Source: Acidimicrobiaceae bacterium (GTDB lineage Bacteria > Actinomycetota > Acidimicrobiia > Acidimicrobiales > Poriferisodalaceae). Taken from it: a stretch of 64,000 nt of DNA. Both the position numbers and the translations under genes were made by a program. Under the pieces are notes generated by a model. The model had not been told where the DNA came from. It worked only from the letters and a program-made list of their open reading frames with translations, and did not search any database. The stretch spans positions 85,570-149,569 of the forward strand of contig PBKA01000003.1 in NCBI GenBank assembly GCA_002721305.1, given 5' to 3'. Positions 1 through 64,000 of the stretch are shown here, one piece after another. How positions within the stretch are numbered: position 1 is the stretch's first letter; the number at the start of each line of letters is the position of its first letter.

Positions 1-367
1 CTCGTTGGTCGTGGCATAAGGCCCACATGAAACCAGCTCCGAAGGCATGTCCATTCACAGCAGCGATAGTTGGAATCGGAAATGTGATGAGCCGCGAAAA
101 CAATTTCATCGCTTCGTCGCCGAACACTCGACGGTCCCCTCCTGCATGATCACCTGAACTTGTGATCCAGTCGAGATCAAGACCGTTAGAGAAAAACTTA
201 TGATCTGACGAGGCGGTCACCAACGCATGAGGGCCTTCAGTAGCTTCAACCTCATCCAACGCATTATCGAGTTCTCTGACGAGTGTGGTCGTCCATCGGT
301 TCTCTCCATTATCGAGAGTCACGACGCTGACATTGCCTTGTTGTTCGAGAGTTACCAGTTCGCTCAT
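1..367 (-). CDS. Enoyl-CoA hydratase/isomerase family protein, 3' end cut off by window
   Basis: A crotonase-fold protein read leftwards from an ATG at 365-367 and running off the left edge, so about 122 N-terminal residues are visible. The start MSELVTLEQQG is followed by a beta-strand-rich segment, a KFFSNGLDLDW stretch at the place of the usual FCSGADL oxyanion loop, and PTIAAVNGHAFGAGF, the second conserved oxyanion-hole motif of crotonases. This places it in the family that hydrates or isomerises enoyl-CoA esters. The GADL signature is altered to NGLDL, so the exact reaction is unknown. It diverges from the gene at 417, leaving a shared promoter gap of about 50 bases. The family is clear; the C-terminal half, including any catalytic acid, is outside the window. 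Confidence 0.85.
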   Translation of the reverse strand, partial: MSELVTLEQQGNVSVVTLDNGENRWTTTLVRELDNALDEVEATEGPHALVTASSDHKFFSNGLDLDWITSSGDHAGGDRRVFGDEAMKLFSRLITFPIPTIAAVNGHAFGAGFMWALCHDQR

Positions 368-416
368 CTCATCAAGGTAGACCGGAGTTGGGTGCTGCGT
401 CGCATACGGTGAAGAT

Positions 417-1466
417 ATGCGTGTCGTTTTTGTAGTTCTTGATGCATTCCCTCACTCCGCTATAAGCAAGGAATTGACCCCTAATTTGTGGCGACAGGCC
501 TCACAGGGAGCAATTGCACCTGAAGGCGGGGAGTCGCTCATGCTCTCTGTCACCTATTCCAATCATGCCGCTTTTATGACAGGTCTGTCTGCTGTCGAAA
601 CAGGACATTGGGGCAACTGGGCGTGGATAGACAATGAGTTTGTGCGGACTTACGACAGCGGGCCGAGGGGTCGCACAATCTTTGACGACTGCAAGCAGGC
701 TGATCTCAGAGCTGTAGCAGCCGTCGGTGACCACAAGCTTTTGGCGACTATGGGTGCCTTAGAGGCAGACGTTTCATGGCCACCTGCTGGCACTCCACCA
801 CCAGAGACCCCCTTGGATCCCTACGGCTACCCCAAGGACGAGGCGGTGATAGAAGCCGCTGCAAAGATAGATCTCGACGCCGACTTCGTTCTCTTCCACT
901 TGAACGAACCAGATACCTCTATGCACATGTATGGACCTGATTCCCGGGAGGCAACTTCACAATACGGACACAGCGACAACTCATACGGCCTACTTATTGA
1001 CCTGTTGCGACCTCAATGGAAGGACACACTTGTGATCACAGTAAGTGACCACTGCCAAGAGTCCACTGACCACCCGGAGTGCGTCAACCTTAGAGATCAT
1101 GCCAAAGACGCTGATTGGCCTGTCCAGGTGAGAAACGACGGCACCGGTGCAACGGTGGTCGCTTCTCCCGATATTTCTGACCAAGAATTCAAGCTACTGC
1201 AAGCAGAGATTGTTCAGCTCGATGGGATTGAGGGAGGAATGACCGTCAGCCCGAGTATTTTTCTGGCGTGGACCGAACCTCACCGAATGTTTGGGCGAGG
1301 TGAACCCTTGACCCAAGGCAACCACGGCAGCCCTCGTTGCACTCAACAAGTGGCGATCATTTCCGGGGGGCACCCTCAGTGTCAGGTGTTGGGATCCGCT
1401 ATTACAACAACCAGGCCGGGGACACTGACATGGGCCCCGACCATTCGTGACTTGCTCGGTATTTGA
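417..1466 (+). CDS. Alkaline-phosphatase-superfamily protein (nucleotide pyrophosphatase/phosphodiesterase type)
   Basis: A 349-residue hydrolase-type protein. It opens with VVFVVLDAFPHS, where the Asp is the first metal ligand of the alkaline phosphatase superfamily. The segment VTYSNHAAFMTG, about 45-55 residues in, carries the expected Thr/Ser nucleophile. Further on come LNEPDTSMHMYGP (Asp and His ligands), TVSDHCQ (Asp-His pair) and GNHGSPR (last His). The set is that of type I phosphodiesterase/nucleotide pyrophosphatase and related sulfatase-like enzymes, which cleave phosphate or sulfate esters with two metal ions. There is no signal peptide, so a cytoplasmic location is likely. It ends 16 bases before the convergent acyl-CoA dehydrogenase gene. 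The substrate is not predictable. Confidence 0.8.
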   Translation: MRVVFVVLDAFPHSAISKELTPNLWRQASQGAIAPEGGESLMLSVTYSNHAAFMTGLSAVETGHWGNWAWIDNEFVRTYDSGPRGRTIFDDCKQADLRAVAAVGDHKLLATMGALEADVSWPPAGTPPPETPLDPYGYPKDEAVIEAAAKIDLDADFVLFHLNEPDTSMHMYGPDSREATSQYGHSDNSYGLLIDLLRPQWKDTLVITVSDHCQESTDHPECVNLRDHAKDADWPVQVRNDGTGATVVASPDISDQEFKLLQAEIVQLDGIEGGMTVSPSIFLAWTEPHRMFGRGEPLTQGNHGSPRCTQQVAIISGGHPQCQVLGSAITTTRPGTLTWAPTIRDLLGI

Positions 1467-1482
1467 AGCATCAGTGCTTGGT

Positions 1483-2709
1483 TCAGCTGCGCGGCACTTC
1501 AATCCAGGGCACATCCTTGTCGATGCGTGGTTCACCTGGAAGACCTAACACCTGTTCTCCGAGAATGTTGCGCATAATCTCGGATGTTCCACCCTCTATT
1601 GAATTAGCTCTCACCCTCAAGAAGCCGTGCTGGACACCGGTTTCTGATCCGTCAACTGAGAGATCCTCGGGCCTGCGGAACGTGTAATCGCAACCCACCT
1701 GCCCGGCCATACCCATCATGTCAACCGCTGCGGTCAGGAGCTCCTGGTTCAGTTCCGCGAATGCAAGCTTTGCTATGGACATCTCCGGGCCGGGGTTTCC
1801 TTTTCTGCGATTCTGACCAGCCCGAATATTGGTCAGGCGTTGTGCTTCAGAACGAACGTAGAGCTTCATCATTCGATCACGGGTGACGCTGTTGCGTAGA
1901 TCATCCGGAGTGTCTTTCCACATTTTCGTCAAGATGGAGATAGGCCCAGAGCCCGCTTTGGGGGGACCGCCCCCGCTGCCGGCCCCAATCGCATTACGTT
2001 CGTTCATCAACGTAGTTAATGACACTCGCCAACCATCACCTACATCACCTATGCGGTTCGAATCAGGTATCTGAACATCGGTGAGAAATACTTCGTTGAA
2101 TTCTGCTTCACCGGTGATTTGCCGCAAGGGCTGAACGTCGACGCCTGGGCTTTTCATGTCCACAGCGAAGTAGGTCATGCCTCTGTGTTTCGGCATGTCA
2201 GGGTCAGTTCTGGTGACCAGCATCCCCCAGTCACCTAGATGGGCCAAGGTGTTCCACACTTTTTGACCGTTGACGATCCACGATTCTCCATCTTCAATGG
2301 CTCGCGTAGCCAATCCCGCGAAATCACTTCCGGCTCCGGGTTCACTAAATAGCTGACACCAACGTTCTTCGCCGGTGAACATCGGACGAAGGAACCGTTT
2401 CTTCGAGTCGTCGCTTCCGTGAGTATGAATGGTGGGGCCGGCCAGATGCATGAAGAACATGGCGGGTTTCATTGGTGAAGCGCCAGCTTCGCGCAGCCTG
2501 ACTTCCACCTGCTTTTGCAGAGTCGGGCTCACCCCAAGACCACCGTGGCCCTCATCGAAGTAAACCCATGCCAGACCATGGTCGAACTGGGCACCGCGGA
2601 ACTCTTCGTAGTCCATTTCTTTGGGGTCATGGTCGGCCAACAACTCGTCAATGGCGCCCGTCACGCGGGCTTCTTCTTGTTGGTTTCCAGACGTTGCGGT
2701 ATCAGACAT
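1483..2709 (-). CDS. Acyl-CoA dehydrogenase (FadE type)
   Basis: About 408 residues from the ATG at 2709; a TTG at 2730 would add seven residues. Acyl-CoA dehydrogenases use FAD to introduce an alpha,beta double bond and pass electrons to ETF. Visible signatures are WCQLFSEPGAGSD (flavin/substrate loop), IVNGQKVWNT (central beta domain) and, near the C-terminus, SIEGGTSEIMRNI followed by VLGLP, typical of actinobacterial FadE proteins of the lipid- and steroid-degrading type. The helix segment with NER may supply the base, because the MCAD-type Glu is not at its usual place. It lies head to tail with a crotonase gene (2782-3597) and a CoA transferase gene (3612-4862), forming a likely three-gene minus-strand beta-oxidation operon. 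Confidence 0.9.
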   Translation of the reverse strand: MSDTATSGNQQEEARVTGAIDELLADHDPKEMDYEEFRGAQFDHGLAWVYFDEGHGGLGVSPTLQKQVEVRLREAGASPMKPAMFFMHLAGPTIHTHGSDDSKKRFLRPMFTGEERWCQLFSEPGAGSDFAGLATRAIEDGESWIVNGQKVWNTLAHLGDWGMLVTRTDPDMPKHRGMTYFAVDMKSPGVDVQPLRQITGEAEFNEVFLTDVQIPDSNRIGDVGDGWRVSLTTLMNERNAIGAGSGGGPPKAGSGPISILTKMWKDTPDDLRNSVTRDRMMKLYVRSEAQRLTNIRAGQNRRKGNPGPEMSIAKLAFAELNQELLTAAVDMMGMAGQVGCDYTFRRPEDLSVDGSETGVQHGFLRVRANSIEGGTSEIMRNILGEQVLGLPGEPRIDKDVPWIEVPRS

Positions 2710-2781
2710 GTCTTCAGTCTCGCTAATCAAACGGGGTCAACACAAACCGAACGTAACGGAAGTGTACAAAAGCTCTCAAAT

Positions 2782-3597
2782 TTAGTTGCGACGCCCATCA
2801 AAGTCGGGGTCACGCTTTTCCAAGAAGGCCTGCGCTCCTTCTGCCATGTTGCGAGGAATCAGGACCGATTGATGCTCCATCTCAACTGCTAGCTGATCCA
2901 CAAAACCCGATGTTGAGGCACCGTCTATCGATTGACGGATACGGACCATCGCGTCTGGGCTTGTACGTTTCAAAACGTCAGTCGCCACTGTTACCTCCGC
3001 GTCCAGTTCGTCATCTTCCACACATTTCCAAATTAGACCCCACTCGGCCGCCTGTTCCGCCGAAATGCGATCCCCGAGCATCGCCATAGCCATGGCTCTC
3101 GACCTTCCCGCACGTCTCGGAAGACTCCACGTCGACCCAAGGTCGGGCACTATCCCGAGCCGGGGGCCGAAGGTTGCCACAAAGAACGACGACTTGACGG
3201 CGATGGTGATGTCACACGCCAACGCGAGGCCCATCCCCCCACCGGCTGCAACACCGTTAACTCTGGCTACTGTCGGTACCGGACAGTTATGGAGGGCCGC
3301 CAAAGCCGGATTGAAGAAGTCTCCCATCGATGCTGTCGAATCATTCGGGTCCACTTCTTCGGTCTGCTCCGCGGCGTTGTTGAGGTCAGCGCCCGAACAA
3401 AAACCGCGGCCCTCTCCTGTGATCACGGTAACGCGAACCGATTCATCTTCTTGTACAACCCCAAGCGCGCTGCTCAGATCTTGCATCAGTTCGTCGTTCA
3501 TTGAGTTGAGCGATTCAGGGCGGTTCAAGGTGATCGTCGCGACACCATCTTCCTGGCTGTATCGGACGACACCATTAGGCATGTTTGAACTGGTCAT
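2782..3597 (-). CDS. Enoyl-CoA hydratase/isomerase (PaaG/ECI-like)
   Basis: A 271-residue crotonase, the full usual length. The first oxyanion motif is GFCSGADL near residue 67 and the second is NGVAAGGGMGLALACD near 115. The catalytic segment FGPRLGIVPDLGSTWSLPR lacks the two Glu residues of true hydratases but keeps an Asp in PDLGST. That arrangement is seen in PaaG and enoyl-CoA isomerases, so double-bond migration, or handling of an unusual acyl chain, is at least as likely as hydration. It sits between an acyl-CoA dehydrogenase and a CoA transferase on the same strand with short gaps (72 and 14 bases), which supports a shared acyl-CoA degradation role. The specific substrate is unknown. 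Confidence 0.88.
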   Translation of the reverse strand: MTSSNMPNGVVRYSQEDGVATITLNRPESLNSMNDELMQDLSSALGVVQEDESVRVTVITGEGRGFCSGADLNNAAEQTEEVDPNDSTASMGDFFNPALAALHNCPVPTVARVNGVAAGGGMGLALACDITIAVKSSFFVATFGPRLGIVPDLGSTWSLPRRAGRSRAMAMAMLGDRISAEQAAEWGLIWKCVEDDELDAEVTVATDVLKRTSPDAMVRIRQSIDGASTSGFVDQLAVEMEHQSVLIPRNMAEGAQAFLEKRDPDFDGRRN

Positions 3598-3611
3598 ACC
3601 GAGAAGTTAGG

Positions 3612-4862
3612 TCAATTCCGTGGAGGCCGTCTATACAGGATTCCGTCCTGCTCCAAGGCGGCAACGGATTCAGAGTCCATTCCAAGTAAGTCCTCTAGAA
3701 CAGAGTCATTGTGTTCTCCAACCTCCGCTGCGGTGAGATCCGGAAGATCAGGTGCATCAGAAAAACGAAGAGGGAAGCCCGGAATCAACATGGATCCGGC
3801 GAGAGGATCCGTGACCTCACGGACCGTTCCTCGCTCCAAGAAATGAGGGTGGGTTTCAGCCAGCTTTACAGGTTCCACTACCGGCCCACAAGGCACACGA
3901 TGTTGTTCGAGCACCGCTACGACCTCTTCGTCGGAGTTGAAGGTCGCCATCCATTGTTCGATGATGTCCGTGAGCGCATCACGGTGTTCTAGTCGAGTTC
4001 GGTTGTTTTGGAACCGCGGATCTTCAGCTAGTTCAGGCGCACCGAGCGCTGCCCATAAGTTAGCTATTTGATTTTCGAGAGCAAAAACGACGATCCAACC
4101 TTCGGGGCCTTTGAAAATTCCTGCTGGACTCGCCGGCGCATAATGACGACCGGTTCGCATTGCAACAACTTCGCCCTGTGAAAGAGACGGACCCGAAACG
4201 GCTGTTTCTTGCATGTGGTACATGACATCAACCATTCCGATGTCCAGGTGCGAACCCTCGCCGGTTCTATCCCGGCGATACAGGGCATATCCCAAAGCTG
4301 CGAACGCGTGAACACCGGTGGAGGTGTCAGCAATTCCTGCGCCAATCAACATCGGTGGCCCATCTGGGTTTCCGGTCATATGCATCAGCCCCGAATAGGC
4401 TTGAGCAATGAAGTCGAAGGCAGTCTTTTCCGAAAGCGGGCCGGACTGTCCAAAGCCCGAAATTGAGGCCATGATGATTCGCGGGTTCAGTTCCCTCAGT
4501 CGCGTATAGCCAAGCCCGCGACGTTCCATGACCCCTGGGCTGTAGTTCTCTACGACGATGTCGACCTTGGGTATCAGGTCCTCGACTAGGGCGATGCCCT
4601 CCGGTCTGGTCAAGTCGACCGACAGGCTCCGTTTCCCGCGGTTTTGCTGGACATGGTACGCCGATCTTCCGTTTCGTCTCGGTGGACTCGGCCGTACCGG
4701 ATCCCCGTAAGGCGGGTACTCGATCTTGATGACATCAGCACCCATCTCGACCAAAAGCCTCGTACAAGAAGGACCAGCCAAATATTGAGTGAAGTCCAAG
4801 ACCGTTACACCCTCTAAGTAGGGGGTGACGCCTGGTTGATGGGTTTGTTGTCTTTCGCTCAC
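3612..4862 (-). CDS. CaiB/BaiF family (class III) CoA transferase
   Basis: A 416-residue protein with the hallmarks of class III CoA transferases, which move CoA between carboxylic acids through an aspartyl-CoA thioester. The N-terminal VLDFTQYLAGPSCTRLL and GADVIKIEYP motifs, the NRGKRSLSVDL segment and the GADVIKIE nucleotide-fold strand are all present. The catalytic Asp is expected in GIADTSTG, near residue 180. Length is normal for the family (about 400). It is the first gene of the minus-strand set with the crotonase and acyl-CoA dehydrogenase, so it probably activates the organic acid that these enzymes degrade. It diverges from a secreted-protein gene at 4965 across a gap of about 100 bases that must hold both promoters. 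Confidence 0.92.
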   Translation of the reverse strand: MSERQQTHQPGVTPYLEGVTVLDFTQYLAGPSCTRLLVEMGADVIKIEYPPYGDPVRPSPPRRNGRSAYHVQQNRGKRSLSVDLTRPEGIALVEDLIPKVDIVVENYSPGVMERRGLGYTRLRELNPRIIMASISGFGQSGPLSEKTAFDFIAQAYSGLMHMTGNPDGPPMLIGAGIADTSTGVHAFAALGYALYRRDRTGEGSHLDIGMVDVMYHMQETAVSGPSLSQGEVVAMRTGRHYAPASPAGIFKGPEGWIVVFALENQIANLWAALGAPELAEDPRFQNNRTRLEHRDALTDIIEQWMATFNSDEEVVAVLEQHRVPCGPVVEPVKLAETHPHFLERGTVREVTDPLAGSMLIPGFPLRFSDAPDLPDLTAAEVGEHNDSVLEDLLGMDSESVAALEQDGILYRRPPRN

Positions 4863-4964
4863 TCTTCGAGAGTAGGTGCCAGTTCACCACCAATGTGATG
4901 GAAAACCCCCAATAAGCAGTCGGTATTCCCTTATTCCCAGTCAGTTGTCTTTACTCTGGAGGAA

Positions 4965-5891
4965 ATGGCACCGAATCGATCCAGGTTGCTTGTTCTCACA
5001 GTCGCTCTCCTATTAGGAATCGCTGCGTTGATTCAGGTGGTGAGTGGGAGTTCGAACAATGAGACCACTTCGGCGGCTTCGCCCCCTCTTGATGAAGGTG
5101 AAGTAGAGACCGCAGCAGCAATCTCATCCGCTAACTCTCTAGCTGGAGACACTTCGTCTACTACCTCAACCTTGGTCCCGGCATCTCTCTCAACTACTAC
5201 GACTTCGGTCCAGCACTCCGTTTCGATCGCCACCAGCGATGAAGGCGCCATGACCATTAGCGGGCACGGCGACAATGTCGTAACGGTGGGCGATGATTGG
5301 CTGAATTTCCGAACCGCCATCTATAGAAGCAAGACCCCGGATTCGGAACTCATTATCGAACTACGCGAAGATCAGATCACTGTTGCTTCGTTCGGGCACT
5401 CAAACAGCAGTTGGCCGATTCAAGGGATTCGTTGGCTCGACGACATTACGCAAGGTGTGCGAGAAATAGCTGTCACAGCATCGGGTGGATGGGAAATTGA
5501 TCTACTCCCGGATGCGTTTTTATGGAATCAGCAAATAAACGCAGGTAATACCCCGCATCCCGAAGATTTGTTCCTGTTCTCCTCACAGGGTCTCAGGTTC
5601 GTCGGCTCCCAAGAGACGCCGAGCGCTGAAGGCATCGGCGATTTGATGATCTACAACGCTTGTGAAGCTCCTTGCAAGGAGGGACGGACCACATGGATCT
5701 TTGAGCTAGACCCCGTTTGCTCCGATGCCCCGGCCGTGTTCATCAGAGAAATAGGGAACCCATTCTTTGAGCGGATGTCATTGGCGAAATCCGGGTTAGG
5801 GGGAGAACCTCTGGAGGTTTCGTTAGATAAAAATGATTGGCTTCAGGTGCTGACGCCATGTGGATGGTCGGCAAATCCCACAACTGGTTAA
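4965..5891 (+). CDS. Predicted secreted or membrane-anchored protein of unknown function
   Basis: I do not recognise this 308-residue protein. Its N-terminus has a basic stretch and one hydrophobic helix (roughly residues 8-27), a signal anchor or uncleaved signal peptide. A Ser/Thr-rich low-complexity linker follows to about residue 90, including a run of consecutive Thr residues, and then a soluble domain predicted to lie outside the cell. The domain has Cys residues near the C-terminus (NACEAPCKEG, DPVCSD, TPCGW) that could form disulfides. GGAGG lies only two bases before the ATG, an unusually tight spacing, so a slightly downstream TTG start is possible. It is convergent with infA, 23 bases apart. 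Confidence 0.7.
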   Translation: MAPNRSRLLVLTVALLLGIAALIQVVSGSSNNETTSAASPPLDEGEVETAAAISSANSLAGDTSSTTSTLVPASLSTTTTSVQHSVSIATSDEGAMTISGHGDNVVTVGDDWLNFRTAIYRSKTPDSELIIELREDQITVASFGHSNSSWPIQGIRWLDDITQGVREIAVTASGGWEIDLLPDAFLWNQQINAGNTPHPEDLFLFSSQGLRFVGSQETPSAEGIGDLMIYNACEAPCKEGRTTWIFELDPVCSDAPAVFIREIGNPFFERMSLAKSGLGGEPLEVSLDKNDWLQVLTPCGWSANPTTG

Positions 5892-5914
5892 GCAGCTGAA
5901 CACCCCGCGCAGAG

Positions 5915-6139
5915 CTATTTATAGCGATATGTGATACGACCTCGGGTCAGGTCATAAGCCGAAACTTCAACCTGAACACGATCTCCGGGAAGGATGCGAA
6001 TGTGATGCTTGCGCATCTTGCCGCTCAGGTGACCAAGAACTTCGTGTCCGTTATCCAACTCAATTCGAAAGTGACCGCCCTTAAGCGCTTCGACAGTCTT
6101 CCCCTCAAGCAAGATGGCATCGTCCTTCTGTTTCGGCAA
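5915..6139 (-). CDS. infA: Translation initiation factor IF-1
   Basis: A 74-residue S1/OB-fold protein matching bacterial IF-1 over its whole length: the early [11 protein letters not shown] strand, [37 protein letters not shown] and the closing [11 protein letters not shown]-1 binds the 30S A site and assists IF-2 and IF-3 in selecting the initiator tRNA. The reading frame begins with TTG at 6139, with AAGGGA seven to eight bases upstream as the ribosome-binding site. It stands alone between a secreted-protein gene and a divergent amidohydrolase gene rather than next to ribosomal protein genes such as rpmJ, rpsM or rpsK. The identification is very secure. Confidence 0.97.
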
Positions 6140-6258
6140 ACTAATTTCCCTTCAATAGCTGTGTAAACAGCCTACCGGAGCGGGTCGACTAGCTGGGATA
6201 TCAGCATGTGACCTCGAATCGAACTACTTTTTATGTAGTTCCACACAAGGGGATCCAA

Positions 6259-7932
6259 ATGTCCTATGACTTAAAGATTTCAGGCGGCACCATCGTTGAT
6301 GGCACCGGCGCAGCACGCTACTCAGGCGATCTTGGCATAAAGGACGGTCGAATCGTCGCAATGGGTAATGCCCCTGCTAACGCTGACAAGACCATCGATG
6401 CTACCGGACGCATAGTCGCTCCCGGATTCGTCGATATCCACACCCACTACGATGCCCAGGTGTTGTGGGACCCGTTGGTGAGCTGTTCGCCGTGGCACGG
6501 CGTTACAACCATCGTTATGGGCAACTGCGGATTTTCCGTGGCCCCGACACGACCAGAGCATCGCGATCTCATTATGCGTACGTTGGAAAACGTCGAGGGC
6601 ATGAGCGTCGACGCTCTTCGCGCCGGGCTTGGCGAATGGGGTTTTGAAACTTTCCCCGAATATCTGGATGCACTTGAAGGCAACGGATGCGCTGTGAATA
6701 TGGCAGCAATGATTGGCCACACGGCCTTGCGGATGTACGTAATGGGTGAGGAATCCACTGAACGTGAAGCGACCGAACCTGAAATTGCCCGCCAACGGCA
6801 ACTCGTAACCGAAGCACTTGAAGCTGGAGCCTTAGGGTTCGCCACGAGCCGCGCGAACACCCATGTGGGTTACGAGGGACGGCCCGTGCCGAGCCGTTTG
6901 GCAACACCAGAGGAAATCATTGAGATCGCTCAAGCACTTGGTGATGTCGGCGGGGTCATGCAAGCGACCCAGGGACGTGGACTCAGCCATGAACAGTTCG
7001 CTCAGGTAGCGGAATCAACAGGTGCGAACGTAAGTTGGACAGCCCTGCTTGCAAGCGCGGTGGGTCCGGGCAGTCACTTGAAAGATGTCGAAAAGGCCCA
7101 TGAACTCGCTGAACGAGGTGTAGCTGTTTATCCCCAAGTCGCAGTTCAGCCAGTGCAGTTCGAAATGAGTTGGAAAGCGCCATTCATATACGAGGGCATG
7201 CGTCTGTTCGAACCCGTCGCCAAAAGCGACCACGAAGGAAGGAAGGCGTATTACGCAGATCCCGAGTGGAGGGAAAAATTTAAGGAAAAGGCCGGCAACG
7301 GTGGCAAGGTCGGGGATCGTTGGTCACGAACCGAAATAACTTGGTTCCCACCAGACAGCGATCTAGAGGGACGCAACGTACAAGAACTCGCAGATGAGAG
7401 AGGTGAGGACCCCATTGATCTAATGCTTGACATGGCTTTAGACGCTGATCTTGATATGCGCATCCTTCAAGACGTACTTAACCATGATCGTGATGAAATT
7501 GATGAACTTCTCCATGACCCCACCACGGTGATCGGGCTCTCTGATGCCGGGGCCCACGCGAGTCAGCTTTGTGACGCTAAGTATTCCACTGAATTTTTGT
7601 CTACCTTCGTCCGTGAACGTCGGAGCTTCGAGATCGAAGAAGCGATCCATATGCTGACCCAACGACCGGCACAGATTTTCGGAATCGAAGATCGCGGCAC
7701 CCTCGCCGAGGGCGGTTGGGCTGACGTTGTCGTCTTCGACATGGACGCTGTCGGACACGAGGGTAAACGAAGGGTGTACGACCTTCCCGCGGGGGCTGAT
7801 CGACTGATATCTGATGCTAAGGGAATTGATGCAGTGGTCGTCAACGGAACGGTTATCAGACACGATGGGGAGGACACCGTATCGGCCGACTCGCCGCTGC
7901 CCGGCAAGCTATTAAGGCGTGGCAGGGGTTAA
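6259..7932 (+). CDS. N-acyl-D-amino-acid deacylase-type amidohydrolase
   Basis: About 557 residues from ATG 6259, which has AAGGGGA eight bases upstream; a GTG at 6208 would extend it by 17 residues. Amidohydrolase-superfamily features are DLKISGGTIVDGTG at the start, GFVDIHTHYDAQ (His-x-His metal site near residue 65), MGNCGFS (the Cys metal bridge typical of D-aminoacylases), IGHTALR, and DAGAHASQ late in the chain (last metal ligand Asp). This combination is typical of the N-acyl-D-amino-acid deacylase/dihydroorotase-like group, which hydrolyses amide bonds. Actual substrates vary widely. It is followed after three bases by an acyl-CoA carboxylase subunit gene, so the two are probably cotranscribed. 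Confidence 0.88.
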   Translation: MSYDLKISGGTIVDGTGAARYSGDLGIKDGRIVAMGNAPANADKTIDATGRIVAPGFVDIHTHYDAQVLWDPLVSCSPWHGVTTIVMGNCGFSVAPTRPEHRDLIMRTLENVEGMSVDALRAGLGEWGFETFPEYLDALEGNGCAVNMAAMIGHTALRMYVMGEESTEREATEPEIARQRQLVTEALEAGALGFATSRANTHVGYEGRPVPSRLATPEEIIEIAQALGDVGGVMQATQGRGLSHEQFAQVAESTGANVSWTALLASAVGPGSHLKDVEKAHELAERGVAVYPQVAVQPVQFEMSWKAPFIYEGMRLFEPVAKSDHEGRKAYYADPEWREKFKEKAGNGGKVGDRWSRTEITWFPPDSDLEGRNVQELADERGEDPIDLMLDMALDADLDMRILQDVLNHDRDEIDELLHDPTTVIGLSDAGAHASQLCDAKYSTEFLSTFVRERRSFEIEEAIHMLTQRPAQIFGIEDRGTLAEGGWADVVVFDMDAVGHEGKRRVYDLPAGADRLISDAKGIDAVVVNGTVIRHDGEDTVSADSPLPGKLLRRGRG

Positions 7933-7935
7933 CGA

Positions 7936-9537
7936 GTGCCTGTAGATCCCAATCGGGAGTTCTGGAAACCCGGAATGGGTTGGGCGAAAGCCGTTGAAGA
8001 TATTGAGTATGTGAAGGGCTTAGCCAACGAAATGGGTGGCCCTGAACGGGTGCAACGACAGCATGAGGGCGGCCGTTATACCGTCCGCGAAAGAATGGAA
8101 AAATTCTGTGATCCGGGTTCTTTCTTGGAAATGGGTCACCTGATCGGCGCTGCTGAGTACGACTCTGATGGCAACTTGGTCGAGTTTTCGCCGGGGGGCT
8201 ACGTCATGGGACTTGGAGAAGTCGACGGTCGCCCAGTGTCAATCGGCGGAGACGACTTCACCCTTTCAGGAGGTAGTCCGCACGACGTGCACAAACTTCC
8301 TCATCACTTCGCTCAACCGCTTGCCCTCCAGTACGGCATCCCGTACATCCAACTTCGTGAAGGCGTGGGACATTCATCAAAACAAGACGAACAAGACGGC
8401 CATATGGGATTACCCCAAGGGGATATGTGGCACGAAGGCGTCGAGCTATTGCGCAACGTTCCCGTGGCTTCAGCAGTTTTGGGGGCGGTAGCTGGATGGC
8501 CAGCCGCAGCAGCGCTGCTTTCACACTTCAGTGTGATGATCAAAGAAAAATCTCAAATCTTCCCGTCCGGACCTCCCGTCGTTGAACGCGCTATCGGGGA
8601 AAGACTCTCAAAAGAAGAACTCGGTGGCTGGCGGATGCATGTCGTCGAAAGCGGACAAGTCGACAACGTCGCCGAGGATGAGGACGACGCCTTTCAGCAA
8701 ATTCGCGACTTTCTCTCTTTTCTCCCCAACACAGTACGAGAGGTCGCCCGACGAGTCGAAACCGGCGACGACCCTGAACGACGTCCCCAAGAGCTTTTGG
8801 ACTTTGTTCCTACCAACCGGCGACAGGGTTACGATGCGAGAGCTCTAATCCGTCACGTCGTTGACAACGGCGATTTCTTTGAAATGCGAGAATTGTACGC
8901 CAGTGGACTCATCACCGGCTTCGCCCGATTGGACGGCTGGTCAGTTGGTGTCATCGGCAGCGATCCAATGAGCAAAGCCGGGGCGATGGACGGCAACGCC
9001 GCTGACAAGTACACGCACTTCGTAGACCTGTGCGACACCTTCAATTTACCGCTCCTGATCTTTCTGGACATGCCTGGCTTCATGTTGGGATCTCACGCAG
9101 AGCGTATTGCCACCATGCGACGGGGAACCCGAGCCCTCATAGCTTCCGCTGAGTGCGAGGTACCGAAAATTGAATTTATGGTGCGGAAGAGTTACGGCGT
9201 GGCAGCAGACGCTCCGAACTCGATCGGCTTACCAGACAGCATCAATCTTCGTTTTGGTTGGCCATCCGGTGAATGGGGTGGCATTCCAATTGAGGGTGGA
9301 GTTGCTGCGGCCTATAGGAGAGAGATTGAGGCCGCAGACGACCCTGACGCTCACCGAGAAGCAATTGAAGAACGTCTGCTACGGCTCCGTTCTCCGTTCA
9401 GGGCCGCACATCGCGGCGATGTCGTCGATCTGATCGACCCCCGGGATACAAGGTCTCTGGCCTGTCGATTCGTGAATCTCGCTCAACCCAAGTTAAGCGA
9501 GTTGGCTCGACGCCCTAAACGCGCTGTTCGCCCTTAG
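7936..9537 (+). CDS. Acyl-CoA carboxylase carboxyltransferase (beta) subunit
   Basis: A 533-residue carboxyltransferase of the PccB/MccB/AccD family, starting with GTG. The paired crotonase-fold halves are visible: the N half with YTVRERMEKFCDPGSF and GGDDFTLSGGS, and the C half with RQGYDARALI, DLCDTFNLPLLIFLDMPGFMLG and RKSYGVAADAP. The family transfers CO2 from carboxybiotin to acyl-CoA such as propionyl-, methylcrotonyl- or acetyl-CoA. The usual acyl pocket motif FVTG is not seen as such, so the substrate is open. No biotin carboxylase or biotin carrier gene lies nearby, so its partner must be elsewhere. Its stop overlaps the stop of the convergent dioxygenase gene by four bases. Confidence 0.9.
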   Translation: MPVDPNREFWKPGMGWAKAVEDIEYVKGLANEMGGPERVQRQHEGGRYTVRERMEKFCDPGSFLEMGHLIGAAEYDSDGNLVEFSPGGYVMGLGEVDGRPVSIGGDDFTLSGGSPHDVHKLPHHFAQPLALQYGIPYIQLREGVGHSSKQDEQDGHMGLPQGDMWHEGVELLRNVPVASAVLGAVAGWPAAAALLSHFSVMIKEKSQIFPSGPPVVERAIGERLSKEELGGWRMHVVESGQVDNVAEDEDDAFQQIRDFLSFLPNTVREVARRVETGDDPERRPQELLDFVPTNRRQGYDARALIRHVVDNGDFFEMRELYASGLITGFARLDGWSVGVIGSDPMSKAGAMDGNAADKYTHFVDLCDTFNLPLLIFLDMPGFMLGSHAERIATMRRGTRALIASAECEVPKIEFMVRKSYGVAADAPNSIGLPDSINLRFGWPSGEWGGIPIEGGVAAAYRREIEAADDPDAHREAIEERLLRLRSPFRAAHRGDVVDLIDPRDTRSLACRFVNLAQPKLSELARRPKRAVRP

Positions 9538-10334
9538 CTTGACGGGATCCCCCGCAAGGTCACACGGTAGCCGTGACGGGTGGCGGGAAAATAGTCCCAG
9601 GTTGCGTAGTGCTGAACACAGCGGTTGTCCCACATTGCTATCGAATTTTGTAACCAATGAAAACGGACATGAAAATTGGGATTTTCGATGTGACGATAGA
9701 GGTATTGCAAGACTGCTTTGCTCTCCTCTCGACTCAAGTCCTTAATTTGCTTGGTGAAGCCTTGGTTAACATAGAGAGCTTTTCTACCTGTTTCGGGATG
9801 GGTAGTTATAACGGGATGGAACGCGGAGGGAGGAGTTTCATCTTGTCGGTGACCCGGGAGATTTCCTAGTCGATGCAAGGCGACTTGCTGTTGAAGGAAA
9901 CTCTGAAAGGCTGGTGACAACGCCTCGTACGCCGCGTACATGGAGCTGAACAGAGTCGCCCCGCCGCCGTCAGGCGGCACTTCGGTCAACCGTAAAATGC
10001 TGCCGGTCGGCGGCGTTTGTTCGAAGCTGACATCGGTGTGCCAACCATCGCCGGCTACGCTCTTCGAATTTTCGTCAGCGTGGATCACAAGGATTTCGGG
10101 GTGCTCCGGGTGATGACGGACTGTCGGATGAATGTGCGGCTCTCCGAAATTGGCAGCAAACGCTATGTGTTGCTCGTGTGTGAGATCCTGATCCCTGAAG
10201 AACACAACTTGGTGCTGAAGCCAGGCTTCACGAATTTGTTGAATAACTGGATCGCTGAGCGCTTCGCGCAGATCGACACCGGTGATTTCAGCGCCAATCG
10301 TCGGGGTGACCGGGCGGACAGAAATTGTATTCAT
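9534..10334 (-). CDS. TauD/TfdA-family Fe(II)/2-oxoglutarate dioxygenase
   Basis: A 266-residue dioxygenase. The iron-binding facial triad is readable: His99-x-Asp101 in GWHTDVSF, and distal His242 in MWDNRCVQHYA. Arg257 in HGYRVTLRG would bind the carboxylate of 2-oxoglutarate. The N-terminal IGAEITGVDL strand is also characteristic. Members hydroxylate substrates such as taurine, alkyl sulfates or 2,4-D, often releasing sulfite or a small molecule. The class is certain, the substrate is not. It begins 46 bases from the divergent threonine aldolase start and ends in a four-base convergent overlap with the carboxylase gene. A related but partial gene lies at the right window edge. Confidence 0.92.
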   Translation of the reverse strand: MNTISVRPVTPTIGAEITGVDLREALSDPVIQQIREAWLQHQVVFFRDQDLTHEQHIAFAANFGEPHIHPTVRHHPEHPEILVIHADENSKSVAGDGWHTDVSFEQTPPTGSILRLTEVPPDGGGATLFSSMYAAYEALSPAFQSFLQQQVALHRLGNLPGHRQDETPPSAFHPVITTHPETGRKALYVNQGFTKQIKDLSREESKAVLQYLYRHIENPNFHVRFHWLQNSIAMWDNRCVQHYATWDYFPATRHGYRVTLRGIPSS

Positions 10335-10380
10335 CCCCTAAGGCTATGTGTGCGTGCTCTGAACGTGGCACATTAATAGG

Positions 10381-11385
10381 GTGATCGACTTAAGATCTGA
10401 CACAGTTTCTCGTCCCACCGACGCAATGCGTAAGGCTATGTCTGCCGCTGAGGTGGGTGATGACGTCTTCGGAGATGATCCGACTGTCCGTGATCTAGAG
10501 CATCACGTGGCTGAATTGTTAGGCAAAGAAGCTGCGGTGTTTGTTTCGTCTGGCACACAATCAAACCTCTGTGCCTTGATGGCTCATTGCCAACGCGGAG
10601 ACGAGTACCTAGTCGGCGATCATGCTCACACCTACATGTACGAGGGCGGCGGTGCTGCAGTGTTAGGAAGCATTCAACCTCAAACTATTCCGATGCTCGA
10701 CTCGGGAATGCTGGACCTCGAAGCAGCACGCTCCGCGATAAAGCCCCATGATTCTCATTTCGCACGAACACGCCTTCTTTGTCTGGAAAACACGACCGAT
10801 GGAAAAGTTGTGGGACTTGGAGACCTCGAAGCCGGACGAGATCTAGTTGACGAGCACAATTTGGGTTACCACCTTGATGGAGCCCGGCTCTGGAACGCTG
10901 CGGTTGCGCTAGCAGTTAACCCAGCAGAAGTCGCTGCCCCATTTGACACCGTGTCGGTATGTCTTTCCAAAGGCTTGGGAGCGCCGATTGGTTCAGTGTT
11001 AGTAGGCCCAGGCGAACTCATAAGTGAAGCACGAAAGTGGCGAAAGATGCTTGGTGGGGCGATGCGTCAAGTGGGATTAATTGCCGCTGCAGGTAAGCAC
11101 GCCGTCGAGAACCACATCGAACGCCTCGCCGAGGATCATCACAATGCGGAACGGCTTGCTGAGGGCCTTGAAGCCATCGACAACATAGAAGTTGAAGCGC
11201 AGAACACCAACATGGTTTTCGTCAGAGCATCTCGCGACATCGGCGATTTGGAAGACCGGTTGCGGAACCAAGGTCTTCTCACAAGGTGGGCTGGCCCAAG
11301 CAGCCGCATGGTTGTCCACCTTGACGTCACAACGAACGACGTGGATCGGGCGGTTAGTTTGATTGCAGAAGAGCTAGGTGGCTAA
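10381..11385 (+). CDS. ltaE: Low-specificity L-threonine aldolase
   Basis: A 334-residue PLP enzyme of fold type I that cleaves L-threonine or L-allo-threonine to glycine and acetaldehyde. The start MIDLRSDTVSRPT (GTG codon) is the family signature, followed by GDDVFGDDPTV, VSSGTQSNL, and the PLP lysine in VSVCLSKGLGAPIGS near residue 200. YHLDGARLWNAA carries the Asp that pairs with the PLP ring nitrogen. Length matches the family. It diverges from the TauD gene and is convergent with the large monooxygenase gene, whose stop it overlaps by four bases. There is no obvious operon partner. Function is likely central glycine/threonine metabolism. Confidence 0.93.
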   Translation: MIDLRSDTVSRPTDAMRKAMSAAEVGDDVFGDDPTVRDLEHHVAELLGKEAAVFVSSGTQSNLCALMAHCQRGDEYLVGDHAHTYMYEGGGAAVLGSIQPQTIPMLDSGMLDLEAARSAIKPHDSHFARTRLLCLENTTDGKVVGLGDLEAGRDLVDEHNLGYHLDGARLWNAAVALAVNPAEVAAPFDTVSVCLSKGLGAPIGSVLVGPGELISEARKWRKMLGGAMRQVGLIAAAGKHAVENHIERLAEDHHNAERLAEGLEAIDNIEVEAQNTNMVFVRASRDIGDLEDRLRNQGLLTRWAGPSSRMVVHLDVTTNDVDRAVSLIAEELGG

Positions 11386-13301
11386 TCCGCCACTAATTCG
11401 GCAACCGGTTCGGTCCAATAATCTGCCAGATTTGCTTCTCGAGTCATCGCATAAAAGTCGACGTTACGCCAAGGCGAGTTGACGACAATTCGTCCCCGTT
11501 CATTTCGGTAGTAGGAAGTCATTCCTGGGTGGGTCCAGACCATTTGTTCGTGAGCACGGTCAACGTCATCGTTGTACGCGTCGTGAACGTCTTGACGAAT
11601 TTCGACTGCTCCCACGTCTTGGTCAAGCATTTTTTGGATTATGTCCATGATGTACCTGACTTGCATCTCAACCACGAAGATGAGGCTCCCCCCATGGCCC
11701 GGTTGGAGATTCGGACCGTACAAGGTGAAGAAGTTGGGGAAGTTAGGAACAACCGTACCTAGGTACGCCTGAGCGTTATCTCGCTCCCATTGGGTCGTCA
11801 GAGACGTACCTGACCGACCTTTCGCTTCATACGTGGTAATAAAATTGAGAACATCGAAGCCAGTTGCTATTACCAAAACATCGGCCTCGTATTCGCTGCC
11901 GTCAGTTGTGTAAAGACACGTGGAGTCGATCTTGTCGACGTGCTCATCGACCAAAGTGACCTTTGGGTTTCGCAACATGCGATACCAACCGTTGTCCATG
12001 AGCATCCTCTTACCAAAGGGCGGATAGGTCGGTAGAACCCGATCAAGGAGTTCAGGTGCTTTATCGCCCAATTCGTTGATCACGTAGTCGGTGAAGTACG
12101 CCCGGTGGGCGTCATTTTGGGCATTCAGCGATCTTTCCGGATGCTCCCACTCTGGGTCTCTTTGGAGTGCTGAATGGATCCGATCGTTGAACGTCCAGCC
12201 GAGTCGAACTCGGTACCAATTCCTATAAAGCGGTACTTCGCGCAGCAAAAACCGGAGGGGCTCTGGGACCTCTTTCCGGAACTGCTCGAAGGGGGCGGCC
12301 CAGTGAACTGATTTTTGGAAAATAGTCAGCGAATTCACTTCATCTTGAATTTCTGGACCAATTTGCATACAGCTGGCACCGTTTCCGATAACCGCTACGT
12401 TTTTCCCGGTAAGGTCCGCATCGGCCGGCCACCGAGCCGTGTGCCATTTCTCTCCTTCCCATTCCTCGAGGCCCTCGATATCTGGGAAAACGGGTGGATT
12501 GAAGATTCCAGCCGCGCTAATTACAACGTTGGCTTCGACTTTTTCCGCACTGCCGTCGGGTAGGCGGAGCACCGCAAGCCATTTTTGTTGGTCGGCATCA
12601 TATTCAATGAGTTCCACCGCTGTTTCGAATCGAATGAAGTCGCGCACCTCAAAGCTGTCACAGACGTGTTCTAGGTATCCATGCAACTCGTCACGTAAGC
12701 AGAAGTATTTTTGCCAGTCGTAGGGAGCAAAGGAGTAGGAATAGAGATGGTTCGGGGTGTCTACACCAGCCCCCGGGTAGCGGTTCTCCCACCAAACTCC
12801 CCCCACCGTTGAGTTACGTTCTACAACCTGAAAGTTGATACCGAGCATCTGAAGGTTGATAGCTGCACATAGTCCCGAGACCCCCGCGCCGATGATCAGG
12901 ACACTGAAATCCTCCGGTGAGGTCACGGTCTCATGATCAAGAAACTTCACTTGTCCCAGCTGGGCCGCTGTGAACTGGCCATATTCAGACGGAACGGCTT
13001 CCGCCATGGAAACACTGAGCATCTTGACGATGAGGTCATCGTCAGGTTCAGGGAGGGCAATAGGACGGCCTTCTCTCCAGGCCAGTATCGCCTCAAGTGC
13101 TGCCTCGCGAACTTCTAGTTGATGTTCAGGATTAAGACCACCGGTGTCATTATCCCCTAATCCGGGTTGTCGCTTAGGTAGATAGGGTTCGTCCAGCCAA
13201 TGAAGTTCACCTGTCAGTTGCACCAGCACCATAAGTAGGGTCGGGATATTCGCAACTTTGATCGCTTCGGCGAAGATTTGCTCGTCGGGCTTAGTGTTCA
13301 T
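11382..13301 (-). CDS. Flavin Baeyer-Villiger monooxygenase with N-terminal extension (HAPMO-like)
   Basis: A 639-residue FAD/NADPH monooxygenase. The FAD Rossmann motif Gly138-x-Gly140-x-x-Gly143 (VLIIGAGVSG) comes only after about 130 residues. This helical extension resembles that of 4-hydroxyacetophenone monooxygenase. GGVWWENRYPGAGVDTP is the typical flavin-contact segment. WEGEKWHTARWP is the Baeyer-Villiger fingerprint (FxGxxxHxxxWP) with Trp in place of Phe. The NADPH Rossmann motif NVAVIGNGASCMQ follows. Such enzymes insert oxygen next to a ketone, giving esters or lactones. Next upstream, on the opposite strand, is the five-gene operon with the linalool dehydratase/isomerase-like protein and a lactonase, so a shared terpenoid ketone route is conceivable but unproven. 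Confidence 0.9.
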   Translation of the reverse strand: MNTKPDEQIFAEAIKVANIPTLLMVLVQLTGELHWLDEPYLPKRQPGLGDNDTGGLNPEHQLEVREAALEAILAWREGRPIALPEPDDDLIVKMLSVSMAEAVPSEYGQFTAAQLGQVKFLDHETVTSPEDFSVLIIGAGVSGLCAAINLQMLGINFQVVERNSTVGGVWWENRYPGAGVDTPNHLYSYSFAPYDWQKYFCLRDELHGYLEHVCDSFEVRDFIRFETAVELIEYDADQQKWLAVLRLPDGSAEKVEANVVISAAGIFNPPVFPDIEGLEEWEGEKWHTARWPADADLTGKNVAVIGNGASCMQIGPEIQDEVNSLTIFQKSVHWAAPFEQFRKEVPEPLRFLLREVPLYRNWYRVRLGWTFNDRIHSALQRDPEWEHPERSLNAQNDAHRAYFTDYVINELGDKAPELLDRVLPTYPPFGKRMLMDNGWYRMLRNPKVTLVDEHVDKIDSTCLYTTDGSEYEADVLVIATGFDVLNFITTYEAKGRSGTSLTTQWERDNAQAYLGTVVPNFPNFFTLYGPNLQPGHGGSLIFVVEMQVRYIMDIIQKMLDQDVGAVEIRQDVHDAYNDDVDRAHEQMVWTHPGMTSYYRNERGRIVVNSPWRNVDFYAMTREANLADYWTEPVAELVAD

Positions 13302-13481
13302 TCTTAATTACCCAGATCTCGAAGGTTCTTACCAATCAAGATATCTCCTCGGATCTCGTCGAGGTGGAGTTGTTCGTTTTTAGAGTGAACAGAAATCTAT
13401 TTTTACTTCGGTGTCCCCAATTGCATCTCTTTTCGTCTTATATGTCGGCACAAGTTGACTGACGTGCGACAGAATCCTCCT

Positions 13482-14366
13482 ATGACAGATTCGACTGTGG
13501 AATCGGTTGCGTTCGTTGGGCTCGGCGCTATGGGAGGGCCAATGTGCGCCAACCTTACGGCCAAATCACCTGTTCCTGTCCTCGCACACGATCTCGATTC
13601 GGATGCCGTAAGAAGAGCGGTCGAAGCTGGAGCCATAGCTGCTACAGGTCTAGAAAACATTGCCAGCGCGGACATAGTTTTCGTCTGTGTCCCTGGAGAA
13701 GAAGAGACAAGAGCGGTTTGTCTCGCCGAAAATGGGCTCTGTCAAAACGCGCGGGAGGGTCAAGTTGTCGTGGACTGCACCACCGCGACGGTCAGAGTCA
13801 ACCTTGATGTAGCCGAAGCGTTGAAAGCACGCGGCGCTAATTTCGCTGACGCTCCAGTAGCTCGCGGTGTTCCAAATGCAGTAGAGGGAACACTGTCCAT
13901 CACAGTAGGCGGGGATAAAGAAGTCTTCGATCGGATTGCTCCGTGGTTGGGATATATGGGTTCCGACGTTGCATACTGTGGTCCCGTTGGAACCGGAACG
14001 GTCATAAAACTCATGAACAATATGGTGCTGTTCGAGAACGTGTCAGCTTTGGCTGAAGCGATGGCAATCGCTACCAAAGCAGGCGTTAGCCGCGGCCGCG
14101 TCTTTGACCTGTTGGGTCAGGGGTCAGCGGACAGTTTCGCTCTTCGGCGTCATGGCGCATTTATGACAACCGGTGACTACCCCGCTGACCGTTTCCCCAC
14201 AAGCTATTCGGTAAAGGACCTCGACTACGCTCTGGCGTTGGCGGACGAAGTCAACGTGGATGCGGCTGGCGCTCGTCTAGTTCGAGAGCGTTTTGCCGAA
14301 GTGGTGGATCGTGGCCTTGGGCACCTATATTCGCCAGTCGTCTACGAATTGTTTGAAAACGAATGA
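13482..14366 (+). CDS. 3-Hydroxyisobutyrate dehydrogenase-family oxidoreductase
   Basis: About 294 residues from ATG 13482; a TTG at 13455 gives nine more. The NAD(P) Rossmann motif FVGLGAMGGPMCANL is at the start. DAPVARGVPNAVEGTLSITVGG matches the substrate-binding motif DAPVSGG, and TVIKLMNNM contains the catalytic Lys. These beta-hydroxyacid dehydrogenases oxidise or reduce short hydroxy acids. Arg replaces Ser in the DAPVxxG segment, so substrate choice may differ from true 3-hydroxyisobutyrate. It is the first gene of the 13.5-18.2 kb plus-strand operon, and its stop overlaps the next start as ATGA, a sign of translational coupling. Its promoter should lie in the 180-base gap after the divergent monooxygenase gene. 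Confidence 0.88.
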   Translation: MTDSTVESVAFVGLGAMGGPMCANLTAKSPVPVLAHDLDSDAVRRAVEAGAIAATGLENIASADIVFVCVPGEEETRAVCLAENGLCQNAREGQVVVDCTTATVRVNLDVAEALKARGANFADAPVARGVPNAVEGTLSITVGGDKEVFDRIAPWLGYMGSDVAYCGPVGTGTVIKLMNNMVLFENVSALAEAMAIATKAGVSRGRVFDLLGQGSADSFALRRHGAFMTTGDYPADRFPTSYSVKDLDYALALADEVNVDAAGARLVRERFAEVVDRGLGHLYSPVVYELFENE

Positions 14367-15391
14367 GTGACCTAGATCCCGAGCTGGTAGATCGGGCAGT
14401 GCAGTTGGCCGACGACCATCTTTTCCCCGCTGCACTCGAGGTTGATGCCTTGGGCACAGTTCCCCGCCCACAACTCGATCTTGTCCGCGACGCCGGTTTT
14501 CACGGCCTTTTCGCCCCCGCTGAATTTGGTGGCTTAGGCGCGTCACCCCAAACTCAGTGGGCTGTTCATGAGTCGTTGTCGGGGGGTTGCCTGACAACAA
14601 GTTTCGTTTGGGCTCAACATGCTGGGCCCAGTAAAGCGGCCGTCGAAACGACTGGACCGATGAGAGAGCGGTGGGCAGAGGCTCTAGCCACTGGAGAGTC
14701 CCAGGGAGGAGTGGCCTTCGCTCACTTGAATCGACCTGGTACCCCTATCCTCCAAGCGGAACCTCACAGCGGCGGATGGAGGTTCTCGGGGTCAGCTCCA
14801 TTCGTAACAGGGTGGGGCCACATAGACGTTGTACTGACCGCCGCACGACATAAGGATTCAGTGGTTTGGGCGTTGATCGAAGCCCGAGACTGCGAGACAA
14901 TCACCAGTCGCCGCCTGTCATTGGCTGCCATCGACTCAGCCGTGACCGTCGAGTTGACTTTCGATAACCATCCAGTCACAAAAGCGTCAGTGACCTCAGT
15001 GGAAGGCTTCGATCAATGGACCGAGCGTTACCGAAAGGGTCTTCGCGCCAACGGGTCCAATCCTCTTGGAGTTGCCTCTCGAGCAACAAAGTTGTTGGGG
15101 CCGAGCCCCTTGGATACCCAACTTGTCGATGCTAGAGACCGAATCAACAACGCCAGTGTCGAAGCATTGCCCGAAGCTCGAGCTCTACTCGGTGATCTGT
15201 GCGTACGAGCAACTTCGGCCTTAGTTGCCAAGGTGGGCGGGTCCGCGCTCTTCATGGAGCAGCAAGCTCAACGGCTCGCCAGAGAGTCGCTATTCTTGCT
15301 GGTGCAAGGTCAAACACCTGAAATCAAAGAACATCACTTGAGACTCCTCACCGAGAACGCCACAGTCGGAAGGCCAAGTCGTGACAACTGA
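14363..15391 (+). CDS. Divergent acyl-CoA dehydrogenase-like flavoprotein
   Basis: A 342-residue protein with the overall acyl-CoA dehydrogenase plan: helical N domain with RDAGFHGLFAPAEFGGLG, a beta domain beginning near GVAFAHLNRPG, and a C-terminal four-helix domain. It is about 40 residues shorter than typical members. The C-terminal segment that normally reads IYEGT carries LVQGQT, so the MCAD-type catalytic Glu is replaced by Gln. The EP-AGSD flavin loop is also replaced, by LNRPGTPI. It may act on a non-CoA substrate or be a partner subunit rather than a standard dehydrogenase. It is translationally coupled to the gene before it (4-nt overlap) and overlaps the candidate selenoprotein gene by 11 nt, so it belongs to the same operon. 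Confidence 0.8.
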   Translation: MSDLDPELVDRAVQLADDHLFPAALEVDALGTVPRPQLDLVRDAGFHGLFAPAEFGGLGASPQTQWAVHESLSGGCLTTSFVWAQHAGPSKAAVETTGPMRERWAEALATGESQGGVAFAHLNRPGTPILQAEPHSGGWRFSGSAPFVTGWGHIDVVLTAARHKDSVVWALIEARDCETITSRRLSLAAIDSAVTVELTFDNHPVTKASVTSVEGFDQWTERYRKGLRANGSNPLGVASRATKLLGPSPLDTQLVDARDRINNASVEALPEARALLGDLCVRATSALVAKVGGSALFMEQQAQRLARESLFLLVQGQTPEIKEHHLRLLTENATVGRPSRDN

Positions 15392-16868
15392 CAGCCACGA
15401 AGCCCTAGACCGACGGTCCTTGGGTTGGCTCCGGTACCTATACCGCAAGGCAACGACCCCAGACAACTGGGACCGCGACGGTCAACCTCACCCTCATTGG
15501 GACAACATCACTGGACCACCAATGACCTCTTTCCACCGATTCGATCTAATCGACTCGGCATACGCGATGGCTCTCATGAGTGATCGAACTCCAGCGTGGA
15601 CAGAAGTTTATGGCCGCGTGCTAGACGAATTAGTAGCGCGTCACACATCTTGGTGGGCTGCTGAAGATTGGATGACCCAATTCGGGCCAGACCCCGATCG
15701 CGGCAGCTACCCGGAACAATATCGTCCGCTCATTCCGGCCGACCATTGGGGTAGTTACGATGTCCCTGGGTGGACAGCTAACGGCATCGAGCCTTACGGG
15801 ATACAGATGGATCCCGTGGCGGCCGACGGAATGCTCTTCTTCAAGGGGTTTTTCGGTTTACTTCTCGGATTGCACCGTTACGTTTCAAATGATTCGAAAT
15901 GGAACGAACCATTCGAAATGATCCGCGACGGAAAAAACACCTTCACCTGGACCCATTCAGGAATAATGAGCCATCTTGCTGAGCAATGGCACAGTAGACA
16001 GATGGGGTGCCATTGTGAGAACACTAAGATATGGCCCTATTGACTATCTGGAGCCGGTCTCGGTCTGAGACTTCACGACCAACTCCTCAACACCAATTTC
16101 CACTCTGCGTTCGATCACTGGTGGGAATACGCTGCGGAGAACTACATCACTTGGGATCGGGATCAAGCCATTGCTATGGACTTGTACTACGACCCAGTTG
16201 TCGACGAACACCTCAAATCCCCCGTCGGCTTGATCGCACCAACGTGGTACTTGGCTCCACAACGCCGGGAGGTGGCTGAAACGGCATGGACCTTTGGGGC
16301 CACCGCGCTCGGCCTACTCGGTGATGGCGATGTCCAACTTGCTCGAGCCCAAGATGGCATTATGCTCGCCTGGTTTACAGGCGAATTCGCTGACGGTGCT
16401 GTGAAGCGAAAGCTTTGGGATGCCTGCGACGCTCTCTTCGAACCCCGATTCGACCAGGACAGCGGCGAGTTCACTTTTAACTTTGGCTTCAACGAACCTC
16501 ACCCACGAGGCCAATGCAATGCTCGGGTTATGGCTGGCTGGGTCTGTTCTCCTGGAGCGTGGGCCAGTATCTTCACTAACCCGAATCTCACGAAACACAC
16601 TGAGCCGTGCGTCGAAGATGTCGACTTTCCACGAATCGCTATGAGTGAAGCCCACTGGGACGGAAACGCGTTGGTTCTCGCGGCCAGTGCTTGCAATGAC
16701 TCGACGAACGGGGCACGCACGACTATGCGCGTGCGTCGGCTACCTGTTGATGGGGAATGGCAACTTACTGGTTCTGACGGCACTTCGACTAGTTGTCATG
16801 TAGCAGGCGGAGAAACCGCCATCGAACTTATCGCTGACAGCTCCACCTTCACCCTTGAAGTGACATAG
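15381..16868 (+). CDS. Linalool dehydratase/isomerase-family protein with in-frame TGA, candidate selenoprotein
   Basis: Read through the TGA at 16041-16043, this is a 495-residue protein starting with GTG at 15381. Both halves belong to one linalool dehydratase/isomerase (Ldi) domain, an alpha6/alpha6 barrel. The N half has FFKGFFGLLLGLHRYVSND; the C half has the NEPHPRGQCNA motif I recall from this family. The Castellaniella enzyme interconverts myrcene, linalool and geraniol using a Cys171/Cys180 pair (numbering from memory). Here Cys212 (in CHCENTK) is followed nine residues later by the TGA codon, residue 221, exactly where the second cysteine belongs. The frame is unbroken on both sides, so this is no frameshift. 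With the hairpin that follows, selenocysteine insertion is the best explanation. A nonsense mutation or read error (TGC to TGA) is the alternative. I could not place a counterpart of catalytic His129. No signal peptide is seen, unlike the periplasmic Castellaniella protein. Substrate unknown. Confidence 0.85.
16041..16071 (+). promoter_or_regulatory. Candidate bacterial SECIS element (selenocysteine insertion hairpin)
   Basis: The TGA at 16041-16043 is followed by a hairpin with 5' arm GTCTC (16057-16061), loop GGTCT (16062-16066) and 3' arm GAGAC (16067-16071), a perfect five-base-pair stem that a G-U pair (16056 with 16072) can extend. The loop starts 18 nucleotides after the TGA. From memory, the E. 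coli fdhF SECIS has GGUCU in its apical loop at the same distance from its UGA, where SelB contacts it. Stem, loop sequence and spacing all agree. SelB carrying Sec-tRNA would act here in the cytoplasm during translation. No selA, selB, selC or selD is in the window. Confidence 0.78.
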
Positions 16869-16875
16869 TGGGGAG

Positions 16876-17850
16876 ATGACCTTGCTAGTGGAAACAGCGA
16901 CCGGTCCCATCGATGCTTCGGAGTTGGGTCGGGTCCTCATGCATGAGCATGTTTTTGTGATTTCTACCGAGATCCAGCAAAATTACCCGCAGGAGTGGGG
17001 CGACGAACAAGGCCGGATAGACGACGCTGTTTCTCGGCTCACGGAACTTAAGGACACCGGTATTGATACCATCCTTGATCCAACAGCCATAGGTCTCGGA
17101 CGCTATATACCTCGGATTCAGAGGGTCGCTGAGCAGATCGACTTAAAGATCGTCTGCGCGACCGGTCTGTACACCTTTAACGAGTTACCTCACTACTACC
17201 GTCGCCGATCTGCCTCGAGTGCTGACGCTCTGACTTTGCATTTCGTCCAAGACATCGTGGACGGTTTCGCCGACACAGGTGTCAGAGCCGGAGTAATCAA
17301 GTGCGCCACCGATAAGCCCGGTCTGACACCCGATGTGGAACGTGTGCTACGCGCTTGCGCTCAGGCGCACCGCCAGACCGGGTGCCCCATCACTACTCAC
17401 ACCAATGCTGCAACCGAACGAGGCTTAGACCAGCAAAAGATTTTTGTAGAGGAGGGAGTGGACCTCACCCGGGTCGTGATCGGTCATTGCGGAGACACAA
17501 ACGATCTCGGGTACCTTCAAAGACTTCTTGATGCCGGCAGCATTTTGGGAATGGACAGATTCGGTATCGATGGTTACCTGACCACTGCTCAGAGGGTGGA
17601 GGTGGTGGCCCAACTGTGTGACAAGGGGTATGCAGATCAGATGGTGTTGAGCCATGACGCTTCGTGTTACATCGACTGGATAGAAGGCGAAGTGCCTCTC
17701 GCTCCGCTCCCCAATTGGCATTATTTGCATATCAGCAGGGATGTCATCCCCGCTTTGTTGGAGGCAGGAGTCTCCGAAGAGCAGATAAACACGATGTTGG
17801 TGGACAACCCCAAGAGGTTTCTTGAGTCGCAAAATCTTGGCGGGTACTAG
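16876..17850 (+). CDS. Phosphotriesterase-family hydrolase (lactonase-like)
   Basis: A 324-residue TIM-barrel metal hydrolase with all ligands of the phosphotriesterase family: His23-x-His25 (LMHEHVF), bridging Lys142 (GVIKCATD), His175 (ITTHTN), His204 (VIGHCGD) and Asp261 (LSHDAS). Members of this family in bacteria are mostly lactonases, with some phosphotriesterases and amidases. A lactonase would fit an operon that degrades a cyclic or hydroxylated intermediate, perhaps a lactone made by a Baeyer-Villiger enzyme, but this is inference. It starts seven bases after the candidate selenoprotein stop, with GGGGAG directly before the ATG, and is followed after ten bases by a thioesterase gene. 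Confidence 0.9.
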   Translation: MTLLVETATGPIDASELGRVLMHEHVFVISTEIQQNYPQEWGDEQGRIDDAVSRLTELKDTGIDTILDPTAIGLGRYIPRIQRVAEQIDLKIVCATGLYTFNELPHYYRRRSASSADALTLHFVQDIVDGFADTGVRAGVIKCATDKPGLTPDVERVLRACAQAHRQTGCPITTHTNAATERGLDQQKIFVEEGVDLTRVVIGHCGDTNDLGYLQRLLDAGSILGMDRFGIDGYLTTAQRVEVVAQLCDKGYADQMVLSHDASCYIDWIEGEVPLAPLPNWHYLHISRDVIPALLEAGVSEEQINTMLVDNPKRFLESQNLGGY

Positions 17851-17860
17851 CCTCAAAGCC

Positions 17861-18205
17861 ATGAGCAAACTTGAAATAGGTGACGAGTTCAGTGACGTCG
17901 TCAAAGTCACCGACGACATGTCACCGCCACATCTTCCGAACAAAGTGCTTTCAACCCCGGACATGGTGCGCTTGATAGAAGGCACCTGCTTATTCGGGGT
18001 TCAAAATCAACTTGAAGAAAACCAGACAACGGTGGGTATTCATGTGTGTGTCAGCCATTCAGCAGCAGTTGCTTCGGGCGAGGAAGTATTGATTGAAGCT
18101 GAGTTAGCTGAAATCGACCGCAAACGCTTGGTGTTCAACATCAAAGTCACCCACGGGGAAACTTTGGTGTCCGAAGGCACCCATCAACGCTTTGTCGTGG
18201 GTTAA
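17861..18205 (+). CDS. FlK-like hotdog thioesterase
   Basis: A 114-residue hotdog-fold protein from ATG 17861; a TTG at 17822 would overlap the previous gene. It resembles fluoroacetyl-CoA thioesterase FlK: STPDMVRLIEGTC supplies Ser31/Thr32 and Glu40, and VCVSHSAAVASGE supplies His66, matching the Thr-Glu-His catalytic set of FlK. Most homologues outside fluoroacetate producers hydrolyse other small acyl-CoA esters. It closes the five-gene operon that begins at 13482, so it may release CoA from a product or a dead-end thioester. The next gene (18219) is convergent, 13 bases away, leaving little room for a terminator. Confidence 0.85.
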   Translation: MSKLEIGDEFSDVVKVTDDMSPPHLPNKVLSTPDMVRLIEGTCLFGVQNQLEENQTTVGIHVCVSHSAAVASGEEVLIEAELAEIDRKRLVFNIKVTHGETLVSEGTHQRFVVG

Positions 18206-18218
18206 CAAGACGCTTAGC

Positions 18219-19193
18219 TCAGGGCTCGATAACTATTTTGCCGATGGAAGTTCGATCAATGAGGCTGCGCAATGCTTCCGAGGCACCGTCCAAGCCGTAG
18301 GTGGCTGAAATATGTGGTCGTAGCTGTCCGTTCGCCACCCACTCAAGTAAATCTTCGGCGATCTGGTTTGCTAGTTCGGGATCTCGAGCTGTCATGGCTC
18401 CGTAGAAGACCCCCACTATTTGACAACTTTTCAGCAACGTCAAATTGAGGGGTATGGAAGGAATGCCTGCAGTGAACCCAATAACCAAGAAGCGGCCTTC
18501 CCATCCGATTGCACGGAGCGCTTGTTCGGCGTAGTCACCTCCCACCACGTCGTAGACAACATCCACTCCAACCCCGTCGGTGAGTTCTTTGGCCCTGTCT
18601 TTCAGGCTTTCTTGCGCGTAGTTGATGGTCTCGTCGGCCCCACGTTCTCGGCAGAGATCTAGCTTCTCTTCAGTAGAAGCCGCTGCAATTACGCGAGCTC
18701 CCATAAGTTTGCCGATCTCCACTGCCGACAGACCCACGTGGCCACCGGCACCGAGAACTAGCAGTGTCTCACCTTGTTGCAGGTTCGCTCGTTGCTTGAG
18801 GCCGTAGTAAGTGGTGCCATGGGCATACAACAGTCCGGTCGACTCCGCGAAACCCACTCCGTCGGGTAGGGCCCTGATTGCTGGCGCTTTCGCCACAGCT
18901 AGTTCTGCGTAGCCGCCTACTGCTCCCAAACCGCAGACTACTCGCGTACCTACCTCGATATCTTCGACTCCTTCTCCGAGAGCGGTCACAACGCCGGCTA
19001 CCTCCGCACCAGGGACATAGGGAAGGTCGGCCTTGAACTGGTACTTATCTTCCAACATGAGGGTGTCGGGGAAAGTGACTGGTGCCGCCTTCACTTCGAT
19101 AAGAACCTCTCCTGGGCCGGGAGCCGGGTCGGAGACCTCGGCGACCACTAGGTTCTCTGGTGGACCAAATTCGTTACATAAAACTGCTCTCAT
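18219..19193 (-). CDS. NADPH:quinone reductase-like MDR-family oxidoreductase
   Basis: A 324-residue medium-chain dehydrogenase/reductase of the zinc-free quinone oxidoreductase group. The N-terminal GroES-like domain has PGPGEVLIEVKAAPV and LPYVPGAEVAGVV. The cofactor domain has LLVLGAGGHVGLSAVEIGK, the AxGGxG-type NADPH site. The Cys and His zinc ligands of alcohol dehydrogenases are absent. These enzymes reduce quinones or enoyl/enone double bonds with NADPH. The gene is transcribed towards the operon ending at 18205 and stands alone on its strand. The exact substrate cannot be assigned; an enone or unsaturated acyl-CoA is plausible in this catabolic setting. Confidence 0.88.
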   Translation of the reverse strand: MRAVLCNEFGPPENLVVAEVSDPAPGPGEVLIEVKAAPVTFPDTLMLEDKYQFKADLPYVPGAEVAGVVTALGEGVEDIEVGTRVVCGLGAVGGYAELAVAKAPAIRALPDGVGFAESTGLLYAHGTTYYGLKQRANLQQGETLLVLGAGGHVGLSAVEIGKLMGARVIAAASTEEKLDLCRERGADETINYAQESLKDRAKELTDGVGVDVVYDVVGGDYAEQALRAIGWEGRFLVIGFTAGIPSIPLNLTLLKSCQIVGVFYGAMTARDPELANQIAEDLLEWVANGQLRPHISATYGLDGASEALRSLIDRTSIGKIVIEP

Positions 19194-19330
19194 GGAGCCA
19201 AGACTAGATGGCTATGAGTGTTTGTGTCGGAGGATCTTCGCTCTGAGGGAAAGTTCCCAAGCCAGCTTTGAGGGTGCCCGCATCTCTCAAGAAATTTCTT
19301 GGTGGCCGGAAAAATGTTTGTCGAGTGCGC

Positions 19331-19798
19331 TCAGGAGCTGGTCCCGTAAACCTCGTCTTCAAACCAATCGCGGAACTCTTGATCACGAGTGGCTTTCCAG
19401 AGGTTCCAAGTCTCTCTCCCCACAGGAGAGAGAAAAGCGCCGAGTTTGATTAATTCCATTCTCATCTCAAGGTGCATGCGCCCCACTAAGCCTTCTTTCC
19501 AAGCGTCATATGTGTCGAACAGATCAATGAGGTCGGCGCCTAAAAGATTGAGGGCACGAAAGTACTCCTCGCCCTGTAACTCTTCGTTGGACCAGTCCTT
19601 GATGAGGAATTGACTGAAGCTGGGGTCGCGCGAAATAGCGAAATAACGGTCGTACAGGCGGTCAGTGAGACCATGCCCAAATTGTGTACGACTGTGCTGC
19701 AGTGTCTGACGCGCCTCCGCGCCGATAAACACGATGGACAGAGAAAGAATCACCGCTTCAAGTATTTGAGCCCAGTTTGCGATCTGGTCAAGTGTCAA
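19331..19798 (-). CDS. Hypothetical membrane-anchored protein
   Basis: I do not recognise this 155-residue protein. A TTG start at 19798 is followed by one hydrophobic helix (about residues 10-28, ILEAVILSLSIVFIGAEA), then a charged, largely helical cytoplasmic domain with many Trp, Tyr and Phe residues. The layout, an N-terminal membrane anchor with a helical soluble body, occurs in several small unnamed bacterial families. It lies 24 bases downstream of another small membrane-protein gene on the same strand (19823-20011), and the two may be cotranscribed. No enzymatic motif is visible. Confidence 0.6.
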   Translation of the reverse strand: MTLDQIANWAQILEAVILSLSIVFIGAEARQTLQHSRTQFGHGLTDRLYDRYFAISRDPSFSQFLIKDWSNEELQGEEYFRALNLLGADLIDLFDTYDAWKEGLVGRMHLEMRMELIKLGAFLSPVGRETWNLWKATRDQEFRDWFEDEVYGTSS

Positions 19799-19822
19799 TT
19801 GCGGTCCTAAATGTTGGGGTGG

Positions 19823-20011
19823 CTAGGTGCGGCGGAGTCGTTTCAGAACGTAACGAGAACTGAGATCAACGAAAACGAAAAGCCCCGCGCCAATCGCCAG
19901 TTCGACCCATCCCCCGCCGTTCGCCACAATGAACACAGCCACTAACGCCGCTACGAGGGGACGAGTCAAATAACGCACAGTTTTAGTGAACCATGACCTG
20001 CGCACGAACAC
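19823..20011 (-). CDS. Small two-helix membrane protein
   Basis: A 62-residue reading frame starting with GTG at 20011 (another GTG at 20005). It has a basic N-terminus, two hydrophobic segments (roughly residues 15-31 and 35-50) and a basic tail ending KRLRRT, the pattern of a small inner-membrane protein with both ends in the cytoplasm. Function is unknown. It is 24 bases upstream of the hypothetical gene at 19331-19798 on the same strand and 23 bases from the divergent aminotransferase start, so that short gap must hold promoters for both directions. Being small, it could be a chance frame, but the clean hydrophobic pattern argues for a real gene. Confidence 0.5.
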   Translation of the reverse strand: MFVRRSWFTKTVRYLTRPLVAALVAVFIVANGGGWVELAIGAGLFVFVDLSSRYVLKRLRRT

Positions 20012-20034
20012 GGGGATAGCCGTAGTCTTTCGTC

Positions 20035-21303
20035 ATGGACACATCTCGATTCCCTCTGATACCAGGATCGTCGCCGATGCTGGTCGAAAGCAGCGACGGC
20101 GTATGGCTGCATACATCTGACGGCCGTCGCATCCTTGACGCTGGCGGCGGAGCAATTGTGACCAGCATTGGTCACGGCCGACCAGAAATTGCTCAAGTGG
20201 CATCTCAGGCGCTGGGGCGGCTGGATTATGTAGTGCCCCTCTTCGCTACCGAAGCCCGGGTCGCACTGGCCGAAGAAGTGAGCGACAACTGGCTACCGGA
20301 TCCCTCTTGGCGATCTGTTTTTGTAAGTGGGGGTTCTGAATCGGTAGACGCGGCGATACGAATCGCTCAGCTTCATCATGTTGCTTGCGGACGTCCGGAG
20401 CGGCACAAGGTCATCGGAAGAGACGTGTCATACCACGGGGCGACTTTGGGCGCGTTAGCGGCAGGTTTACATGATCGGCGACGAAAGGGCCTTGAACAGG
20501 CGCTTCTTTCTATGCCCAAGACCAGTCACTACGACGCTGAGGAATTAGAGAAAGTGATCGAATTAGAAGGGCCTGACACCATTAGCGCCTTTATCGGCGA
20601 ACCGGTCATCGGCGCTGCTGCCGGAGCCTATGTGCCTCCGGATGATTATTGGCCACGCATCTCAGAAATTTGTTCTCGACACAACATTTTGGTGATCGCA
20701 GACGAGGTCATGACGGGGTTCGGGCGGCTGGGAACAACCATGGGGCATCAGGCCCTGAACTTCACTCCAGACATCATCGCTTCAGGCAAAGGACTCGGAG
20801 GTGGATACGTTCCTATCGGAGGCGTTTACTGCCGGCCGGACCTTGTTGAACCAATCGCCAAAACAGACCTGGCATTGATGTTTTACACCTTCGCTGGTCA
20901 TGACCTCTGTTGTGCCGTCGCCAAGAAGGTTCTTGAAATAGTCCGGTCGGAAAATCTCATCGATAGAGCGAAAACCATGGGAGACGTGTTACGGGAACGC
21001 CTTACCGAGGAGTTTCAGGATCACCCGAACGTGGAAGAGGTGAGAGGTCGAGGACTGTTGCAAGGGTTGGGCCTGGTAGCAGACCGCGATACCGGGGAGC
21101 CCTTTCCGCGGTCGGCGGGATTCGCTGATGCCGTCACTGGAATTGCGCTCGAAAACGGGGTGTGGGTCTATCCGTCGGGTTCAGGGGTTTTCGACGATGC
21201 TGTCATGTTCGGTCCCCCGTTCATCGTCGAGGAAAACCATATAGACCAAATGGTGGCAACGACCAGGGCCGCCATTGACGATGCTGTTGCGAACTTGAGT
21301 TAA
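20035..21303 (+). CDS. Class III pyridoxal-phosphate aminotransferase
   Basis: A 422-residue aminotransferase of the ornithine/GABA/omega-amino-acid group. Visible are the early LDAGGGAIVTSIGHGRPEI segment, VSGGSESVDAAIRIA (phosphate contact), Asp223 in VIADEVMTGFGR (PLP ring contact) and the Schiff-base Lys252 in IIASGKGLGGGYVP. These enzymes move amino groups between an amine or omega-amino acid and pyruvate or 2-oxoglutarate. Length is normal. It faces no obvious partner; a cupin gene is convergent only seven bases after the stop. The amine donor cannot be determined from sequence. Confidence 0.92.
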   Translation: MDTSRFPLIPGSSPMLVESSDGVWLHTSDGRRILDAGGGAIVTSIGHGRPEIAQVASQALGRLDYVVPLFATEARVALAEEVSDNWLPDPSWRSVFVSGGSESVDAAIRIAQLHHVACGRPERHKVIGRDVSYHGATLGALAAGLHDRRRKGLEQALLSMPKTSHYDAEELEKVIELEGPDTISAFIGEPVIGAAAGAYVPPDDYWPRISEICSRHNILVIADEVMTGFGRLGTTMGHQALNFTPDIIASGKGLGGGYVPIGGVYCRPDLVEPIAKTDLALMFYTFAGHDLCCAVAKKVLEIVRSENLIDRAKTMGDVLRERLTEEFQDHPNVEEVRGRGLLQGLGLVADRDTGEPFPRSAGFADAVTGIALENGVWVYPSGSGVFDDAVMFGPPFIVEENHIDQMVATTRAAIDDAVANLS

Positions 21304-21310
21304 CAGTTGC

Positions 21311-21706
21311 TCATCCCGGCGGATCGCAGGGGATTGTTTCCATTTGCGCGGGAGCTACTACCTCGAGGGCTTCGAAATCTGATGAGCAGCCAATTTCGTT
21401 GTGCACCATTCCTGGCGGGATAGACAAAGCAGCACCAGCTGACACTCTTTCTGATCGACCTCCTTCGAACTCAAGGTCCACCCACCCGTTCAACACATAG
21501 ACGAACTGCAGATCACATTCGTGGTAATGCCAACCAGTAGTTTCCATCACGTCTGTGGCTCTCATGACTTGAGCGCGATATTCACCGTCCGTGAGATCGC
21601 TGAGACCGGTGTCGCGATATTCAAAGAAAGAGCGTCGGCCCGTTTTCCCGAATTGAGCGTCGTCAAGTTGTTGGCAGAGCAGTTCAGTGGTTGAAGTCGA
21701 TTCCAT
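21311..21706 (-). CDS. Single-domain cupin protein
   Basis: A 131-residue cupin. The first cupin motif is visible as TTGWHYHECDLQFVYVLNG (His-x-His with a following Glu) and the second as LSIPPGMVHNEIG with its His, so a metal site is likely. The protein is small and would form one beta-barrel; such proteins serve as sensors, isomerases or dioxygenases, and no choice can be made here. It has a strong ribosome-binding site, GGAGGT five bases before the ATG. A maleylpyruvate-isomerase-type gene and a thioesterase gene lie upstream on the same strand with short gaps, so the three may form one transcript. Confidence 0.8.
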   Translation of the reverse strand: MESTSTTELLCQQLDDAQFGKTGRRSFFEYRDTGLSDLTDGEYRAQVMRATDVMETTGWHYHECDLQFVYVLNGWVDLEFEGGRSERVSAGAALSIPPGMVHNEIGCSSDFEALEVVAPAQMETIPCDPPG

Positions 21707-21747
21707 GGGTTACCTCCGATTGCTCTAGTTGATCATAATTGCGGTCT

Positions 21748-22488
21748 TTAGACCTGCAAGAGTCGCTGATGTTCGGCTAACAGCTCGGTGTTACCAAACG
21801 TTTCAAGTTCCTCGTGAGTTTTTCGGTTCCACACGAACAGAAGTAAGTCGCTTGCCGTTCCTCGGGCTGCGACGTCTCCCTTACCGTGAGTTTTGTCTAC
21901 TTCGATTCCATGTTCTCGTCGAGTTACCATCCATTCACCTTCCGCGTCGGTAGCGTGCAGGTGGACCGTGCCGGTCCCCGCAAATTCTTTGGGCATTCTT
22001 TCCGCCACAAAGAAGTCGTAAAACTCATCTATCCCGTCAACTGCTAGTTGGGCGTCAATGGGACGCACCTCAACGTGGCCTGCTTCGATGTCCCATCGAT
22101 GCATGGTTGCTTCTTGGGTCATACGACGCATCCAAAAAGTCGCCGTATTGACAAGGCTGCTACTAGTCCATATTTCGTCATCCGGAGAGTGGCTCCACAC
22201 GACGTCGGCTAACTGGTCGGCGGATGTCTTGAACCACGCAGAAAGGTCCGTTGTTTGGGGATGGTTCGCGGTGTCATTGGCCCACGCAGCTACGCCTTTA
22301 TCGCTTAGGGGGGCGTTTTGGGTAATCGATTGTGCAACGAAAGAAAACACCGAGCCGACGTGCACGATTACGTTGCTCGTGGTCCAGTCACCAAGGTGTG
22401 GGATCGCGTGTTGCTGGTCTTTGCTCGCAAGTTCCACTATGCGATTCGTCGCGGTATCAAATTGTTCTTTGTAGAGATCTGAATTCAT
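21748..22488 (-). CDS. Maleylpyruvate isomerase-family (mycothiol-dependent) protein
   Basis: A 246-residue protein with a DinB-like four-helix N-terminal domain followed by a C-terminal alpha/beta domain, the architecture of actinobacterial mycothiol-dependent maleylpyruvate isomerase relatives. The metal-binding His residues are suggested by HLGDWTTSNVIVHVGSV and TQEATMHRWDIE. RGTASDLLLFVWNRK near the C-terminus is a family signature. Members isomerise ring-cleavage products or transfer mycothiol in detoxification, and most are uncharacterised. Its presence points to a mycothiol-making actinobacterium. It lies between a thioesterase gene (12 bases upstream) and the cupin gene on the same strand. 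Confidence 0.85.
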   Translation of the reverse strand: MNSDLYKEQFDTATNRIVELASKDQQHAIPHLGDWTTSNVIVHVGSVFSFVAQSITQNAPLSDKGVAAWANDTANHPQTTDLSAWFKTSADQLADVVWSHSPDDEIWTSSSLVNTATFWMRRMTQEATMHRWDIEAGHVEVRPIDAQLAVDGIDEFYDFFVAERMPKEFAGTGTVHLHATDAEGEWMVTRREHGIEVDKTHGKGDVAARGTASDLLLFVWNRKTHEELETFGNTELLAEHQRLLQV

Positions 22489-22500
22489 GGGTTATCCCTT

Positions 22501-22938
22501 TCAACTGACAGATTCACCTGAGGACTCCGGAGGCAGTGAATAAGTCCCTTGGCAGACGGAAACCTTTCTCGCTTCGTCTCGGTCACACCAAAGCCACACA
22601 GAGCCGACGACACTGCGGCGGGTTCGAGCTTCTAATCGGGCACGCGCAAACAACTGCTCACCAAGTGCGGGCCGGACGTATCTGATGGAGAGTTCGCTGG
22701 TCACATTCATCTGCTCCATGCGACCGATAACGCCGAAAGTCAAGAACCAGAAAACCGCGTCAGCCAACCGAAATTGATCGGGGCCGGAGATATATCCTCC
22801 AGGGCGCCGCGTTATGCCGTTCAGGTCATATTCAGCGACCGCGAAATCTTGTCCGATGTCGACACAACGACTTCCTAGTTCCGGGTAGCAGTCATTAACG
22901 AACGCGTTGACCGCGTTTGCATCAATGGTTCCGGACAT
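22501..22938 (-). CDS. PaaI-like hotdog thioesterase
   Basis: A 145-residue hotdog-fold protein. The central helix segment GGYISGPDQFRLADAVFWFLTF and the strand TSELSIRYVRPALGEQLFARA correspond to the helix and following strand of PaaI/4-hydroxybenzoyl-CoA thioesterase relatives, with an Asp (LADAVF) at the expected catalytic position. The family hydrolyses aryl- or acyl-CoA esters. It is the first gene of a minus-strand group with a maleylpyruvate-isomerase-type gene and a cupin gene, and it diverges from a membrane-protein gene at 23150. The 210-base gap between them is the likely promoter region. Which CoA ester it acts on is unknown. Confidence 0.78.
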   Translation of the reverse strand: MSGTIDANAVNAFVNDCYPELGSRCVDIGQDFAVAEYDLNGITRRPGGYISGPDQFRLADAVFWFLTFGVIGRMEQMNVTSELSIRYVRPALGEQLFARARLEARTRRSVVGSVWLWCDRDEARKVSVCQGTYSLPPESSGESVS

Positions 22939-23149
22939 TTCCAGACTTTAGGACAGTTGCCATTTTCATGTCCTATACCCGCGTTGCCAATACCTCTCGA
23001 CACAGGAGAACAAAGAAACCACTGTGACGGCTGAGCCGATCTCGTCACCAGATCTTCGCGTTGAGATAACGGCATCGATTGACCGAAATTTTCCTTAGGG
23101 TCCCTTAACATCGAGACGTACCAAATCTTCTCCGACTTGAGGGGCAGCC

Positions 23150-23584
23150 ATGGATTTCCAGAAACTTGACCGTCGCTTTCAACTGATGTTGCCAAGTGGC
23201 CCGATTCTTCTTATCTTCCTGATCTTCGCCCCGTGGCATCAATTCGGCAGTGGTTCCTACGGACTGTCTCAAACCGCTGTTCAGGCCCCCAATGCACTGT
23301 TGGGAGTGATCGCCCTGCTCGCTGTCGTAATATCCCTGTTGATTTCATTCGCTCAGGTGTTGGACAGCGACAAACTGCCAGAAAGCCCGCAAGGAAAAAG
23401 TTGGGAAGAAGTAATTTTTGTCGTCAGTGCCATCTTGTTGGGGTCGCTATTTCTGAAACTGATCCTTGAAACTTCGTTTTTGGCCTGGGGAGCATGGGGG
23501 TGCATCATTGCCGGAGGGGTTCATTTTTATGGTGCGTACATTGGCAAGCAGAACGGCTCTACCACTCAGACTCCCAATCCATAA
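23150..23584 (+). CDS. Small integral membrane protein of unknown function
   Basis: A 144-residue protein with about four hydrophobic segments (roughly residues 17-28, 48-68, 87-107 and 110-128) separated by short polar loops. The last part is hydrophilic, GKQNGSTTQTPNP. I do not recognise the family and see no catalytic motif. The final 26 bases overlap, in opposite orientation, the end of the SHOCT-domain gene at 23559-24281. An ATG at 23150 is preceded by AGGGGCAGCC, a plausible ribosome-binding site. A role in membrane organisation or transport is possible but not supported by any specific feature. Confidence 0.65.
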   Translation: MDFQKLDRRFQLMLPSGPILLIFLIFAPWHQFGSGSYGLSQTAVQAPNALLGVIALLAVVISLLISFAQVLDSDKLPESPQGKSWEEVIFVVSAILLGSLFLKLILETSFLAWGAWGCIIAGGVHFYGAYIGKQNGSTTQTPNP

Positions 23585-24281
23585 GCTCATCGAGGTCGAA
23601 GCCCGGAAGCTCAGCGGCACAATCAAAGATGTTGCCGATCACTGGAAACAACATCCGAGCCATGCCGTCATCATCAAGGTCGAAGTCATCGGCGGGCGCT
23701 GACAGCAATCGGATCAACTCAGCGTCCGAGAGGTCTTCTAACGCACATTCGAACAAGGCCACATCAACTTCGGCTCCTTGGGCCATTCCAAGCGCTGCGA
23801 GTTCCTTGAGATCGACGCAGTCGCTCATCGATTCGAAAAAGGGCCGCGCCATCTCAGGTGGAAGTTCATCGGAAGTCAACCAGGCGTTTCCTCTGGCGTT
23901 TAGCGCTTCCACTCCCATTCGGTCCACCAGAGCTCCCCCAACGCACCGTGCATCTGAGGACTTGAATCCCACTTCGCCTAGTCCCCCGAAATCCGTTGCC
24001 TCACCGGTAGCGACGAACTGGTCAACAAAGACCTGTTCTTGAGGGGGTCTTGCATCTGAAGACCCAGAGACTGCCTTATAGATTCCGAACACGGCGCCAC
24101 AAACCAGTAATGTCACCACGACAGCGAGCCCGATTAGCTGTGTGCGTTCTTCGTTGTTGTGTTGCCCAGAACTTCCAGGTGCTAATAGTTGCCGTTTGAG
24201 GGCATTGAACTCTGTCTCGTCAATTTCGCCTGAATCACGTAACGCTATGAGTCGCTCGAGGTCTTCGATTTCAGAGGACAT
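23559..24281 (-). CDS. SHOCT-domain single-pass membrane protein
   Basis: A 240-residue protein. The first 33 residues (LERLIALRDSGEIDETEFNALKRQLL) form a SHOCT module, a short helical hairpin found at the ends of many bacterial membrane and signalling proteins. A hydrophobic helix at about residues 49-69 follows, then an acidic domain, presumably outside the cell, with four to six Cys residues (DARCVGG, SDCVDL, FECALED, IFDCAAE) and three repeats of a CxxxL-type helix. No enzyme motif is present. The spaced Cys residues may form disulfides. It overlaps the convergent gene 23150-23584 by 26 bases. Function unknown. Confidence 0.7.
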   Translation of the reverse strand: MSSEIEDLERLIALRDSGEIDETEFNALKRQLLAPGSSGQHNNEERTQLIGLAVVVTLLVCGAVFGIYKAVSGSSDARPPQEQVFVDQFVATGEATDFGGLGEVGFKSSDARCVGGALVDRMGVEALNARGNAWLTSDELPPEMARPFFESMSDCVDLKELAALGMAQGAEVDVALFECALEDLSDAELIRLLSAPADDFDLDDDGMARMLFPVIGNIFDCAAELPGFDLDELMDWESEW

Positions 24282-24496
24282 TTTGGTTATGGCACTCCCG
24301 TTTGTTGCTTATTCCACGCCAGTTCAATTACATCATCTCTTGAACGAAATGTGTGACACTCGCACACCTGCTGGACTTCCGAGCGACTCCGGTGCGTTCT
24401 CCGAACACGGCTCTGGAATCTCTGCGCAAGAATTAGTAGGTCTCATCACAATGTGGGCATAGATTTTGCATTGGTAAGGAAAACAAAGGTTGAGTA

Positions 24497-24784
24497 ATGA
24501 AGTTCATCCAGATAGTCGAACAAACCGGGGACATGGAAGACGCTAGGGCTGAAATCGAAGGGTATTTCGACAGCGCTGGTGACGACACAAAGGTCAAAAA
24601 GTTGATTTTGTGTGAGGATCGCGACGTCCCGGGGAAAATTGTCACAATCGTCGAATTCGACTCTTGGGACACCGCAACAGACAACAACGAGCTTGACGCC
24701 ACCCAGGAAGGGGCAGCCGAAGCTCAAGCCACTTCAGACGTCACCTACCAGAACCTTGATGTTCATCACGAATGGGTCCGCTAG
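24497..24784 (+). CDS. Small ferredoxin-like-fold (ABM-type) protein
   Basis: A 95-residue protein without a recognised name. The order beta-alpha-beta-beta-alpha-beta (MKFIQIVEQ, a helix with EDARAEIEGYFD, the strands KKLILCEDRD and GKIVTIVEFDSWD, a second helix, YQNLDVHHEW) fits the dimeric alpha-beta barrel of antibiotic-biosynthesis-monooxygenase and NIPSNAP relatives. No heme or metal ligand is evident. It is followed after 68 bases by a NIPSNAP-family gene of similar size on the same strand, and a third such small protein lies at 25917. They may handle aromatic or flavin-oxidised intermediates, but that is a guess. Confidence 0.6.
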   Translation: MKFIQIVEQTGDMEDARAEIEGYFDSAGDDTKVKKLILCEDRDVPGKIVTIVEFDSWDTATDNNELDATQEGAAEAQATSDVTYQNLDVHHEWVR

Positions 24785-24852
24785 TAGCCTCCCGAGGGAA
24801 CTCCTGTTGGATCGCAGAGGTCTAACGGGAGCGACCGAACTAAAGTTTCGAC

Positions 24853-25185
24853 ATGGCTGAGTTGGAACTTTACGAACGGCGCACCTACGACGTGAAAGTC
24901 GGGGAGATGGGCAGGGTTCTGGAGTTGTATTCCGAAGGGGGTTGGCCAGCTCTGGAAGCTGGGGGTCACTCAAAATTTCTTGTCGGATATTTCGTTTCAG
25001 ATACGGGACCACTGCACCAGTTAATTCACATTTGGCGCTTTGGCAGCGACGTGGAACGCCGAGACTTCTGGAGCAATTTGTTCGCTGACGAAAACTTTAT
25101 GGCGTTTGCGACTCAACTCCGGCCCCTTCTTAACAAACAAGAGATCCAACTAATGCAATCCGCTCCATGGGGACCTAGGCCTTGA
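24853..25185 (+). CDS. NIPSNAP-family protein
   Basis: A 110-residue protein matching the NIPSNAP dimeric-barrel family: ELYERRTYDVKVGEMGRVLELYSEGGWPAL at the N-terminus, GYFVSDTGPLHQLIHIWRF in the middle (the Gly-rich turn and the conserved Trp), then DRRDFWSNLF-like and FxxFATQLRPLL helices. Biochemical roles of bacterial NIPSNAP proteins are mostly unknown. It comes 68 bases after another small barrel-type gene and 127 bases before a cold-shock gene, all on the plus strand. The ATG at 24853 is preceded by a weak ribosome-binding site. The family assignment is firm, the function is not. Confidence 0.85.
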   Translation: MAELELYERRTYDVKVGEMGRVLELYSEGGWPALEAGGHSKFLVGYFVSDTGPLHQLIHIWRFGSDVERRDFWSNLFADENFMAFATQLRPLLNKQEIQLMQSAPWGPRP

Positions 25186-25312
25186 GCACAAAAAAGTTCG
25201 AGAGATGTGCAAATAATTTGTCAGCGGACATTCTTTTCTTGTCCTAAGCCCCGTAGGGTCAAGGGGTACGAAATTTTCTTTTACTCGTGCAGAAAGAAAT
25301 TGAGGGCAATCA

Positions 25313-25513
25313 ATGCCACAAGGAACAGTGAAGTTCTTCAATGCTCAGAAGGGCTTCGGATTCATCTCTCGAGAAGACGGTGCGGATGTCTTCGTTCACT
25401 ACTCGAACATCGAAGGATCCGGATATAGATCCCTCGAAGAAGGCCAAACGGTTGAATTCGAGATCGGTGAAGGCCGTAAAGGCGACGAAGCTCAGAATGT
25501 GCGGGTTGTTTAG
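25313..25513 (+). CDS. Cold-shock domain protein (CspA family)
   Basis: A 66-residue single cold-shock domain. The two nucleic-acid-binding motifs are present: RNP1 as KGFGFIS near residue 17 and RNP2 as VFVHYS near residue 28. [11 protein letters not shown] at the start and [20 protein letters not shown] at the end complete the five-stranded OB barrel. Csp proteins bind single-stranded RNA and DNA and act as RNA chaperones in the cytoplasm, some induced by cold and some constitutive. GAGGG precedes the ATG by six to seven bases. The preceding 127 bases could be a long 5' leader, common in csp genes. The paralogue type cannot be told. Confidence 0.95.
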
Positions 25514-25916
25514 AACTATCCCACTCAATTTCCTTAATTAGAAATCCACTGTTTGGGACCAGCTTGCTGTGGTGGGCGGAACACGGTTTCGCCGACTGTT
25601 AGCAAGCGGGTGTTTCAGTCGCGTTCGCTGGAAATTCGTCCTGGAACGCGGAAAGACCCCCCGAAGGGGGCCCATCCCAGAAGCTTCCGGATCAGTGACC
25701 TCATCTGTTGTCAGTACAAGACTTCCCTGGTCCGCTGTGCCGGATCCTTGCGGATCGACTCCACTTCTGCTTGCGCTTCTGTGTTCCTGGATTCAGTTCT
25801 GTCTTGAGTTGATAATGATGATGGACCGAAGTCCTGGTCAACTGACCGACCTCCTTTCTAGCACGTCAAAAAGGGGGCCGTGACCACTTTCGAAAAAGTG
25901 GCTCAAAATCGCGTGC
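25514..25916 (-). other. Gene-poor intergenic region with many hairpins, candidate structured RNA on minus strand
   Basis: No convincing protein gene lies here, but the stretch is full of perfect inverted repeats. Read on the minus strand they are: 25884-25901 (7-bp stem, TTCG loop), 25836-25847, 25823-25834 (4-bp stem, C-TTCG-G loop), 25743-25756 (5-bp stem, GCAA loop), 25657-25670 (5 C-G pairs, C-TTCG-G loop), CGCGTTC arms at 25620-25626 and 25644-25650, and a nested structure in which arms at 25562-25568 and 25601-25607 enclose an 8-bp inner stem. UUCG and GNRA tetraloops are stable only as read on the minus strand, which suggests a minus-strand RNA. I find no RNase P, tmRNA or SRP RNA signature. 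A 46-codon frame (25701-25841) starting with TTG after AGAAAGGAGGT is also possible. The first hairpin may just terminate the gene at 25917. Confidence 0.45.
25657..25670 (-). terminator. Candidate terminator hairpin, minus strand
   Basis: Five or six C-G pairs close a TTCG tetraloop when read on the minus strand, giving a very stable stem followed by TCTTTCC rather than a clean run of T. It could end a transcript coming from the structured region to its right or from the gene at 25917-26234. The weak T tract is the main doubt. Confidence 0.35.
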
Positions 25917-26234
25917 TTAGTCCGCTATCGCGTTGTACATGACCATCTGTTCTGCCATGCGCAGGTCCGGATGAGCCGCTGCTACGTCTTTTTGTAGTTG
26001 CACAAACCACTCGCTCGCGGAGACCTGATCCCAGAAGCGTCCGTAATCTTCCATCGAGTCAAAATCTGTGACATAGAGAGCGACTTCTAGGCCTCCAGTT
26101 CCTGTGACTGGTCGCATGAGACGAGCGTTCTTGGCACCCCAGGCTTCGTGTTGAGGTTTCGCTGCTCTAGAGCCCGCCTCAACGGCGTGTATGGCTTGCG
26201 GGGTTCCTTCCCATCGGGTTGCAACAGTGATCAC
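25917..26234 (-). CDS. Small dimeric-barrel (NIPSNAP/ABM-like) protein
   Basis: A 105-residue protein without a specific name. Alternating strands and helices (MITVATRWEGTPQAIHAVEA, NARLMRPVTGTGGLEVALYVTDFDSMEDYGRFWDQV, then a C-terminal helix and strand ending MAEQMVMYNAI) fit a ferredoxin-like dimeric barrel, like the two small genes at 24497 and 24853. The Gly-rich TGTGG turn and the Trp-containing helix resemble NIPSNAP proteins. No cofactor ligand is visible. The gene lies on the opposite strand to those two, with the structured intergenic region downstream. An ATG at 26234 has AGGAACTGATGTG upstream, a reasonable ribosome-binding site. Confidence 0.65.
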   Translation of the reverse strand: MITVATRWEGTPQAIHAVEAGSRAAKPQHEAWGAKNARLMRPVTGTGGLEVALYVTDFDSMEDYGRFWDQVSASEWFVQLQKDVAAAHPDLRMAEQMVMYNAIAD

Positions 26235-26375
26235 ATCAGTTCCTTTCTTTGGGCTATCGCCCTAGTCAAATGCCTTTAGTTGTCGCAATCAAACAGACTT
26301 CTACTTGGTGAGTTGAAAATCAAGCGCTGTTACCCCTGATCTTGTCGTCGCTACTAGCCGACTACGATTGTCGCC

Positions 26376-26621
26376 ATGAAGTTCAACCGGCGCTTGGCCG
26401 GAGGTGCACAGAAATACGTTCGTTTAGGTCCCAATGGCCACAAACACGAATGTGTTGTTTGGCTTGACCATAAATTGGGTTGCCCTCACCGTCACCTCGG
26501 TGACCCTGAGGCGGACGACTGCGGGTGCGGGTCGCTTGCCGAATTACGCGAGCGCGATGCCCAAAGGACCCATGGGTTCAGTGATTTCCGTCGTCAACTT
26601 GGTCAATTTCTCCGTCGGTAG
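26376..26621 (+). CDS. Small Cys/His-rich protein, possibly metal-binding
   Basis: An 81-residue reading frame I do not recognise. Residues 21-52 contain a cluster of possible metal ligands (HKHEC, LGCPHRH, DDCGCG), followed by a charged helix with many Arg residues. A single zinc site is plausible. The last 44 bases overlap the end of the convergent nitroreductase gene (26578-27387), so part of the C-terminal sequence is constrained by that gene. The ATG at 26376 has no strong ribosome-binding site. Support comes from composition and from filling an otherwise empty gap; a chance frame is still possible. Confidence 0.45.
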   Translation: MKFNRRLAGGAQKYVRLGPNGHKHECVVWLDHKLGCPHRHLGDPEADDCGCGSLAELRERDAQRTHGFSDFRRQLGQFLRR

Positions 26622-27387
26622 GGAGCTTCTCTAGGTGCTGGTCTCGAGCCTCTGCGTCTTTGTAGATTGAGTGTCTTCGCTCCTTGGCGAGATAATGATC
26701 TATGTCCTCCTGGCTTCGTAGGTTTGCCTGAACGGCTTGGTTCCAGTGGATCACCTCATCGATCGGTCGCCTCCACCGGCTCTCAGCTTTGCGTCGCGGC
26801 CACCCAATCGGAACGATCCCGTACGGGATGTGACTGGTTGGGAAACCGAGAAGGGTCTGTAACGCCCGCGCTGTTTGAGGTTCGCCTCCTCCTGAAAGCC
26901 ATGCGCTGGTGAGTCCTGCCGCTGTAGTGGCTAATTGCAGATTTTGAATTGCTGCTCCCACCGATACCAGCAGGATATTCGAACGATTTTCTTCGTATTC
27001 GGTTCGATCAAGATCAGAGTCAAGCGCTACTGGGTAAGTGTCAGCCCACCGAGGGTCAACAAATACGGCCAAGAGTGCAACCGAGTCGTGTACCCAGTGC
27101 TTCTTGTGAACATGAGGGAACCCCTTGCAGTGTTCATTGAGACGGTCCGCTTGGCTCGCCATCACAGAAGCCACTTCGCGGACTCGTTCCGGGTCTTCGA
27201 TGATGCATATCTCCCATGGCTGTGAATTCGCTCCCGAAGGTGCCCAGCGGCCAGCATCGGCGATTTTTTCTAATGTTTCTCGTGGAACTCGGTCGCCGGG
27301 ATCGAAGCTCCTCACACTTCTGCGGTCGCGGATGACCTCGAGAAGGTTGTCCAACTTTTTGTTGTTGAGCTTCAACTTCGGTGCCAT
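26578..27387 (-). CDS. Nitroreductase-family flavoprotein
   Basis: A 269-residue FMN protein. The phosphate-binding start of the family, IRDRRSVRSFDPGDRVPRE, is clear near residue 20, followed by DAGRWAPSGANSQPWEICII, the classic nitroreductase active-site segment. A later helix with VSVGAAIQNLQLATTAAGLTSAW and the GFPTSHIPYGIVPIGWP strand complete the fold. These NAD(P)H-dependent dimers reduce nitro groups, quinones or enones, and some have dehalogenase or BluB-like roles. It has an extended C-terminal helix of about 50 residues compared with minimal members. Neighbouring genes give no clear pathway. Confidence 0.88.
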   Translation of the reverse strand: MAPKLKLNNKKLDNLLEVIRDRRSVRSFDPGDRVPRETLEKIADAGRWAPSGANSQPWEICIIEDPERVREVASVMASQADRLNEHCKGFPHVHKKHWVHDSVALLAVFVDPRWADTYPVALDSDLDRTEYEENRSNILLVSVGAAIQNLQLATTAAGLTSAWLSGGGEPQTARALQTLLGFPTSHIPYGIVPIGWPRRKAESRWRRPIDEVIHWNQAVQANLRSQEDIDHYLAKERRHSIYKDAEARDQHLEKLPTDGEIDQVDDGNH

Positions 27388-27454
27388 TAGGGAAGCTTAG
27401 CGACGTCTGAGATGCTCTTATCCAAAGTCGAAGTGGCGTAGCTAGTATCACAAG

Positions 27455-28102
27455 ATGAGCAAACCCTCAAAGAATAGGGTGGAAGAAGCCGCTTTGCGCG
27501 ATGCCATGACTTCTTGGTTGATCGCTCCGTCAGGTGCCGGATGCGTTTTTGCGCCGACGATCTCTAACAGGGTTAGGGACCCACGTCCAGACGCTGTCGG
27601 GATTCGCCACACCGGTGGTCAACATCGCGGGGACTTTGAAGTAATAGCGGTCCATATCCGTCAGTCGGAAAAGAGGTTCACTTCTTTTTCCGGTGAAGCG
27701 AGTTCCCATTCGATACACGCTGATCGGATTTATTTCGCCTGTTATCTACCGACTTCTGAATTCAGTGAAGAACAAATTAGTGTCGCTTTACATTTAGGAA
27801 TTGGTCTCATTCGGATAGATCGCGATTTGGGGTGCCATCGCACGGTCCCTGCCCCCTTGAATCATCCGATCGCCAAGGCGAGGTCTGACCTTTTGTACCA
27901 GCTCGGTCTTGTGAGTTGTCAGCTGTGCGGGGTGGTTTACTCTTCTTCGGTTAGCGATGATGATGCGCTTCTTTGGAATGAGATCTGGGCAGACCGCTTC
28001 GGTCGCCTTCGCAACGAAAGTGTCTATGATCGGCGCTACCTCTGCCCTGACTGCGTTCGAAACATTCGTAACCTCTCACAGCGTGATCGAGAAGGTTTGT
28101 GA
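27455..28102 (+). CDS. Unknown protein with C-terminal zinc-ribbon-like Cys pairs
   Basis: I do not recognise this 215-residue protein. The N-terminal 120 residues alternate strands and helices: Asp46 in RPDAVGI, Glu62 in DFEVIAVHI and the strand DRIYFACYLP recall the core of PD-(D/E)xK nuclease-type folds, although the Lys that normally follows the Glu is not seen. The C-terminal part has two Cys pairs, CQLCG (155 and 158) and CPDC (197 and 200), spaced as in a split zinc ribbon. A DNA- or RNA-related role is possible, but only as a hypothesis. It is flanked by a divergent nitroreductase gene and a convergent monooxygenase gene. Confidence 0.6.
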   Translation: MSKPSKNRVEEAALRDAMTSWLIAPSGAGCVFAPTISNRVRDPRPDAVGIRHTGGQHRGDFEVIAVHIRQSEKRFTSFSGEASSHSIHADRIYFACYLPTSEFSEEQISVALHLGIGLIRIDRDLGCHRTVPAPLNHPIAKARSDLLYQLGLVSCQLCGVVYSSSVSDDDALLWNEIWADRFGRLRNESVYDRRYLCPDCVRNIRNLSQRDREGL

Positions 28103-28147
28103 TCGGGAATTAGTTAGTGAGAACAACAGAGTCCTCGTTCGGGACAG

Positions 28148-29809
28148 TTACCCAACTGCGGTGACATTCCCGAGCCGTTTGGACTCGGCGGCGAAGCGAA
28201 TTCCTTCGTAGCCTTTTGTTGCGACGTCGTTGATAGTCGCAACATATTTAGGTGTCCCGCCGTTATAGACCATGTAACGAATCTTTCCGGCTTCGTGACC
28301 GTCAACGTTGCTGTTGTATCCCGTGAACCAGGACTGCGCTTTGCGCATCAACATGACCGAGTACATCTTGATTACGTGATCGGTCCAACGCGTTTCCGCT
28401 TCTGCTGTTGCTTCGACGTATTGAAGGTCACGGGCCCACATGTACTCAAGTAGATCGGAGCACCAGTTGACACCGTTTTCAATTCCGCGCGGATAATTGG
28501 TTGAGGCCGACCCACTCTGAGGGCCGGAGGGCATCAGCAAGTTGGGGAAACCTGAGACCATCATTCCCAAGAAGGTGGTTGGGTTGTCGAACCATTTTTC
28601 TCTCAGGGTGAGTCCGTCGCGACCCTGGATATCTATGTGATCGAACGAGCCAGTGATGGCATCGAAACCTGTGGCATACACGATGATGTCGAATTCGAAT
28701 TCTGCTTCGGTGGTACGAATACCCTTTTCGGTGATCCGTTCCAGCGGAGTTTCGCTGATGTCCACTAGATGCACGTTGTCGCGGTTGTAGGCCTCCAAAT
28801 ACCCGGTTTCCATTGGCACTCGTTGAACACCGAAACCATGGTCTTTGGGGATGAGTTTTTCCGCGACGGCGGGATCTTTGACTCGGCCCCGAATTCGTTG
28901 GGCTATGTATTCAGATAGCTCGGCGTTTGCTTGCTCGTCTGTGAAGATTTCCCGGAAATTTCTTAACCAAATACTGAACCCGGGTTCGTCGTAGAGCCGG
29001 TCCCATAATTCATATTTTTCTGCTTCACTGACTTCATAGAAGCCGCGCCGGTCGGGTTCGTGTTCAAATCCACCGGGTGTTCGGGCGCATGTCTCAAAAA
29101 TTTCGTCGTACCGCGCCCGGATTTCCTCCATCTGATCTTCAGATATCTCGCTGTTGTTGAGCGGAGCTACCCAATTGGGACGACGTTGAAATACCGTCAG
29201 TTCACCCACCTTGTCTGCTATCTCGCCAATTACCTGGATGGCGGTTGCTCCTGTGCCGATGATGCCCACGCGCTGATCAGTCAGATCAACGTCTTCGTGT
29301 GGCCAGTTATAGGTGTGCCAAGCTCGTCCTTTGAAGTCTTCAACTCCGTCCACACGAGGCATAGTTGGCTGCGACAAAAGCCCCAAAGCAAAGATGACGA
29401 TACGACAGGACAACTCGCGTCCGTCAGAAACTTTGACGTTCCATAGTTCATTGTTTTCGTCAAACACTGCCGATTGCACGCGGCAGTCAAATTGCATATG
29501 TTCACGCAGGTCGAATTTTTCCGCCACAAAGTTCAAATATTTGAGATTTTCAGGTTGACCGGAAAACATTTCTTTCCAGTGCCACTCATCGAGCACTTCT
29601 CGCGAAAAGGAATACCCATAGGTGTAGCTCTCAGAATCAAAGCGCGCGCCCGGGTATCGGTTGTTGTACCAGGTGCCGCCCAAGTCGGGATCCGCTTCTA
29701 GGACAACTGCCCTGATCCCCATGTCAATGAGCCGCTTGATTTGGTAGATACCGGCCACACCCGCACCCACGACAATGACCTCGTAGTCCAAGTTCGCTTC
29801 ACTATCCAT
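28148..29809 (-). CDS. Flavin Baeyer-Villiger monooxygenase (cyclohexanone monooxygenase-like)
   Basis: About 553 residues from ATG 29809 (GGGAGG upstream); a GTG at 29848 adds 13. The FAD Rossmann motif VIVVGAGVAG is near the start, followed by GGTWYNNRYPGARFDSES, then the Baeyer-Villiger fingerprint FKGRAWHTYNWP with all consensus residues, and the NADPH motif VGIIGTGATAIQ. The C-terminal ATGFDAITGSF is the second signature of class B monooxygenases. It lacks the 120-residue extension of the enzyme at 11382-13301, so the two are different subtypes. Such enzymes turn cyclic or linear ketones into lactones or esters. It is followed downstream by a convergent gene and preceded by a VOC-family gene on the same strand. 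Confidence 0.93.
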   Translation of the reverse strand: MDSEANLDYEVIVVGAGVAGIYQIKRLIDMGIRAVVLEADPDLGGTWYNNRYPGARFDSESYTYGYSFSREVLDEWHWKEMFSGQPENLKYLNFVAEKFDLREHMQFDCRVQSAVFDENNELWNVKVSDGRELSCRIVIFALGLLSQPTMPRVDGVEDFKGRAWHTYNWPHEDVDLTDQRVGIIGTGATAIQVIGEIADKVGELTVFQRRPNWVAPLNNSEISEDQMEEIRARYDEIFETCARTPGGFEHEPDRRGFYEVSEAEKYELWDRLYDEPGFSIWLRNFREIFTDEQANAELSEYIAQRIRGRVKDPAVAEKLIPKDHGFGVQRVPMETGYLEAYNRDNVHLVDISETPLERITEKGIRTTEAEFEFDIIVYATGFDAITGSFDHIDIQGRDGLTLREKWFDNPTTFLGMMVSGFPNLLMPSGPQSGSASTNYPRGIENGVNWCSDLLEYMWARDLQYVEATAEAETRWTDHVIKMYSVMLMRKAQSWFTGYNSNVDGHEAGKIRYMVYNGGTPKYVATINDVATKGYEGIRFAAESKRLGNVTAVG

Positions 29810-29914
29810 GTCCTCATGCCCTCCCGTCAGCCTGTTCGAGATCACCACTAATGATACGACGCGCTCTTCCCTTCACGCCGCTTCAGCAGCTAGGAAGTGT
29901 GCTTCAGTAGCGGA

Positions 29915-30685
29915 CTATCTTTCGATTAAGAACCGCGTGCCGAACAAGTGGAAATCTTGCTCCTTCACCTCATCGTTTGCGCTGAGAACCAGTGCGTAAA
30001 TGCCCTCACCTTTTGAGCAAAGGAAGGAATCAATATCTGAAGCCACTTTCTGAGTTGTGTCTATAGGGGAAAGTAGCTCGATGACTCCGCCTTGGGCCGG
30101 TCGGATCAAACGCGTCAGGACTCCTCGCTGTGAATCAACATCAGGTGGGTCGGCGTCAAGGCCGAGACGGTCCGCGTACACTTCACCGGCGATGCTGGCG
30201 TCACGAGTGGCAATCATTACTTTCTGTATACCTGAGAAGTGTGGGGCGGCACTTGGCGGGTTGTTCGGTTGCGTTACTGAACCGTCAGGGTAAATCCGGA
30301 TGAGTACACCATGGGTTGAACTTGGGTGGATGTCTCGCCCTCCTGCACCTCTCATCAGAGGGAGCACTTTGATTCCCTTTTCCAGCAAGGTTTCTGCTTC
30401 GGCGTTGGGCTCAGGGGCCTCGAGCATCATTGCGTATGTGCCTTCACCTCGGCGGTCAAGAAATTTTTGTAACGCTTGACTTAAGGGTTGATCTGGATTT
30501 GAAGGTGCCATGAGTTCAATGTTGCTTCCACCTGTTGGCTGACACATCGCGACGTGGGCCCCTAGGGAAGGCACGGTTTCGGGCGAAAAGTCGTCGACGT
30601 ACATTCCCATCTGTTCGCGAAAGGTCGATATAGCGGCGTCGAAGTCACTGACTGCGATCGCGATTCGGGGCATTGCTGTGATCAT
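29915..30685 (-). CDS. Tandem VOC (glyoxalase-fold) domain protein
   Basis: A 256-residue protein with two vicinal-oxygen-chelate modules. The first spans about residues 1-115 (PRIAIAVSDFDAAISTFREQMGM, then SNIELMAPSNPDQPL and GEGTYAMMLE); the second begins near 145 (IQKVMIATRDASIAGEVYADRLGL, then GVIELLSPIDTTQ and GEGIYALVL). The repeats RRGEGTYAMML and SKGEGIYALVL show internal duplication. Related proteins include methylmalonyl-CoA epimerase and extradiol dioxygenases. The usual His/Glu metal ligands are only partly seen (the Glu of IELM and IELL; no clear His), so the metal site and function are uncertain. It lies about 105 bases upstream of the monooxygenase gene on the same strand. Confidence 0.8.
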   Translation of the reverse strand: MITAMPRIAIAVSDFDAAISTFREQMGMYVDDFSPETVPSLGAHVAMCQPTGGSNIELMAPSNPDQPLSQALQKFLDRRGEGTYAMMLEAPEPNAEAETLLEKGIKVLPLMRGAGGRDIHPSSTHGVLIRIYPDGSVTQPNNPPSAAPHFSGIQKVMIATRDASIAGEVYADRLGLDADPPDVDSQRGVLTRLIRPAQGGVIELLSPIDTTQKVASDIDSFLCSKGEGIYALVLSANDEVKEQDFHLFGTRFLIER

Positions 30686-30794
30686 GAAATGTCCTGTCTT
30701 GTTGGTCGAAGCCTAAACGCTCACAGGTGAGTTCCGCCCGATGGTCATGCTGTTGTGGGAGATTAGAGAGCTTGATCGGACCGAAGAAATAGTC

Positions 30795-31061
30795 TTATCT
30801 GCTGTGTTTTTCGATGGCGTCAAGCAGCGTTCGACCATTCTTTAAGGACCATTGAATTTGGCCGTGTTTGGTTTCCGCCGTAACTAGGTCCGATGCGCCA
30901 TCGCGGCGAATTTCGATACCTATGACCGCTGCGAACGGGAGCTTTCCCTCCCACATCTCTGCCTTCGAGGTTCGGTATATGGCTTCTTCGGTAACTTCGA
31001 GGCTTACCAGCCGCACCGTTCCTGAGGCATCGGTCTCTGTGACTCGTTGAAATCTGGGCAC
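30795..31061 (-). CDS. Small hypothetical protein
   Basis: An 88-residue protein starting with GTG at 31061, not recognised. It is rich in beta-strand patterns (VRLVSLEVTEEAIYRTS, PFAAVIGIEIRRD, SDLVTAETKHGQIQWSLK) and ends in a helix (GRTLLDAIEKHSR). The layout recalls small PH-like or DUF-type barrels, but no name can be given. It diverges from the dehydrogenase gene at 31220; the 158-base gap between them holds an inverted repeat (AATCCGG arms near 31098 and 31132) that might be a regulatory site. Confidence 0.55.
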   Translation of the reverse strand: MPRFQRVTETDASGTVRLVSLEVTEEAIYRTSKAEMWEGKLPFAAVIGIEIRRDGASDLVTAETKHGQIQWSLKNGRTLLDAIEKHSR

Positions 31062-31219
31062 GGCCTCAGTGTGGCAGAGCGACGAACTTCAAGTGCTTCA
31101 ATCCGGTCCGCTAATAAGGAATAACCAACAGTCCGGATTATTGAATGCTGAAATAATCAGCGGCTCATTCTGCGTGGCAACCACGACCCTGACGGGGCAG
31201 ACTGTGCGTGGGGGAGATT

Positions 31220-32122
31220 ATGCGTATCGGTTTCATTGGAGTCGGGAACATGGGTGGGCCCATAGCTGCTCATCTCATTTCTGCAGGACACGACTTGTTG
31301 GTATTTGATCTGAATGATGAGGCACTCGACCAGGCAGCGGAACTGGGCGCTACTGCGGTGTCTTCAGTTGCTGAGGCTGCCGTAGATGCCGAAGTTGTAT
31401 TTCTGTCATTACCGATGCCTCGCGATGTTGAAGAGGTTGTTTCTGGTGAGGGCGGTCTTTTTGACGTTATGGACGCTGGGAGGATAGTGATCGATCTCAG
31501 CACGAGTTCTCCGACGTTAAGTCGTTCTCTAGCCCTTGAGGCGCAGGAACGCGGGCTTGACTTTCTTGATGCCCCAGTTTCGGGTGGGATCTACGGAGCG
31601 CGAAAGGGCACCCTAGCCGTAATGGTTGGAGGTTCTGTTGAAGCCTTCGAGCGTAGCCAGCCGCTTTTTGATCTCTTCGCTGCAAAGGCAATTAGATGCG
31701 GGGATGCTGGAGCGGGCAACGTCGTGAAAGCGGTGAATAACATGCTGGCTTTCGTCGGCATGATGGGCACTACCGAAGCATTGCTATTGGGAAGTAAAGC
31801 GGGTGTGGATCCGAAGGTGTTGCGCGAAGTGGTCGAAGCTAGCAGCGGGGCGAGTTTCGTCTGGAGCAGTGCCACTCGGGCAATTCTTCGTGATCGGTTG
31901 GCTCCTTCGTTCACTAATGCCTTGGCATGCAAAGACATCGGCTTGGCGGTGGATCTTGCTGATGAACTCGAAGTTCCGGTGCCCATGGGCCGTCAGACTC
32001 AGCAGCTTCTGGAAAACTACCGCGATAACGGATTTGCCGACGAAGACATACTCGCGACTGTCCGTGCCCTTGAGGAACAAGCAAGCTTTGTCGTTCGGGG
32101 GATTGCCCCTGATGTTCAATAG
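31220..32122 (+). CDS. 3-Hydroxyisobutyrate dehydrogenase-family oxidoreductase
   Basis: About 300 residues from ATG 31220; a GTG at 31208 is the other option, and GGGGGAG lies just before the ATG. The motifs are closer to true 3-hydroxyisobutyrate dehydrogenase than those of the gene at 13482: RIGFIGVGNMGGPIAAHLISAG (NAD site), FLDAPVSGGIYGARKGTL (substrate site with the normal Ser) and NVVKAVNNM (catalytic Lys). The reaction is oxidation of a beta-hydroxy acid to the semialdehyde, as in valine breakdown, or the reverse reduction of tartronate-type semialdehydes. It converges with an acyl-CoA dehydrogenase gene three bases after its stop. Confidence 0.9.
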   Translation: MRIGFIGVGNMGGPIAAHLISAGHDLLVFDLNDEALDQAAELGATAVSSVAEAAVDAEVVFLSLPMPRDVEEVVSGEGGLFDVMDAGRIVIDLSTSSPTLSRSLALEAQERGLDFLDAPVSGGIYGARKGTLAVMVGGSVEAFERSQPLFDLFAAKAIRCGDAGAGNVVKAVNNMLAFVGMMGTTEALLLGSKAGVDPKVLREVVEASSGASFVWSSATRAILRDRLAPSFTNALACKDIGLAVDLADELEVPVPMGRQTQQLLENYRDNGFADEDILATVRALEEQASFVVRGIAPDVQ

Positions 32123-32125
32123 TTG

Positions 32126-33379
32126 TTAGGAGCGTTTCGTTTCGTTCCAGGGTCCTGCGTCTGCTCGCGGTTCTTTGGGAAGTCCTAGGACGCGCTCGCC
32201 CACAATGTTGCGTTGAATCTCGTTACTGCCCGAATATATCGAGCCAGGTCGGGCACCGATGAATGTCGTAACCCAGGCCTGTGAAGAGAATGGTGAACCA
32301 ACGTCGTCGACACCGACGCCGGTCGCGGCATCCCGACCCGATGGTGCTGTGGCATCCATGCCGATGACATCGATGGCGAGTTCCGTGAAGCGATGATGAT
32401 GTTCCGACCAGAGCAGCTTGTTGAGTGATGATTCGGGTCCTTGGCTGTATCCGCGCAGCGACCGCGCAACCGTCTGCAGACCCATATATTTCATGATCTG
32501 GGTTGTCGTGTACGCAGCCACGAAGCGTTGCCGCATAAGCGGGTCTTCTAGCTTGCCGTAGCTTCGGGCAACCTCTGCCAACCGCTGCCATTCCTCCCCG
32601 TACCTGATTCCGTTGGTTGTTGCGTCATCGCCGCGTTCGTAGGCCAGAAGAGTGTTGGCGACGGCCCAACCATTGTTGATGCCCCCTAGAACGTTTTCTT
32701 TGGGGGTGCGTGCCTCATTGAAGAACACTTCGTTGAAATCATGATGCCCAGATGCATTCACAATCGGTCGCACCTCAACCCCAGGTTGGTCGACAGGGCA
32801 CAACAGAAAGGAGATCCCAGCGTGCTTCACCGCGGAGGGTTCGGTACGGCAAAGCACGAAGATCCAATTAGCGTTGTGCCCCTGAGAGGTCCATATTTTC
32901 TGCCCGTTGATAACCCATTCGTCGCCATCTAGTTCTGCTCGAGTGGCCAGTGACGCTAGATCAGACCCCGAATTCGGCTCGCTGTATCCCTGACACCACA
33001 CGTCGCTTCCGTCCAGTATCCGCGGGAGGAAATGATGTTTCTGCTCTTCTGTCCCCCATTCAATAATGGTGTGGCCAATCATGCCGATGGAAAAGATGTC
33101 ATTGTCTGTTCCGTTCGGCACTCCTGCGGCAGCGAGTTCTTCTGCGAGAACTGTGCGCTCCATCTGACTTAATCCCGCTCCCCCATATTCTGGCGGCCAA
33201 GCGACAGCTAGTAGTTGGTGTTCGGACAGCGTCTTCCGCCAGTTCGATACGAACGCCTTACGTTCGTTAGGGGTAAATGCCCCCATGCCAGCCCAGTTCG
33301 ACGGGAGGTTGTTCTCGAGAAAGATCTTTATCTCAGATCTGAAGTTGGCTGCTTCGTTGCTGTAGTCCTCCACCCTCAC
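32126..33379 (-). CDS. Acyl-CoA dehydrogenase (FadE type)
   Basis: A 417-residue acyl-CoA dehydrogenase starting with GTG at 33379 (or GTG 33373). Signatures are AVAWPPEYGGAGLSQME (N domain), WCQGYSEPNSGSDLASL (flavin/substrate loop), VINGQKIWTSQGH and, at the C-terminus, SIYSGSNEIQRNIVGERVLGLP. The MCAD-type Glu of IYEGT is Ser here. The helix segment AYERG has a Glu that may act instead, as in related FadE enzymes. Such proteins introduce double bonds in long or branched acyl-CoA and feed ETF. It diverges from another acyl-CoA dehydrogenase gene 165 bases away; the two might form a mixed complex, as seen for some mycobacterial FadE pairs. Confidence 0.92.
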   Translation of the reverse strand: MRVEDYSNEAANFRSEIKIFLENNLPSNWAGMGAFTPNERKAFVSNWRKTLSEHQLLAVAWPPEYGGAGLSQMERTVLAEELAAAGVPNGTDNDIFSIGMIGHTIIEWGTEEQKHHFLPRILDGSDVWCQGYSEPNSGSDLASLATRAELDGDEWVINGQKIWTSQGHNANWIFVLCRTEPSAVKHAGISFLLCPVDQPGVEVRPIVNASGHHDFNEVFFNEARTPKENVLGGINNGWAVANTLLAYERGDDATTNGIRYGEEWQRLAEVARSYGKLEDPLMRQRFVAAYTTTQIMKYMGLQTVARSLRGYSQGPESSLNKLLWSEHHHRFTELAIDVIGMDATAPSGRDAATGVGVDDVGSPFSSQAWVTTFIGARPGSIYSGSNEIQRNIVGERVLGLPKEPRADAGPWNETKRS

Positions 33380-33544
33380 TCCTCTTTGCCATCCTTGACC
33401 GCTAGTTTCACCTTAGGCAGTCAAATCACCTGTTCGCTCCACAAATGGTGTATTGGGTTCCAGTACACCAGAGGCTCGGACTCCGGTATCGAATTTCGAC
33501 ACCTCATACAGACGTTCCGCCCTTGATCGTTCTATTCTCCGACC

Positions 33545-34738
33545 ATGGACTTTGATTGGCCGGCAGACGATGATTCACGGCGCCTGGAGATTCGCGACTG
33601 GCTGGCTCAAAACGGCGGAGACCCGAGTCAAGAAGCGTTAGCGCATTCAGGTTACGTTGCCCCGCACTGGCCCAGACCCTACGGATTGGAAGCCGATCCA
33701 ATTCACCAACTCATCATCGACGAAGAGTTGGCCGCTGCGGGAGTGAAACGCGCCGCTGGAGGGATCGGACTTGGTTGGGCCGGACCTACGATCTTGTTCG
33801 GCGGCACTCCAAGACAGCAAGAACGATATCTGTGGCCAATTCTGACCGGTGAAGAGATTTGGTGTCAGTTGTTCAGCGAACCGGACAGCGGTTCGGATTT
33901 AGCGAACCTCGCTACTCGAGCTGTTCGCGATGGCGACAGATACATCGTCAACGGTTCAAAGATCTGGTCATCGGGAGCGCATCGAAGCCAATTCGGCATC
34001 CTTATCGCCCGTACGGATCCAGATGTACCTAAGCATCGAGGTGTTTCCTATTTCATTTGCCCCATGGACACTCCTGGGCTTGAACTTCAGCCGATCGTCG
34101 ACATGACGACAGCGCATTCGTTCAATCAAACCTTTTTCACTGACATGGAGCTTCCAGTTGACAACCGAATCGGAGAAGAGAACGACGGCTGGCGACTAGC
34201 AAAGGTGACGTTGGGCAACGAGAGAGTGTCACTGTCAGGTGAGGGGGCGCTGTGGGGAAGCGGGCCCAGCGCCAGTGATCTTCTCAATCTCATTCGCGAG
34301 GCGGGAGGTATCAGTGAACCGACACTTCGAGACAAAACTGCTCGGTTGCACATAGAAGGAGAGGTCTTGCGGCTAATCCGCCTTCGCACCTTGACCGCTC
34401 AACTTCAAGGACGACAACCTGGTCCTGAGGCATCGGTTCGTAAAGCCCTAGCGGATGAGCACGGTCAAAACGTGATGCGTTTGGCGAAGGATCTCGCAGG
34501 GACTCACGGAATGCTCACTAACACCGGTCCGTTGGGTGGAAGTCCTCAATTTCCTGTGACCCATGCTGTGGTGGAGGGTTGGCAGAGTTGGCATGGGGGA
34601 TTTTTGTTTTCACCAGCGTTAACCATTGGCGGGGGTACTAGCGAAGTACAACGAAATATTGTCGCTGAACGTGTTTTAGGTTTGCCTCACGACATCGATG
34701 TCCAGTCCGGGCAAACCTGGGGCGAAACTCGTGGCTAA
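33545..34738 (+). CDS. Acyl-CoA dehydrogenase (FadE type)
   Basis: A 397-residue acyl-CoA dehydrogenase. It has WCQLFSEPDSGSDLANL, IVNGSKIWSSGAH, MELPVDNRIGEENDGWRLAKVTLGNER and the C-terminal LTIGGGTSEVQRNIVAERVLGLP. The last motif has Gly in place of the MCAD-type Glu, as in the related gene at 1483-2709; the NER segment may carry the base. The N-terminal domain is shorter than in the divergent neighbour at 32126-33379. It is followed after 18 bases by a fatty-acid-hydroxylase-type membrane protein gene on the same strand, suggesting one transcript for modifying a lipid-like substrate. Confidence 0.92.
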   Translation: MDFDWPADDDSRRLEIRDWLAQNGGDPSQEALAHSGYVAPHWPRPYGLEADPIHQLIIDEELAAAGVKRAAGGIGLGWAGPTILFGGTPRQQERYLWPILTGEEIWCQLFSEPDSGSDLANLATRAVRDGDRYIVNGSKIWSSGAHRSQFGILIARTDPDVPKHRGVSYFICPMDTPGLELQPIVDMTTAHSFNQTFFTDMELPVDNRIGEENDGWRLAKVTLGNERVSLSGEGALWGSGPSASDLLNLIREAGGISEPTLRDKTARLHIEGEVLRLIRLRTLTAQLQGRQPGPEASVRKALADEHGQNVMRLAKDLAGTHGMLTNTGPLGGSPQFPVTHAVVEGWQSWHGGFLFSPALTIGGGTSEVQRNIVAERVLGLPHDIDVQSGQTWGETRG

Positions 34739-34756
34739 CAGGATGCAGGCCTTCTA

Positions 34757-35761
34757 ATGGGATCCAGAAGGACTGCTTTGCAAAGATCATCGGGCTATGA
34801 CCCTCCACCGCTGGATCTGCCACCACTGTTTCAGTCGTCACCTAAGCCTCTTGCTATGTGTCGTTGGTTGGTCACAAAGTTCTTGTGGCCCCAGTCGATG
34901 TTGTGGATCGCTATATCTGTTGTTACCTACCACTTTCTCACCCCAGGGCTTGATCGGTTTCGGTCCCTAGATGTCATCGATGTCTTGGTGCTTTGGGTTC
35001 GAAACGCTGCACTGATGTTGACGATCATTGGGGGTCAGCATTGGTGGCTACATATTCGGAAATCACAGGGGTTGGAGTTCAAATACGAGTCACGTTGGTT
35101 GTCGCAAGGCCGCAAGCTGTTCACCTTCAACCATCAAACTCGGGACAACATGTTTTGGACTCTGGTGAGTGGCGGCGCGGTCGCTGCGTCGTTTGAAGCC
35201 TGCATGTTCCGTCTGTACTCCGCCAACTCGATTCCTCAGATCAAAAGTGTGTGGTTGATCGCCTTAATGACTTTCGCGGTGTTTTGGATCGAGGGGATTC
35301 ATTTCTACTTGAATCATCGCCTTTTGCACTGGCGGCCGTTGTACCGGTCCGTTCATTCGTTGCATCACCGGAACGTGAACACCGGTCCCTGGTCCGGGAT
35401 TTCGATGCACCCGGTAGAACATTTGTTGTATTTCTCGTTGGCTTTTGTTTTCGTCGTCGTACCCGGTTCGCCGTTCGTTGCGACTTTTTGCATGGTGTAT
35501 TTGATGCTGTCGCCATCACCCTCGCACTCCGGGTTTCACCGATTCGTAGTGAACGAAGGCGTCAACTTTCATGGTGGCGATTTGTTCCATAATCTGCACC
35601 ATCGATATTTCGAAGTGAACTATGGAATGTTGCTGCTTCCTTTGGATAAATGGTTCGGTACTTTCCACGATGGCAGCGTCGAGGCTCACGATGAGCTCAG
35701 GGGGCGACGGCAAAGCAACAACGATGCTGCCGTGGGAAGCCAGTCGGAGAAATATTGTTGA
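34757..35761 (+). CDS. Fatty acid hydroxylase/sterol desaturase-family membrane protein
   Basis: A 334-residue integral membrane di-iron protein. Hydrophobic segments lie at about residues 45-65, 80-100, 135-155, 165-185 and 215-245. The histidine clusters of the family are readable in order: HFYLNHRLLH, HSLHHRN, HPVEH, HSGFH and HNLHHRYFEVNYG. These eight or more His residues hold the two irons that activate oxygen for hydroxylation or desaturation of a lipid, sterol or alkyl chain. The family is certain. It lies 18 bases after an acyl-CoA dehydrogenase gene, consistent with lipid modification, but the substrate is not known. Confidence 0.9.
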   Translation: MGSRRTALQRSSGYDPPPLDLPPLFQSSPKPLAMCRWLVTKFLWPQSMLWIAISVVTYHFLTPGLDRFRSLDVIDVLVLWVRNAALMLTIIGGQHWWLHIRKSQGLEFKYESRWLSQGRKLFTFNHQTRDNMFWTLVSGGAVAASFEACMFRLYSANSIPQIKSVWLIALMTFAVFWIEGIHFYLNHRLLHWRPLYRSVHSLHHRNVNTGPWSGISMHPVEHLLYFSLAFVFVVVPGSPFVATFCMVYLMLSPSPSHSGFHRFVVNEGVNFHGGDLFHNLHHRYFEVNYGMLLLPLDKWFGTFHDGSVEAHDELRGRRQSNNDAAVGSQSEKYC

Positions 35762-35829
35762 AGGCGTTTAAGAGGTAGACCTGCTGAGGCCTACACTCAC
35801 CGGCAGCATTTTCGTTCGAATGGAGTCAA

Positions 35830-36186
35830 ATGACGAAGCAAACCTCGATCTGTGGCGCACTTCTTGTCGCGTTGGGTGTGATTGTGACCATCGTGTCTGA
35901 TTCAGGGAGTGTGACATCGCTCATCCCAGCCTTCGTGGGGATAATCTTCCTCGTTTTGGGAATGGCTGCTGCAGCTAAACCGACAATGAGTCACCACTTG
36001 ATGCACATGATGGCTGTGATAGCACTACTTGCGGTGGTGGGCAGTCTCGGTTCGCTCATCGGTCGAGGTAGCACCGGTTGGGCGTTATTCTCCCAATTAG
36101 CCACGGTTATCATTGCCGGTTTCTTGCTGGTGAATGCTATTCAAGCGTTCCGTAATCGACCCCAGCAGTCATCCGAAGAGCCCTAA
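35830..36186 (+). CDS. Small four-helix membrane protein
   Basis: A 118-residue protein with four hydrophobic helices (approximately residues 7-23, 28-46, 59-77 and 85-105) joined by very short loops and ending in a polar tail with RNRPQQSSEEP. I do not recognise a family name. It starts 68 bases after the fatty-acid-hydroxylase gene on the same strand, and a roughly 200-base gap separates it from the following CoA transferase gene. That gap contains a TTGCCGGCAA palindrome and a CACTG/CAGTG hairpin but no gene. No functional motif is seen. Confidence 0.7.
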   Translation: MTKQTSICGALLVALGVIVTIVSDSGSVTSLIPAFVGIIFLVLGMAAAAKPTMSHHLMHMMAVIALLAVVGSLGSLIGRGSTGWALFSQLATVIIAGFLLVNAIQAFRNRPQQSSEEP

Positions 36187-36389
36187 CTCAACGCCTCTTT
36201 GTTAGGGAAGAATGGCAATTTGTTGACTTGCCGGCAATGCCAGAAAGTCATCGAATGACGAGGACGACTGCCCTTTTACCACTGACACTGGCAGTGACCT
36301 TCAATGGTGCGCCCATCATCTGGTAACACCTGAGCGTGCGGCAACGAGTGGGCTCTAAAGTTTGCAATACCTGTCCGGACGGAGAGCCC

Positions 36390-37628
36390 ATGAACGAAGC
36401 TTCAGATACTCCGCCCGCCAGCCCAGAGAACTGGGAGGGCGGTCCTCTAAGTGGCGTTCGCGTCATCGACCTTTCAGCTGTGGTGTCGGGACCGTTTGGG
36501 ACGTCAATCCTCGCCGACCAGGGGGCTGATGTGATCGTCGTTGAGCAAGCCGGGTCGCCTGACATCGTGCGCAGCGCCGGTCCGCTCGCCGAATCGGCAC
36601 AGGGAGTGAGTGCGTTCTTCGCCGCGATGAACCGCAACAAACGATCTATCGCCCTTGACCTCAAAACCGAACGAGGCAAGATGCTCTTAAAGAGCCTTGT
36701 GGCGGTTGCAGACGTAGTCGTACAGAACTTCCGCCCCGGTGCCCTTGAGCGATTGGGTATGGGTTGGGATGTCCTCAGTGAGATCAACCCACAGTTGATC
36801 ATGTGTTCCGTGAGCGGCTTCGGAACCGACGGGCCCTATTCGCATCGCCCAGCGTTCGATCCCATCGTGCAGGCGGTAGCGGGTTATCCGATGGTTCAAG
36901 TTGACGACGACGGTGTCCCTCATTTGATGGCCACGATCGTGTGCGACAAGGTCACATCTCTCAACGTCGCCCAATCGGTGTGTGCGGCGTTAGTAGGGCG
37001 GGCCCACGGAGCGGGCGGTCAGCACATCGAACTAGCAATGGTCGACGCAAGCGTCCACTTTTTGTGGCCTGAAGCAATGTGGAACTACACCTACCTCGAC
37101 CATGAAACCGATATGCCTGACCTGTCGACGATCTACAAGTTGTTCGCCACCTCCGACGGTTACGCCATGGTGTACCCCGTGGCGACCGAAGCGCACTGGC
37201 AGGGGATGTGTTCGGCGTTGGGTCGTGATGATCTGGCTTCCGATCCCCGTTTCGGGGATCTCCAAGGCCGAGTGTTGTACGGGGGTGATGTCAATGATGA
37301 GCTCGAACGCGAGACCGTGAAGTTCACCACTACACAATTGGTCGCGCTGATGGACAAAGCCGACGTTCCGGTCGCTCCGGTCAACACGCGCGAAGCGATG
37401 ATTGTCGACCCCCACATTCAGCATCGCGGGCTCATCGTTGAGTCTGTCCACCCGACCGCTGGTCGAGTCCGTTCGGTCCGACCACCGGCTCGTTTCTCCG
37501 CGACGCCAAGCGGTGCCGCTCGACCTGCTCCAATGTTCGGGCAACATACCGATGAGGTGCTGTCGGAACTGCTGGGTCTAGAAAAACAAGAACTCAGCGA
37601 GTTACGTCAGGAAGGCGTGACGGTGTGA
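36390..37628 (+). CDS. CaiB/BaiF family (class III) CoA transferase
   Basis: About 412 residues from ATG 36390, chosen because GGAGAG lies six bases upstream; an ATG at 36336 would add 18 residues without such support. It has VIDLSAVVSGPFGTSILADQGADVIVVEQ, NRNKRSIALDL, ENPQLIMCSVSGFG-type and ATIVCDKVTSLN segments. The Asp of VCDK is the likely catalytic residue that forms the aspartyl-CoA intermediate. The protein activates an organic acid by taking CoA from another thioester. Its substrate is unknown. It stands between the small membrane-protein gene and the convergent metzincin gene. Confidence 0.9.
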   Translation: MNEASDTPPASPENWEGGPLSGVRVIDLSAVVSGPFGTSILADQGADVIVVEQAGSPDIVRSAGPLAESAQGVSAFFAAMNRNKRSIALDLKTERGKMLLKSLVAVADVVVQNFRPGALERLGMGWDVLSEINPQLIMCSVSGFGTDGPYSHRPAFDPIVQAVAGYPMVQVDDDGVPHLMATIVCDKVTSLNVAQSVCAALVGRAHGAGGQHIELAMVDASVHFLWPEAMWNYTYLDHETDMPDLSTIYKLFATSDGYAMVYPVATEAHWQGMCSALGRDDLASDPRFGDLQGRVLYGGDVNDELERETVKFTTTQLVALMDKADVPVAPVNTREAMIVDPHIQHRGLIVESVHPTAGRVRSVRPPARFSATPSGAARPAPMFGQHTDEVLSELLGLEKQELSELRQEGVTV

Positions 37629-37744
37629 GCTAGTTCGCGTCTATGTGTCTGCTAGGTATCGAGGGCGAACAGTAAATGTTCAGATGAAATAATCCGAGCC
37701 GGTGTTGCGAGGGTCATGGCGGGTTGTGCGCCTAGATAATTGGT

Positions 37745-39682
37745 TCAGTAGCTCCAGGTGACTTTGTCGCGGTTGGTGGGATGGTTCGTCTCGACTCCCT
37801 CAGTCGCGATGTGAAGCTCGTAGAGTCGCTCTGCGAAGGCGTCCCAGCCTGGATCCTGGTTGCCGCACGCTCTCCAAGGTTTTTCAACCAGTTCTTGGTA
37901 GCGGGCATCTTTGGGTATTCCGAGAGCCGAAGCGGCTTCCTCGATGCTCATTCCGTGGGTAGTTCTTGGGTCTAGGTGAATTGCCATACCGGCAAGGTCG
38001 TCTTCGTTCCAAGGCTTGGTCGTGTAGGACGTGTTTTGAGGCTCCCAAAACGACATGGAACTGTGTCCGCACGCGCTGTGATCTACGCCTAACGCGTGTC
38101 CTGTCTCATGAAAGTTGATCGTGCAGCAGGGATTGTTGACTTCTTGGCCGATGGCCATGTTGCGTATCCATCCGAGATCAGATCGATTCATGTCGCTCTG
38201 CTCAATAACAAATTTGTTGTGGTAGGTGAAGCCCCGTGACTTTGAATAATTCGGGTTGCCCGCTCCGCTTCTGGCGGTGCCGTCGCTGAAGTAGGCGCCG
38301 TTGCCATCTCGTTGACATGGTTGCTGGAGCTTGCTTTGGCGACCGTGAGGTTCCACTCCGACGATCATCCATGGTTCGCATAATGGTAAGAATTCCGGGA
38401 AATTCACTTCGTCTATCGAGGTTGCGAATCGGGGGTCTAAGTGTGGTGCTATTGCTGCGACCAGTTCCATCATTTGTGCTACCGCCCACCAATTTCCAAT
38501 TTCTATCTCGCTTCCGAAGAGGAAGTAGCGAAGCTTCGGCGAGTAGTCACGAATGGTTTTGTTGTCCTCAATTTTCCATACCGAGTAGTCGGGCTCCTCT
38601 GCCCCGCTGATGTGTCGACCGTTGTAGGACGCGAACGCATGGACCAAAGCCTCAACTGTTGGAGCGGGGACCGCTAGATCGGTATAACGACTGAGATCAA
38701 CTGTTATTCCGTCGGGGATCGACAGGTTCTGCTGGGCGCTAGTCAAGGGCGGATATTCGAAGTCCGAAAACATTCTCGACTCACATTCGGTACCACCTGG
38801 ATGAACCGTGACTAGGTCGACGTCGACCGTTGCTCTGGGTCCTTCCAAACTTGGAAGTTCAGCTTGATAAGCACCATTGTTGGATATTGGCACCTCGACT
38901 TGCTGATACCACAACAATCCGAAGCCGCCGTTGTGGTGGTTTCTGTGGTCGTCAGAGCTGACACCAGACGGTCGGGTCCGTAGGTACATCTTGGACAACT
39001 CCGGTTCTTCTTCGAACTCCCAGACAACTTCAGTCCCGTCGGCTGTAGCTGTGTAGGTGATCGCGGCGGTCGCTGAGGCGCACGTTATGGGTACTGCTTG
39101 AGGCGTGGTCGTGGTGGGCGTAGCTGAGCTAGCCGCTCCGATTGAAATGCAGGCTCCGCCGGTTTCGGCTTGGCCTTGGTCACCTGCTCCGATACAGATT
39201 CCCTGCTCAGGGACGTTTAATTCAAAACTTAAGCTGAAGTCACCTCCTGATGGCATGCCCATTTGGAAGTTTGAGAGGTCACAGGTGGCCAAACCGGTTC
39301 GAGCCAGCGTGGCTAAATCATTTGCTGTGCAGACCAGAACGAAAACCGGAGCACCAGCCCAGCCTTGCCCGTCAACATTTAAAGTCCACCGACCTGGTTC
39401 AGACACGGTTGCAGCAAATTGTCCATCTGGGGACACAACAAGGTCAACAGATCCCTTATTGGTGTCAGTTGCTGTTTGGGTTGCCGGGGCTTGGGTGGTC
39501 GTCGGTGCCGCCGGGGCAGTGGTGACGGGTGGGGCCGCAGTTGTTGACGTCGTCGGCACTGGAGCACTAGTGGTTTCCGAAACAACGGACCCAGACGTAG
39601 TCGGTGTGCTTGTGGTCGACTCTCCCCCACCACAAGCCGACAAAGACAACAAAACAGCAGCGAACCCTATGCCAAATCTCAT
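37745..39682 (-). CDS. Predicted lipoprotein with metzincin-type zinc protease domain
   Basis: A 645-residue exported protein. The N-terminus is a lipoprotein signal with lipobox LSAC (Cys17), then a 60-residue Ser/Thr/Pro linker typical of surface lipoproteins. A beta-rich domain with Cys residues spans about 75-185, and an unassigned region runs to about 480. The protease motif NFHETGHALGVDH gives His525-Glu526-x-x-His529-x-x-Gly532-x-x-His535, the HExxHxxGxxH zinc site of metzincins. SSMSFW at 541-546 is the expected Met-turn, and KPWNEDDLAGM resembles the closing helix of matrixins. It probably digests proteins outside the cell while anchored to the membrane. Neighbouring genes show no functional link. 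Confidence 0.85.
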   Translation of the reverse strand: MRFGIGFAAVLLSLSACGGGESTTSTPTTSGSVVSETTSAPVPTTSTTAAPPVTTAPAAPTTTQAPATQTATDTNKGSVDLVVSPDGQFAATVSEPGRWTLNVDGQGWAGAPVFVLVCTANDLATLARTGLATCDLSNFQMGMPSGGDFSLSFELNVPEQGICIGAGDQGQAETGGACISIGAASSATPTTTTPQAVPITCASATAAITYTATADGTEVVWEFEEEPELSKMYLRTRPSGVSSDDHRNHHNGGFGLLWYQQVEVPISNNGAYQAELPSLEGPRATVDVDLVTVHPGGTECESRMFSDFEYPPLTSAQQNLSIPDGITVDLSRYTDLAVPAPTVEALVHAFASYNGRHISGAEEPDYSVWKIEDNKTIRDYSPKLRYFLFGSEIEIGNWWAVAQMMELVAAIAPHLDPRFATSIDEVNFPEFLPLCEPWMIVGVEPHGRQSKLQQPCQRDGNGAYFSDGTARSGAGNPNYSKSRGFTYHNKFVIEQSDMNRSDLGWIRNMAIGQEVNNPCCTINFHETGHALGVDHSACGHSSMSFWEPQNTSYTTKPWNEDDLAGMAIHLDPRTTHGMSIEEAASALGIPKDARYQELVEKPWRACGNQDPGWDAFAERLYELHIATEGVETNHPTNRDKVTWSY

Positions 39683-39713
39683 AAACCCAAACTACGCGAG
39701 ATTGCTTGGTCGT

Positions 39714-41249
39714 TCACGAGGAGTAGGTTTCACGTAACCGGTTCTTCAAGATTTTGCCCAACTCGTTTTTGGGCATCGCTTCGGCGAACTCGACGCGACG
39801 GGGCACTTTGTACCCACCGATCAGCCCACGGCAGTGGTCGATGACTGCTTCAGCTTCGAGAGCTGTTTCGGGCTTTGCAACAATAACGGCAGTGACAAGT
39901 TGACCTAAGCGTTCGTCGGGGATTCCGATGACTGCGCATTCATGAATGTCTGGATGTTGATAGAGCGCTGTTTCAACCTCTGACGAATAAACATTTTCGC
40001 CGCCAGTGATGATGAGATCTTTTTCTCGGTCCACGAGGTACACGTATCCGTCTTCGTCGATTCGCGCGATGTCGCCTGTGCGTAGCCATCCGTTCTGCAA
40101 TGCAGCCGCGGTTTCCTCAGGCAGATTGAGGTAACCCTTGGTGATATTCGGTCCTCTGGCCAGAAGGACTCCTGTTTCCCCTGAAGGAAGTGTGTTCCCA
40201 TCAAGGTCGATCACCTTCAGATCAACAAGACAGTTCGGTCGACCTACTGAAGCGAGTAGTGGAGAATCGTCTTGAACTGCCTGCCGGAATTCTTCGGGAT
40301 CGAAAACGGTCAGATCGGGGGAAGTTTCGGTGAGACCGTAACAGTTGAACAGCAACGTGTGTGGGAAGCCTTCCGCTGTTCTTCTTATCCACGCTGGGTC
40401 CATGGGTGACGCTCCGAATCCCATCATCCGGAGCGACCGCGTATCAGCGGACTCCATTGCTGGGTCTGTGAGGGTCATCATCAACATGGTTGGCACGGCG
40501 ATAGTCATGGTGACTTGTTGTTCGCTGATCGCGTTCAGGAATCCTCCTGGGGAGAACATCGGCAGGTAGGTGTGGGTTGCGCCGATCAGCATCCAGCCGG
40601 TCGCCAACAAGTCAGCTGAGTGGAACATGGGTGCTAAATGTAAGTAGGTGTCGTCGGGTTGGCCTCGAGTTGCCAGAGTGAACGCTGATGCACACGAAAT
40701 GATGTTCGAGTGACTTAGACGCACTCCTTTGCTTCGTCCAGTGGTGCCACCCGTATAAAGAATGAGAGCGTCATCGTCAGGGGATGCCTCTACTACATCG
40801 ACATCTTGGGCAGCGTGGAAGAGTTGCTGATAGCTGTCCAGCCCATTGTTTTGTGACCCTGTGAGGTTGATTAATTTGTTGCGCCAGGGCAGCAGCTCGG
40901 TGGAGTTGAAAGTCTCGATGAAGTCGTTTTCGACGAAAATCGCTTCGCAGGTCGAATCTTGCAGAATGTGGGCTATTTCTGGAGGCGCGAGTCGCCAGTT
41001 GATCGGTACTGCGACCACTCCTGCATGGAACGCTCCCCACTTGAGTTCATCAAACAGCGCCGAGTTACGTGCATAAATAGCGACCCGTTGACCTGGATTG
41101 ACACCTAGTTCTTGCAGCATTCCTGCGGCTACGGAGATTCGGGAACTGAAGTCTCGCCAGCTAAGGGACTGTGACCCCTCAACGACCGCTGTTCGGTTGC
41201 CGTAGTGGCGACCGATGCGGCTCATCTCCTCCCCTAACGTGAGCATCAT
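39714..41249 (-). CDS. Long-chain-type acyl-CoA synthetase (AMP-forming ligase)
   Basis: About 511 residues from ATG 41249 (an adjacent ATG is at 41246); an upstream extension to 41339 would overlap the preceding gene and is unlikely. The ANL-superfamily motifs are ALILYTGGTTGRSKGVRLSH (phosphate loop), FNCYGLTETSPDLT (acid-binding segment), NGWLRTGDIARIDEDGYVYLVDREKDLI (hinge region) and the C-terminal PKNELGKILKN, which includes the catalytic Lys. It activates a carboxylic acid as an acyl-adenylate, then forms the CoA thioester. It lies 40 bases downstream of a small gene at 41290, in a minus-strand set with two QueG-like iron-sulfur proteins. Confidence 0.9.
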   Translation of the reverse strand: MMLTLGEEMSRIGRHYGNRTAVVEGSQSLSWRDFSSRISVAAGMLQELGVNPGQRVAIYARNSALFDELKWGAFHAGVVAVPINWRLAPPEIAHILQDSTCEAIFVENDFIETFNSTELLPWRNKLINLTGSQNNGLDSYQQLFHAAQDVDVVEASPDDDALILYTGGTTGRSKGVRLSHSNIISCASAFTLATRGQPDDTYLHLAPMFHSADLLATGWMLIGATHTYLPMFSPGGFLNAISEQQVTMTIAVPTMLMMTLTDPAMESADTRSLRMMGFGASPMDPAWIRRTAEGFPHTLLFNCYGLTETSPDLTVFDPEEFRQAVQDDSPLLASVGRPNCLVDLKVIDLDGNTLPSGETGVLLARGPNITKGYLNLPEETAAALQNGWLRTGDIARIDEDGYVYLVDREKDLIITGGENVYSSEVETALYQHPDIHECAVIGIPDERLGQLVTAVIVAKPETALEAEAVIDHCRGLIGGYKVPRRVEFAEAMPKNELGKILKNRLRETYSS

Positions 41250-41289
41250 CGACAAAGGCCATTTCTTGTTGGAACTAGGACGGTGATTG

Positions 41290-41646
41290 TCATCTTCGCG
41301 TGGGTGGGGGGTCACCTTTGTACAAGTTCTTGACCCCACCTTCGAAGTACGACTCGGCTGCCGCGTCTTTGAAACGAGCTGATGCTTCGTACTCTTCTAT
41401 GGGATATTCGTCGTGTTCCGCAACAACTCGAATTTCGGTGACGTCACGGATATCTAGTCCTAAGCGCTCGGCTATCTCGGCATCCGACAAACCACGTTTG
41501 CGTGATCCGTCGTCGGGAAGAAATTCGTTGATGTCGACCTGGTAGGAGTTCGTCAATGCTACGACTTCTTTTCGATAGCGTTCATAGAGGTCAGGGTCCA
41601 CTACATGGAAACCGTTGATCTCTCCGCGTTCGGTCGGTTTGGTCAT
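41290..41646 (-). CDS. Small protein with helix-turn-helix-like segment
   Basis: A 118-residue protein from ATG 41646, whose first bases overlap the preceding stop as ATGA, so translation is coupled to the iron-sulfur gene before it. The middle part (LSDAEIAERLGLDIRDVTEIRVVAE) has the length and spacing of a DNA-binding helix-turn-helix like that of sigma-70 region 4 or small regulators. The rest is charged and mostly helical. It could be a regulator or an accessory subunit of the neighbouring proteins. I do not recognise a named family. An in-frame ATG at 41691 is much less likely. Confidence 0.6.
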   Translation of the reverse strand: MTKPTERGEINGFHVVDPDLYERYRKEVVALTNSYQVDINEFLPDDGSRKRGLSDAEIAERLGLDIRDVTEIRVVAEHDEYPIEEYEASARFKDAAAESYFEGGVKNLYKGDPPPTRR

Positions 41647-42500
41647 TGAAGCGCTCGCTCTTTTGACCCCACCGGGCAGGCCCGAATGCACTCAAAGCAT
41701 TGACCTTGACTGACTCCTGAATAGGTGATCGACCACATGGTTCGGGTAAAGAAGCTGCCGTACAGGATCATCTTGCGTTTTCGGGCATCAGGTTCATCTA
41801 GGGCTCGTTCGAGCGCTGCCTGGTAGCCCGGGGTCCAGTAGTGGTACACACGGTCTCGGCATCGTTCAGCGTCATATCGTCGATTAATGATGAGTCCCTG
41901 CTCTATTTCCCCGCCGAGGCAACCGCCGTCGTCGATCGGGCAGACAGCCATACATGGAGTTGTTCCCTGTTCTTCCCACATGTCAACGCATTGAGGCGCG
42001 GGGCATGCTGCTTCTTCAAGGGGTCCGTCAACTGGTAGTGGCAGAGTTGTGAGAATGACAGTCAGGTAGAGGAAGCCGTGGGTCGGGTCGAGAATCGGGC
42101 CAGCTAGGCTTGCGGTACCCGCTCCGGCGACAACAGCAGCAGCTTTGAAATCAAGAAAGGCTTTGTCGTCCTGATCTGTCGCAGTTGGAACGTTCATGGC
42201 GTAATAGCCGTACGTTTCTTCTATGTGTCGGGCCACGGCGCTACCCAACGCAGTCATGCGGTCCGCTGTGCCTGTGGTTTCCATAACTTCGACACGGTCG
42301 CTTTGCCACTCAGCTGCGCGTGGCGCGGCTCCGCCAAGAACGATCATGGACTTCGCATCCTTGAGTAAATCAGAGGGACGAAGCCCGGGTTCAGCATCTT
42401 CGAGAAGCGCCGGGTCGCCCACCCGTGCCACTTCCGCGCCTCGTTTACGAGCCATATCCAACAGACCCGACTTAATTGATAGCCAGTCAAGTTCTTCCAT
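41643..42500 (-). CDS. QueG-like iron-sulfur protein, second of a tandem pair
   Basis: About 285 residues from ATG 42500, which overlaps the TAA of the upstream gene as TAATG. It is a paralogue of its upstream neighbour. The N part has SDLLKDAKSMIVLGGAAP and HTYGYYAMNVPTATDQDDK-like segments that resemble the corrinoid-contacting domain of epoxyqueuosine reductase. The Cys motifs are CPAPQCVDM, PCMAVCPIDDGGC and a C-terminal QCFECIRACPVG, enough for one or two [4Fe-4S] clusters. In QueG the Fe-S clusters feed electrons to cobalamin. The protein here lacks the full QueG C-terminal domain, so a different reductive or electron-transfer role is likely. Confidence 0.75.
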   Translation of the reverse strand: MEELDWLSIKSGLLDMARKRGAEVARVGDPALLEDAEPGLRPSDLLKDAKSMIVLGGAAPRAAEWQSDRVEVMETTGTADRMTALGSAVARHIEETYGYYAMNVPTATDQDDKAFLDFKAAAVVAGAGTASLAGPILDPTHGFLYLTVILTTLPLPVDGPLEEAACPAPQCVDMWEEQGTTPCMAVCPIDDGGCLGGEIEQGLIINRRYDAERCRDRVYHYWTPGYQAALERALDEPDARKRKMILYGSFFTRTMWSITYSGVSQGQCFECIRACPVGSKERALQ

Positions 42501-43393
42501 TACTTCAACTTTCTTCGATAACGCCCCACAGGGCAGACACGCATGCACTCAAAGCACTGAGAAACACTTTCTTTGTATCGACCAATAGACGACATGTTTC
42601 TTCTGAAATCATCTGAGTAAATCAGGTCCCGTCGTTGATCTGCGTCATCGATCCCAGTCAGTATTTCGACCTGCTTTATGTGGCCACGAATTCCAAAGTT
42701 CATGGCTCGAGTGGAGCAGCGTTCCCGGTCAAAGAAACTGCTCGTGATCTCTCCGTCCTCAATGGTCGCGTCGATACAGCCACCTTCGTCAGCGGGGCAG
42801 ACCGCCATGCAGGGTGTCTTGCCTTCCATTTCGTACATGCGGACGCAAGATCTGGCTGGACAAACATTCTCTTCGAGTTGATGGTCAGGAGTGAGACGCA
42901 TCGTTGTTATTGCCGCGGCAAAGAACATCAACCCGTATGTGGGGTTGAGGATGATGTTCGCTGCAATGGATCTTGTCCCAAGACCTGCAAGAACAGCGGC
43001 AAGCATCATGCTCAGAGGCGGCTGCTGACCCGAGGTCGGTAGTGCTGGTGCTTGCATCGCGAGATAGCCGTGCGTCCGTTCGATGTACTCAGCGACGACA
43101 ATCGACGACACATTTTCTCTGAAGTCATAGCCGGTGATCTCCATCAGACGCCTACTTGGGCTCTGCCATGCTGCATTTGTTGGACCTAGCGACGCGCAGA
43201 CGACAACGCTTTGGGCTCCCGGAAGAAAATCTTCGGGGCGGTGTCCCACTGGGACGTACTCGTTAAACGCATCCGCCGCCGCGACTCCGACAAGGGTGGA
43301 CCCCGCGTCGATACCGACTTGTTTAATCGCGTTTGTTATCGCTTCGAGGTTGTCTGGTTCGGTTTCCTCAACGTCACCTGCAACCGCAGTCAC
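42500..43393 (-). CDS. QueG-like iron-sulfur protein, first of a tandem pair
   Basis: About 297 residues from GTG 43393, which has GAGGGGA just upstream; an ATG at 43474 would put a 20-bp palindrome inside the coding region and is less likely. The motifs parallel those of the next gene: PEDFLPGAQSVVVCASLGPTN, ERTHGYLAMQAPAL, VCPARSCVRMYE, PCMAVCPADEGGC and SQCFECMRVCPVG, so [4Fe-4S] binding is likely. The N-terminal part resembles the corrinoid-binding half of epoxyqueuosine reductase. Two such paralogues back to back suggest subunits of one complex. An acyl-CoA synthetase gene at the end of the cluster hints at a CoA-ester or acid substrate, but nothing more can be said. Confidence 0.72.
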   Translation of the reverse strand: MTAVAGDVEETEPDNLEAITNAIKQVGIDAGSTLVGVAAADAFNEYVPVGHRPEDFLPGAQSVVVCASLGPTNAAWQSPSRRLMEITGYDFRENVSSIVVAEYIERTHGYLAMQAPALPTSGQQPPLSMMLAAVLAGLGTRSIAANIILNPTYGLMFFAAAITTMRLTPDHQLEENVCPARSCVRMYEMEGKTPCMAVCPADEGGCIDATIEDGEITSSFFDRERCSTRAMNFGIRGHIKQVEILTGIDDADQRRDLIYSDDFRRNMSSIGRYKESVSQCFECMRVCPVGRYRRKLK

Positions 43394-43438
43394 GAATCCC
43401 CTCGCATCGTGTCCCCCTCCAGGCGCACAACTTGTACG

Positions 43439-43458
43439 TATCCTCGTTAACGAGGATA
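43439..43458. promoter_or_regulatory. 20-bp perfect palindrome, likely operator
   Basis: Ten-base half site TATCCTCGTT is followed directly by its exact complement, giving a perfect 20-bp palindrome with no spacer. It lies about 46 bases upstream of the GTG start of the QueG-like gene, and a TAATAT sequence overlaps its upstream edge on the minus strand as a candidate -10 box. The length and symmetry fit a TetR- or MarR-type repressor site. No regulator gene of those classes lies nearby. The binding protein is unknown. Confidence 0.55.
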
Positions 43459-43522
43459 TTACCCAGTCGACCATTTCGTTGCCGTGACCAGTTGCTGGTA
43501 TGGGTGACCTTTTCTTGGTGCT

Positions 43523-44314
43523 CTAGTTTATTCGCCCATAAAAGGTTTCGAGAGCTGAAGTGGATAGGCCGATACCTGGCTGATCGTTGTAGGCAAACAC
43601 AGCGAGAATTCGGGTCACGGAACCGCGCGTTGGTGTTACACGATGCAGGGCGTTTCGTCCGCGAAATAGCACGAGGTCACCGGGGTGGAAACTCAACTCT
43701 GAAGGGTCTTCGCGTTCATCCAAAACGGCGTCAACTCTGTCAAAAGCCATCTCTCCGCTATCGGCATCTCGCACGTTCGGCACGTATTGGAATATTCCTC
43801 CGCTTTCGGGGGCTTGTAGGAGCGTTGTGACAGCGAAAGAGGAGTTATCGAAATGCCAACCCAGTTCACGTCCCTCTGGGGCGAAATGAACATTGATCGA
43901 CGAGAGATCGTCGTCGTACGGAAATATGTTGCGGACGTTGAGAAGAGAACAAAGAAAGTCCTGAAAGGCGCTGTCTTCATACACGTCCCGCAAAGGAGAC
44001 TCTCGGGGAATTTGGTCATCGGCGATCAGACCTTTACTGCTCAGTATCTGCCGATTGAGAGGATGATCTTGGGTCATATCTGGACTTGGTTCTGTGAGGT
44101 ACACGTTGTGGGTGGAGTGAGCAAAGAACGCGTCTGCTTCTCGTTGGGCCGATTGATCGACAACGCTGGTGACGAACTCACCGGTGAAGAAACCTGCAAG
44201 GACTAAAGCTCCCGCAGCGTCGAATTTTTTTGTTTGGTCGCGTCGATACCCGACGTCATCAATGGGATGGCGCTTCTGGTCGATCCATTTGTCGATGTGG
44301 GAACCCGAGTTCAT
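43523..44314 (-). CDS. Fe(II)/2-oxoglutarate oxygenase (prolyl-hydroxylase-like fold)
   Basis: A 263-residue oxygenase. The iron triad appears as His-x-Asp in GWHFDNSSFAVT (residues near 155) and distal His in GRNALHRVTP near 222, with Arg (SVTRILAVFAY) about ten residues later for 2-oxoglutarate. The general plan fits the 2OG-Fe(II) oxygenase superfamily used for hydroxylation of amino acids or small molecules. It differs from the TauD-type genes at 9534 and 63492. It lies upstream of the QueG-like operon with its own 130-base gap and 63 bases downstream of a Rieske oxygenase gene on the same strand, so it may be expressed with the latter. Confidence 0.85.
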   Translation of the reverse strand: MNSGSHIDKWIDQKRHPIDDVGYRRDQTKKFDAAGALVLAGFFTGEFVTSVVDQSAQREADAFFAHSTHNVYLTEPSPDMTQDHPLNRQILSSKGLIADDQIPRESPLRDVYEDSAFQDFLCSLLNVRNIFPYDDDLSSINVHFAPEGRELGWHFDNSSFAVTTLLQAPESGGIFQYVPNVRDADSGEMAFDRVDAVLDEREDPSELSFHPGDLVLFRGRNALHRVTPTRGSVTRILAVFAYNDQPGIGLSTSALETFYGRIN

Positions 44315-44377
44315 TGCGATAGGACGCTATCGGCAAATAGTCACGCCAATTGCACGGTGGACGTGCATGTTCGCTGA

Positions 44378-45526
44378 CTATTCCCTATCTCCGTCCGGGC
44401 AGCGGTCAATGCCCTCGAAGCGATCGGCCAGCATGTTGTAGAACCGATGCAAAGGCTCTTCAAGGGTCGGTGAAAGGCGACCCCCCGAGAATCGTCCGCG
44501 ATGGATTCCTCGTTGGGCTTTTTCGCAGATCTCTATGTCTTGATTGTTCACCAGAAGCCAAAAATCGGTCAGTTTCTTCAAATCCTCGCTGTCCGGTTCA
44601 TGAGGGGTGGACCAACTTATGTGTTCGCGGCTTTGTCCTACTTGAGTCGGTTCAAGAATGAAGGTGCATGCGTGGTTGGGAAGCAATGTCAGCATCACAT
44701 TGGGAAACAACGCTATGTGGCGCCCACTTTGGGCGTCAGATGGGGACAAGCCACTAGCGTTCTGTAACCCTGTCCATTCGCCGTTGTCGCCGTTAGACAC
44801 GGGGGTCGTTGTTTGACCGCAGTAGCGGCCCGGACCCTGATAGCGATAGTGATCGTCAACCCTACTCACCTTCGCTAGTTCCGGATGAACCCAGCCGAGG
44901 TGGTAGTACTCCTGGAAGTTTTCGGTGAGTAGCTTCCAGTTCGCTTTCACCGCGAATGTTGCTGTGCTGCGCATTTCATAACGTTCAAGCCCGTAGCCAC
45001 CAAGTCGTTCACCGAGGTCTCCAAACCATTGGGTGATGTCTGGCACCTCCCGATTCAAACTGATCCATACAACATTGGCGAAAAGGTCCACTCGAACTTT
45101 GCGTAGTCCGAAGTCATCAGGGTTGAAGTTGTCCATAGCGTCACGATCAAGCAACGGGGTGGAGATCAGGGTGCCATCGAGATCGAAAGTCCAACGGTGA
45201 TATGGGCAGCGCAGCACCTTGTCTATGGGCCCATCTTGCTCTACTAGTTCTGTTCCTCGATGAGAACACGAATTGAGATAACCACGAAGTTGGTCCTGTT
45301 GGTTGCGAGTGATGATGACAGAGACGCCTGCCACCTCGCGAACAATGACCTTGCCCGCTGTGACCTCGTCAACCATTGCCACTCCGCACCAGCCTCCACC
45401 GAAGATCGCTAGTCGTTCTTGTTCGAAATATTCGGCGTCTGTGTACGTGGCCGGTGGCAAGGTCGTTGCGCTGCTCACATCACCGCGAACACCCACCCAG
45501 TTCTGTGCTTCAGTCCAGTCCGTCAC
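44378..45526 (-). CDS. Rieske non-heme iron oxygenase, large (alpha) subunit
   Basis: About 382 residues from GTG 45526 (TTG 45529 is the outer alternative). The Rieske [2Fe-2S] ligands are readable as CSHRG and CPYHRW, about 20 residues apart, near residues 87-110. The catalytic iron site follows as ENFQEYYHLGWVHPEL with its two His residues; the third ligand should be an Asp in the last third (NQDIEICE). Such oxygenases dihydroxylate aromatic rings or demethylate quaternary amines such as carnitine and choline. No ferredoxin or reductase gene is adjacent, so electrons must come from elsewhere. It diverges from a MOSC gene 71 bases away. Confidence 0.9.
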   Translation of the reverse strand: MTDWTEAQNWVGVRGDVSSATTLPPATYTDAEYFEQERLAIFGGGWCGVAMVDEVTAGKVIVREVAGVSVIITRNQQDQLRGYLNSCSHRGTELVEQDGPIDKVLRCPYHRWTFDLDGTLISTPLLDRDAMDNFNPDDFGLRKVRVDLFANVVWISLNREVPDITQWFGDLGERLGGYGLERYEMRSTATFAVKANWKLLTENFQEYYHLGWVHPELAKVSRVDDHYRYQGPGRYCGQTTTPVSNGDNGEWTGLQNASGLSPSDAQSGRHIALFPNVMLTLLPNHACTFILEPTQVGQSREHISWSTPHEPDSEDLKKLTDFWLLVNNQDIEICEKAQRGIHRGRFSGGRLSPTLEEPLHRFYNMLADRFEGIDRCPDGDRE

Positions 45527-45597
45527 CAAGGTTGGATCCTAGATCGATATCCGCATTGCGGCCGACCTTGGTGAGTTGCGCTTGCTACGGTCGCATC

Positions 45598-46479
45598 ATG
45601 AGCGAAATACGAGTCGAAGCAATTCATATTCATCCTGTGAAGTCGTGTCGTCGGATCGAGGTCGACACCGCGGAGATAGTTGCGACAGGTTTGGCTCACG
45701 ATCGCGAGTGGCAAATAGTCGATGATGAAGGAAACTGCGTGACTCAACGAAACCGACCGGAGTTAGCGACCGTTGAAACCACTCTCGACGATGACGACGT
45801 GATCCTTTCGGCGCCAGGTCGAGGTTCGGTGAAGTTGTCGACGAAGGATGCGCCTCCGGTAACTGTCCTCCCGCTGGTAGGGAGGAGACCAGTAAACGCT
45901 GTCGACGGTGGTGATGAGGCCGCGGCGTGGATCTCAGATTTTTTGGGTGGTGTTCATCGGTTGGCCGCAATGACTCCTCACTCCAAGCATCGGGCACCTT
46001 CTTCGCTCGATGTTTTTGATCAAACGATCACCTTTGTCGATCTCGCTCCGGTATTACTCGCGAATTCGGCCTCGCTGAGGTGGCTTCAAGAACACGCCGT
46101 TGAACCATTCGGCATCGAGCGGTTTCGAGCGAATGTGATCGTGGACGCCGAAGAGGCTTGGGTTGAAGACACCTGGCATGAGATGAACATTGGAGCAACG
46201 AACGTCACAGCGGAGCTTCCGTGGCCTCGTTGCGCTGTTCCACAAATCGACCAAGAGTCAGGTGAAAGACACAGAGAGCCGGCAGTGGCTTTGCGCGCTC
46301 ATAGATGGTGCAGCGAAGCGCCTGATCTGGAAGGGAACTTGAAAGCCATCATGGAAGGTAACGGCCTATTTGGCATGGCCTGCCGTATTGGCCCTACCGG
46401 TTCAACTATTAGCGTGGGCGACCTTTTAGAAGTCAACTCGTTTAAAGATCCTCTGATTGCGCCACCCCCGAGTGACTAA
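45598..46479 (+). CDS. MOSC-domain protein (mARC/YcbX-like)
   Basis: About 293 residues from ATG 45598; longer starts would run into the divergent Rieske gene. It has an N-terminal MOSC beta-barrel half (IHIHPVKSCRRIEVD, then GLAHDREWQIVDDEGNCVTQRNRPELA) and the C-terminal MOSC half with GIERFRANVIVD, ELPWPRCAVPQID and VGDLLEV. The Cys of PRCAVP corresponds to the residue that binds the molybdenum cofactor in mARC and YcbX. Those proteins reduce N-hydroxylated compounds with electrons from a ferredoxin-type domain, which is absent here. It is convergent with the hydantoinase gene seven bases away. Confidence 0.9.
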   Translation: MSEIRVEAIHIHPVKSCRRIEVDTAEIVATGLAHDREWQIVDDEGNCVTQRNRPELATVETTLDDDDVILSAPGRGSVKLSTKDAPPVTVLPLVGRRPVNAVDGGDEAAAWISDFLGGVHRLAAMTPHSKHRAPSSLDVFDQTITFVDLAPVLLANSASLRWLQEHAVEPFGIERFRANVIVDAEEAWVEDTWHEMNIGATNVTAELPWPRCAVPQIDQESGERHREPAVALRAHRWCSEAPDLEGNLKAIMEGNGLFGMACRIGPTGSTISVGDLLEVNSFKDPLIAPPPSD

Positions 46480-46485
46480 CACGGG

Positions 46486-47880
46486 TTAGGGCCTTTCAAA
46501 CAGTTGTCGTGGAACCAGACGCGCCCGACCCGGTGAAGCATCAACCGTAGAACCCTCAGCAACGACTTCACCTCGGGCAACGGTGAACTTGGGCCAGCCC
46601 GTAATCTCCCATCCGTCATAAGGTGAATAGCCGGCTGCCGAGTGCATCTTCGATCCATCGATAGTTCGTGTTTCATTGGGGTCTAGGACCAACAGGTCGG
46701 CGTCGGACCCCGGAGCTATGCAGCCTTTTTGTGGGTACATTCCAAACAGTTTGGCCGGGTTGGTGCTGGTTACTTCTACAAATCTGTTGACGGAGATTCG
46801 TTTTCGAGCCACACCCAAAGACCAAAGCATCGGGAGGCTTGTTTCGAGTTCTGCCATTCCTTGACGCAGTTCGGCGGGCCCTAACGCCGGGTCTAGTTTT
46901 TGTTCCAAGGTCCATGGAGCATGATCCGTTGCGACCGTGCTGACCGCCCCATCAACAACTCCTGCCCAGAGCGCTTCTTGATCATGTTCTTCTCTCAGAG
47001 GCGGCGCGCCCGCGTATTTCGCCCCGTCGGGCTCTTCGAACCGCGCTCTGTCGAGATGCAAATAGATGGGACGCGTTTCCACATATAGCGGCAGTCCTCG
47101 TGCTCGTCCCGCCCGGCACACATCCAATGCTGCTTGGCTAGACAAATGCACGATGTAGGTGGCGGCACCACTAATTTCACAAAATCCGATGGCACGTTCT
47201 GTAGCAATTCGTTCTGCTACCACTGGTCGGGTCTCCGGGTAGTGGCGGTGCGAAGTGAGACCGGCGTCGCGGACAAGCTCGCCGCAGCAACCCATCAAGG
47301 CAGCGTCTTCACAGTGGAGCAACACCACCGAGCCAACTTCGGCAGCTACACGCATGGCTTTGAGGAAACTGTCGACATTGCGGTCAAACCTTTTGAACGA
47401 CAAGAAGATCTTGACACTTGGATGGCCCTCTACAGCCAGTTCCGGGAGCTCTTTGAGGGCGTCTTCATCAGGATCTAGCAGCACTGGGTGATGGAAAAAG
47501 TCGGTAAGAGAGTTCATCCGCCCGTCTTCAATGTCTCTGCGGAGACCTTCACCCATTTGTTCCCCTTTACGGGGGAATGACATGTTGCCAACAGTGGTGA
47601 CTCCACCCGCTAACGCCGCGCGAGTCCCAATTTCAAAGTCATCCGCCCAACTATTCTCGCCTGGTCCAGTTCTGGGCGGGGTGAGGTGAACATGAGGATC
47701 GACCCCGCCGGGCAACACAAACATTCCTTCAGCATCTATTTGCTGACTCCCTGTCATAGTTCCACCAAGTTGGACGATCCGACCGTCTTCGATACCAACA
47801 TCTATGACCGCTGCTCCGCTGCCGGTCGCGACGGTGCCGCGTTTGATGATCAAATCCATGTTCCCATTATCGTTCATCAT
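46486..47880 (-). CDS. Dihydropyrimidinase/hydantoinase-family amidohydrolase
   Basis: A 464-residue metal hydrolase; an in-frame ATG at 47859 is also possible. GGVDPHVHLTPPRTG holds the first His-x-His metal site. SVKIFLSFKRFD has the carboxylated Lys. VVLLHCEDAAL and TYIVHLSSQAAL supply the two further His residues, and VATDHAPWTLEQK the last Asp. This is the complete set for dihydropyrimidinase, hydantoinase and allantoinase, which open cyclic amides. The substrate loops cannot be judged by eye. It is minus-strand and diverges from an SDR-amidase-CoA-transferase gene row, 65 bases away, that may work on the same compound. Confidence 0.92.
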   Translation of the reverse strand: MMNDNGNMDLIIKRGTVATGSGAAVIDVGIEDGRIVQLGGTMTGSQQIDAEGMFVLPGGVDPHVHLTPPRTGPGENSWADDFEIGTRAALAGGVTTVGNMSFPRKGEQMGEGLRRDIEDGRMNSLTDFFHHPVLLDPDEDALKELPELAVEGHPSVKIFLSFKRFDRNVDSFLKAMRVAAEVGSVVLLHCEDAALMGCCGELVRDAGLTSHRHYPETRPVVAERIATERAIGFCEISGAATYIVHLSSQAALDVCRAGRARGLPLYVETRPIYLHLDRARFEEPDGAKYAGAPPLREEHDQEALWAGVVDGAVSTVATDHAPWTLEQKLDPALGPAELRQGMAELETSLPMLWSLGVARKRISVNRFVEVTSTNPAKLFGMYPQKGCIAPGSDADLLVLDPNETRTIDGSKMHSAAGYSPYDGWEITGWPKFTVARGEVVAEGSTVDASPGRARLVPRQLFERP

Positions 47881-47945
47881 CGGCCTTCAGTTGACGCTGA
47901 ACGGATCCTGAAGCTTCAACGCAGCTGGCTCACTAACCTAGGCCG

Positions 47946-48698
47946 ATGTCAACTCTTGAAGGAAGAGTGGCTTTGGTCACTGGAGCTCAGCAAGGTATCG
48001 GTAAAGCAATCGCTGAGGCGATCGGTCGCGAAGGCGGATCAGTTGTCGTTCAATTCCTTGACGATCGGGAAGCCGCGGAGCAAGTCGCTGAGGCTGTGCG
48101 AGTAAACGGTTCTGACGCTTTGGTCGTTCAAGGAGATGTCGGACTTCGTTCAGATTGCGAGAGTGCCTTTGCGGTCGGCCGCCAACTAGGGGGCATAGAT
48201 CTACTGGTAAATAACGCTGGGATTTTCCCTCGCTGCGGTTTCTTGGATTTAACTGACGATGATTGGAATCGCGTTCAGAACGTCAACGTGGTCGGTGGAT
48301 TTCGGTGCTTACAGCTGATGGCACTTGATCTGATCAGAGCGAAGAGACGTGGTACCGCAGTGAACTTGTCATCGGTCGCTTTTTTCCGCAACTCGGCTCG
48401 CGGTAGCCACTATGCGGCAAGCAAAGGGGCCATCGTGGGCTTCACCAGATCTGTTTCAGCTGAACTCGCGCCTCACGGCATTCGAGTGAACGCTATCGCC
48501 CCGGGAATCGTGGACACCGCCCAACCCCGAGACGGCATGACTGAGGAAGAAATTGCTGTGGCTAGTTCTCTGGTGCCATTGGGGGCCATGGCTACACCCG
48601 ATGAGATAGCTGACGTGGCGGTCTTTTTGAGTTCGGAGGCGTCGCGGCACATCACAGGACAAACGCTGCAGGTAAACGGCGGAACCAACTTCAGTTAG
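47946..48698 (+). CDS. Short-chain dehydrogenase/reductase (classical SDR)
   Basis: A 250-residue classical SDR. The cofactor motif is VALVTGAQQGIGKAIAEAI (TGxxxGIG), followed by LLVNNAGIFPRCGF, NLSSVAFFRNS with the catalytic Ser, and the active-site HYAASKGAI with Tyr and Lys. The tail HITGQTLQVNGG is the family end. Asp62-type or Arg determinants of NAD versus NADP use are not clear. Members oxidise or reduce alcohols, sugars or hydroxyacyl thioesters. It starts 65 bases from the divergent hydantoinase gene and is followed after about 60 bases by an amidase gene on the same strand. Confidence 0.92.
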   Translation: MSTLEGRVALVTGAQQGIGKAIAEAIGREGGSVVVQFLDDREAAEQVAEAVRVNGSDALVVQGDVGLRSDCESAFAVGRQLGGIDLLVNNAGIFPRCGFLDLTDDDWNRVQNVNVVGGFRCLQLMALDLIRAKRRGTAVNLSSVAFFRNSARGSHYAASKGAIVGFTRSVSAELAPHGIRVNAIAPGIVDTAQPRDGMTEEEIAVASSLVPLGAMATPDEIADVAVFLSSEASRHITGQTLQVNGGTNFS

Positions 48699-48760
48699 AC
48701 CGCTGTGTGTGGGACCATGAGCCTGAGATTCGTTGGTGGGGAGTGCGGTGAACCTTGCTG

Positions 48761-49990
48761 ATGAGCAATGATTGTCGTGTGGATAACAGATCTGATGTGG
48801 CTCAGGAGCTGGCGCGCGTAGCTGAACGCGACGACGAGGTCAGAGCTTGGGTTTCCCGCCACAAAGACAATGACATCATTGAGGCCGTCGATGCAGCTAC
48901 GGACGGGTTGTTGTCTGGGTGGACACTGGGAGTTAAAGATGTCATCAACACCTTTGATCTTCCAACCGAGCGGGGCTCTCCGATCTACCGGGGAAACCAA
49001 CCTCTCGATGATGCCGCTTGCGTGGCTCTAGCTCGTGAAGCTGGCGCTGTGGTGACGGGCAAGACAGTCTCCACCGAGTTCGCGTTATTTACTCCGAACA
49101 TCACAAGAAATCCTCACGATTCTGCCCGCACTCCCGGAGGAAGTTCGAGCGGTTCAGCTGCTGCTGTCGCAGATGGGCAAGTGCGTTCAGCTTTGGGAAC
49201 CCAGACTGTTGGTTCAGTCATTCGCCCTGCTGCGTTCTGTGGAGTCGTCGGCTTCAAGCCGACACGACAGCTGCTGCCCATGGCCGGAGTCGCTACCTTG
49301 TCCCACTCCTTCGACTCCGTAGGTTGGTTCACCCGCGATGTCGCAGACTGCACAACGATGTTTCGTGCTTTGTCTACAGCGACGGCAAGTCAGGAAAGTT
49401 TGCATGGCAGGATTGGCAGGTATTTGTCTCATCAATGGGCGGCCGCTGCTCCCGAGACCGTCAAAGTTATGGACTCTTCATGTTCAGCCCTCAACGATGC
49501 AGGGGTGGAAGTCGTGGACGTGGAAACCCAGCCACACCTGGAGTCGGTATTTGACGCTGCGGACACAATTTTGCACTACGAAATTTTTCGGGTGTTCGCA
49601 TGGGAGCGGACGAACCACCCGGATCTGATTAGTGATCTCGTTCAGAGGATGTTCCTAAAGGCGGAATCTATTGATCTTGATCAGTACCTGTCCGCGCAAG
49701 CAGTTTTGCGTTTAGCTCAACAAGCACATGAACAGTTCATGGCCGCTAGCGGATTGGACGGTCTCTTGACGCCGAGCGCCCCTGGCGAGGCTCCATCCAT
49801 CGAAACCACTGGTGATTCTATTTTCAACCGGGTTTGGACCTCCCTTGGAGTCCCTACCATCCACCTACCCGTGACGCTGGGACCGTCAGGCTTGCCAGTT
49901 GGTGTTCAACTGGTTGGTCAGTCGTTGTGTGATCAACGTCTCCTTGCTGCAGCTGCAGTAGTTGAAGATTCCTTCGGTATTGCGACATGA
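48761..49990 (+). CDS. Amidase signature-family hydrolase
   Basis: About 409 residues from ATG 48761 (a TTG at 48755 lies two codons earlier). The amidase signature triad is visible: Lys in TLGVKDVINT, the cis-Ser in TPGGSSSGSAAAVADG, and the nucleophile Ser in GTQTVGSVIRPAAFCG about 24 residues later. These enzymes hydrolyse amides, including those made by ring opening or from nitriles. VGS replaces the more common GGS around the nucleophile. The stop overlaps the start of the CoA transferase gene as ATGA, so these two are translationally coupled. An amide freed by the hydantoinase could be the substrate, but that is inference. Confidence 0.92.
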   Translation: MSNDCRVDNRSDVAQELARVAERDDEVRAWVSRHKDNDIIEAVDAATDGLLSGWTLGVKDVINTFDLPTERGSPIYRGNQPLDDAACVALAREAGAVVTGKTVSTEFALFTPNITRNPHDSARTPGGSSSGSAAAVADGQVRSALGTQTVGSVIRPAAFCGVVGFKPTRQLLPMAGVATLSHSFDSVGWFTRDVADCTTMFRALSTATASQESLHGRIGRYLSHQWAAAAPETVKVMDSSCSALNDAGVEVVDVETQPHLESVFDAADTILHYEIFRVFAWERTNHPDLISDLVQRMFLKAESIDLDQYLSAQAVLRLAQQAHEQFMAASGLDGLLTPSAPGEAPSIETTGDSIFNRVWTSLGVPTIHLPVTLGPSGLPVGVQLVGQSLCDQRLLAAAAVVEDSFGIAT

Positions 49991-51174
49991 CTAATTCTGC
50001 TCCCCTCGCTGGAATTAAGGTTCTTGATGTTTCCAGTGTTCTGTCCGGTCCGTTGACGACGATGTTGTTAGCTGACCTTGGGGCCGATGTTGTCAAGGTC
50101 GAACCACCATCAGCTCCTGATTTCACTCGGGGAACAGGTGCAGCGCACAATGGAATGACCGCGTATTTTTACAACACCAATCGGGGCAAGAAAGCAATCG
50201 TGGTCGATGGCAGACATCCTGTTGGTCAGAAAATTTTGCAACAACTTGCAGACCAAGCCGACGTGGTGGTGCAAAACATGCGTCCTGGAAAAGTTGCCGG
50301 TATTGGACTCGATCCACACGAATGCATGAAGCGAAACGAATCCTTGATTTACGCGTCAATTAGTGGTTACGGCAGTGACGGCCCTATGGCTAACGAACCG
50401 GTGTATGACTATGTCATTCAGGCCGTCACTGGGATGGTTGACGCTCAACGGGACCCAACCACTGACGCTATCGACCTCACTCGTCATTTCCCGGCAGACA
50501 AAATCACCGCCCATGCGACCGTTGAGGCGATCCTTGCTGCCTTATTTGCTCGCGAACGTCACCCGCAGAGGCAGGGGCAACATGTCGAGGTCAGTATGCA
50601 TGAAGCCAATCTTGCGTTCATGTGGGTCGATTCGATGATGCAGCACAGCATCACCCAAGAAGCAGACGGTCCGAGTATCTACCCCGCTGAGTATTACCGG
50701 GTGTATCCGACAACCAATGGTGCGATAGTCATTATGCCTTTGATGACACCTCCTGCCGGAATTTGCAACGCCATCGGTCGAGTTGATTTGGCGGACGACC
50801 CAAAGTTCGCTGAGCTAGACGGGAGCAATCTTCACGAATTCCAAGAGATTGTCGCTGAACAGGTAAGCAAATGGACGAACGAGCAGGCGTTGGCGGCATT
50901 TCGGGCTCATGATGTTCCCGCTGGGCCGGTGATTCCTCGCGACCAACTTCATTTGCATCCTCAAGCTGTTGCCAGAAACTCCGTGCCGGAACATCACGAC
51001 GCTGTCATTGGTCCAGTCCGTAGCGCCCGGCCAGCGTGGCGAATGAGTGGAACTCCCGAGCTTGTCAATGAAGGCGCTCCTCAGTTTGGTGAACACACAG
51101 CACTGATTTTGAGTGAACTGGGTTACGGTCCTGGGGAAATCCGTGAACTTCGCGAAGAGGGTGTCGTCGCTTGA
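49987..51174 (+). CDS. CaiB/BaiF family (class III) CoA transferase
   Basis: A 395-residue class III CoA transferase. VLDVSSVLSGPLTTMLLADLGADVVKVEPP, NTNRGKKAIVVD, the NESLIYASISGYGSDGPM strand and HFPADKITAHATVEA are all present; the Asp of PADK is the likely catalytic residue. It is coupled by a 4-nt overlap to the amidase gene, so the acid released by the amidase may be its acceptor. The downstream gene at 51234 is a hydrolase of the aminothiazoline-carboxylate family. Together with the SDR and hydantoinase these genes look like a route for a nitrogenous organic compound. Confidence 0.92.
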   Translation: MTNSAPLAGIKVLDVSSVLSGPLTTMLLADLGADVVKVEPPSAPDFTRGTGAAHNGMTAYFYNTNRGKKAIVVDGRHPVGQKILQQLADQADVVVQNMRPGKVAGIGLDPHECMKRNESLIYASISGYGSDGPMANEPVYDYVIQAVTGMVDAQRDPTTDAIDLTRHFPADKITAHATVEAILAALFARERHPQRQGQHVEVSMHEANLAFMWVDSMMQHSITQEADGPSIYPAEYYRVYPTTNGAIVIMPLMTPPAGICNAIGRVDLADDPKFAELDGSNLHEFQEIVAEQVSKWTNEQALAAFRAHDVPAGPVIPRDQLHLHPQAVARNSVPEHHDAVIGPVRSARPAWRMSGTPELVNEGAPQFGEHTALILSELGYGPGEIRELREEGVVA

Positions 51175-51233
51175 AGCTAGTGGCAGTACCGGCTCCGGGA
51201 ATCTAGGGGGCACATTGTTCTACTCTCTTTGGC

Positions 51234-51761
51234 ATGGAGAGCACGCCACAGAACCAAAGACCGGACACCTTGAACGATATTGGGGTATTGAAACGACGGG
51301 AAATCGAGGCCCGGATTGTTGCCCCGCTCATCGAAAGATTCGCTGAAGAATTTGGAGAAGAGCAGGTGACTGAACTTGCTCGAGAGACAGTTGTTGACGT
51401 AGCGAGAAGCCAAGGCGCTGTTTTGGCTGAACTGATGGGTGGTAACGATCTCGCTAGGTTCGCTGACTCTATGGAGAACTGGACTAAAGGCGGAGCCCTG
51501 GAAATCGAAATTCAGGAACAATCTGAAACAACGTTCGCTTTCAATGTGGTGCAGTGCCAGTACGCGGAGATGTATCGCGGCCTGGACATACCCGAGTTGG
51601 GGGCTTTGTTGTCATGTAACCGCGACGGCACCATGGTTGAAGGCTTCAATCCCGACATCAAATTTGAGCGAAACCAAACAATCATGAGCGGCGCAAGTCA
51701 CTGCGACTTTCGTTATTCGTTGGACCCCGGAGAGGTTGCTGTCGATATCGAAGAACGGTGA
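51234..51761 (+). CDS. L-2-amino-thiazoline-4-carboxylic acid hydrolase-family protein
   Basis: A 175-residue protein. The conserved pieces I associate with this family are FNVVQCQYAEMYRGLDIPELGALLSCNRDG and the final NQTIMSGASHCDFRYSL, with Cys and Asp residues at the expected places. The Pseudomonas namesake hydrolyses 2-amino-thiazoline-4-carboxylate to S- or N-carbamoyl-cysteine on the route to L-cysteine; most bacterial homologues are untested. No metal-site motif is obvious. It starts 59 bases after the CoA transferase gene, with a plausible link to the amidase and hydantoinase genes, which also act on carbamoyl or cyclic amide bonds. Confidence 0.78.
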   Translation: MESTPQNQRPDTLNDIGVLKRREIEARIVAPLIERFAEEFGEEQVTELARETVVDVARSQGAVLAELMGGNDLARFADSMENWTKGGALEIEIQEQSETTFAFNVVQCQYAEMYRGLDIPELGALLSCNRDGTMVEGFNPDIKFERNQTIMSGASHCDFRYSLDPGEVAVDIEER

Positions 51762-51838
51762 CCAAAGCTTGGTCACCCGCCTGTGAACACTAGATGCCGT
51801 GTCGCGCTTGGTTACCTAATCGCTGGCATCATGGACAA

Positions 51839-52288
51839 GTGCGTTTCGTTGCCGTCTGCTTGTGTCTTCTATTAGCAGTTTCATGTTCGTCCTCAAGTTC
51901 CGTGAACGAAACCGATGTCGCCGATCTACGAGCAGAAGTAGACGAACTGAAGGCTGCGCTGGCGAGCTCAACCGAATCGGAGATCGCCCTACAGGCAAAG
52001 GTGGAAGAACTGCAAGCTAGGTTGACAAGGTCCACCCAAGCGGCCAGTGCCGGGCAACAAGCCATCGCGTGGCCTGATGACTACCAGAAGATGTGGGTAG
52101 AAATTTGTGCGGCGATCATGAAAGGTGCAGTGGAGGCAGATCCCTTAGCCGGTTCGGCTCAGGACATCTGTGCATGCAGTTTGAAGGGCTTGATGAAAGC
52201 GTTCACGCTCCGGGAGTACGAATCGTGGGGTCAAGAATTGAAGGACGCTGCCGCTGCCCCATACGTAACCATATGTTGGTCTCTGTAG
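51839..52288 (+). CDS. Small predicted lipoprotein with coiled coil
   Basis: About 149 residues from GTG 51839 (an ATG at 51794 would add 15 residues before the signal). The segment VRFVAVCLCLLLAVSC is a lipoprotein signal with lipobox AVSC. A coiled coil then follows (DVADLRAEVDELKAAL to KVEELQARL, with regular Leu/Val spacing). A small C-terminal domain with Cys residues (WVEICAAIMKGA, DICACSLKGL, VTICWSL) comes last. Function is unknown; it may be anchored to the outer face of the membrane and form oligomers. It is 77 bases after the ATC-hydrolase-type gene. Confidence 0.6.
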   Translation: MRFVAVCLCLLLAVSCSSSSSVNETDVADLRAEVDELKAALASSTESEIALQAKVEELQARLTRSTQAASAGQQAIAWPDDYQKMWVEICAAIMKGAVEADPLAGSAQDICACSLKGLMKAFTLREYESWGQELKDAAAAPYVTICWSL

Positions 52289-52323
52289 GACTAATGGGCC
52301 GCCGGTGTCTCCGTAAAGGCTTG

Positions 52324-53364
52324 TCAGCTACGAGAAGTTAGAGTTGCATGTTGGTCGAGCAACGGCCCCAAGGATTCCAGTGAGCGGCGACCTAGACCAC
52401 ATTCGGTAGCGACTCCGAATCGCTGCAACACTTGTGAAGCTGCTTCAATCCGACCGCGGCTTCCTTCCTCACCTCCTGTTTCATGGATGAGTCCGAGATA
52501 CAGCTCCGTCGTTTCAGGCAGAGCTATTTCGCCGAGGGCTTCGAAATAAGAGGCGTCGTTGCGGGTGCGGGGCACCGGGAGATGTATCCATTGCACTGGC
52601 CGTCTCATGCCGTCAACTATCGACGCGACTGCCCACGCAAGATGTTGGGTGTCTTCAGGTTCAACGAAGTGTTGATGACCTGCGTCGCCGTAGCAAAGAT
52701 GGAATCCGAGTTCAACGGCATCAGGTATCAGATGTCCAAGGCAAAGGATATGTTCGGCGATACCGGGCCGAGTCGCTGAACCACTTTGGTTCGAGTCGAG
52801 GAAGGTCCAGATGCCTTCGAGAATTCCAAATTCAATGACGATCTCCCATTGGATCGCCAATGAGTCCTTAGGGATATTTTCAACTATGCGCTGCAGCTCT
52901 GTCTCCATCGCAGTGATCCAAGCTTCAAGCACGCGTGAGCGCGCTTGGGGTGCTACATACATTGTCACCACACTCAACGGCGAGGGCAGTCCCACCATGA
53001 AACGTTGGTGGGGAGCGACTAGCCCTTGTTCTCTGGCATCCCGAAACGACTCCCATGAGTTCAGAGCGGCTTTCGCATATCCCAGTTCGACAAGCTCCAT
53101 TGGTACGGAATCGTCGGTAATCACGAACTGTTGCAGTTCGCGTCCTAGGTAGCTTGCGTCGGGGGCTTCAGGTGACAGTTGGGGACATTCTGCCAATTTG
53201 GCATATTGCCAACGAATCCAAGTGTCTCGTTCGCCGACTTCGCCGTCCGGCAGTCGCAGCAAACGGTGGTCGAGGTGCCGTTTAGCCAACTCGAACAGTT
53301 GGGTTGGGCTGTCGACCGGTGCGCTCCCAACTAGGTGAGCTCCGATGATTTCCGTCACTGACAA
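52324..53364 (-). CDS. MetE/UROD-like TIM-barrel protein
   Basis: A 346-residue protein starting with TTG at 53364 (GTG 53358 is also possible), with AAGGA upstream. The visible segments LLRLPDGEVGERDTWIRWQ, AIQWEIVIEFGILEGIW, LGFHLCYGDAGHQHF and FGVATECGLGRRS resemble cobalamin-independent methionine synthase (MetE) C-terminal barrels and their relatives. The Cys of ECGLGRR and the His of HLCYGD could form a zinc site for a thiol substrate. It is much shorter than full MetE (about 750 residues) and matches stand-alone MetE-like methyltransferases. The methyl donor and acceptor are unknown. The gene stands alone on its strand. Confidence 0.75.
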   Translation of the reverse strand: MSVTEIIGAHLVGSAPVDSPTQLFELAKRHLDHRLLRLPDGEVGERDTWIRWQYAKLAECPQLSPEAPDASYLGRELQQFVITDDSVPMELVELGYAKAALNSWESFRDAREQGLVAPHQRFMVGLPSPLSVVTMYVAPQARSRVLEAWITAMETELQRIVENIPKDSLAIQWEIVIEFGILEGIWTFLDSNQSGSATRPGIAEHILCLGHLIPDAVELGFHLCYGDAGHQHFVEPEDTQHLAWAVASIVDGMRRPVQWIHLPVPRTRNDASYFEALGEIALPETTELYLGLIHETGGEEGSRGRIEAASQVLQRFGVATECGLGRRSLESLGPLLDQHATLTSRS

Positions 53365-53564
53365 ACATTCCTTGTGTCGCTCAAAGCGACACTAGCCTTC
53401 GAGATCTGCCTCGTCTGCTCCGTTTCACCGTTGCGCCAACGAGGTTACTGACAAGTATCAAGCGAAAATCTCCGGGTGTTGAGTTTGAACACAGATGGTA
53501 TTGAACTGGGGTTTATAGATGTGTTGTCTCGCGCGAGAATGCAACTAACCAAATGCCAAGATAG

Positions 53565-54947
53565 ATGTCCTACAGTGCGAGGCTCATGTCCATGACAGGT
53601 AACTCAAAGATCGAAGAGTCGCTTGCGGGTGTTCCCGCAGACGTTGAGTCCAAAGGGTTGGAGGACTTCAATCTGTTTGATCCCGAAGTTCAACAGTGTC
53701 CCCACGCTTATTACGCAAAGATGCAAACAGCGTCGGGTGTATTTGAAACCGATGCATTAGGAACGCCCCTCTACTTAGTGACTCGATACGACGACGTCGT
53801 TGCATGTGCTATGGACCCGTCAACATTTTCGTCTCGCTTTGATGCTGGGAGTATGGAAGGTAACTCCGAATATGCGAGGCGAGCGCAGGAACTCTACGAC
53901 GAGGAAGGCGGCTATGAGCGCATCGGAACGATGCTGACCGTTGATCCTCCAGAACACACCCGTTATAGGAGGTTGGTGAGTCAGGCGTTCACTCCAAAAG
54001 CGATTGCAGAATTGGAGCCAACCATTCGAGATCTCGCAGGCCAACTTATTGATCAACTGATTGCGGTGACCGCTGATGGGAATCCGACTGACTTCGTGAA
54101 TGGGTTCGCCGTGCCCTTGCCTGTTGCGGTGATAGCGAAAGCTTTGAATGTTCCAGACAATCGTTTAGCTGATTTCAAAAGGTGGAGCGATGCGTCGGTG
54201 GCCGGGATCGGCACGAACATATCTGTTGATGAGCGCCTCGCAGCAGATCGCGAGGTCATTGAGTTTCAGAAGTATTTTGCTGAACAATTGGAGTTGCGTC
54301 GCGAGGAACCCCAAGATGATCTGTTGACCGATCTGTTGAACGCAAGCATCGACAAAGATGCCGATGAAGGCATCGACTCAACTGCACTGGAAATCGCGGA
54401 GATGTTGAGCATGATTCAGCAGTTGCTTGTTGCCGGGAACCAAACAACAACTCATCTTCTCGGCGAGATGTTGTTACTTCTCGACGAACACCCTGAGGAA
54501 TGGAGTCGTCTGGCCAGCGACCCCGCATATGGCAAAGATGTCGCTGACGAAGCATTACGTCTCGCAGCACCTACCCAAGGCATGTTTCGTGTGGTGACCG
54601 AAGAAACCCAAATTGGGTCCACGGTGCTGCCTGCTGGTTCGAGGGTTGTGTTGCTGTACGCGGCCGCGAACAGGGATCCCGACATGTGGAGGAACCCTGA
54701 TGACTTCGAGCCGGGGCGTGAAGGGTTGGCTAAACATCTCGGTTTCGGTAAAGGCCCTCATTACTGCGTTGGTGCGGGTTTAGCTCGACTTGAGGCCCGC
54801 GTCGTCGCCGAGGAGTTAAGTAAGAGGCTCGCCACGATCTCTGTAACCAACCGATCCGAAATTCGATACATACCTAGTTTCGTTTTGCGCGGCCCGGAAC
54901 AAATACAAGTGGTGGTGACAGCGAAGAAAGTGGTCCCCGATGGTTGA
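53565..54947 (+). CDS. Cytochrome P450
   Basis: A 460-residue soluble P450 (in-frame ATGs follow at residues 8 and 10). The I-helix oxygen-binding segment is LLVAGNQTTTHLLGEM, the K-helix ExxR is ADEALRLAAP, and the heme-binding loop is HLGFGKGPHYCVGAGLARLEARV with the thiolate Cys at about residue 401. These proteins hydroxylate or oxidise hydrophobic substrates and need ferredoxin and a reductase, neither of which is adjacent. The gene overlaps the following Rieske oxygenase gene by eight bases, so the two oxygenases are probably made together. Acidimicrobial P450s often act on steroids, terpenes or alkanes. Confidence 0.93.
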   Translation: MSYSARLMSMTGNSKIEESLAGVPADVESKGLEDFNLFDPEVQQCPHAYYAKMQTASGVFETDALGTPLYLVTRYDDVVACAMDPSTFSSRFDAGSMEGNSEYARRAQELYDEEGGYERIGTMLTVDPPEHTRYRRLVSQAFTPKAIAELEPTIRDLAGQLIDQLIAVTADGNPTDFVNGFAVPLPVAVIAKALNVPDNRLADFKRWSDASVAGIGTNISVDERLAADREVIEFQKYFAEQLELRREEPQDDLLTDLLNASIDKDADEGIDSTALEIAEMLSMIQQLLVAGNQTTTHLLGEMLLLLDEHPEEWSRLASDPAYGKDVADEALRLAAPTQGMFRVVTEETQIGSTVLPAGSRVVLLYAAANRDPDMWRNPDDFEPGREGLAKHLGFGKGPHYCVGAGLARLEARVVAEELSKRLATISVTNRSEIRYIPSFVLRGPEQIQVVVTAKKVVPDG

Positions 54948-56526
54948 GACAGTTAGCGGAACGAACCGATCTGCCGGGGTGCCTTACAGTGAATTGTTAG
55001 CGGCTGATTCTCGAACTGTTCCTGAACACTTACTTGATGACTCCCCTATGCCTCCGGGTCCGTCGCGGGTACCAACCTCGGTGTATTTTTCGCGTGAGTT
55101 TCATGACTTGGAGGTAGAGAAACTTTGGTCGAGGGTCTGGCAACTTGCCTGCCACGAAGACGAACTTGCCGATGTCGGCGACTACTTGGTGTATGACATA
55201 GCACGCCTGTCATTTCTCTTGGTTCGAACCGGCGAGGGACCCGATGACATCAAGGCGTACAGAAACTCTTGTCTGCATCGAGGACGCAAACTTCGGGAAC
55301 AACCCGGAAAGACCGCTGTCAACATTCGTTGCCCTTTTCATGGTTGGTCGTGGAAGCTCAACGGAGAGCTAAATGAGATCCCATGCCAGTGGGACTTCCC
55401 AGAAATCAAACCTCAAGAGTGCGGTCTCCCTGAAGCACAGGTCGGAAGATACGGCGGTTTCGTGTTCATTAACCCGGATCTCTCTGCCGAACCGTTGACT
55501 GATTTTTTGGGTGATTTCGATGACCATCAAACCACTCTGCCGTTGGAACGTCGCTACAAAGCCGTCCACGTCGCCAAGGTCGTTCGATGCAACTGGAAGG
55601 CATGTCAGGAAGCGTTCATGGAGTCCTACCACGTGGTGGCGACCCATCCCACCTTGATGGAATCTCTTGGAGACGCCAACAGTCAGTATGACGCTTATGA
55701 GAATTACTCTCGAGCTATCTCCCCCGCCGAGGTGACTAGCCCCCACTTAGCGACGGTTACCGATTGGGAATCTGACCCTGATGGGCGGTTATACACACGA
55801 TTCCGTCATCCCATCACCGGCCACATATATGAGCGTGCAGATTTGGATCGGGTGGAAGTAACCGAACTAGACGGCGAAGTAAGCGTTTTCGACTCTGACG
55901 GAACTTGGCTCGAGGGCAAGTTAACTCAAGCCGATCCTCATCTATGTTTGTGGATCGGCGGGGAACAACTCCCCAAGTTCGAAGATGTAACCATCCCTTC
56001 GACTTCGCGCTCTGACTTCCCTGAGCGACGTTCATTTCTTGCTGAACGGAAACGCAAAGAACTTGTTTCGCTGGCGGGTGACACCGCCGACAGTTTGGAC
56101 ATCGAGTCCATCTGCGATGCCGAACTGATTGACGCGATCTTCTTTTCTGTGTTCCCTAACTGGCATCCATGGGGTTGTCTGAATCCAATTCAGTATCGAT
56201 TCCGGCCCAACGGCGACAACCCAGATGAATGCATCTTTGAATGCATGCTGTTTCTCCCATCACCGTTGAATGAGGGGCGTCCTCCACCAGCTCCAGTTCA
56301 TTGGTTGGCAGCAGATGATGACTGGACGCTGGCACCTCAACTTGGAATGCTTGCAAAGGTCTTCAACCAAGATCTGTACAACCTTCCTCAGGTTCAGCTT
56401 GGGTTAAAGAACGTTGCGAACAAGCACGTTGTTTTTGCCCAGTATCAAGAAACAAAACTGCGGCATTTCCACCTTCTATTGCAACGGCAACTCGATATCG
56501 ACTACGAAGAGCTGCTCGAAGGTTGA
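54940..56526 (+). CDS. Rieske non-heme iron oxygenase, alpha subunit (large type)
   Basis: A 528-residue Rieske oxygenase, longer than the enzyme at 44378. The [2Fe-2S] ligands are CLHRGRKL and CPFHGWSWKL, near residues 110-135. The catalytic iron site is AFMESYHVVATHPTLM with His residues, and the third ligand Asp should lie in the final third. A long insertion between about 250 and 400 is unlike minimal alpha subunits. It is coupled to the P450 gene by an 8-base overlap, an unusual pairing suggesting two-step oxidation of the same substrate. No beta subunit, ferredoxin or reductase is nearby. Confidence 0.88.
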   Translation: MVETVSGTNRSAGVPYSELLAADSRTVPEHLLDDSPMPPGPSRVPTSVYFSREFHDLEVEKLWSRVWQLACHEDELADVGDYLVYDIARLSFLLVRTGEGPDDIKAYRNSCLHRGRKLREQPGKTAVNIRCPFHGWSWKLNGELNEIPCQWDFPEIKPQECGLPEAQVGRYGGFVFINPDLSAEPLTDFLGDFDDHQTTLPLERRYKAVHVAKVVRCNWKACQEAFMESYHVVATHPTLMESLGDANSQYDAYENYSRAISPAEVTSPHLATVTDWESDPDGRLYTRFRHPITGHIYERADLDRVEVTELDGEVSVFDSDGTWLEGKLTQADPHLCLWIGGEQLPKFEDVTIPSTSRSDFPERRSFLAERKRKELVSLAGDTADSLDIESICDAELIDAIFFSVFPNWHPWGCLNPIQYRFRPNGDNPDECIFECMLFLPSPLNEGRPPPAPVHWLAADDDWTLAPQLGMLAKVFNQDLYNLPQVQLGLKNVANKHVVFAQYQETKLRHFHLLLQRQLDIDYEELLEG

Positions 56527-56549
56527 GGGACAATGACGGTGCACCTCTG

Positions 56550-56966
56550 CTAGGGGCGCGGGTCTACAGTCTCGATGTTGAGTTGTCCTACCAAGCCCGC
56601 TGCTCGATGTACTGCTAGCTCCTGCCATTCTTCTGAACTGGTCATCTCAACTAGAGAGGCCCGATCTGAATATTTAGCTATCGCGACCTCATCCCATAGA
56701 TCTTCAACTTGGCCAAGCGAAAGAAAAGTTACGTCGCCGACGAAAACCACTTCGCCCCCGTATTTGGGGAGCAACTGGACGACGCCTTGACCGTAGATTT
56801 GGTACGCCTCATATCCAGTGAGCTGAGTTTCGCGTCCGTCTTCGTATTCAGCACGTTCTTTGAACTTCAGCAAATTGATCATGTAGATGGGGCCCTTTGG
56901 GCCAGGCTGCATCATTTCCTTGATTCGTTCTGAACTGGTTGGCATGACTTCGTTGATGACCTCCAC
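56550..56966 (-). CDS. DUF1330-type dimeric-barrel protein
   Basis: A 138-residue protein starting with GTG at 56966. The segments PIYMINLLKFKERAEYEDGRET, TGYEAYQIYGQGVVQLLPKYGGEVVFVGDVTF and DEVAIAKYSDRASLVEMTSSEEWQELAVHRAAGL are typical of DUF1330 and its relatives, small ferredoxin-fold dimers of unknown function. No catalytic residue is known. It is convergent with the Rieske gene (23 bases) and lies about 180 bases downstream of the crotonase gene on the same strand. A role in handling an oxidised intermediate is possible, but nothing in the sequence shows it. Confidence 0.8.
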   Translation of the reverse strand: MEVINEVMPTSSERIKEMMQPGPKGPIYMINLLKFKERAEYEDGRETQLTGYEAYQIYGQGVVQLLPKYGGEVVFVGDVTFLSLGQVEDLWDEVAIAKYSDRASLVEMTSSEEWQELAVHRAAGLVGQLNIETVDPRP

Positions 56967-57146
56967 CAGGACCTCTTTTCTTTGGGGAGCTAGCTCGAGT
57001 TGTCAGCAAGATCCTAACTGTGCAGCCTGACTCCCCTAGCCAATCAATTTGTCCGGTGAAGGTCGAAAATGGGAACCATCCGGTTTCGCGCGGGTCGGTA
57101 CAGCAGACGACCGCCGCTCTGGTGAAATCAACGTCTCGTGGGACAT

Positions 57147-57920
57147 TTAAAGATCGGAGAAATCTCCGTGTCTTCCCGCTCCTTCGGCGAATCGTGTTGC
57201 ACCTTCGCGAGTTTCTCCACTCTCTATTGTTTCGCGTCCCAACAGGGTTTCGTTTCGTAGTGCGTCCTCAAAGGGCATACCCCACTGTTCATAAGAAGAT
57301 TGTCGATCGGAACGGAGACATAGCTGGGGGAATTCGGTTAGTTGGTGGGCAAGCACCTGGGCTTCAGCAAGCGCCATCCCTTGGTCACAGACCCGGTTAG
57401 CCAGACCCATGCTTAAAGCTTCGTCTCCGGAAACACCTCTACCTGTGAGGATCATGTCGTTTGCATGACTTTGCCCGATCAGTCTTGGCAGCCGGATGGT
57501 ACCTCCGTCGACGAGAGGGACTCCCCAACGACGGCAATAGACACCAAAAACAGCGTCCCGGGCTGCGACACGCAGGTCGGCCCACAGGGCTAACTCCAGT
57601 CCTCCAGCAACTGCATGCCCTTCTACTGCGGCGATGACTGGTTTGGATAAGTTCATGCGGCTGCAACCAAGCGGGCCGTCGCCTTCGAGGTCGACACGCA
57701 AATTATTTTGGTCAGACGACACAGCTTTGAGATCCGCTCCGGAACAGAACGTGCCATCTGCACCGGTCAAGATCGCTACCGACAACGTCTCATCAGCTTC
57801 GAAGTTTCGAAAACTTTCGGCAAGTTGTCGAGCGGCAGGTCCATCGATGGCGTTACGCACGTCGGGCCGATCGATGGTGACTACCGCTACCGGTCCGTCA
57901 ATTTCATAGTGAACAGCCAT
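57147..57920 (-). CDS. Enoyl-CoA hydratase/isomerase family protein
   Basis: About 257 residues from ATG 57920, which has GGGAGG seven bases upstream; the frame extends to 57959 without a better start. VAVVTIDRPDVRNAIDG is the usual N-terminus. FCSGADLKAV and VEGHAVAGGLELALWADLR are the oxyanion-hole motifs. FGVYCRRWGVPLVDGGTIRLPRLIG lacks both Glu residues of standard hydratases and has an Asp (VDGG), so isomerase or other crotonase chemistry is likely. The gene has no close partner; a creatininase gene lies upstream on the same strand about 95 bases away. Function is likely acyl-CoA metabolism. Confidence 0.88.
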   Translation of the reverse strand: MAVHYEIDGPVAVVTIDRPDVRNAIDGPAARQLAESFRNFEADETLSVAILTGADGTFCSGADLKAVSSDQNNLRVDLEGDGPLGCSRMNLSKPVIAAVEGHAVAGGLELALWADLRVAARDAVFGVYCRRWGVPLVDGGTIRLPRLIGQSHANDMILTGRGVSGDEALSMGLANRVCDQGMALAEAQVLAHQLTEFPQLCLRSDRQSSYEQWGMPFEDALRNETLLGRETIESGETREGATRFAEGAGRHGDFSDL

Positions 57921-58014
57921 CAGCTGCCTCCCGAGTGAACAAGGTTGACGTGAATTCACGACCAGAAGGGTCGCGGTGAAAATGTATCCGCTGAAAGGTC
58001 ACTGGTTCTGAGGT

Positions 58015-58827
58015 TCAGCGATGGAAGGGAACTTCAGCGGTGTGGTCACCTCGAAGATCAGGAGCGGCGCTCCATGTCTGCGAATCGCAAATCAGGTCAC
58101 AGATTGCGTCTGAAGCTGCTTCGAGTAGTTGTTCACCTTTGGTTCCGCTAGCGGTGCTGGGATCGCCTAGCACGCCGTTAGAGGTCACGGATGCTAGGTC
58201 GCGCCAGCGGAATGATGCTTCGCCAGCCAACAAGAAACTGAGGTCCGCAGTAGTGCGGTGAGAAGGGAGGTCACTGTCATCCACCAAGTCGGGGGCCAGA
58301 TGCATCATCATCGATGTTTCAGCTTCACCGGCATGCATCACGTTTGGCTGATCTTCCAGCAGGGACTCTAAACGGCTTGCTGCTTCTAACCAGTAGGTTG
58401 CAGCGATCACTGTTATCTCGCTTATTTCGACTGACAGTTGTTGGGCCATCATTTTGCATGCGTCGATGTTGCCGCCATGACCGTTCAAGATCAGAACTTT
58501 GCTGAATCCGTGACGTTGGACACTGTTGACGATGCATCGAAACACTCCGAGGAGGGTTTCGTAGTCGAGTGTGATCGTCCCCCCAAACGGCATGTGATGT
58601 TCGGAGAGGCCTGCCCACACCACCGGTAACACAACGGTGGGTTGTGTGTCGTGGGCCTTGTTGGCCGCGCGGTGGGATACCTCTGTAGCTAATCGGCTAT
58701 CTACTTGGACCGGAAGATGCGGGCCATGTTGTTCCATTGCGGCGACCGGTGCGATCACTACTGCGTCGTCCGCTGCGAGAGCGCGCAACTCGTGTGCTTT
58801 TAGATTGGCCCATTCGTGTAACCCCAT
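58015..58827 (-). CDS. Creatininase-family amidohydrolase
   Basis: About 270 residues from ATG 58827; longer versions to 59085 would overlap the divergent sulfurtransferase gene and contain no family signal. The creatininase motifs are APVAAMEQHGPHLPVQVDS (Glu, His and Asp metal ligands), LILNGHGGNIDA and MHAGEAETSMMM (Glu). These zinc or manganese enzymes open cyclic amides, such as creatinine to creatine; relatives act on mycofactocin or in riboflavin-pathway steps. The specific substrate is not clear. It diverges from the sulfurtransferase gene with about 100 bases between the starts. Confidence 0.88.
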   Translation of the reverse strand: MGLHEWANLKAHELRALAADDAVVIAPVAAMEQHGPHLPVQVDSRLATEVSHRAANKAHDTQPTVVLPVVWAGLSEHHMPFGGTITLDYETLLGVFRCIVNSVQRHGFSKVLILNGHGGNIDACKMMAQQLSVEISEITVIAATYWLEAASRLESLLEDQPNVMHAGEAETSMMMHLAPDLVDDSDLPSHRTTADLSFLLAGEASFRWRDLASVTSNGVLGDPSTASGTKGEQLLEAASDAICDLICDSQTWSAAPDLRGDHTAEVPFHR

Positions 58828-58926
58828 GAAGCAGAGGCTAATAGGGTCGATGTAACTGTTCCGGCAAGATGTGCGACGATCTGAATGTACAGTCGCCGAC
58901 ACACGCCACGGAACGGAGGGAAACAG

Positions 58927-59796
58927 ATGGCCAGTTACGAGGAGACCTTTGTCAGTTCTGAGTGGCTTAAGGGGCGTTTGGGAGATCCAGATATTGCGGT
59001 AATCGATGTTCGCGCTGGGTTCCGTCCTCAACCTCCGGGTCCATCTGATTTCTTTTCGATGCGTTCGGACTACACCGAGTCGCATATTCCTGGGGCTCGT
59101 TATCTACACATGGTCGACGATTTGTCTGACCCTGATGGACCGTTCCCGTTCGCGGCTCTCGCTGCAACTCAGGTTCATCAACTGTTGGGTTCGATGGGTG
59201 TGTCCAACGACCAGACGTTGGTGATTTACGGTGGTGACGTCCACCCGGTTACTCATCGTTGCTGGTGGACTCTTCGTCAAGCCGGAGCCACTGACGTGCG
59301 GCTGTTGGAGCGAACCTTTGGTGGCTGGGTCCAAGATGGGCATCCGGTGACTGGGGAGGTGTTACAAGATCCGCCTCAAACTTTTGTCGCAACTGAAATG
59401 GTCGACTGGGTCGCTAATAAGGAAACGGTTGCTGATGCAATCGACGATCCCGCTGTTGGTTTAGTGAACGCTCTCTCTGCGGAGCAGTTCGAAGGACTGG
59501 GCCAGCATTATGGTCGCCCTGGACGAATCCCTAGCAGCGTCAGCGTGCCCGCGGCGTTGATTACTGATCCTGCCAGTGGTGCGCTACGACAACCCGTTGA
59601 GCTTGAGCGGGTGTTCCGTGATGCCGGGGCCGAGCGATTCGAGCGTTTGATCACTTATTGCGGTGGAGGGATTGCTGCTAGTACCGCGTTTTTGGCATTA
59701 GATGTGTTGGGATACGACAACATTTCGCTGTATGACGGGTCACTTCTGGAGTGGAATCAAGATGCGGGCGCGCCGTTGGAAGTTGGATCCCTCTAG
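58927..59796 (+). CDS. Two-domain sulfurtransferase (rhodanese)
   Basis: About 289 residues from ATG 58927, which has GGAGGG upstream. Two rhodanese domains are visible: the first begins VSSEWLKGRLGDPDIAVIDVR and includes SHIPGARYL; the second includes DPAVGLVNALSAEQFEGL and the active-site loop ITYCGGGIAAS with catalytic Cys245. The loop CGGGIAAS resembles that of thiosulfate and mercaptopyruvate sulfurtransferases. The enzyme transfers sulfane sulfur to cyanide or other thiophiles. The first domain lacks the Cys and is probably structural, as usual. It diverges from the creatininase gene. Confidence 0.9.
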   Translation: MASYEETFVSSEWLKGRLGDPDIAVIDVRAGFRPQPPGPSDFFSMRSDYTESHIPGARYLHMVDDLSDPDGPFPFAALAATQVHQLLGSMGVSNDQTLVIYGGDVHPVTHRCWWTLRQAGATDVRLLERTFGGWVQDGHPVTGEVLQDPPQTFVATEMVDWVANKETVADAIDDPAVGLVNALSAEQFEGLGQHYGRPGRIPSSVSVPAALITDPASGALRQPVELERVFRDAGAERFERLITYCGGGIAASTAFLALDVLGYDNISLYDGSLLEWNQDAGAPLEVGSL

Positions 59797-59815
59797 CAAT
59801 TTCGCTGGGACGGAT

Positions 59816-59986
59816 CTACGCGGCGTTGGCTTGCCTTAAGTAGCCGTCAAGCATGAGGAGTGCTTCTTCTCGGGTGAGCCGCAGGGAAACTGCGACGGGT
59901 GCACCGGGTCTGTCCATGGCAATGGAGCGTCGAAGTATTTCGACTTGTACGTGACTGGTGAGTTCATTGGGTCCTGGTATTCGCAT
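59816..59986 (-). CDS. Small hypothetical protein
   Basis: A 56-codon frame from ATG 59986 to TAG at 59816-59818, filling the gap between the sulfurtransferase and cupin genes. The sequence (MRIPGPNELTSHVQVEILRRSIAMD, then SLRLTREEALLMLDGYLRQANAA) is amphipathic and helical with a regular Leu pattern. No family is recognised. The upstream 5' region lacks a clear ribosome-binding site. It is convergent with the sulfurtransferase gene and divergent from the cupin gene at 60097. The frame is open without a stop across its length and the composition looks coding, so I include it with moderate doubt. Confidence 0.45.
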   Translation of the reverse strand: MRIPGPNELTSHVQVEILRRSIAMDRPGAPVAVSLRLTREEALLMLDGYLRQANAA

Positions 59987-60096
59987 ACAGACAGTGGATA
60001 GCGGCGGGGTCGGACAGTGAGGAACCCGATGAGGTTCCTGTTTGAGTCGTTTGCTGGCAGAATCTATAAAAGGACGACATCGAAACTGGAGCAGAT

Positions 60097-60447
60097 ATGG
60101 AGTTTGAGTTCACACAGGGCGAACCCATTACCGAGCAAGAGGCGCTTAGCGAAGCGCAAAACATGGGTCTTCATGCCTTCGCTTTTGACACCGAAGTCTC
60201 AGAGGACAGCGAGCTGCATTGGCATGAGTTCAATGCGACGATTTGGTTAGTGGCAGGAGAAGCGAGTTTCGCCACTGAGGACGGCACAGTTTTTCATGCG
60301 AAACCTGGCTGTCGTTTGAGCGCACCCGCGGGCTGGTTGCACCAAGAGTTAGTGAGCCCGTCACATCGTTTGGTGATTGGCACAGATATCGCGACTGAAA
60401 ACTGGACTCAGCCGGTTGATAAACCCGCAGCTGAACTTTCTGTTTAG
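60097..60447 (+). CDS. Single-domain cupin-like protein
   Basis: A 116-residue protein with a cupin barrel pattern. LHWHEFNATIWLVAGEASFATEDG is the first motif with His-x-His and Glu in the right order, and KPGCRLSAPAGWLHQELVSPSHRLVIG matches the second with His. A metal-binding site is likely. Function is not known. It lies 111 bases from the divergent small gene and 51 bases before the convergent MFS transporter gene. The start at 60097 is preceded by GGAGCAGAT, a reasonable ribosome-binding site. Confidence 0.75.
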   Translation: MEFEFTQGEPITEQEALSEAQNMGLHAFAFDTEVSEDSELHWHEFNATIWLVAGEASFATEDGTVFHAKPGCRLSAPAGWLHQELVSPSHRLVIGTDIATENWTQPVDKPAAELSV

Positions 60448-60497
60448 AGCCAATACTTCACATTCGGATGTGATCATCCGTCTCGCTGCATGAGTCG

Positions 60498-61961
60498 TTA
60501 ACTGTTCGAAGCTGGTTCGCGTATGAAGAAGACCGCCAACGCTGCGATAGGTCCGGTTGCCGCGGTCACGAACCAGGCGTTATGAAACGCTTCAACATCT
60601 GCCCCAGGTCCGACCAATGTTATGAGGGCTGCGACACCGACGGTGGAACCGAATTGTCGCCCGACTTGGTTGAGTGACCCACCAACCGCGAAGTCGTCCG
60701 CTGGGACTTCGCTTACAGCGGCTGCGCTCACAATGGGAAAGGTTGTTGCCACTCCGATCGCGACCAAGATGGAAGATGGTAACCATAGGCCCCAATAGTT
60801 GGGGGTTTCGGTAACGAACAGGGCGTACATCAACACACCTACTCCCCAGGAGAACGACCCCGGTACGGCAATGACTCGCACCCCGTAACGGGTGCCAAGT
60901 TTTCCAACTAAAGGAGCCAAGCATGCGACAAGCATCGGCAGCGGCGCTGTTGCTAACCCTGCGGTGCGTATCGAGTACCCCCAGCCCTGTGTGAGCCACA
61001 AAATGTTGACCAGTATGGAAGCCGACAGTCCCGCGGATTGGATCGTTGTTGCAAGGTTTGCCATGTTCAAAGATCGGATGCGGAAGAGGTGTGTGGGTAT
61101 CGCTGGGGCTCTATGTCGGAGACCTTTTAGGAAGGTCACTACCAACAAAACTAGAGATAACAGCAGTGAGATCACCACACCCGGCGATGTCCATCCCCAT
61201 GGTCCGACTTGGACAATAGAGAAAGCAAGCAAGGCCATGGACGTGGCGAGCAGTATGGCTCCAAAGATGTCTGGAAATGGTGCTTCGTCGTTGGGGGTGT
61301 TTCTTGGAAGAGTGGTTTTGCCAGTCAGATACGCGAGTAAACAAAACGGTGGAAGAGTTAAGAACGCCCAACGCCATCCATACGCATTCACGATAAGGGA
61401 ACCCACTGCCGGGCCGGTCGCTACACCCAATGCGGTGAGAGATCCCCATTTGGCGACCGTTGTCATTCGTGCCGAATCAGGGGTGACCGCCAACAACAAA
61501 CCTAGTGATGCTGGGGTGAGTAACGCCCCTCCAACGCCTTGGGCCACTCGAGCACCGATAACGACAAGGAAGTTTGGTGCTGCTCCAACGAGCAGCGACG
61601 AAAGAGCAAAAATTGCGAGACCGATCATGAACACTCGCCGTCGACCGAATCGGTCAGCTAAGCGACCCGCCGGGATCAGTAGAGCTGCAAACGAAATGGT
61701 GTACGCGTTAAGAGCCCAAGTCAGTGAACCTCGACTAGTGGTCGTGAAAGTTTGTTCGAGGTCCGGGAACGCTACGTTCATGGTCGAGACGTTGGCGGTA
61801 ACAAGGAAGGCCCCGAGCGCTGTTGAGAGAAACACGAGTCGCGCTCGCCACTGATTGATCTTTTCAGTTGATGCAGGCGGGCGTGAAGATGACGCTGACG
61901 GGGCGACCTTGAACACGGCGGGCAGAGCACTCCTTTTTGAGCGCGTTCCGTTACCGGTCAT
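60498..61961 (-). CDS. MFS transporter, DHA2-type (14-helix drug:proton antiporter family)
   Basis: About 487 residues from ATG 61961 (TTG 61967 lies two codons earlier). The protein has about 14 hydrophobic helices starting near residue 28, with GRLADRFGRRRVFMIG as motif A between helices 2 and 3, and VAQGVGGALLTPASLGLL and TGPAVGSLIVNAYGWRWAFL as motifs B and C, typical of proton-driven exporters of drugs or small hydrophobic compounds. The substrate is unknown. It belongs to a minus-strand row with an SRPBCC gene and a dehalogenase gene, though gaps of 38 and 91 bases leave cotranscription uncertain. Confidence 0.92.
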   Translation of the reverse strand: MTGNGTRSKRSALPAVFKVAPSASSSRPPASTEKINQWRARLVFLSTALGAFLVTANVSTMNVAFPDLEQTFTTTSRGSLTWALNAYTISFAALLIPAGRLADRFGRRRVFMIGLAIFALSSLLVGAAPNFLVVIGARVAQGVGGALLTPASLGLLLAVTPDSARMTTVAKWGSLTALGVATGPAVGSLIVNAYGWRWAFLTLPPFCLLAYLTGKTTLPRNTPNDEAPFPDIFGAILLATSMALLAFSIVQVGPWGWTSPGVVISLLLSLVLLVVTFLKGLRHRAPAIPTHLFRIRSLNMANLATTIQSAGLSASILVNILWLTQGWGYSIRTAGLATAPLPMLVACLAPLVGKLGTRYGVRVIAVPGSFSWGVGVLMYALFVTETPNYWGLWLPSSILVAIGVATTFPIVSAAAVSEVPADDFAVGGSLNQVGRQFGSTVGVAALITLVGPGADVEAFHNAWFVTAATGPIAALAVFFIREPASNS

Positions 61962-61999
61962 CGTCAATCACTCTCGAACGACACAAAGGTTTTCGCTGT

Positions 62000-62443
62000 T
62001 TAGACCTCTGCAACGGCTTTAAGGTTCGCCAAAGTTTGAGCGATGTTGTCCAGCAACAGTTTGTGTCGGTTGATTTTTTGGAAGAACTCTCCGTCAAGGA
62101 TCGGTGAGTCGAAGCTTTCGGTGACCCGGCATCCGTTTGCGGTCACTTCGATCTGGTAGCGCCATAGGGTGCTGCGGCCGTCATCTCCTGGTACTTCAAA
62201 TGACCATTCTTTGCCGGGGTCAGCGGTCACCACGATGCAACCAGCATCCCATTTGTTTCTGCCGCTGTCGTTGTATCCACGAAACTTGGCACCGACAACC
62301 GCGCCGGTTGCGTCACCTTCCCATTCCGCTTTGTAACACTCAGGGCTGAGTTCACTAATTCTGGTCAGGTCCGTCAAGATCGCGTAGACCGTTTCGGGGC
62401 TGGCGTCGATGTCGATACTCGTGTTACCGGTGGTTTCCACCAT
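62000..62443 (-). CDS. SRPBCC (START-like) family protein, polyketide cyclase/dehydrase type
   Basis: A 147-residue protein with the helix-grip fold: TGNTSIDIDASPETVYAILTDLTRISELSPECYKAEWEGD is the signature first strand-helix, followed by GAKFRGYNDSGRNKWDAGCIVVTADPGKEWSFEV and VTANGCRVTESFDSPIL, ending in a long C-terminal helix. These proteins bind a hydrophobic ligand in a deep pocket; some are enzymes (aromatase/cyclase), others carriers. The ligand is unknown. It lies next to the MFS exporter gene on the same strand. No catalytic residue can be pointed to. Confidence 0.85.
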   Translation of the reverse strand: MVETTGNTSIDIDASPETVYAILTDLTRISELSPECYKAEWEGDATGAVVGAKFRGYNDSGRNKWDAGCIVVTADPGKEWSFEVPGDDGRSTLWRYQIEVTANGCRVTESFDSPILDGEFFQKINRHKLLLDNIAQTLANLKAVAEV

Positions 62444-62534
62444 GTTTAGTTCCGCTTTCCGGTAGGTCGCTAGCGATCAGCAAGCTACTACCTTTACCAC
62501 CGCTGGCGTTGTGTGCATCAACCAAAAACAGTGG

Positions 62535-63467
62535 TTATGCGGTGCGATCCAGTAGTTCCAAAATGGTGTCGACGCACCGGTGGGGTTGATGTTCTTGGAT
62601 GAAGTGGCCAGCGTTTTCGACAATGACGTGTGGTTGATCTGCGGCTCCTGGCACGCTGGAAGACAGCAAACCTTGCAGCGGACCGGTCACCGGGTCGCGA
62701 TCTCCGAATGCTGTTGTTAGAGGCACATGACAGTCAGCCAGCAGTGACCAGATTTCTCGACACAGATGAGCACCGGGATGCACCCCTGAAGTTGGAACTA
62801 GTAGAGGGAACTGACGTGGCCCAGCCACGTAGGTTTCATCCACGAATGGCGCGTCGTAAGCACGTTTTTCTTCTTCGCTGAGTTGAAAGCCCGGAATCGA
62901 AGGCAGAGGAGACACTTCACTGGCAACACATGCCGATGCCACGAACGGGTCCATGTCTTGAGAAAATTGGCGCCAGACGGCAAACGGGTTTTCATCGGTC
63001 ATACCAATGTCGCGCCCTAATGGGACACCGGTGTTCGATGCCGTAACACCCCGATACATTTCTGGGTGCTGCGCCACATGACACAGACCCAACAACCCAC
63101 CCCAATCCTGACAAAACAACGTGATCGAACCTAACTCTGATGCTGCGTTGATCTCACTGATTGTTTGGCTAAGCCAGCGAAGATGCCGCCCGTAGGTGTA
63201 GTCGTCTCGCATCGAAGGCTTATCTGATCTGCCGAAACCAACAAGATCTGGAACAACGACTCGACATCCCGAGTCGATGAGGCCGGGAATCATCTTTCGA
63301 TACAAGTACCCCCAGGTCGGTTCGCCATGTAACAGCAACACTGTTGGGCCTGTTCCTTCGTCGACGTAGTGGACGCGAAGTTCCTCGCCAATGTTTACGT
63401 AACGGGGTTCATAGGGCCAGTCAACTAGACCTTCGAATCGTTCGTCTGGGGTGCGAAGTATCTCCAT
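62535..63467 (-). CDS. Haloalkane dehalogenase-type alpha/beta hydrolase
   Basis: About 310 residues from ATG 63467 (GCAGG just upstream; TTG 63476 is the outer option). The alpha/beta-hydrolase core has HGEPTWGYLYRKM with the halide-stabilising Glu49 region, the nucleophile motif FCQDWGGLLG with Asp121 and Trp122 (the Trp contributes to halide binding), FGDRDPVTGP with a candidate acid and NAGHFIQEH with His288. The DWGG nucleophile and the HGEP loop are the marks of haloalkane dehalogenases, which release halide from alkyl chains through an ester intermediate. Relatives include epoxide hydrolases, but those need Tyr residues in the cap that I cannot confirm. It lies 25 bases after the partial TauD gene on the same strand. 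Confidence 0.85.
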   Translation of the reverse strand: MEILRTPDERFEGLVDWPYEPRYVNIGEELRVHYVDEGTGPTVLLLHGEPTWGYLYRKMIPGLIDSGCRVVVPDLVGFGRSDKPSMRDDYTYGRHLRWLSQTISEINAASELGSITLFCQDWGGLLGLCHVAQHPEMYRGVTASNTGVPLGRDIGMTDENPFAVWRQFSQDMDPFVASACVASEVSPLPSIPGFQLSEEEKRAYDAPFVDETYVAGPRQFPLLVPTSGVHPGAHLCREIWSLLADCHVPLTTAFGDRDPVTGPLQGLLSSSVPGAADQPHVIVENAGHFIQEHQPHRCVDTILELLDRTA

Positions 63468-63491
63468 GTCCTGCAACCCTATCTGGCGGGG

Positions 63492-64000
63492 TTATTCCTC
63501 TAAGGTCGGACCTGCGCCTCGCACCCGTGTTTGTCGCATGTTTCTTCTGTAACGATCGGCGTCATAACCAGCGCCTCGATGGAGAATGCATCGGTTATCC
63601 CAAAACAATGTGTCACCTGGACTCCAGCTTTGGGACCATCGATGTTCGAGCCGCGTTGCGAAATCGTTGAGTTCGTCGATCAGTTTTCTGCTGTCGATGC
63701 CACTCCATCCGATGATGGAGCGAGCGTGTGAACCGACGTAATAGTTGCGGCGTCCGTTTCGTGGATTTGTTCTGACTAGTTTTTGTTCGATTGGCGGTAG
63801 CGACGCTGCATGGTTGTCATCTACGGGCGCTGTTTTGGTGCGGCTAAAGACGTAGTCGTGGAGGACGTTTAGCTCAGCGATCTCGTCCTGTTTGTTTGAG
63901 TCCAGTCGTTCGTATGCACTGCGTTGGCTGACGAACTCAGTTGCCCCTCCTTCGTCTGGAACCTCATAGGCATGCAAAATTGAGATGTATGAAGGCACTA
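63492..64000 (-). CDS. TauD/TfdA-family Fe(II)/2-oxoglutarate dioxygenase, 5' end cut off by window
   Basis: The C-terminal 169 or so residues of a TauD-type dioxygenase, running off the right edge. Visible are EVPDEGGATEFVSQRSAYERL, the strand RNYYVGSHARSIIGWS, the distal His in LFWDNRCILHRGAGYD, and the Arg in RNMRQTRVRG that binds 2-oxoglutarate. The His-x-Asp half of the iron site would lie in the part outside the window. It is about 25 bases upstream of the dehalogenase gene on the same strand and may be expressed with it, perhaps for breaking down a sulfonated or halogenated compound. Another member of this family is at 9534-10334. Confidence 0.85.
   Translation of the reverse strand, partial: VPSYISILHAYEVPDEGGATEFVSQRSAYERLDSNKQDEIAELNVLHDYVFSRTKTAPVDDNHAASLPPIEQKLVRTNPRNGRRNYYVGSHARSIIGWSGIDSRKLIDELNDFATRLEHRWSQSWSPGDTLFWDNRCILHRGAGYDADRYRRNMRQTRVRGAGPTLEE

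Follow-up and report, generated by a model that had tools for sequence, protein, structure and literature searches.

A predicted selenocysteine codon at the second active-site cysteine column of a linalool dehydratase/isomerase-superfamily gene

The window, by which we mean the whole 64,000-nt stretch of Acidimicrobiaceae bacterium DNA analyzed here, contains a gene for a protein of the linalool dehydratase/isomerase (Ldi) superfamily that has a TGA within its reading frame (Table 1). Three of the neighboring genes, encoding the hydroxyisobutyrate-dehydrogenase-like, acyl-CoA-dehydrogenase-like and phosphotriesterase-like proteins, occupy the same places in the window and in all eight close relatives (L027-L033 and L094), the FlK-like thioesterase gene is found in the window and five of these eight, and a gene for a flavin monooxygenase lies nearby on the opposite strand. 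From their sequences, the window neighbors suggest a catabolic pathway. At other loci the neighbors include an aldehyde dehydrogenase and a molybdopterin enzyme; a gene neighborhood common to the whole family was looked for and is absent, since the operon is kept in the eight close relatives and other clades differ.

Table 1. Genes and sequence features in and around the Ldi-superfamily gene (window coordinates)
Feature	Position	Strand	Remarks
3-Hydroxyisobutyrate-dehydrogenase-like protein	13455..14366	+	Terminal ATGA overlaps the start codon of the following gene
Acyl-CoA-dehydrogenase-like protein, 342 aa	14363..15391	+	PF02771; last 11 nt shared with the Ldi-like gene
Likely ribosome-binding site GGAAGG	15368..15373	+	7 nt upstream of the GTG; judged by sequence inspection
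Ldi-superfamily protein gene	15381..16868	+	GTG start, TAG stop; 495 residues with codon 221 as Sec
Cys212 codon TGT, Ldi Cys171 column	16014..16016	+	TGA instead in 22 of 87 tabulated loci
In-frame TGA, codon 221, Ldi Cys180 column	16041..16043	+	Predicted Sec codon
Predicted SECIS hairpin	16056..16072	+	Stem GGTCTC 16056-16061 with GAGACT 16067-16072; loop GGTCT 16062-16066
Phosphotriesterase-family hydrolase, possibly lactonase or esterase	16876..17850	+	PF02126; next downstream gene
FlK-like thioesterase	17822..18205	+	Overlaps the phosphotriesterase-family gene

Translation of the Ldi-like frame, with the bases rechecked, confirmed the initial annotation in that the TGA at codon 221 is its sole internal stop. 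That annotation had also assigned both sides of the TGA to one Ldi domain, and indeed only the joined frame passes the cut-off of the Pfam Ldi model PF18566 (26.1 bits): the read-through protein scores 37.5 bits, the 5′ part by itself scores 22.8 bits, and the 3′ part by itself has no match in Pfam. GC3 is 0.573 both 5′ and 3′ of the TGA. The AlphaFold2 model, computed with Cys at position 221, has a mean pLDDT of 95.2; its nearest match in the PDB is Ldi, at an identity of about 15%, and the protein is predicted to form an (alpha/alpha)6 barrel as in Ldi. In this DNA, TGA is also an ordinary stop, terminating 18 of the 42 non-overlapping window ORFs of at least 250 amino acids.

The profile alignment puts the catalytic Cys pair of Ldi, Cys171 and Cys180, on columns 212 and 221, and the pair is matched only if the TGA is counted as Sec. 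The initial annotation had given these Ldi numbers, correctly for PDB chain numbering (the two active-site Cys are numbered 170 and 179 in the accessible text of PMC6600392), and was right that Cys212 (TGT) precedes the TGA codon by nine residues. Its description of the protein as "linalool dehydratase/isomerase-type" stands for the superfamily, given the PF18566 score, but the name does not imply a shown activity: the column of Ldi His129 holds Phe157 in the window protein (profile alignment, with numbering counted from the printed alignment). We take His129 to have a catalytic role in the Ldi active site and, since it is not conserved, we class the protein in the Ldi superfamily, not as a linalool dehydratase.

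Among 120 listed protein relatives (514 were found), 119 have Cys at column 221, with the two Cys columns nine residues apart; the remaining one, P0102, is a C-terminal fragment without the column 221 region. Similarly, all 18 relatives that cover column 221 in a 20-protein alignment have Cys there (with the window's U written as C). A search with the 220-residue N-terminal part turned up 383 proteins; of the 120 listed, 119 were new, the window's own among them. Most of these new listed records (110 of 119) terminate in ENxKxWP plus one residue, one residue short of column 221, the type of stop not being visible from a protein sequence. Another, P0224, terminates directly before column 212; of the eight others, P0203 loses the frame ahead of column 221 and seven either have Cys there or extend beyond it.

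At the DNA level, TGA was present at column 221 in 80 of the 87 related loci tabulated, a share that is biased and not a frequency because the search alignment comprised six TGA sequences and a single Cys sequence and because not all of the 89 relatives found were retained. The 80 retained, the best of the 89, came from a scan of named genomes and the seven other loci from a scan of the class; some rows represent one genome in both collections (e.g., L020/L103, L022/L043, L023/L073 and L026/L101). The codon pairs at columns 212/221 are TGC/TGA (39 loci), TGT/TGA (19) and TGA/TGA (22) and, where TGA is lacking, TGC/TGC (3), TGC/TGT (1) and AGC/CAC (3). The exchange of Cys and TGA that the initial annotation had looked for in this column is thus borne out. 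Homologues with neither residue, which it had named as evidence against Sec, do exist, but in the sets covered they form just one long-branch clade of three Ser/His rows, two of them from one genome.

The class scan detected a relative in 8 of 395 genomes, with TGA at column 221 in six (our own genome included), Cys in one, and Ser together with His in one. Restriction of the TGA to our own genome is ruled out by the TGA relatives in other genomes of the class; G392 has TGA at 212 as well as at 221, and in G157 the TGA-221 gene lies in a single-contig genome. A scan of the phylum for further Cys genes gave matches in 4 of 396 genomes, our own among them. One was a TGA gene with the hairpin in G664 (L110), additional to the 87 loci, and those in G464 and G638 were weak and distant. 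The DNA-level contrast thus rests on seven non-TGA rows from six distinct genomes.

The loop of the predicted SECIS hairpin lies 18 nt after the TGA; the window has an earlier GGTCT at 12 nt, and it is the second GGTCT that forms the loop. Across 81 TGA genes (73 distinct), the six stem pairs are formed in 438 of 438 cells, compared to at most 60.3% of cells when the partners are slid, and the loop is GGTCT in 79 of the 81 (GGTAT in one, GGTTT in one). Compensatory changes are seen at pair 18-30 (C-G, U-A or G-C) and at pair 19-29 (C-G, with a single U-A). We applied five measures of covariation. The covariation score was 0.188; shuffles gave 0.080, and none of the 500 came up to the observed value. 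Two measures did not stand out and are not decisive: the pairs changed on both sides (2, reached in 9 of 500 shuffles) and the further pair types (6, reached in 143 of 500). Unprompted, RNAalifold recovered the identical six pairs, with a consensus of the 81 genes at -9.19 kcal/mol.

Codon choice is also biased at the hairpin. Among 127 conserved columns, ranks 1 to 4 for this bias fall on the hairpin codons Arg230 (AGG or AGA in 74 of 81 genes), Gly228 (GGT in 81 of 81), Leu227 (CTC in 80 of 81) and Leu229 (CTG in 79 of 81), and the remaining two hairpin codons, Gly226 and Leu231, rank 7 and 10. On this codon evidence, the hairpin is maintained by selection on synonymous sites. In the rows compared it is confined to the TGA genes, a point that the initial annotation had proposed to check: a stem of at least 6 bp is found in 81 of 81 TGA genes and in none of the seven rows without TGA, two of them from a single genome. 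In those seven rows, 3 or 4 of the six pairs form.

The published bSECIS model specifies a loop of 3-9 nt, a stem of 4-16 bp, a G in loop position 1 or 2, a spacing of 16-37 nt and a minimum free energy of -7.5 kcal/mol or lower (PMC13188914, accessible text). The window hairpin fits this model in loop, stem and spacing (our stem scan reads it as a 3-nt loop GTC closed by G-U, with a spacing of 19), and the free energy of the short hairpin alone, -7.1 kcal/mol, is borderline against the -7.5 kcal/mol limit. Taken by itself, the window hairpin is modest. The 60 nt from the window TGA reach -12.8 kcal/mol with a different best fold (z -1.12); the case for the hairpin rests on the alignment. Of 200000 synonymous resamplings, 1191 contain a hairpin of this kind. 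An Rfam scan of the whole window found nothing. A pattern search of our own genome returned the Ldi-like gene and one other place, on contig 9.

The initial annotation had named selA, selB, selC and selD as genes to look for, and all are present in the genome, a draft of 1.94 Mb in 31 contigs that is 89% complete. SelA (398.6 bits) adjoins SelB (286.6 bits) on contig 26 and SelD (355 bits), which has one in-frame TGA of its own, is on contig 22, all three above their cut-offs. Matches to tRNA-Sec lie at the ends of contig 1 (51.4 bits, above the cut-off) and contig 26 (45.1 bits), and the anticodon loop reads CTTCAAA, that is, anticodon UCA. ARAGORN reported no tRNA in the window and none at the contig-end tRNA-Sec loci L001 and L002.

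We compared SelA across 53 genomes, 46 of them with a TGA gene (45 distinct, since G392 and G423 are the same). SelA was found in all 46, above the cut-off in 45 and as a contig-end fragment in one; for comparison, SelA exceeds the cut-off in 256 of the 395 genomes scanned in the class (65%). In genomes with only a Cys gene, SelA is absent from G412, G416 and G420 and present in G142, and it is present in the Ser/His genomes. The tRNA-Sec search, which at E 0.001 matches all 14 control genomes, gave at least 63 bits in 40 of the 45 TGA genomes, 49.8 and 50.1 bits in two (cut-off 47), and values below the cut-off in G398, G408 and G422. Only the high scores count here, since matches of 47-50 bits arise as second hits and also in the Cys-only genome G412.

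The TGA members are labelled as Actinomycetota, Pseudomonadota, Myxococcota, Chloroflexota and Candidatus Tectimicrobiota, five phyla in all, although these labels are those of metagenome bins, in which a contig may be misplaced. We built a quick maximum-likelihood tree of 111 rows, which includes 32 of the 120 listed database proteins and omits nine of the 88 TGA, Cys and Ser/His rows (L033, L035, L072, L085, L096, L097, L098, L100 and L106) because they are fragments, contain runs of N, or have a frameshifted 5′ part (L072 and L106). Its states at columns 212/221 are Cys/Sec (55), Sec/Sec (17), Cys/Cys (36) and Ser/His (3), and they require a minimum of 10 changes, compared to 47.5 in shuffles. 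The Cys/Cys proteins P0105, P0107 and P0109 are nested with high support among alphaproteobacterial TGA genes, and the Ser/His clade sits on a long branch within a TGA clade with moderate support. Judging from this tree, there was probably more than one exchange between Sec and Cys.

The 22 tabulated loci with TGA at both active-site Cys columns fall on the tree as one actinobacterial set and two Chloroflexota pairs; five are outside the tree, including the deltaproteobacterial L097 and the Entotheonella L106. These genes could form an additional hairpin between the two TGAs and just beyond, its loop containing the second TGA. At this place, a stem of at least 7 bp was found in 16 of 19 distinct double-TGA genes, compared to 6 of 47 single-TGA and 1 of 6 no-TGA genes, when no loop G was required, and in 9 of 19, 2 of 47 and 1 of 6, respectively, when it was. 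The additional helix has 94% of cells paired and 0 pairs changed on both sides, and its sequence is in part dictated by the encoded amino acids. In the double-TGA genes, tandem SECIS elements are therefore an idea for which these counts are suggestive only.

Taken as a reading of these sequences, selenocysteine at the TGA is strongly supported. We consider, with a probability of about 0.85, that the gene encodes an Ldi-superfamily protein in which the TGA at the second active-site Cys is read as Sec, and that the protein likely acts in a cofactor-free (de)hydration or isomerization of an alkenol-like substrate. According to the accessible part of PMC6600392, Ala or Ser at either active-site Cys of Ldi abolishes activity, both Cys must be reduced, and the enzyme is oxygen-sensitive; acid-base catalysis and a covalent thioterpene route have been proposed, the latter disfavored by the calculations it cites. 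We propose Sec-assisted chemistry because this Cys pair is essential in Ldi and a selenol would be ionized and a better nucleophile. SelB on the GGUCU hairpin would bring Sec-tRNA(UCA) to the UGA, and the ribosome would continue to the TAG at 16866. Sec221, with a selenol pKa of about 5.2 (PMC13188914, accessible text) and hence presumably ionized at neutral pH, would flank the substrate together with Cys212, in the manner of Cys180 and Cys171 of Ldi, and the two would transfer a proton or bind the carbon skeleton covalently as water leaves or adds. Selenium would also let this oxidation-sensitive pair recover in aerobic cells, and in the 22 double-TGA relatives both active-site residues would be Sec. 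Given the identity of only about 15% and Phe157 in place of His129, the chemistry may differ from that of Ldi.

The most serious competing explanation, which we consider unlikely, accepts Sec insertion but makes the protein a redox enzyme, in which Sec221 and Cys212 likely cycle between a selenenylsulfide and the reduced state and the Ldi fold is re-used. For most catalogued selenoproteins of unassigned function, a redox role is presumed (PMC13188914, accessible text), and both residues line one active site in Ldi (PMC6600392, accessible text). Furthermore, the Ldi His129 is lost in the window protein, and several neighbors are oxidoreductases (the dehydrogenase-like proteins and the flavin monooxygenase here, the aldehyde dehydrogenase and molybdopterin enzyme elsewhere). 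However, no thioredoxin, glutaredoxin or similar thiol-partner domain was found in the four window neighbors and 20 further proteins (one of these without a Pfam match), the spacing of the two positions in the 119 listed Cys relatives is nine residues and not that of a CxxC, and the nearest solved fold is a hydratase/isomerase whose two Cys work only when reduced (PMC6600392, same text).

The explanations that dispense with Sec altogether are far weaker. That the TGA is read by another tRNA (e.g., Trp), or is a regulated termination with the 220-residue protein as the main product, is very improbable: gene callers do stop here in many public records and two products are conceivable, but the 119 listed relatives show Cys as the exchange partner, no domain is matched by the 3′ part alone, the hairpin is under synonymous-site selection, the ordinary use of TGA as a stop in the window gives no sign of general recoding, and SelA, SelB, SelD and tRNA-Sec are present in the genome. 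Even less credit is due to a nonsense change in a decaying gene or a sequencing error, for which the lone in-frame stop and the draft state of the 31-contig assembly might speak. Against this, 80 of the 87 loci, almost all of them in assemblies of their own, share the codon, as does L110; residues are conserved on both sides of it, GC3 is unchanged, and the model confidence is high. This recurrence of the TGA at one column, in loci labelled as five phyla, is far beyond chance.

Returning to the Sec-dependent hydratase/isomerase that we favor, we also put forward a broader proposal, tentatively and at somewhat less than even odds: that in a selenoenzyme family spread over at least five phyla, selenium serves C-O chemistry, acid-base or covalent, with neither a metal nor a redox cofactor, and that each UGA of the double members is decoded by its own tandem hairpin, the first holding the second UGA in its loop. 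If true, a Sec hydratase/isomerase without a cofactor would take selenium catalysis past the dominant redox roles of the catalogue, relatives with TGA at one or both positions would be a natural test of the two essential Cys of Ldi, and the double-TGA members would offer a simple system for the decoding of two close UGAs on one message.

If Sec is inserted as predicted, the 2026 catalogue lacks this selenium enzyme family, and the initial annotation likewise was aware of no described selenoenzyme of the Ldi family. Table 1 of that 2026 review, with 119 prokaryotic families and subfamilies, has no Ldi-type entry, and the main text nowhere contains "linalool", "dehydratase" or "PF18566" (PMC13188914, accessible text); the accessible part of the deep-Sep paper contains neither "linalool" nor "dehydratase". 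No NCBIfam model (June 2026) matches the protein. In the literature searched, preprints and most subscription journals aside, no paper pairs "linalool dehydratase" with "selenocysteine" or contains "PF18566". Among the matches listed for "selenoprotein" with "linalool", most concerned food, plants and health. Unknown selenoprotein families are annotated as truncated proteins, and 110 of the 119 listed database records end at just this place.

Compared to Ldi of Castellaniella defragrans (PF18566; PDB 5g1u, 5hlr and 5i3t), the window protein has a predicted Sec in place of the second Cys and, in its model, an extra strand-rich C-terminal part after about residue 406. Ldi is periplasmic (PMC6600392, accessible text), whereas inspection of the window protein revealed no evident signal peptide. 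The FdhA-like gene of our own genome has a TGA in a U-HAP motif (UHxP-type) followed 18 nt later by GGTCT, with a different 6-bp stem, while no GGTCT lies downstream of the TGA in our SelD gene. Likewise, fdhF of E. coli K-12 has GGTCT 18 nt after its TGA, a stretch that we take to be its SECIS loop, but a scripted search found no stem closed around a 5-nt loop there. Formate dehydrogenase (FdhA/fdhF) is an unrelated protein in which Sec binds Mo or W (PMC13188914, accessible text). With the catalogued prokaryotic selenoproteins, as that text describes them, the Ldi-like family has in common the UGA, a downstream hairpin of bSECIS-type loop, stem and spacing, and Cys homologues.

In a set of relatives of the Ldi-like gene (DNA loci L023, L061, L062, L067, L069, L070, L071, L073, L075, L078 and L081, and further L084-L088, L091, L096-L098, L104 and L106), both active-site cysteine columns are occupied by TGA. 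If decoded, these genes would carry two Sec residues, nine residues apart, and an additional hairpin around the second TGA is possible. We also note that some alphaproteobacterial assemblies hold several TGA genes of this family, with four in UBA2966 (L077, L082, L090, L093) and three in 277c_15 (L079, L092, L099). The two halves of Ldi-family TGA genes have been entered publicly as separate proteins, which end or start at the TGA (records P0102 and P0121-P0239).

Three loci (L026, L101 and L102) form one clade with Ser and His at the two catalytic positions, placed on a long branch within the TGA clades. SelA is retained in the genomes of this clade, whose Ldi-like proteins have likely changed function.

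Among close relatives, the flavin monooxygenase-like gene is kept close to the Ldi-like gene, and it possibly belongs to the same pathway. Elsewhere in the genome, SelD is likely a selenoprotein itself. Since an identical tRNA-Sec sequence terminates contigs C1 and C26, these two may be adjacent, with the assembly split at the tRNA-Sec gene.

Neighbouring gene and selenium-related or candidate features of the source genome
Feature	Location	Strand	Detail
Flavin monooxygenase-like gene	window 11382-13301	(-)	639 aa
FdhA-like gene (L116)	C6:142863-143309		in-frame TGA within UHAP motif
SelD (L017)	C22:5911-6852		in-frame TGA
tRNA-Sec (L001)	C1:1-88		contig end
tRNA-Sec (L002)	C26:2-74		contig end
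Second site (L108)	C9:21119-21150		TGA, 18 nt, then CTCGGTCTGAG

The FdhA-like gene and the Ldi-like gene have in common a GGTCT loop 18 nt 3' of the TGA.
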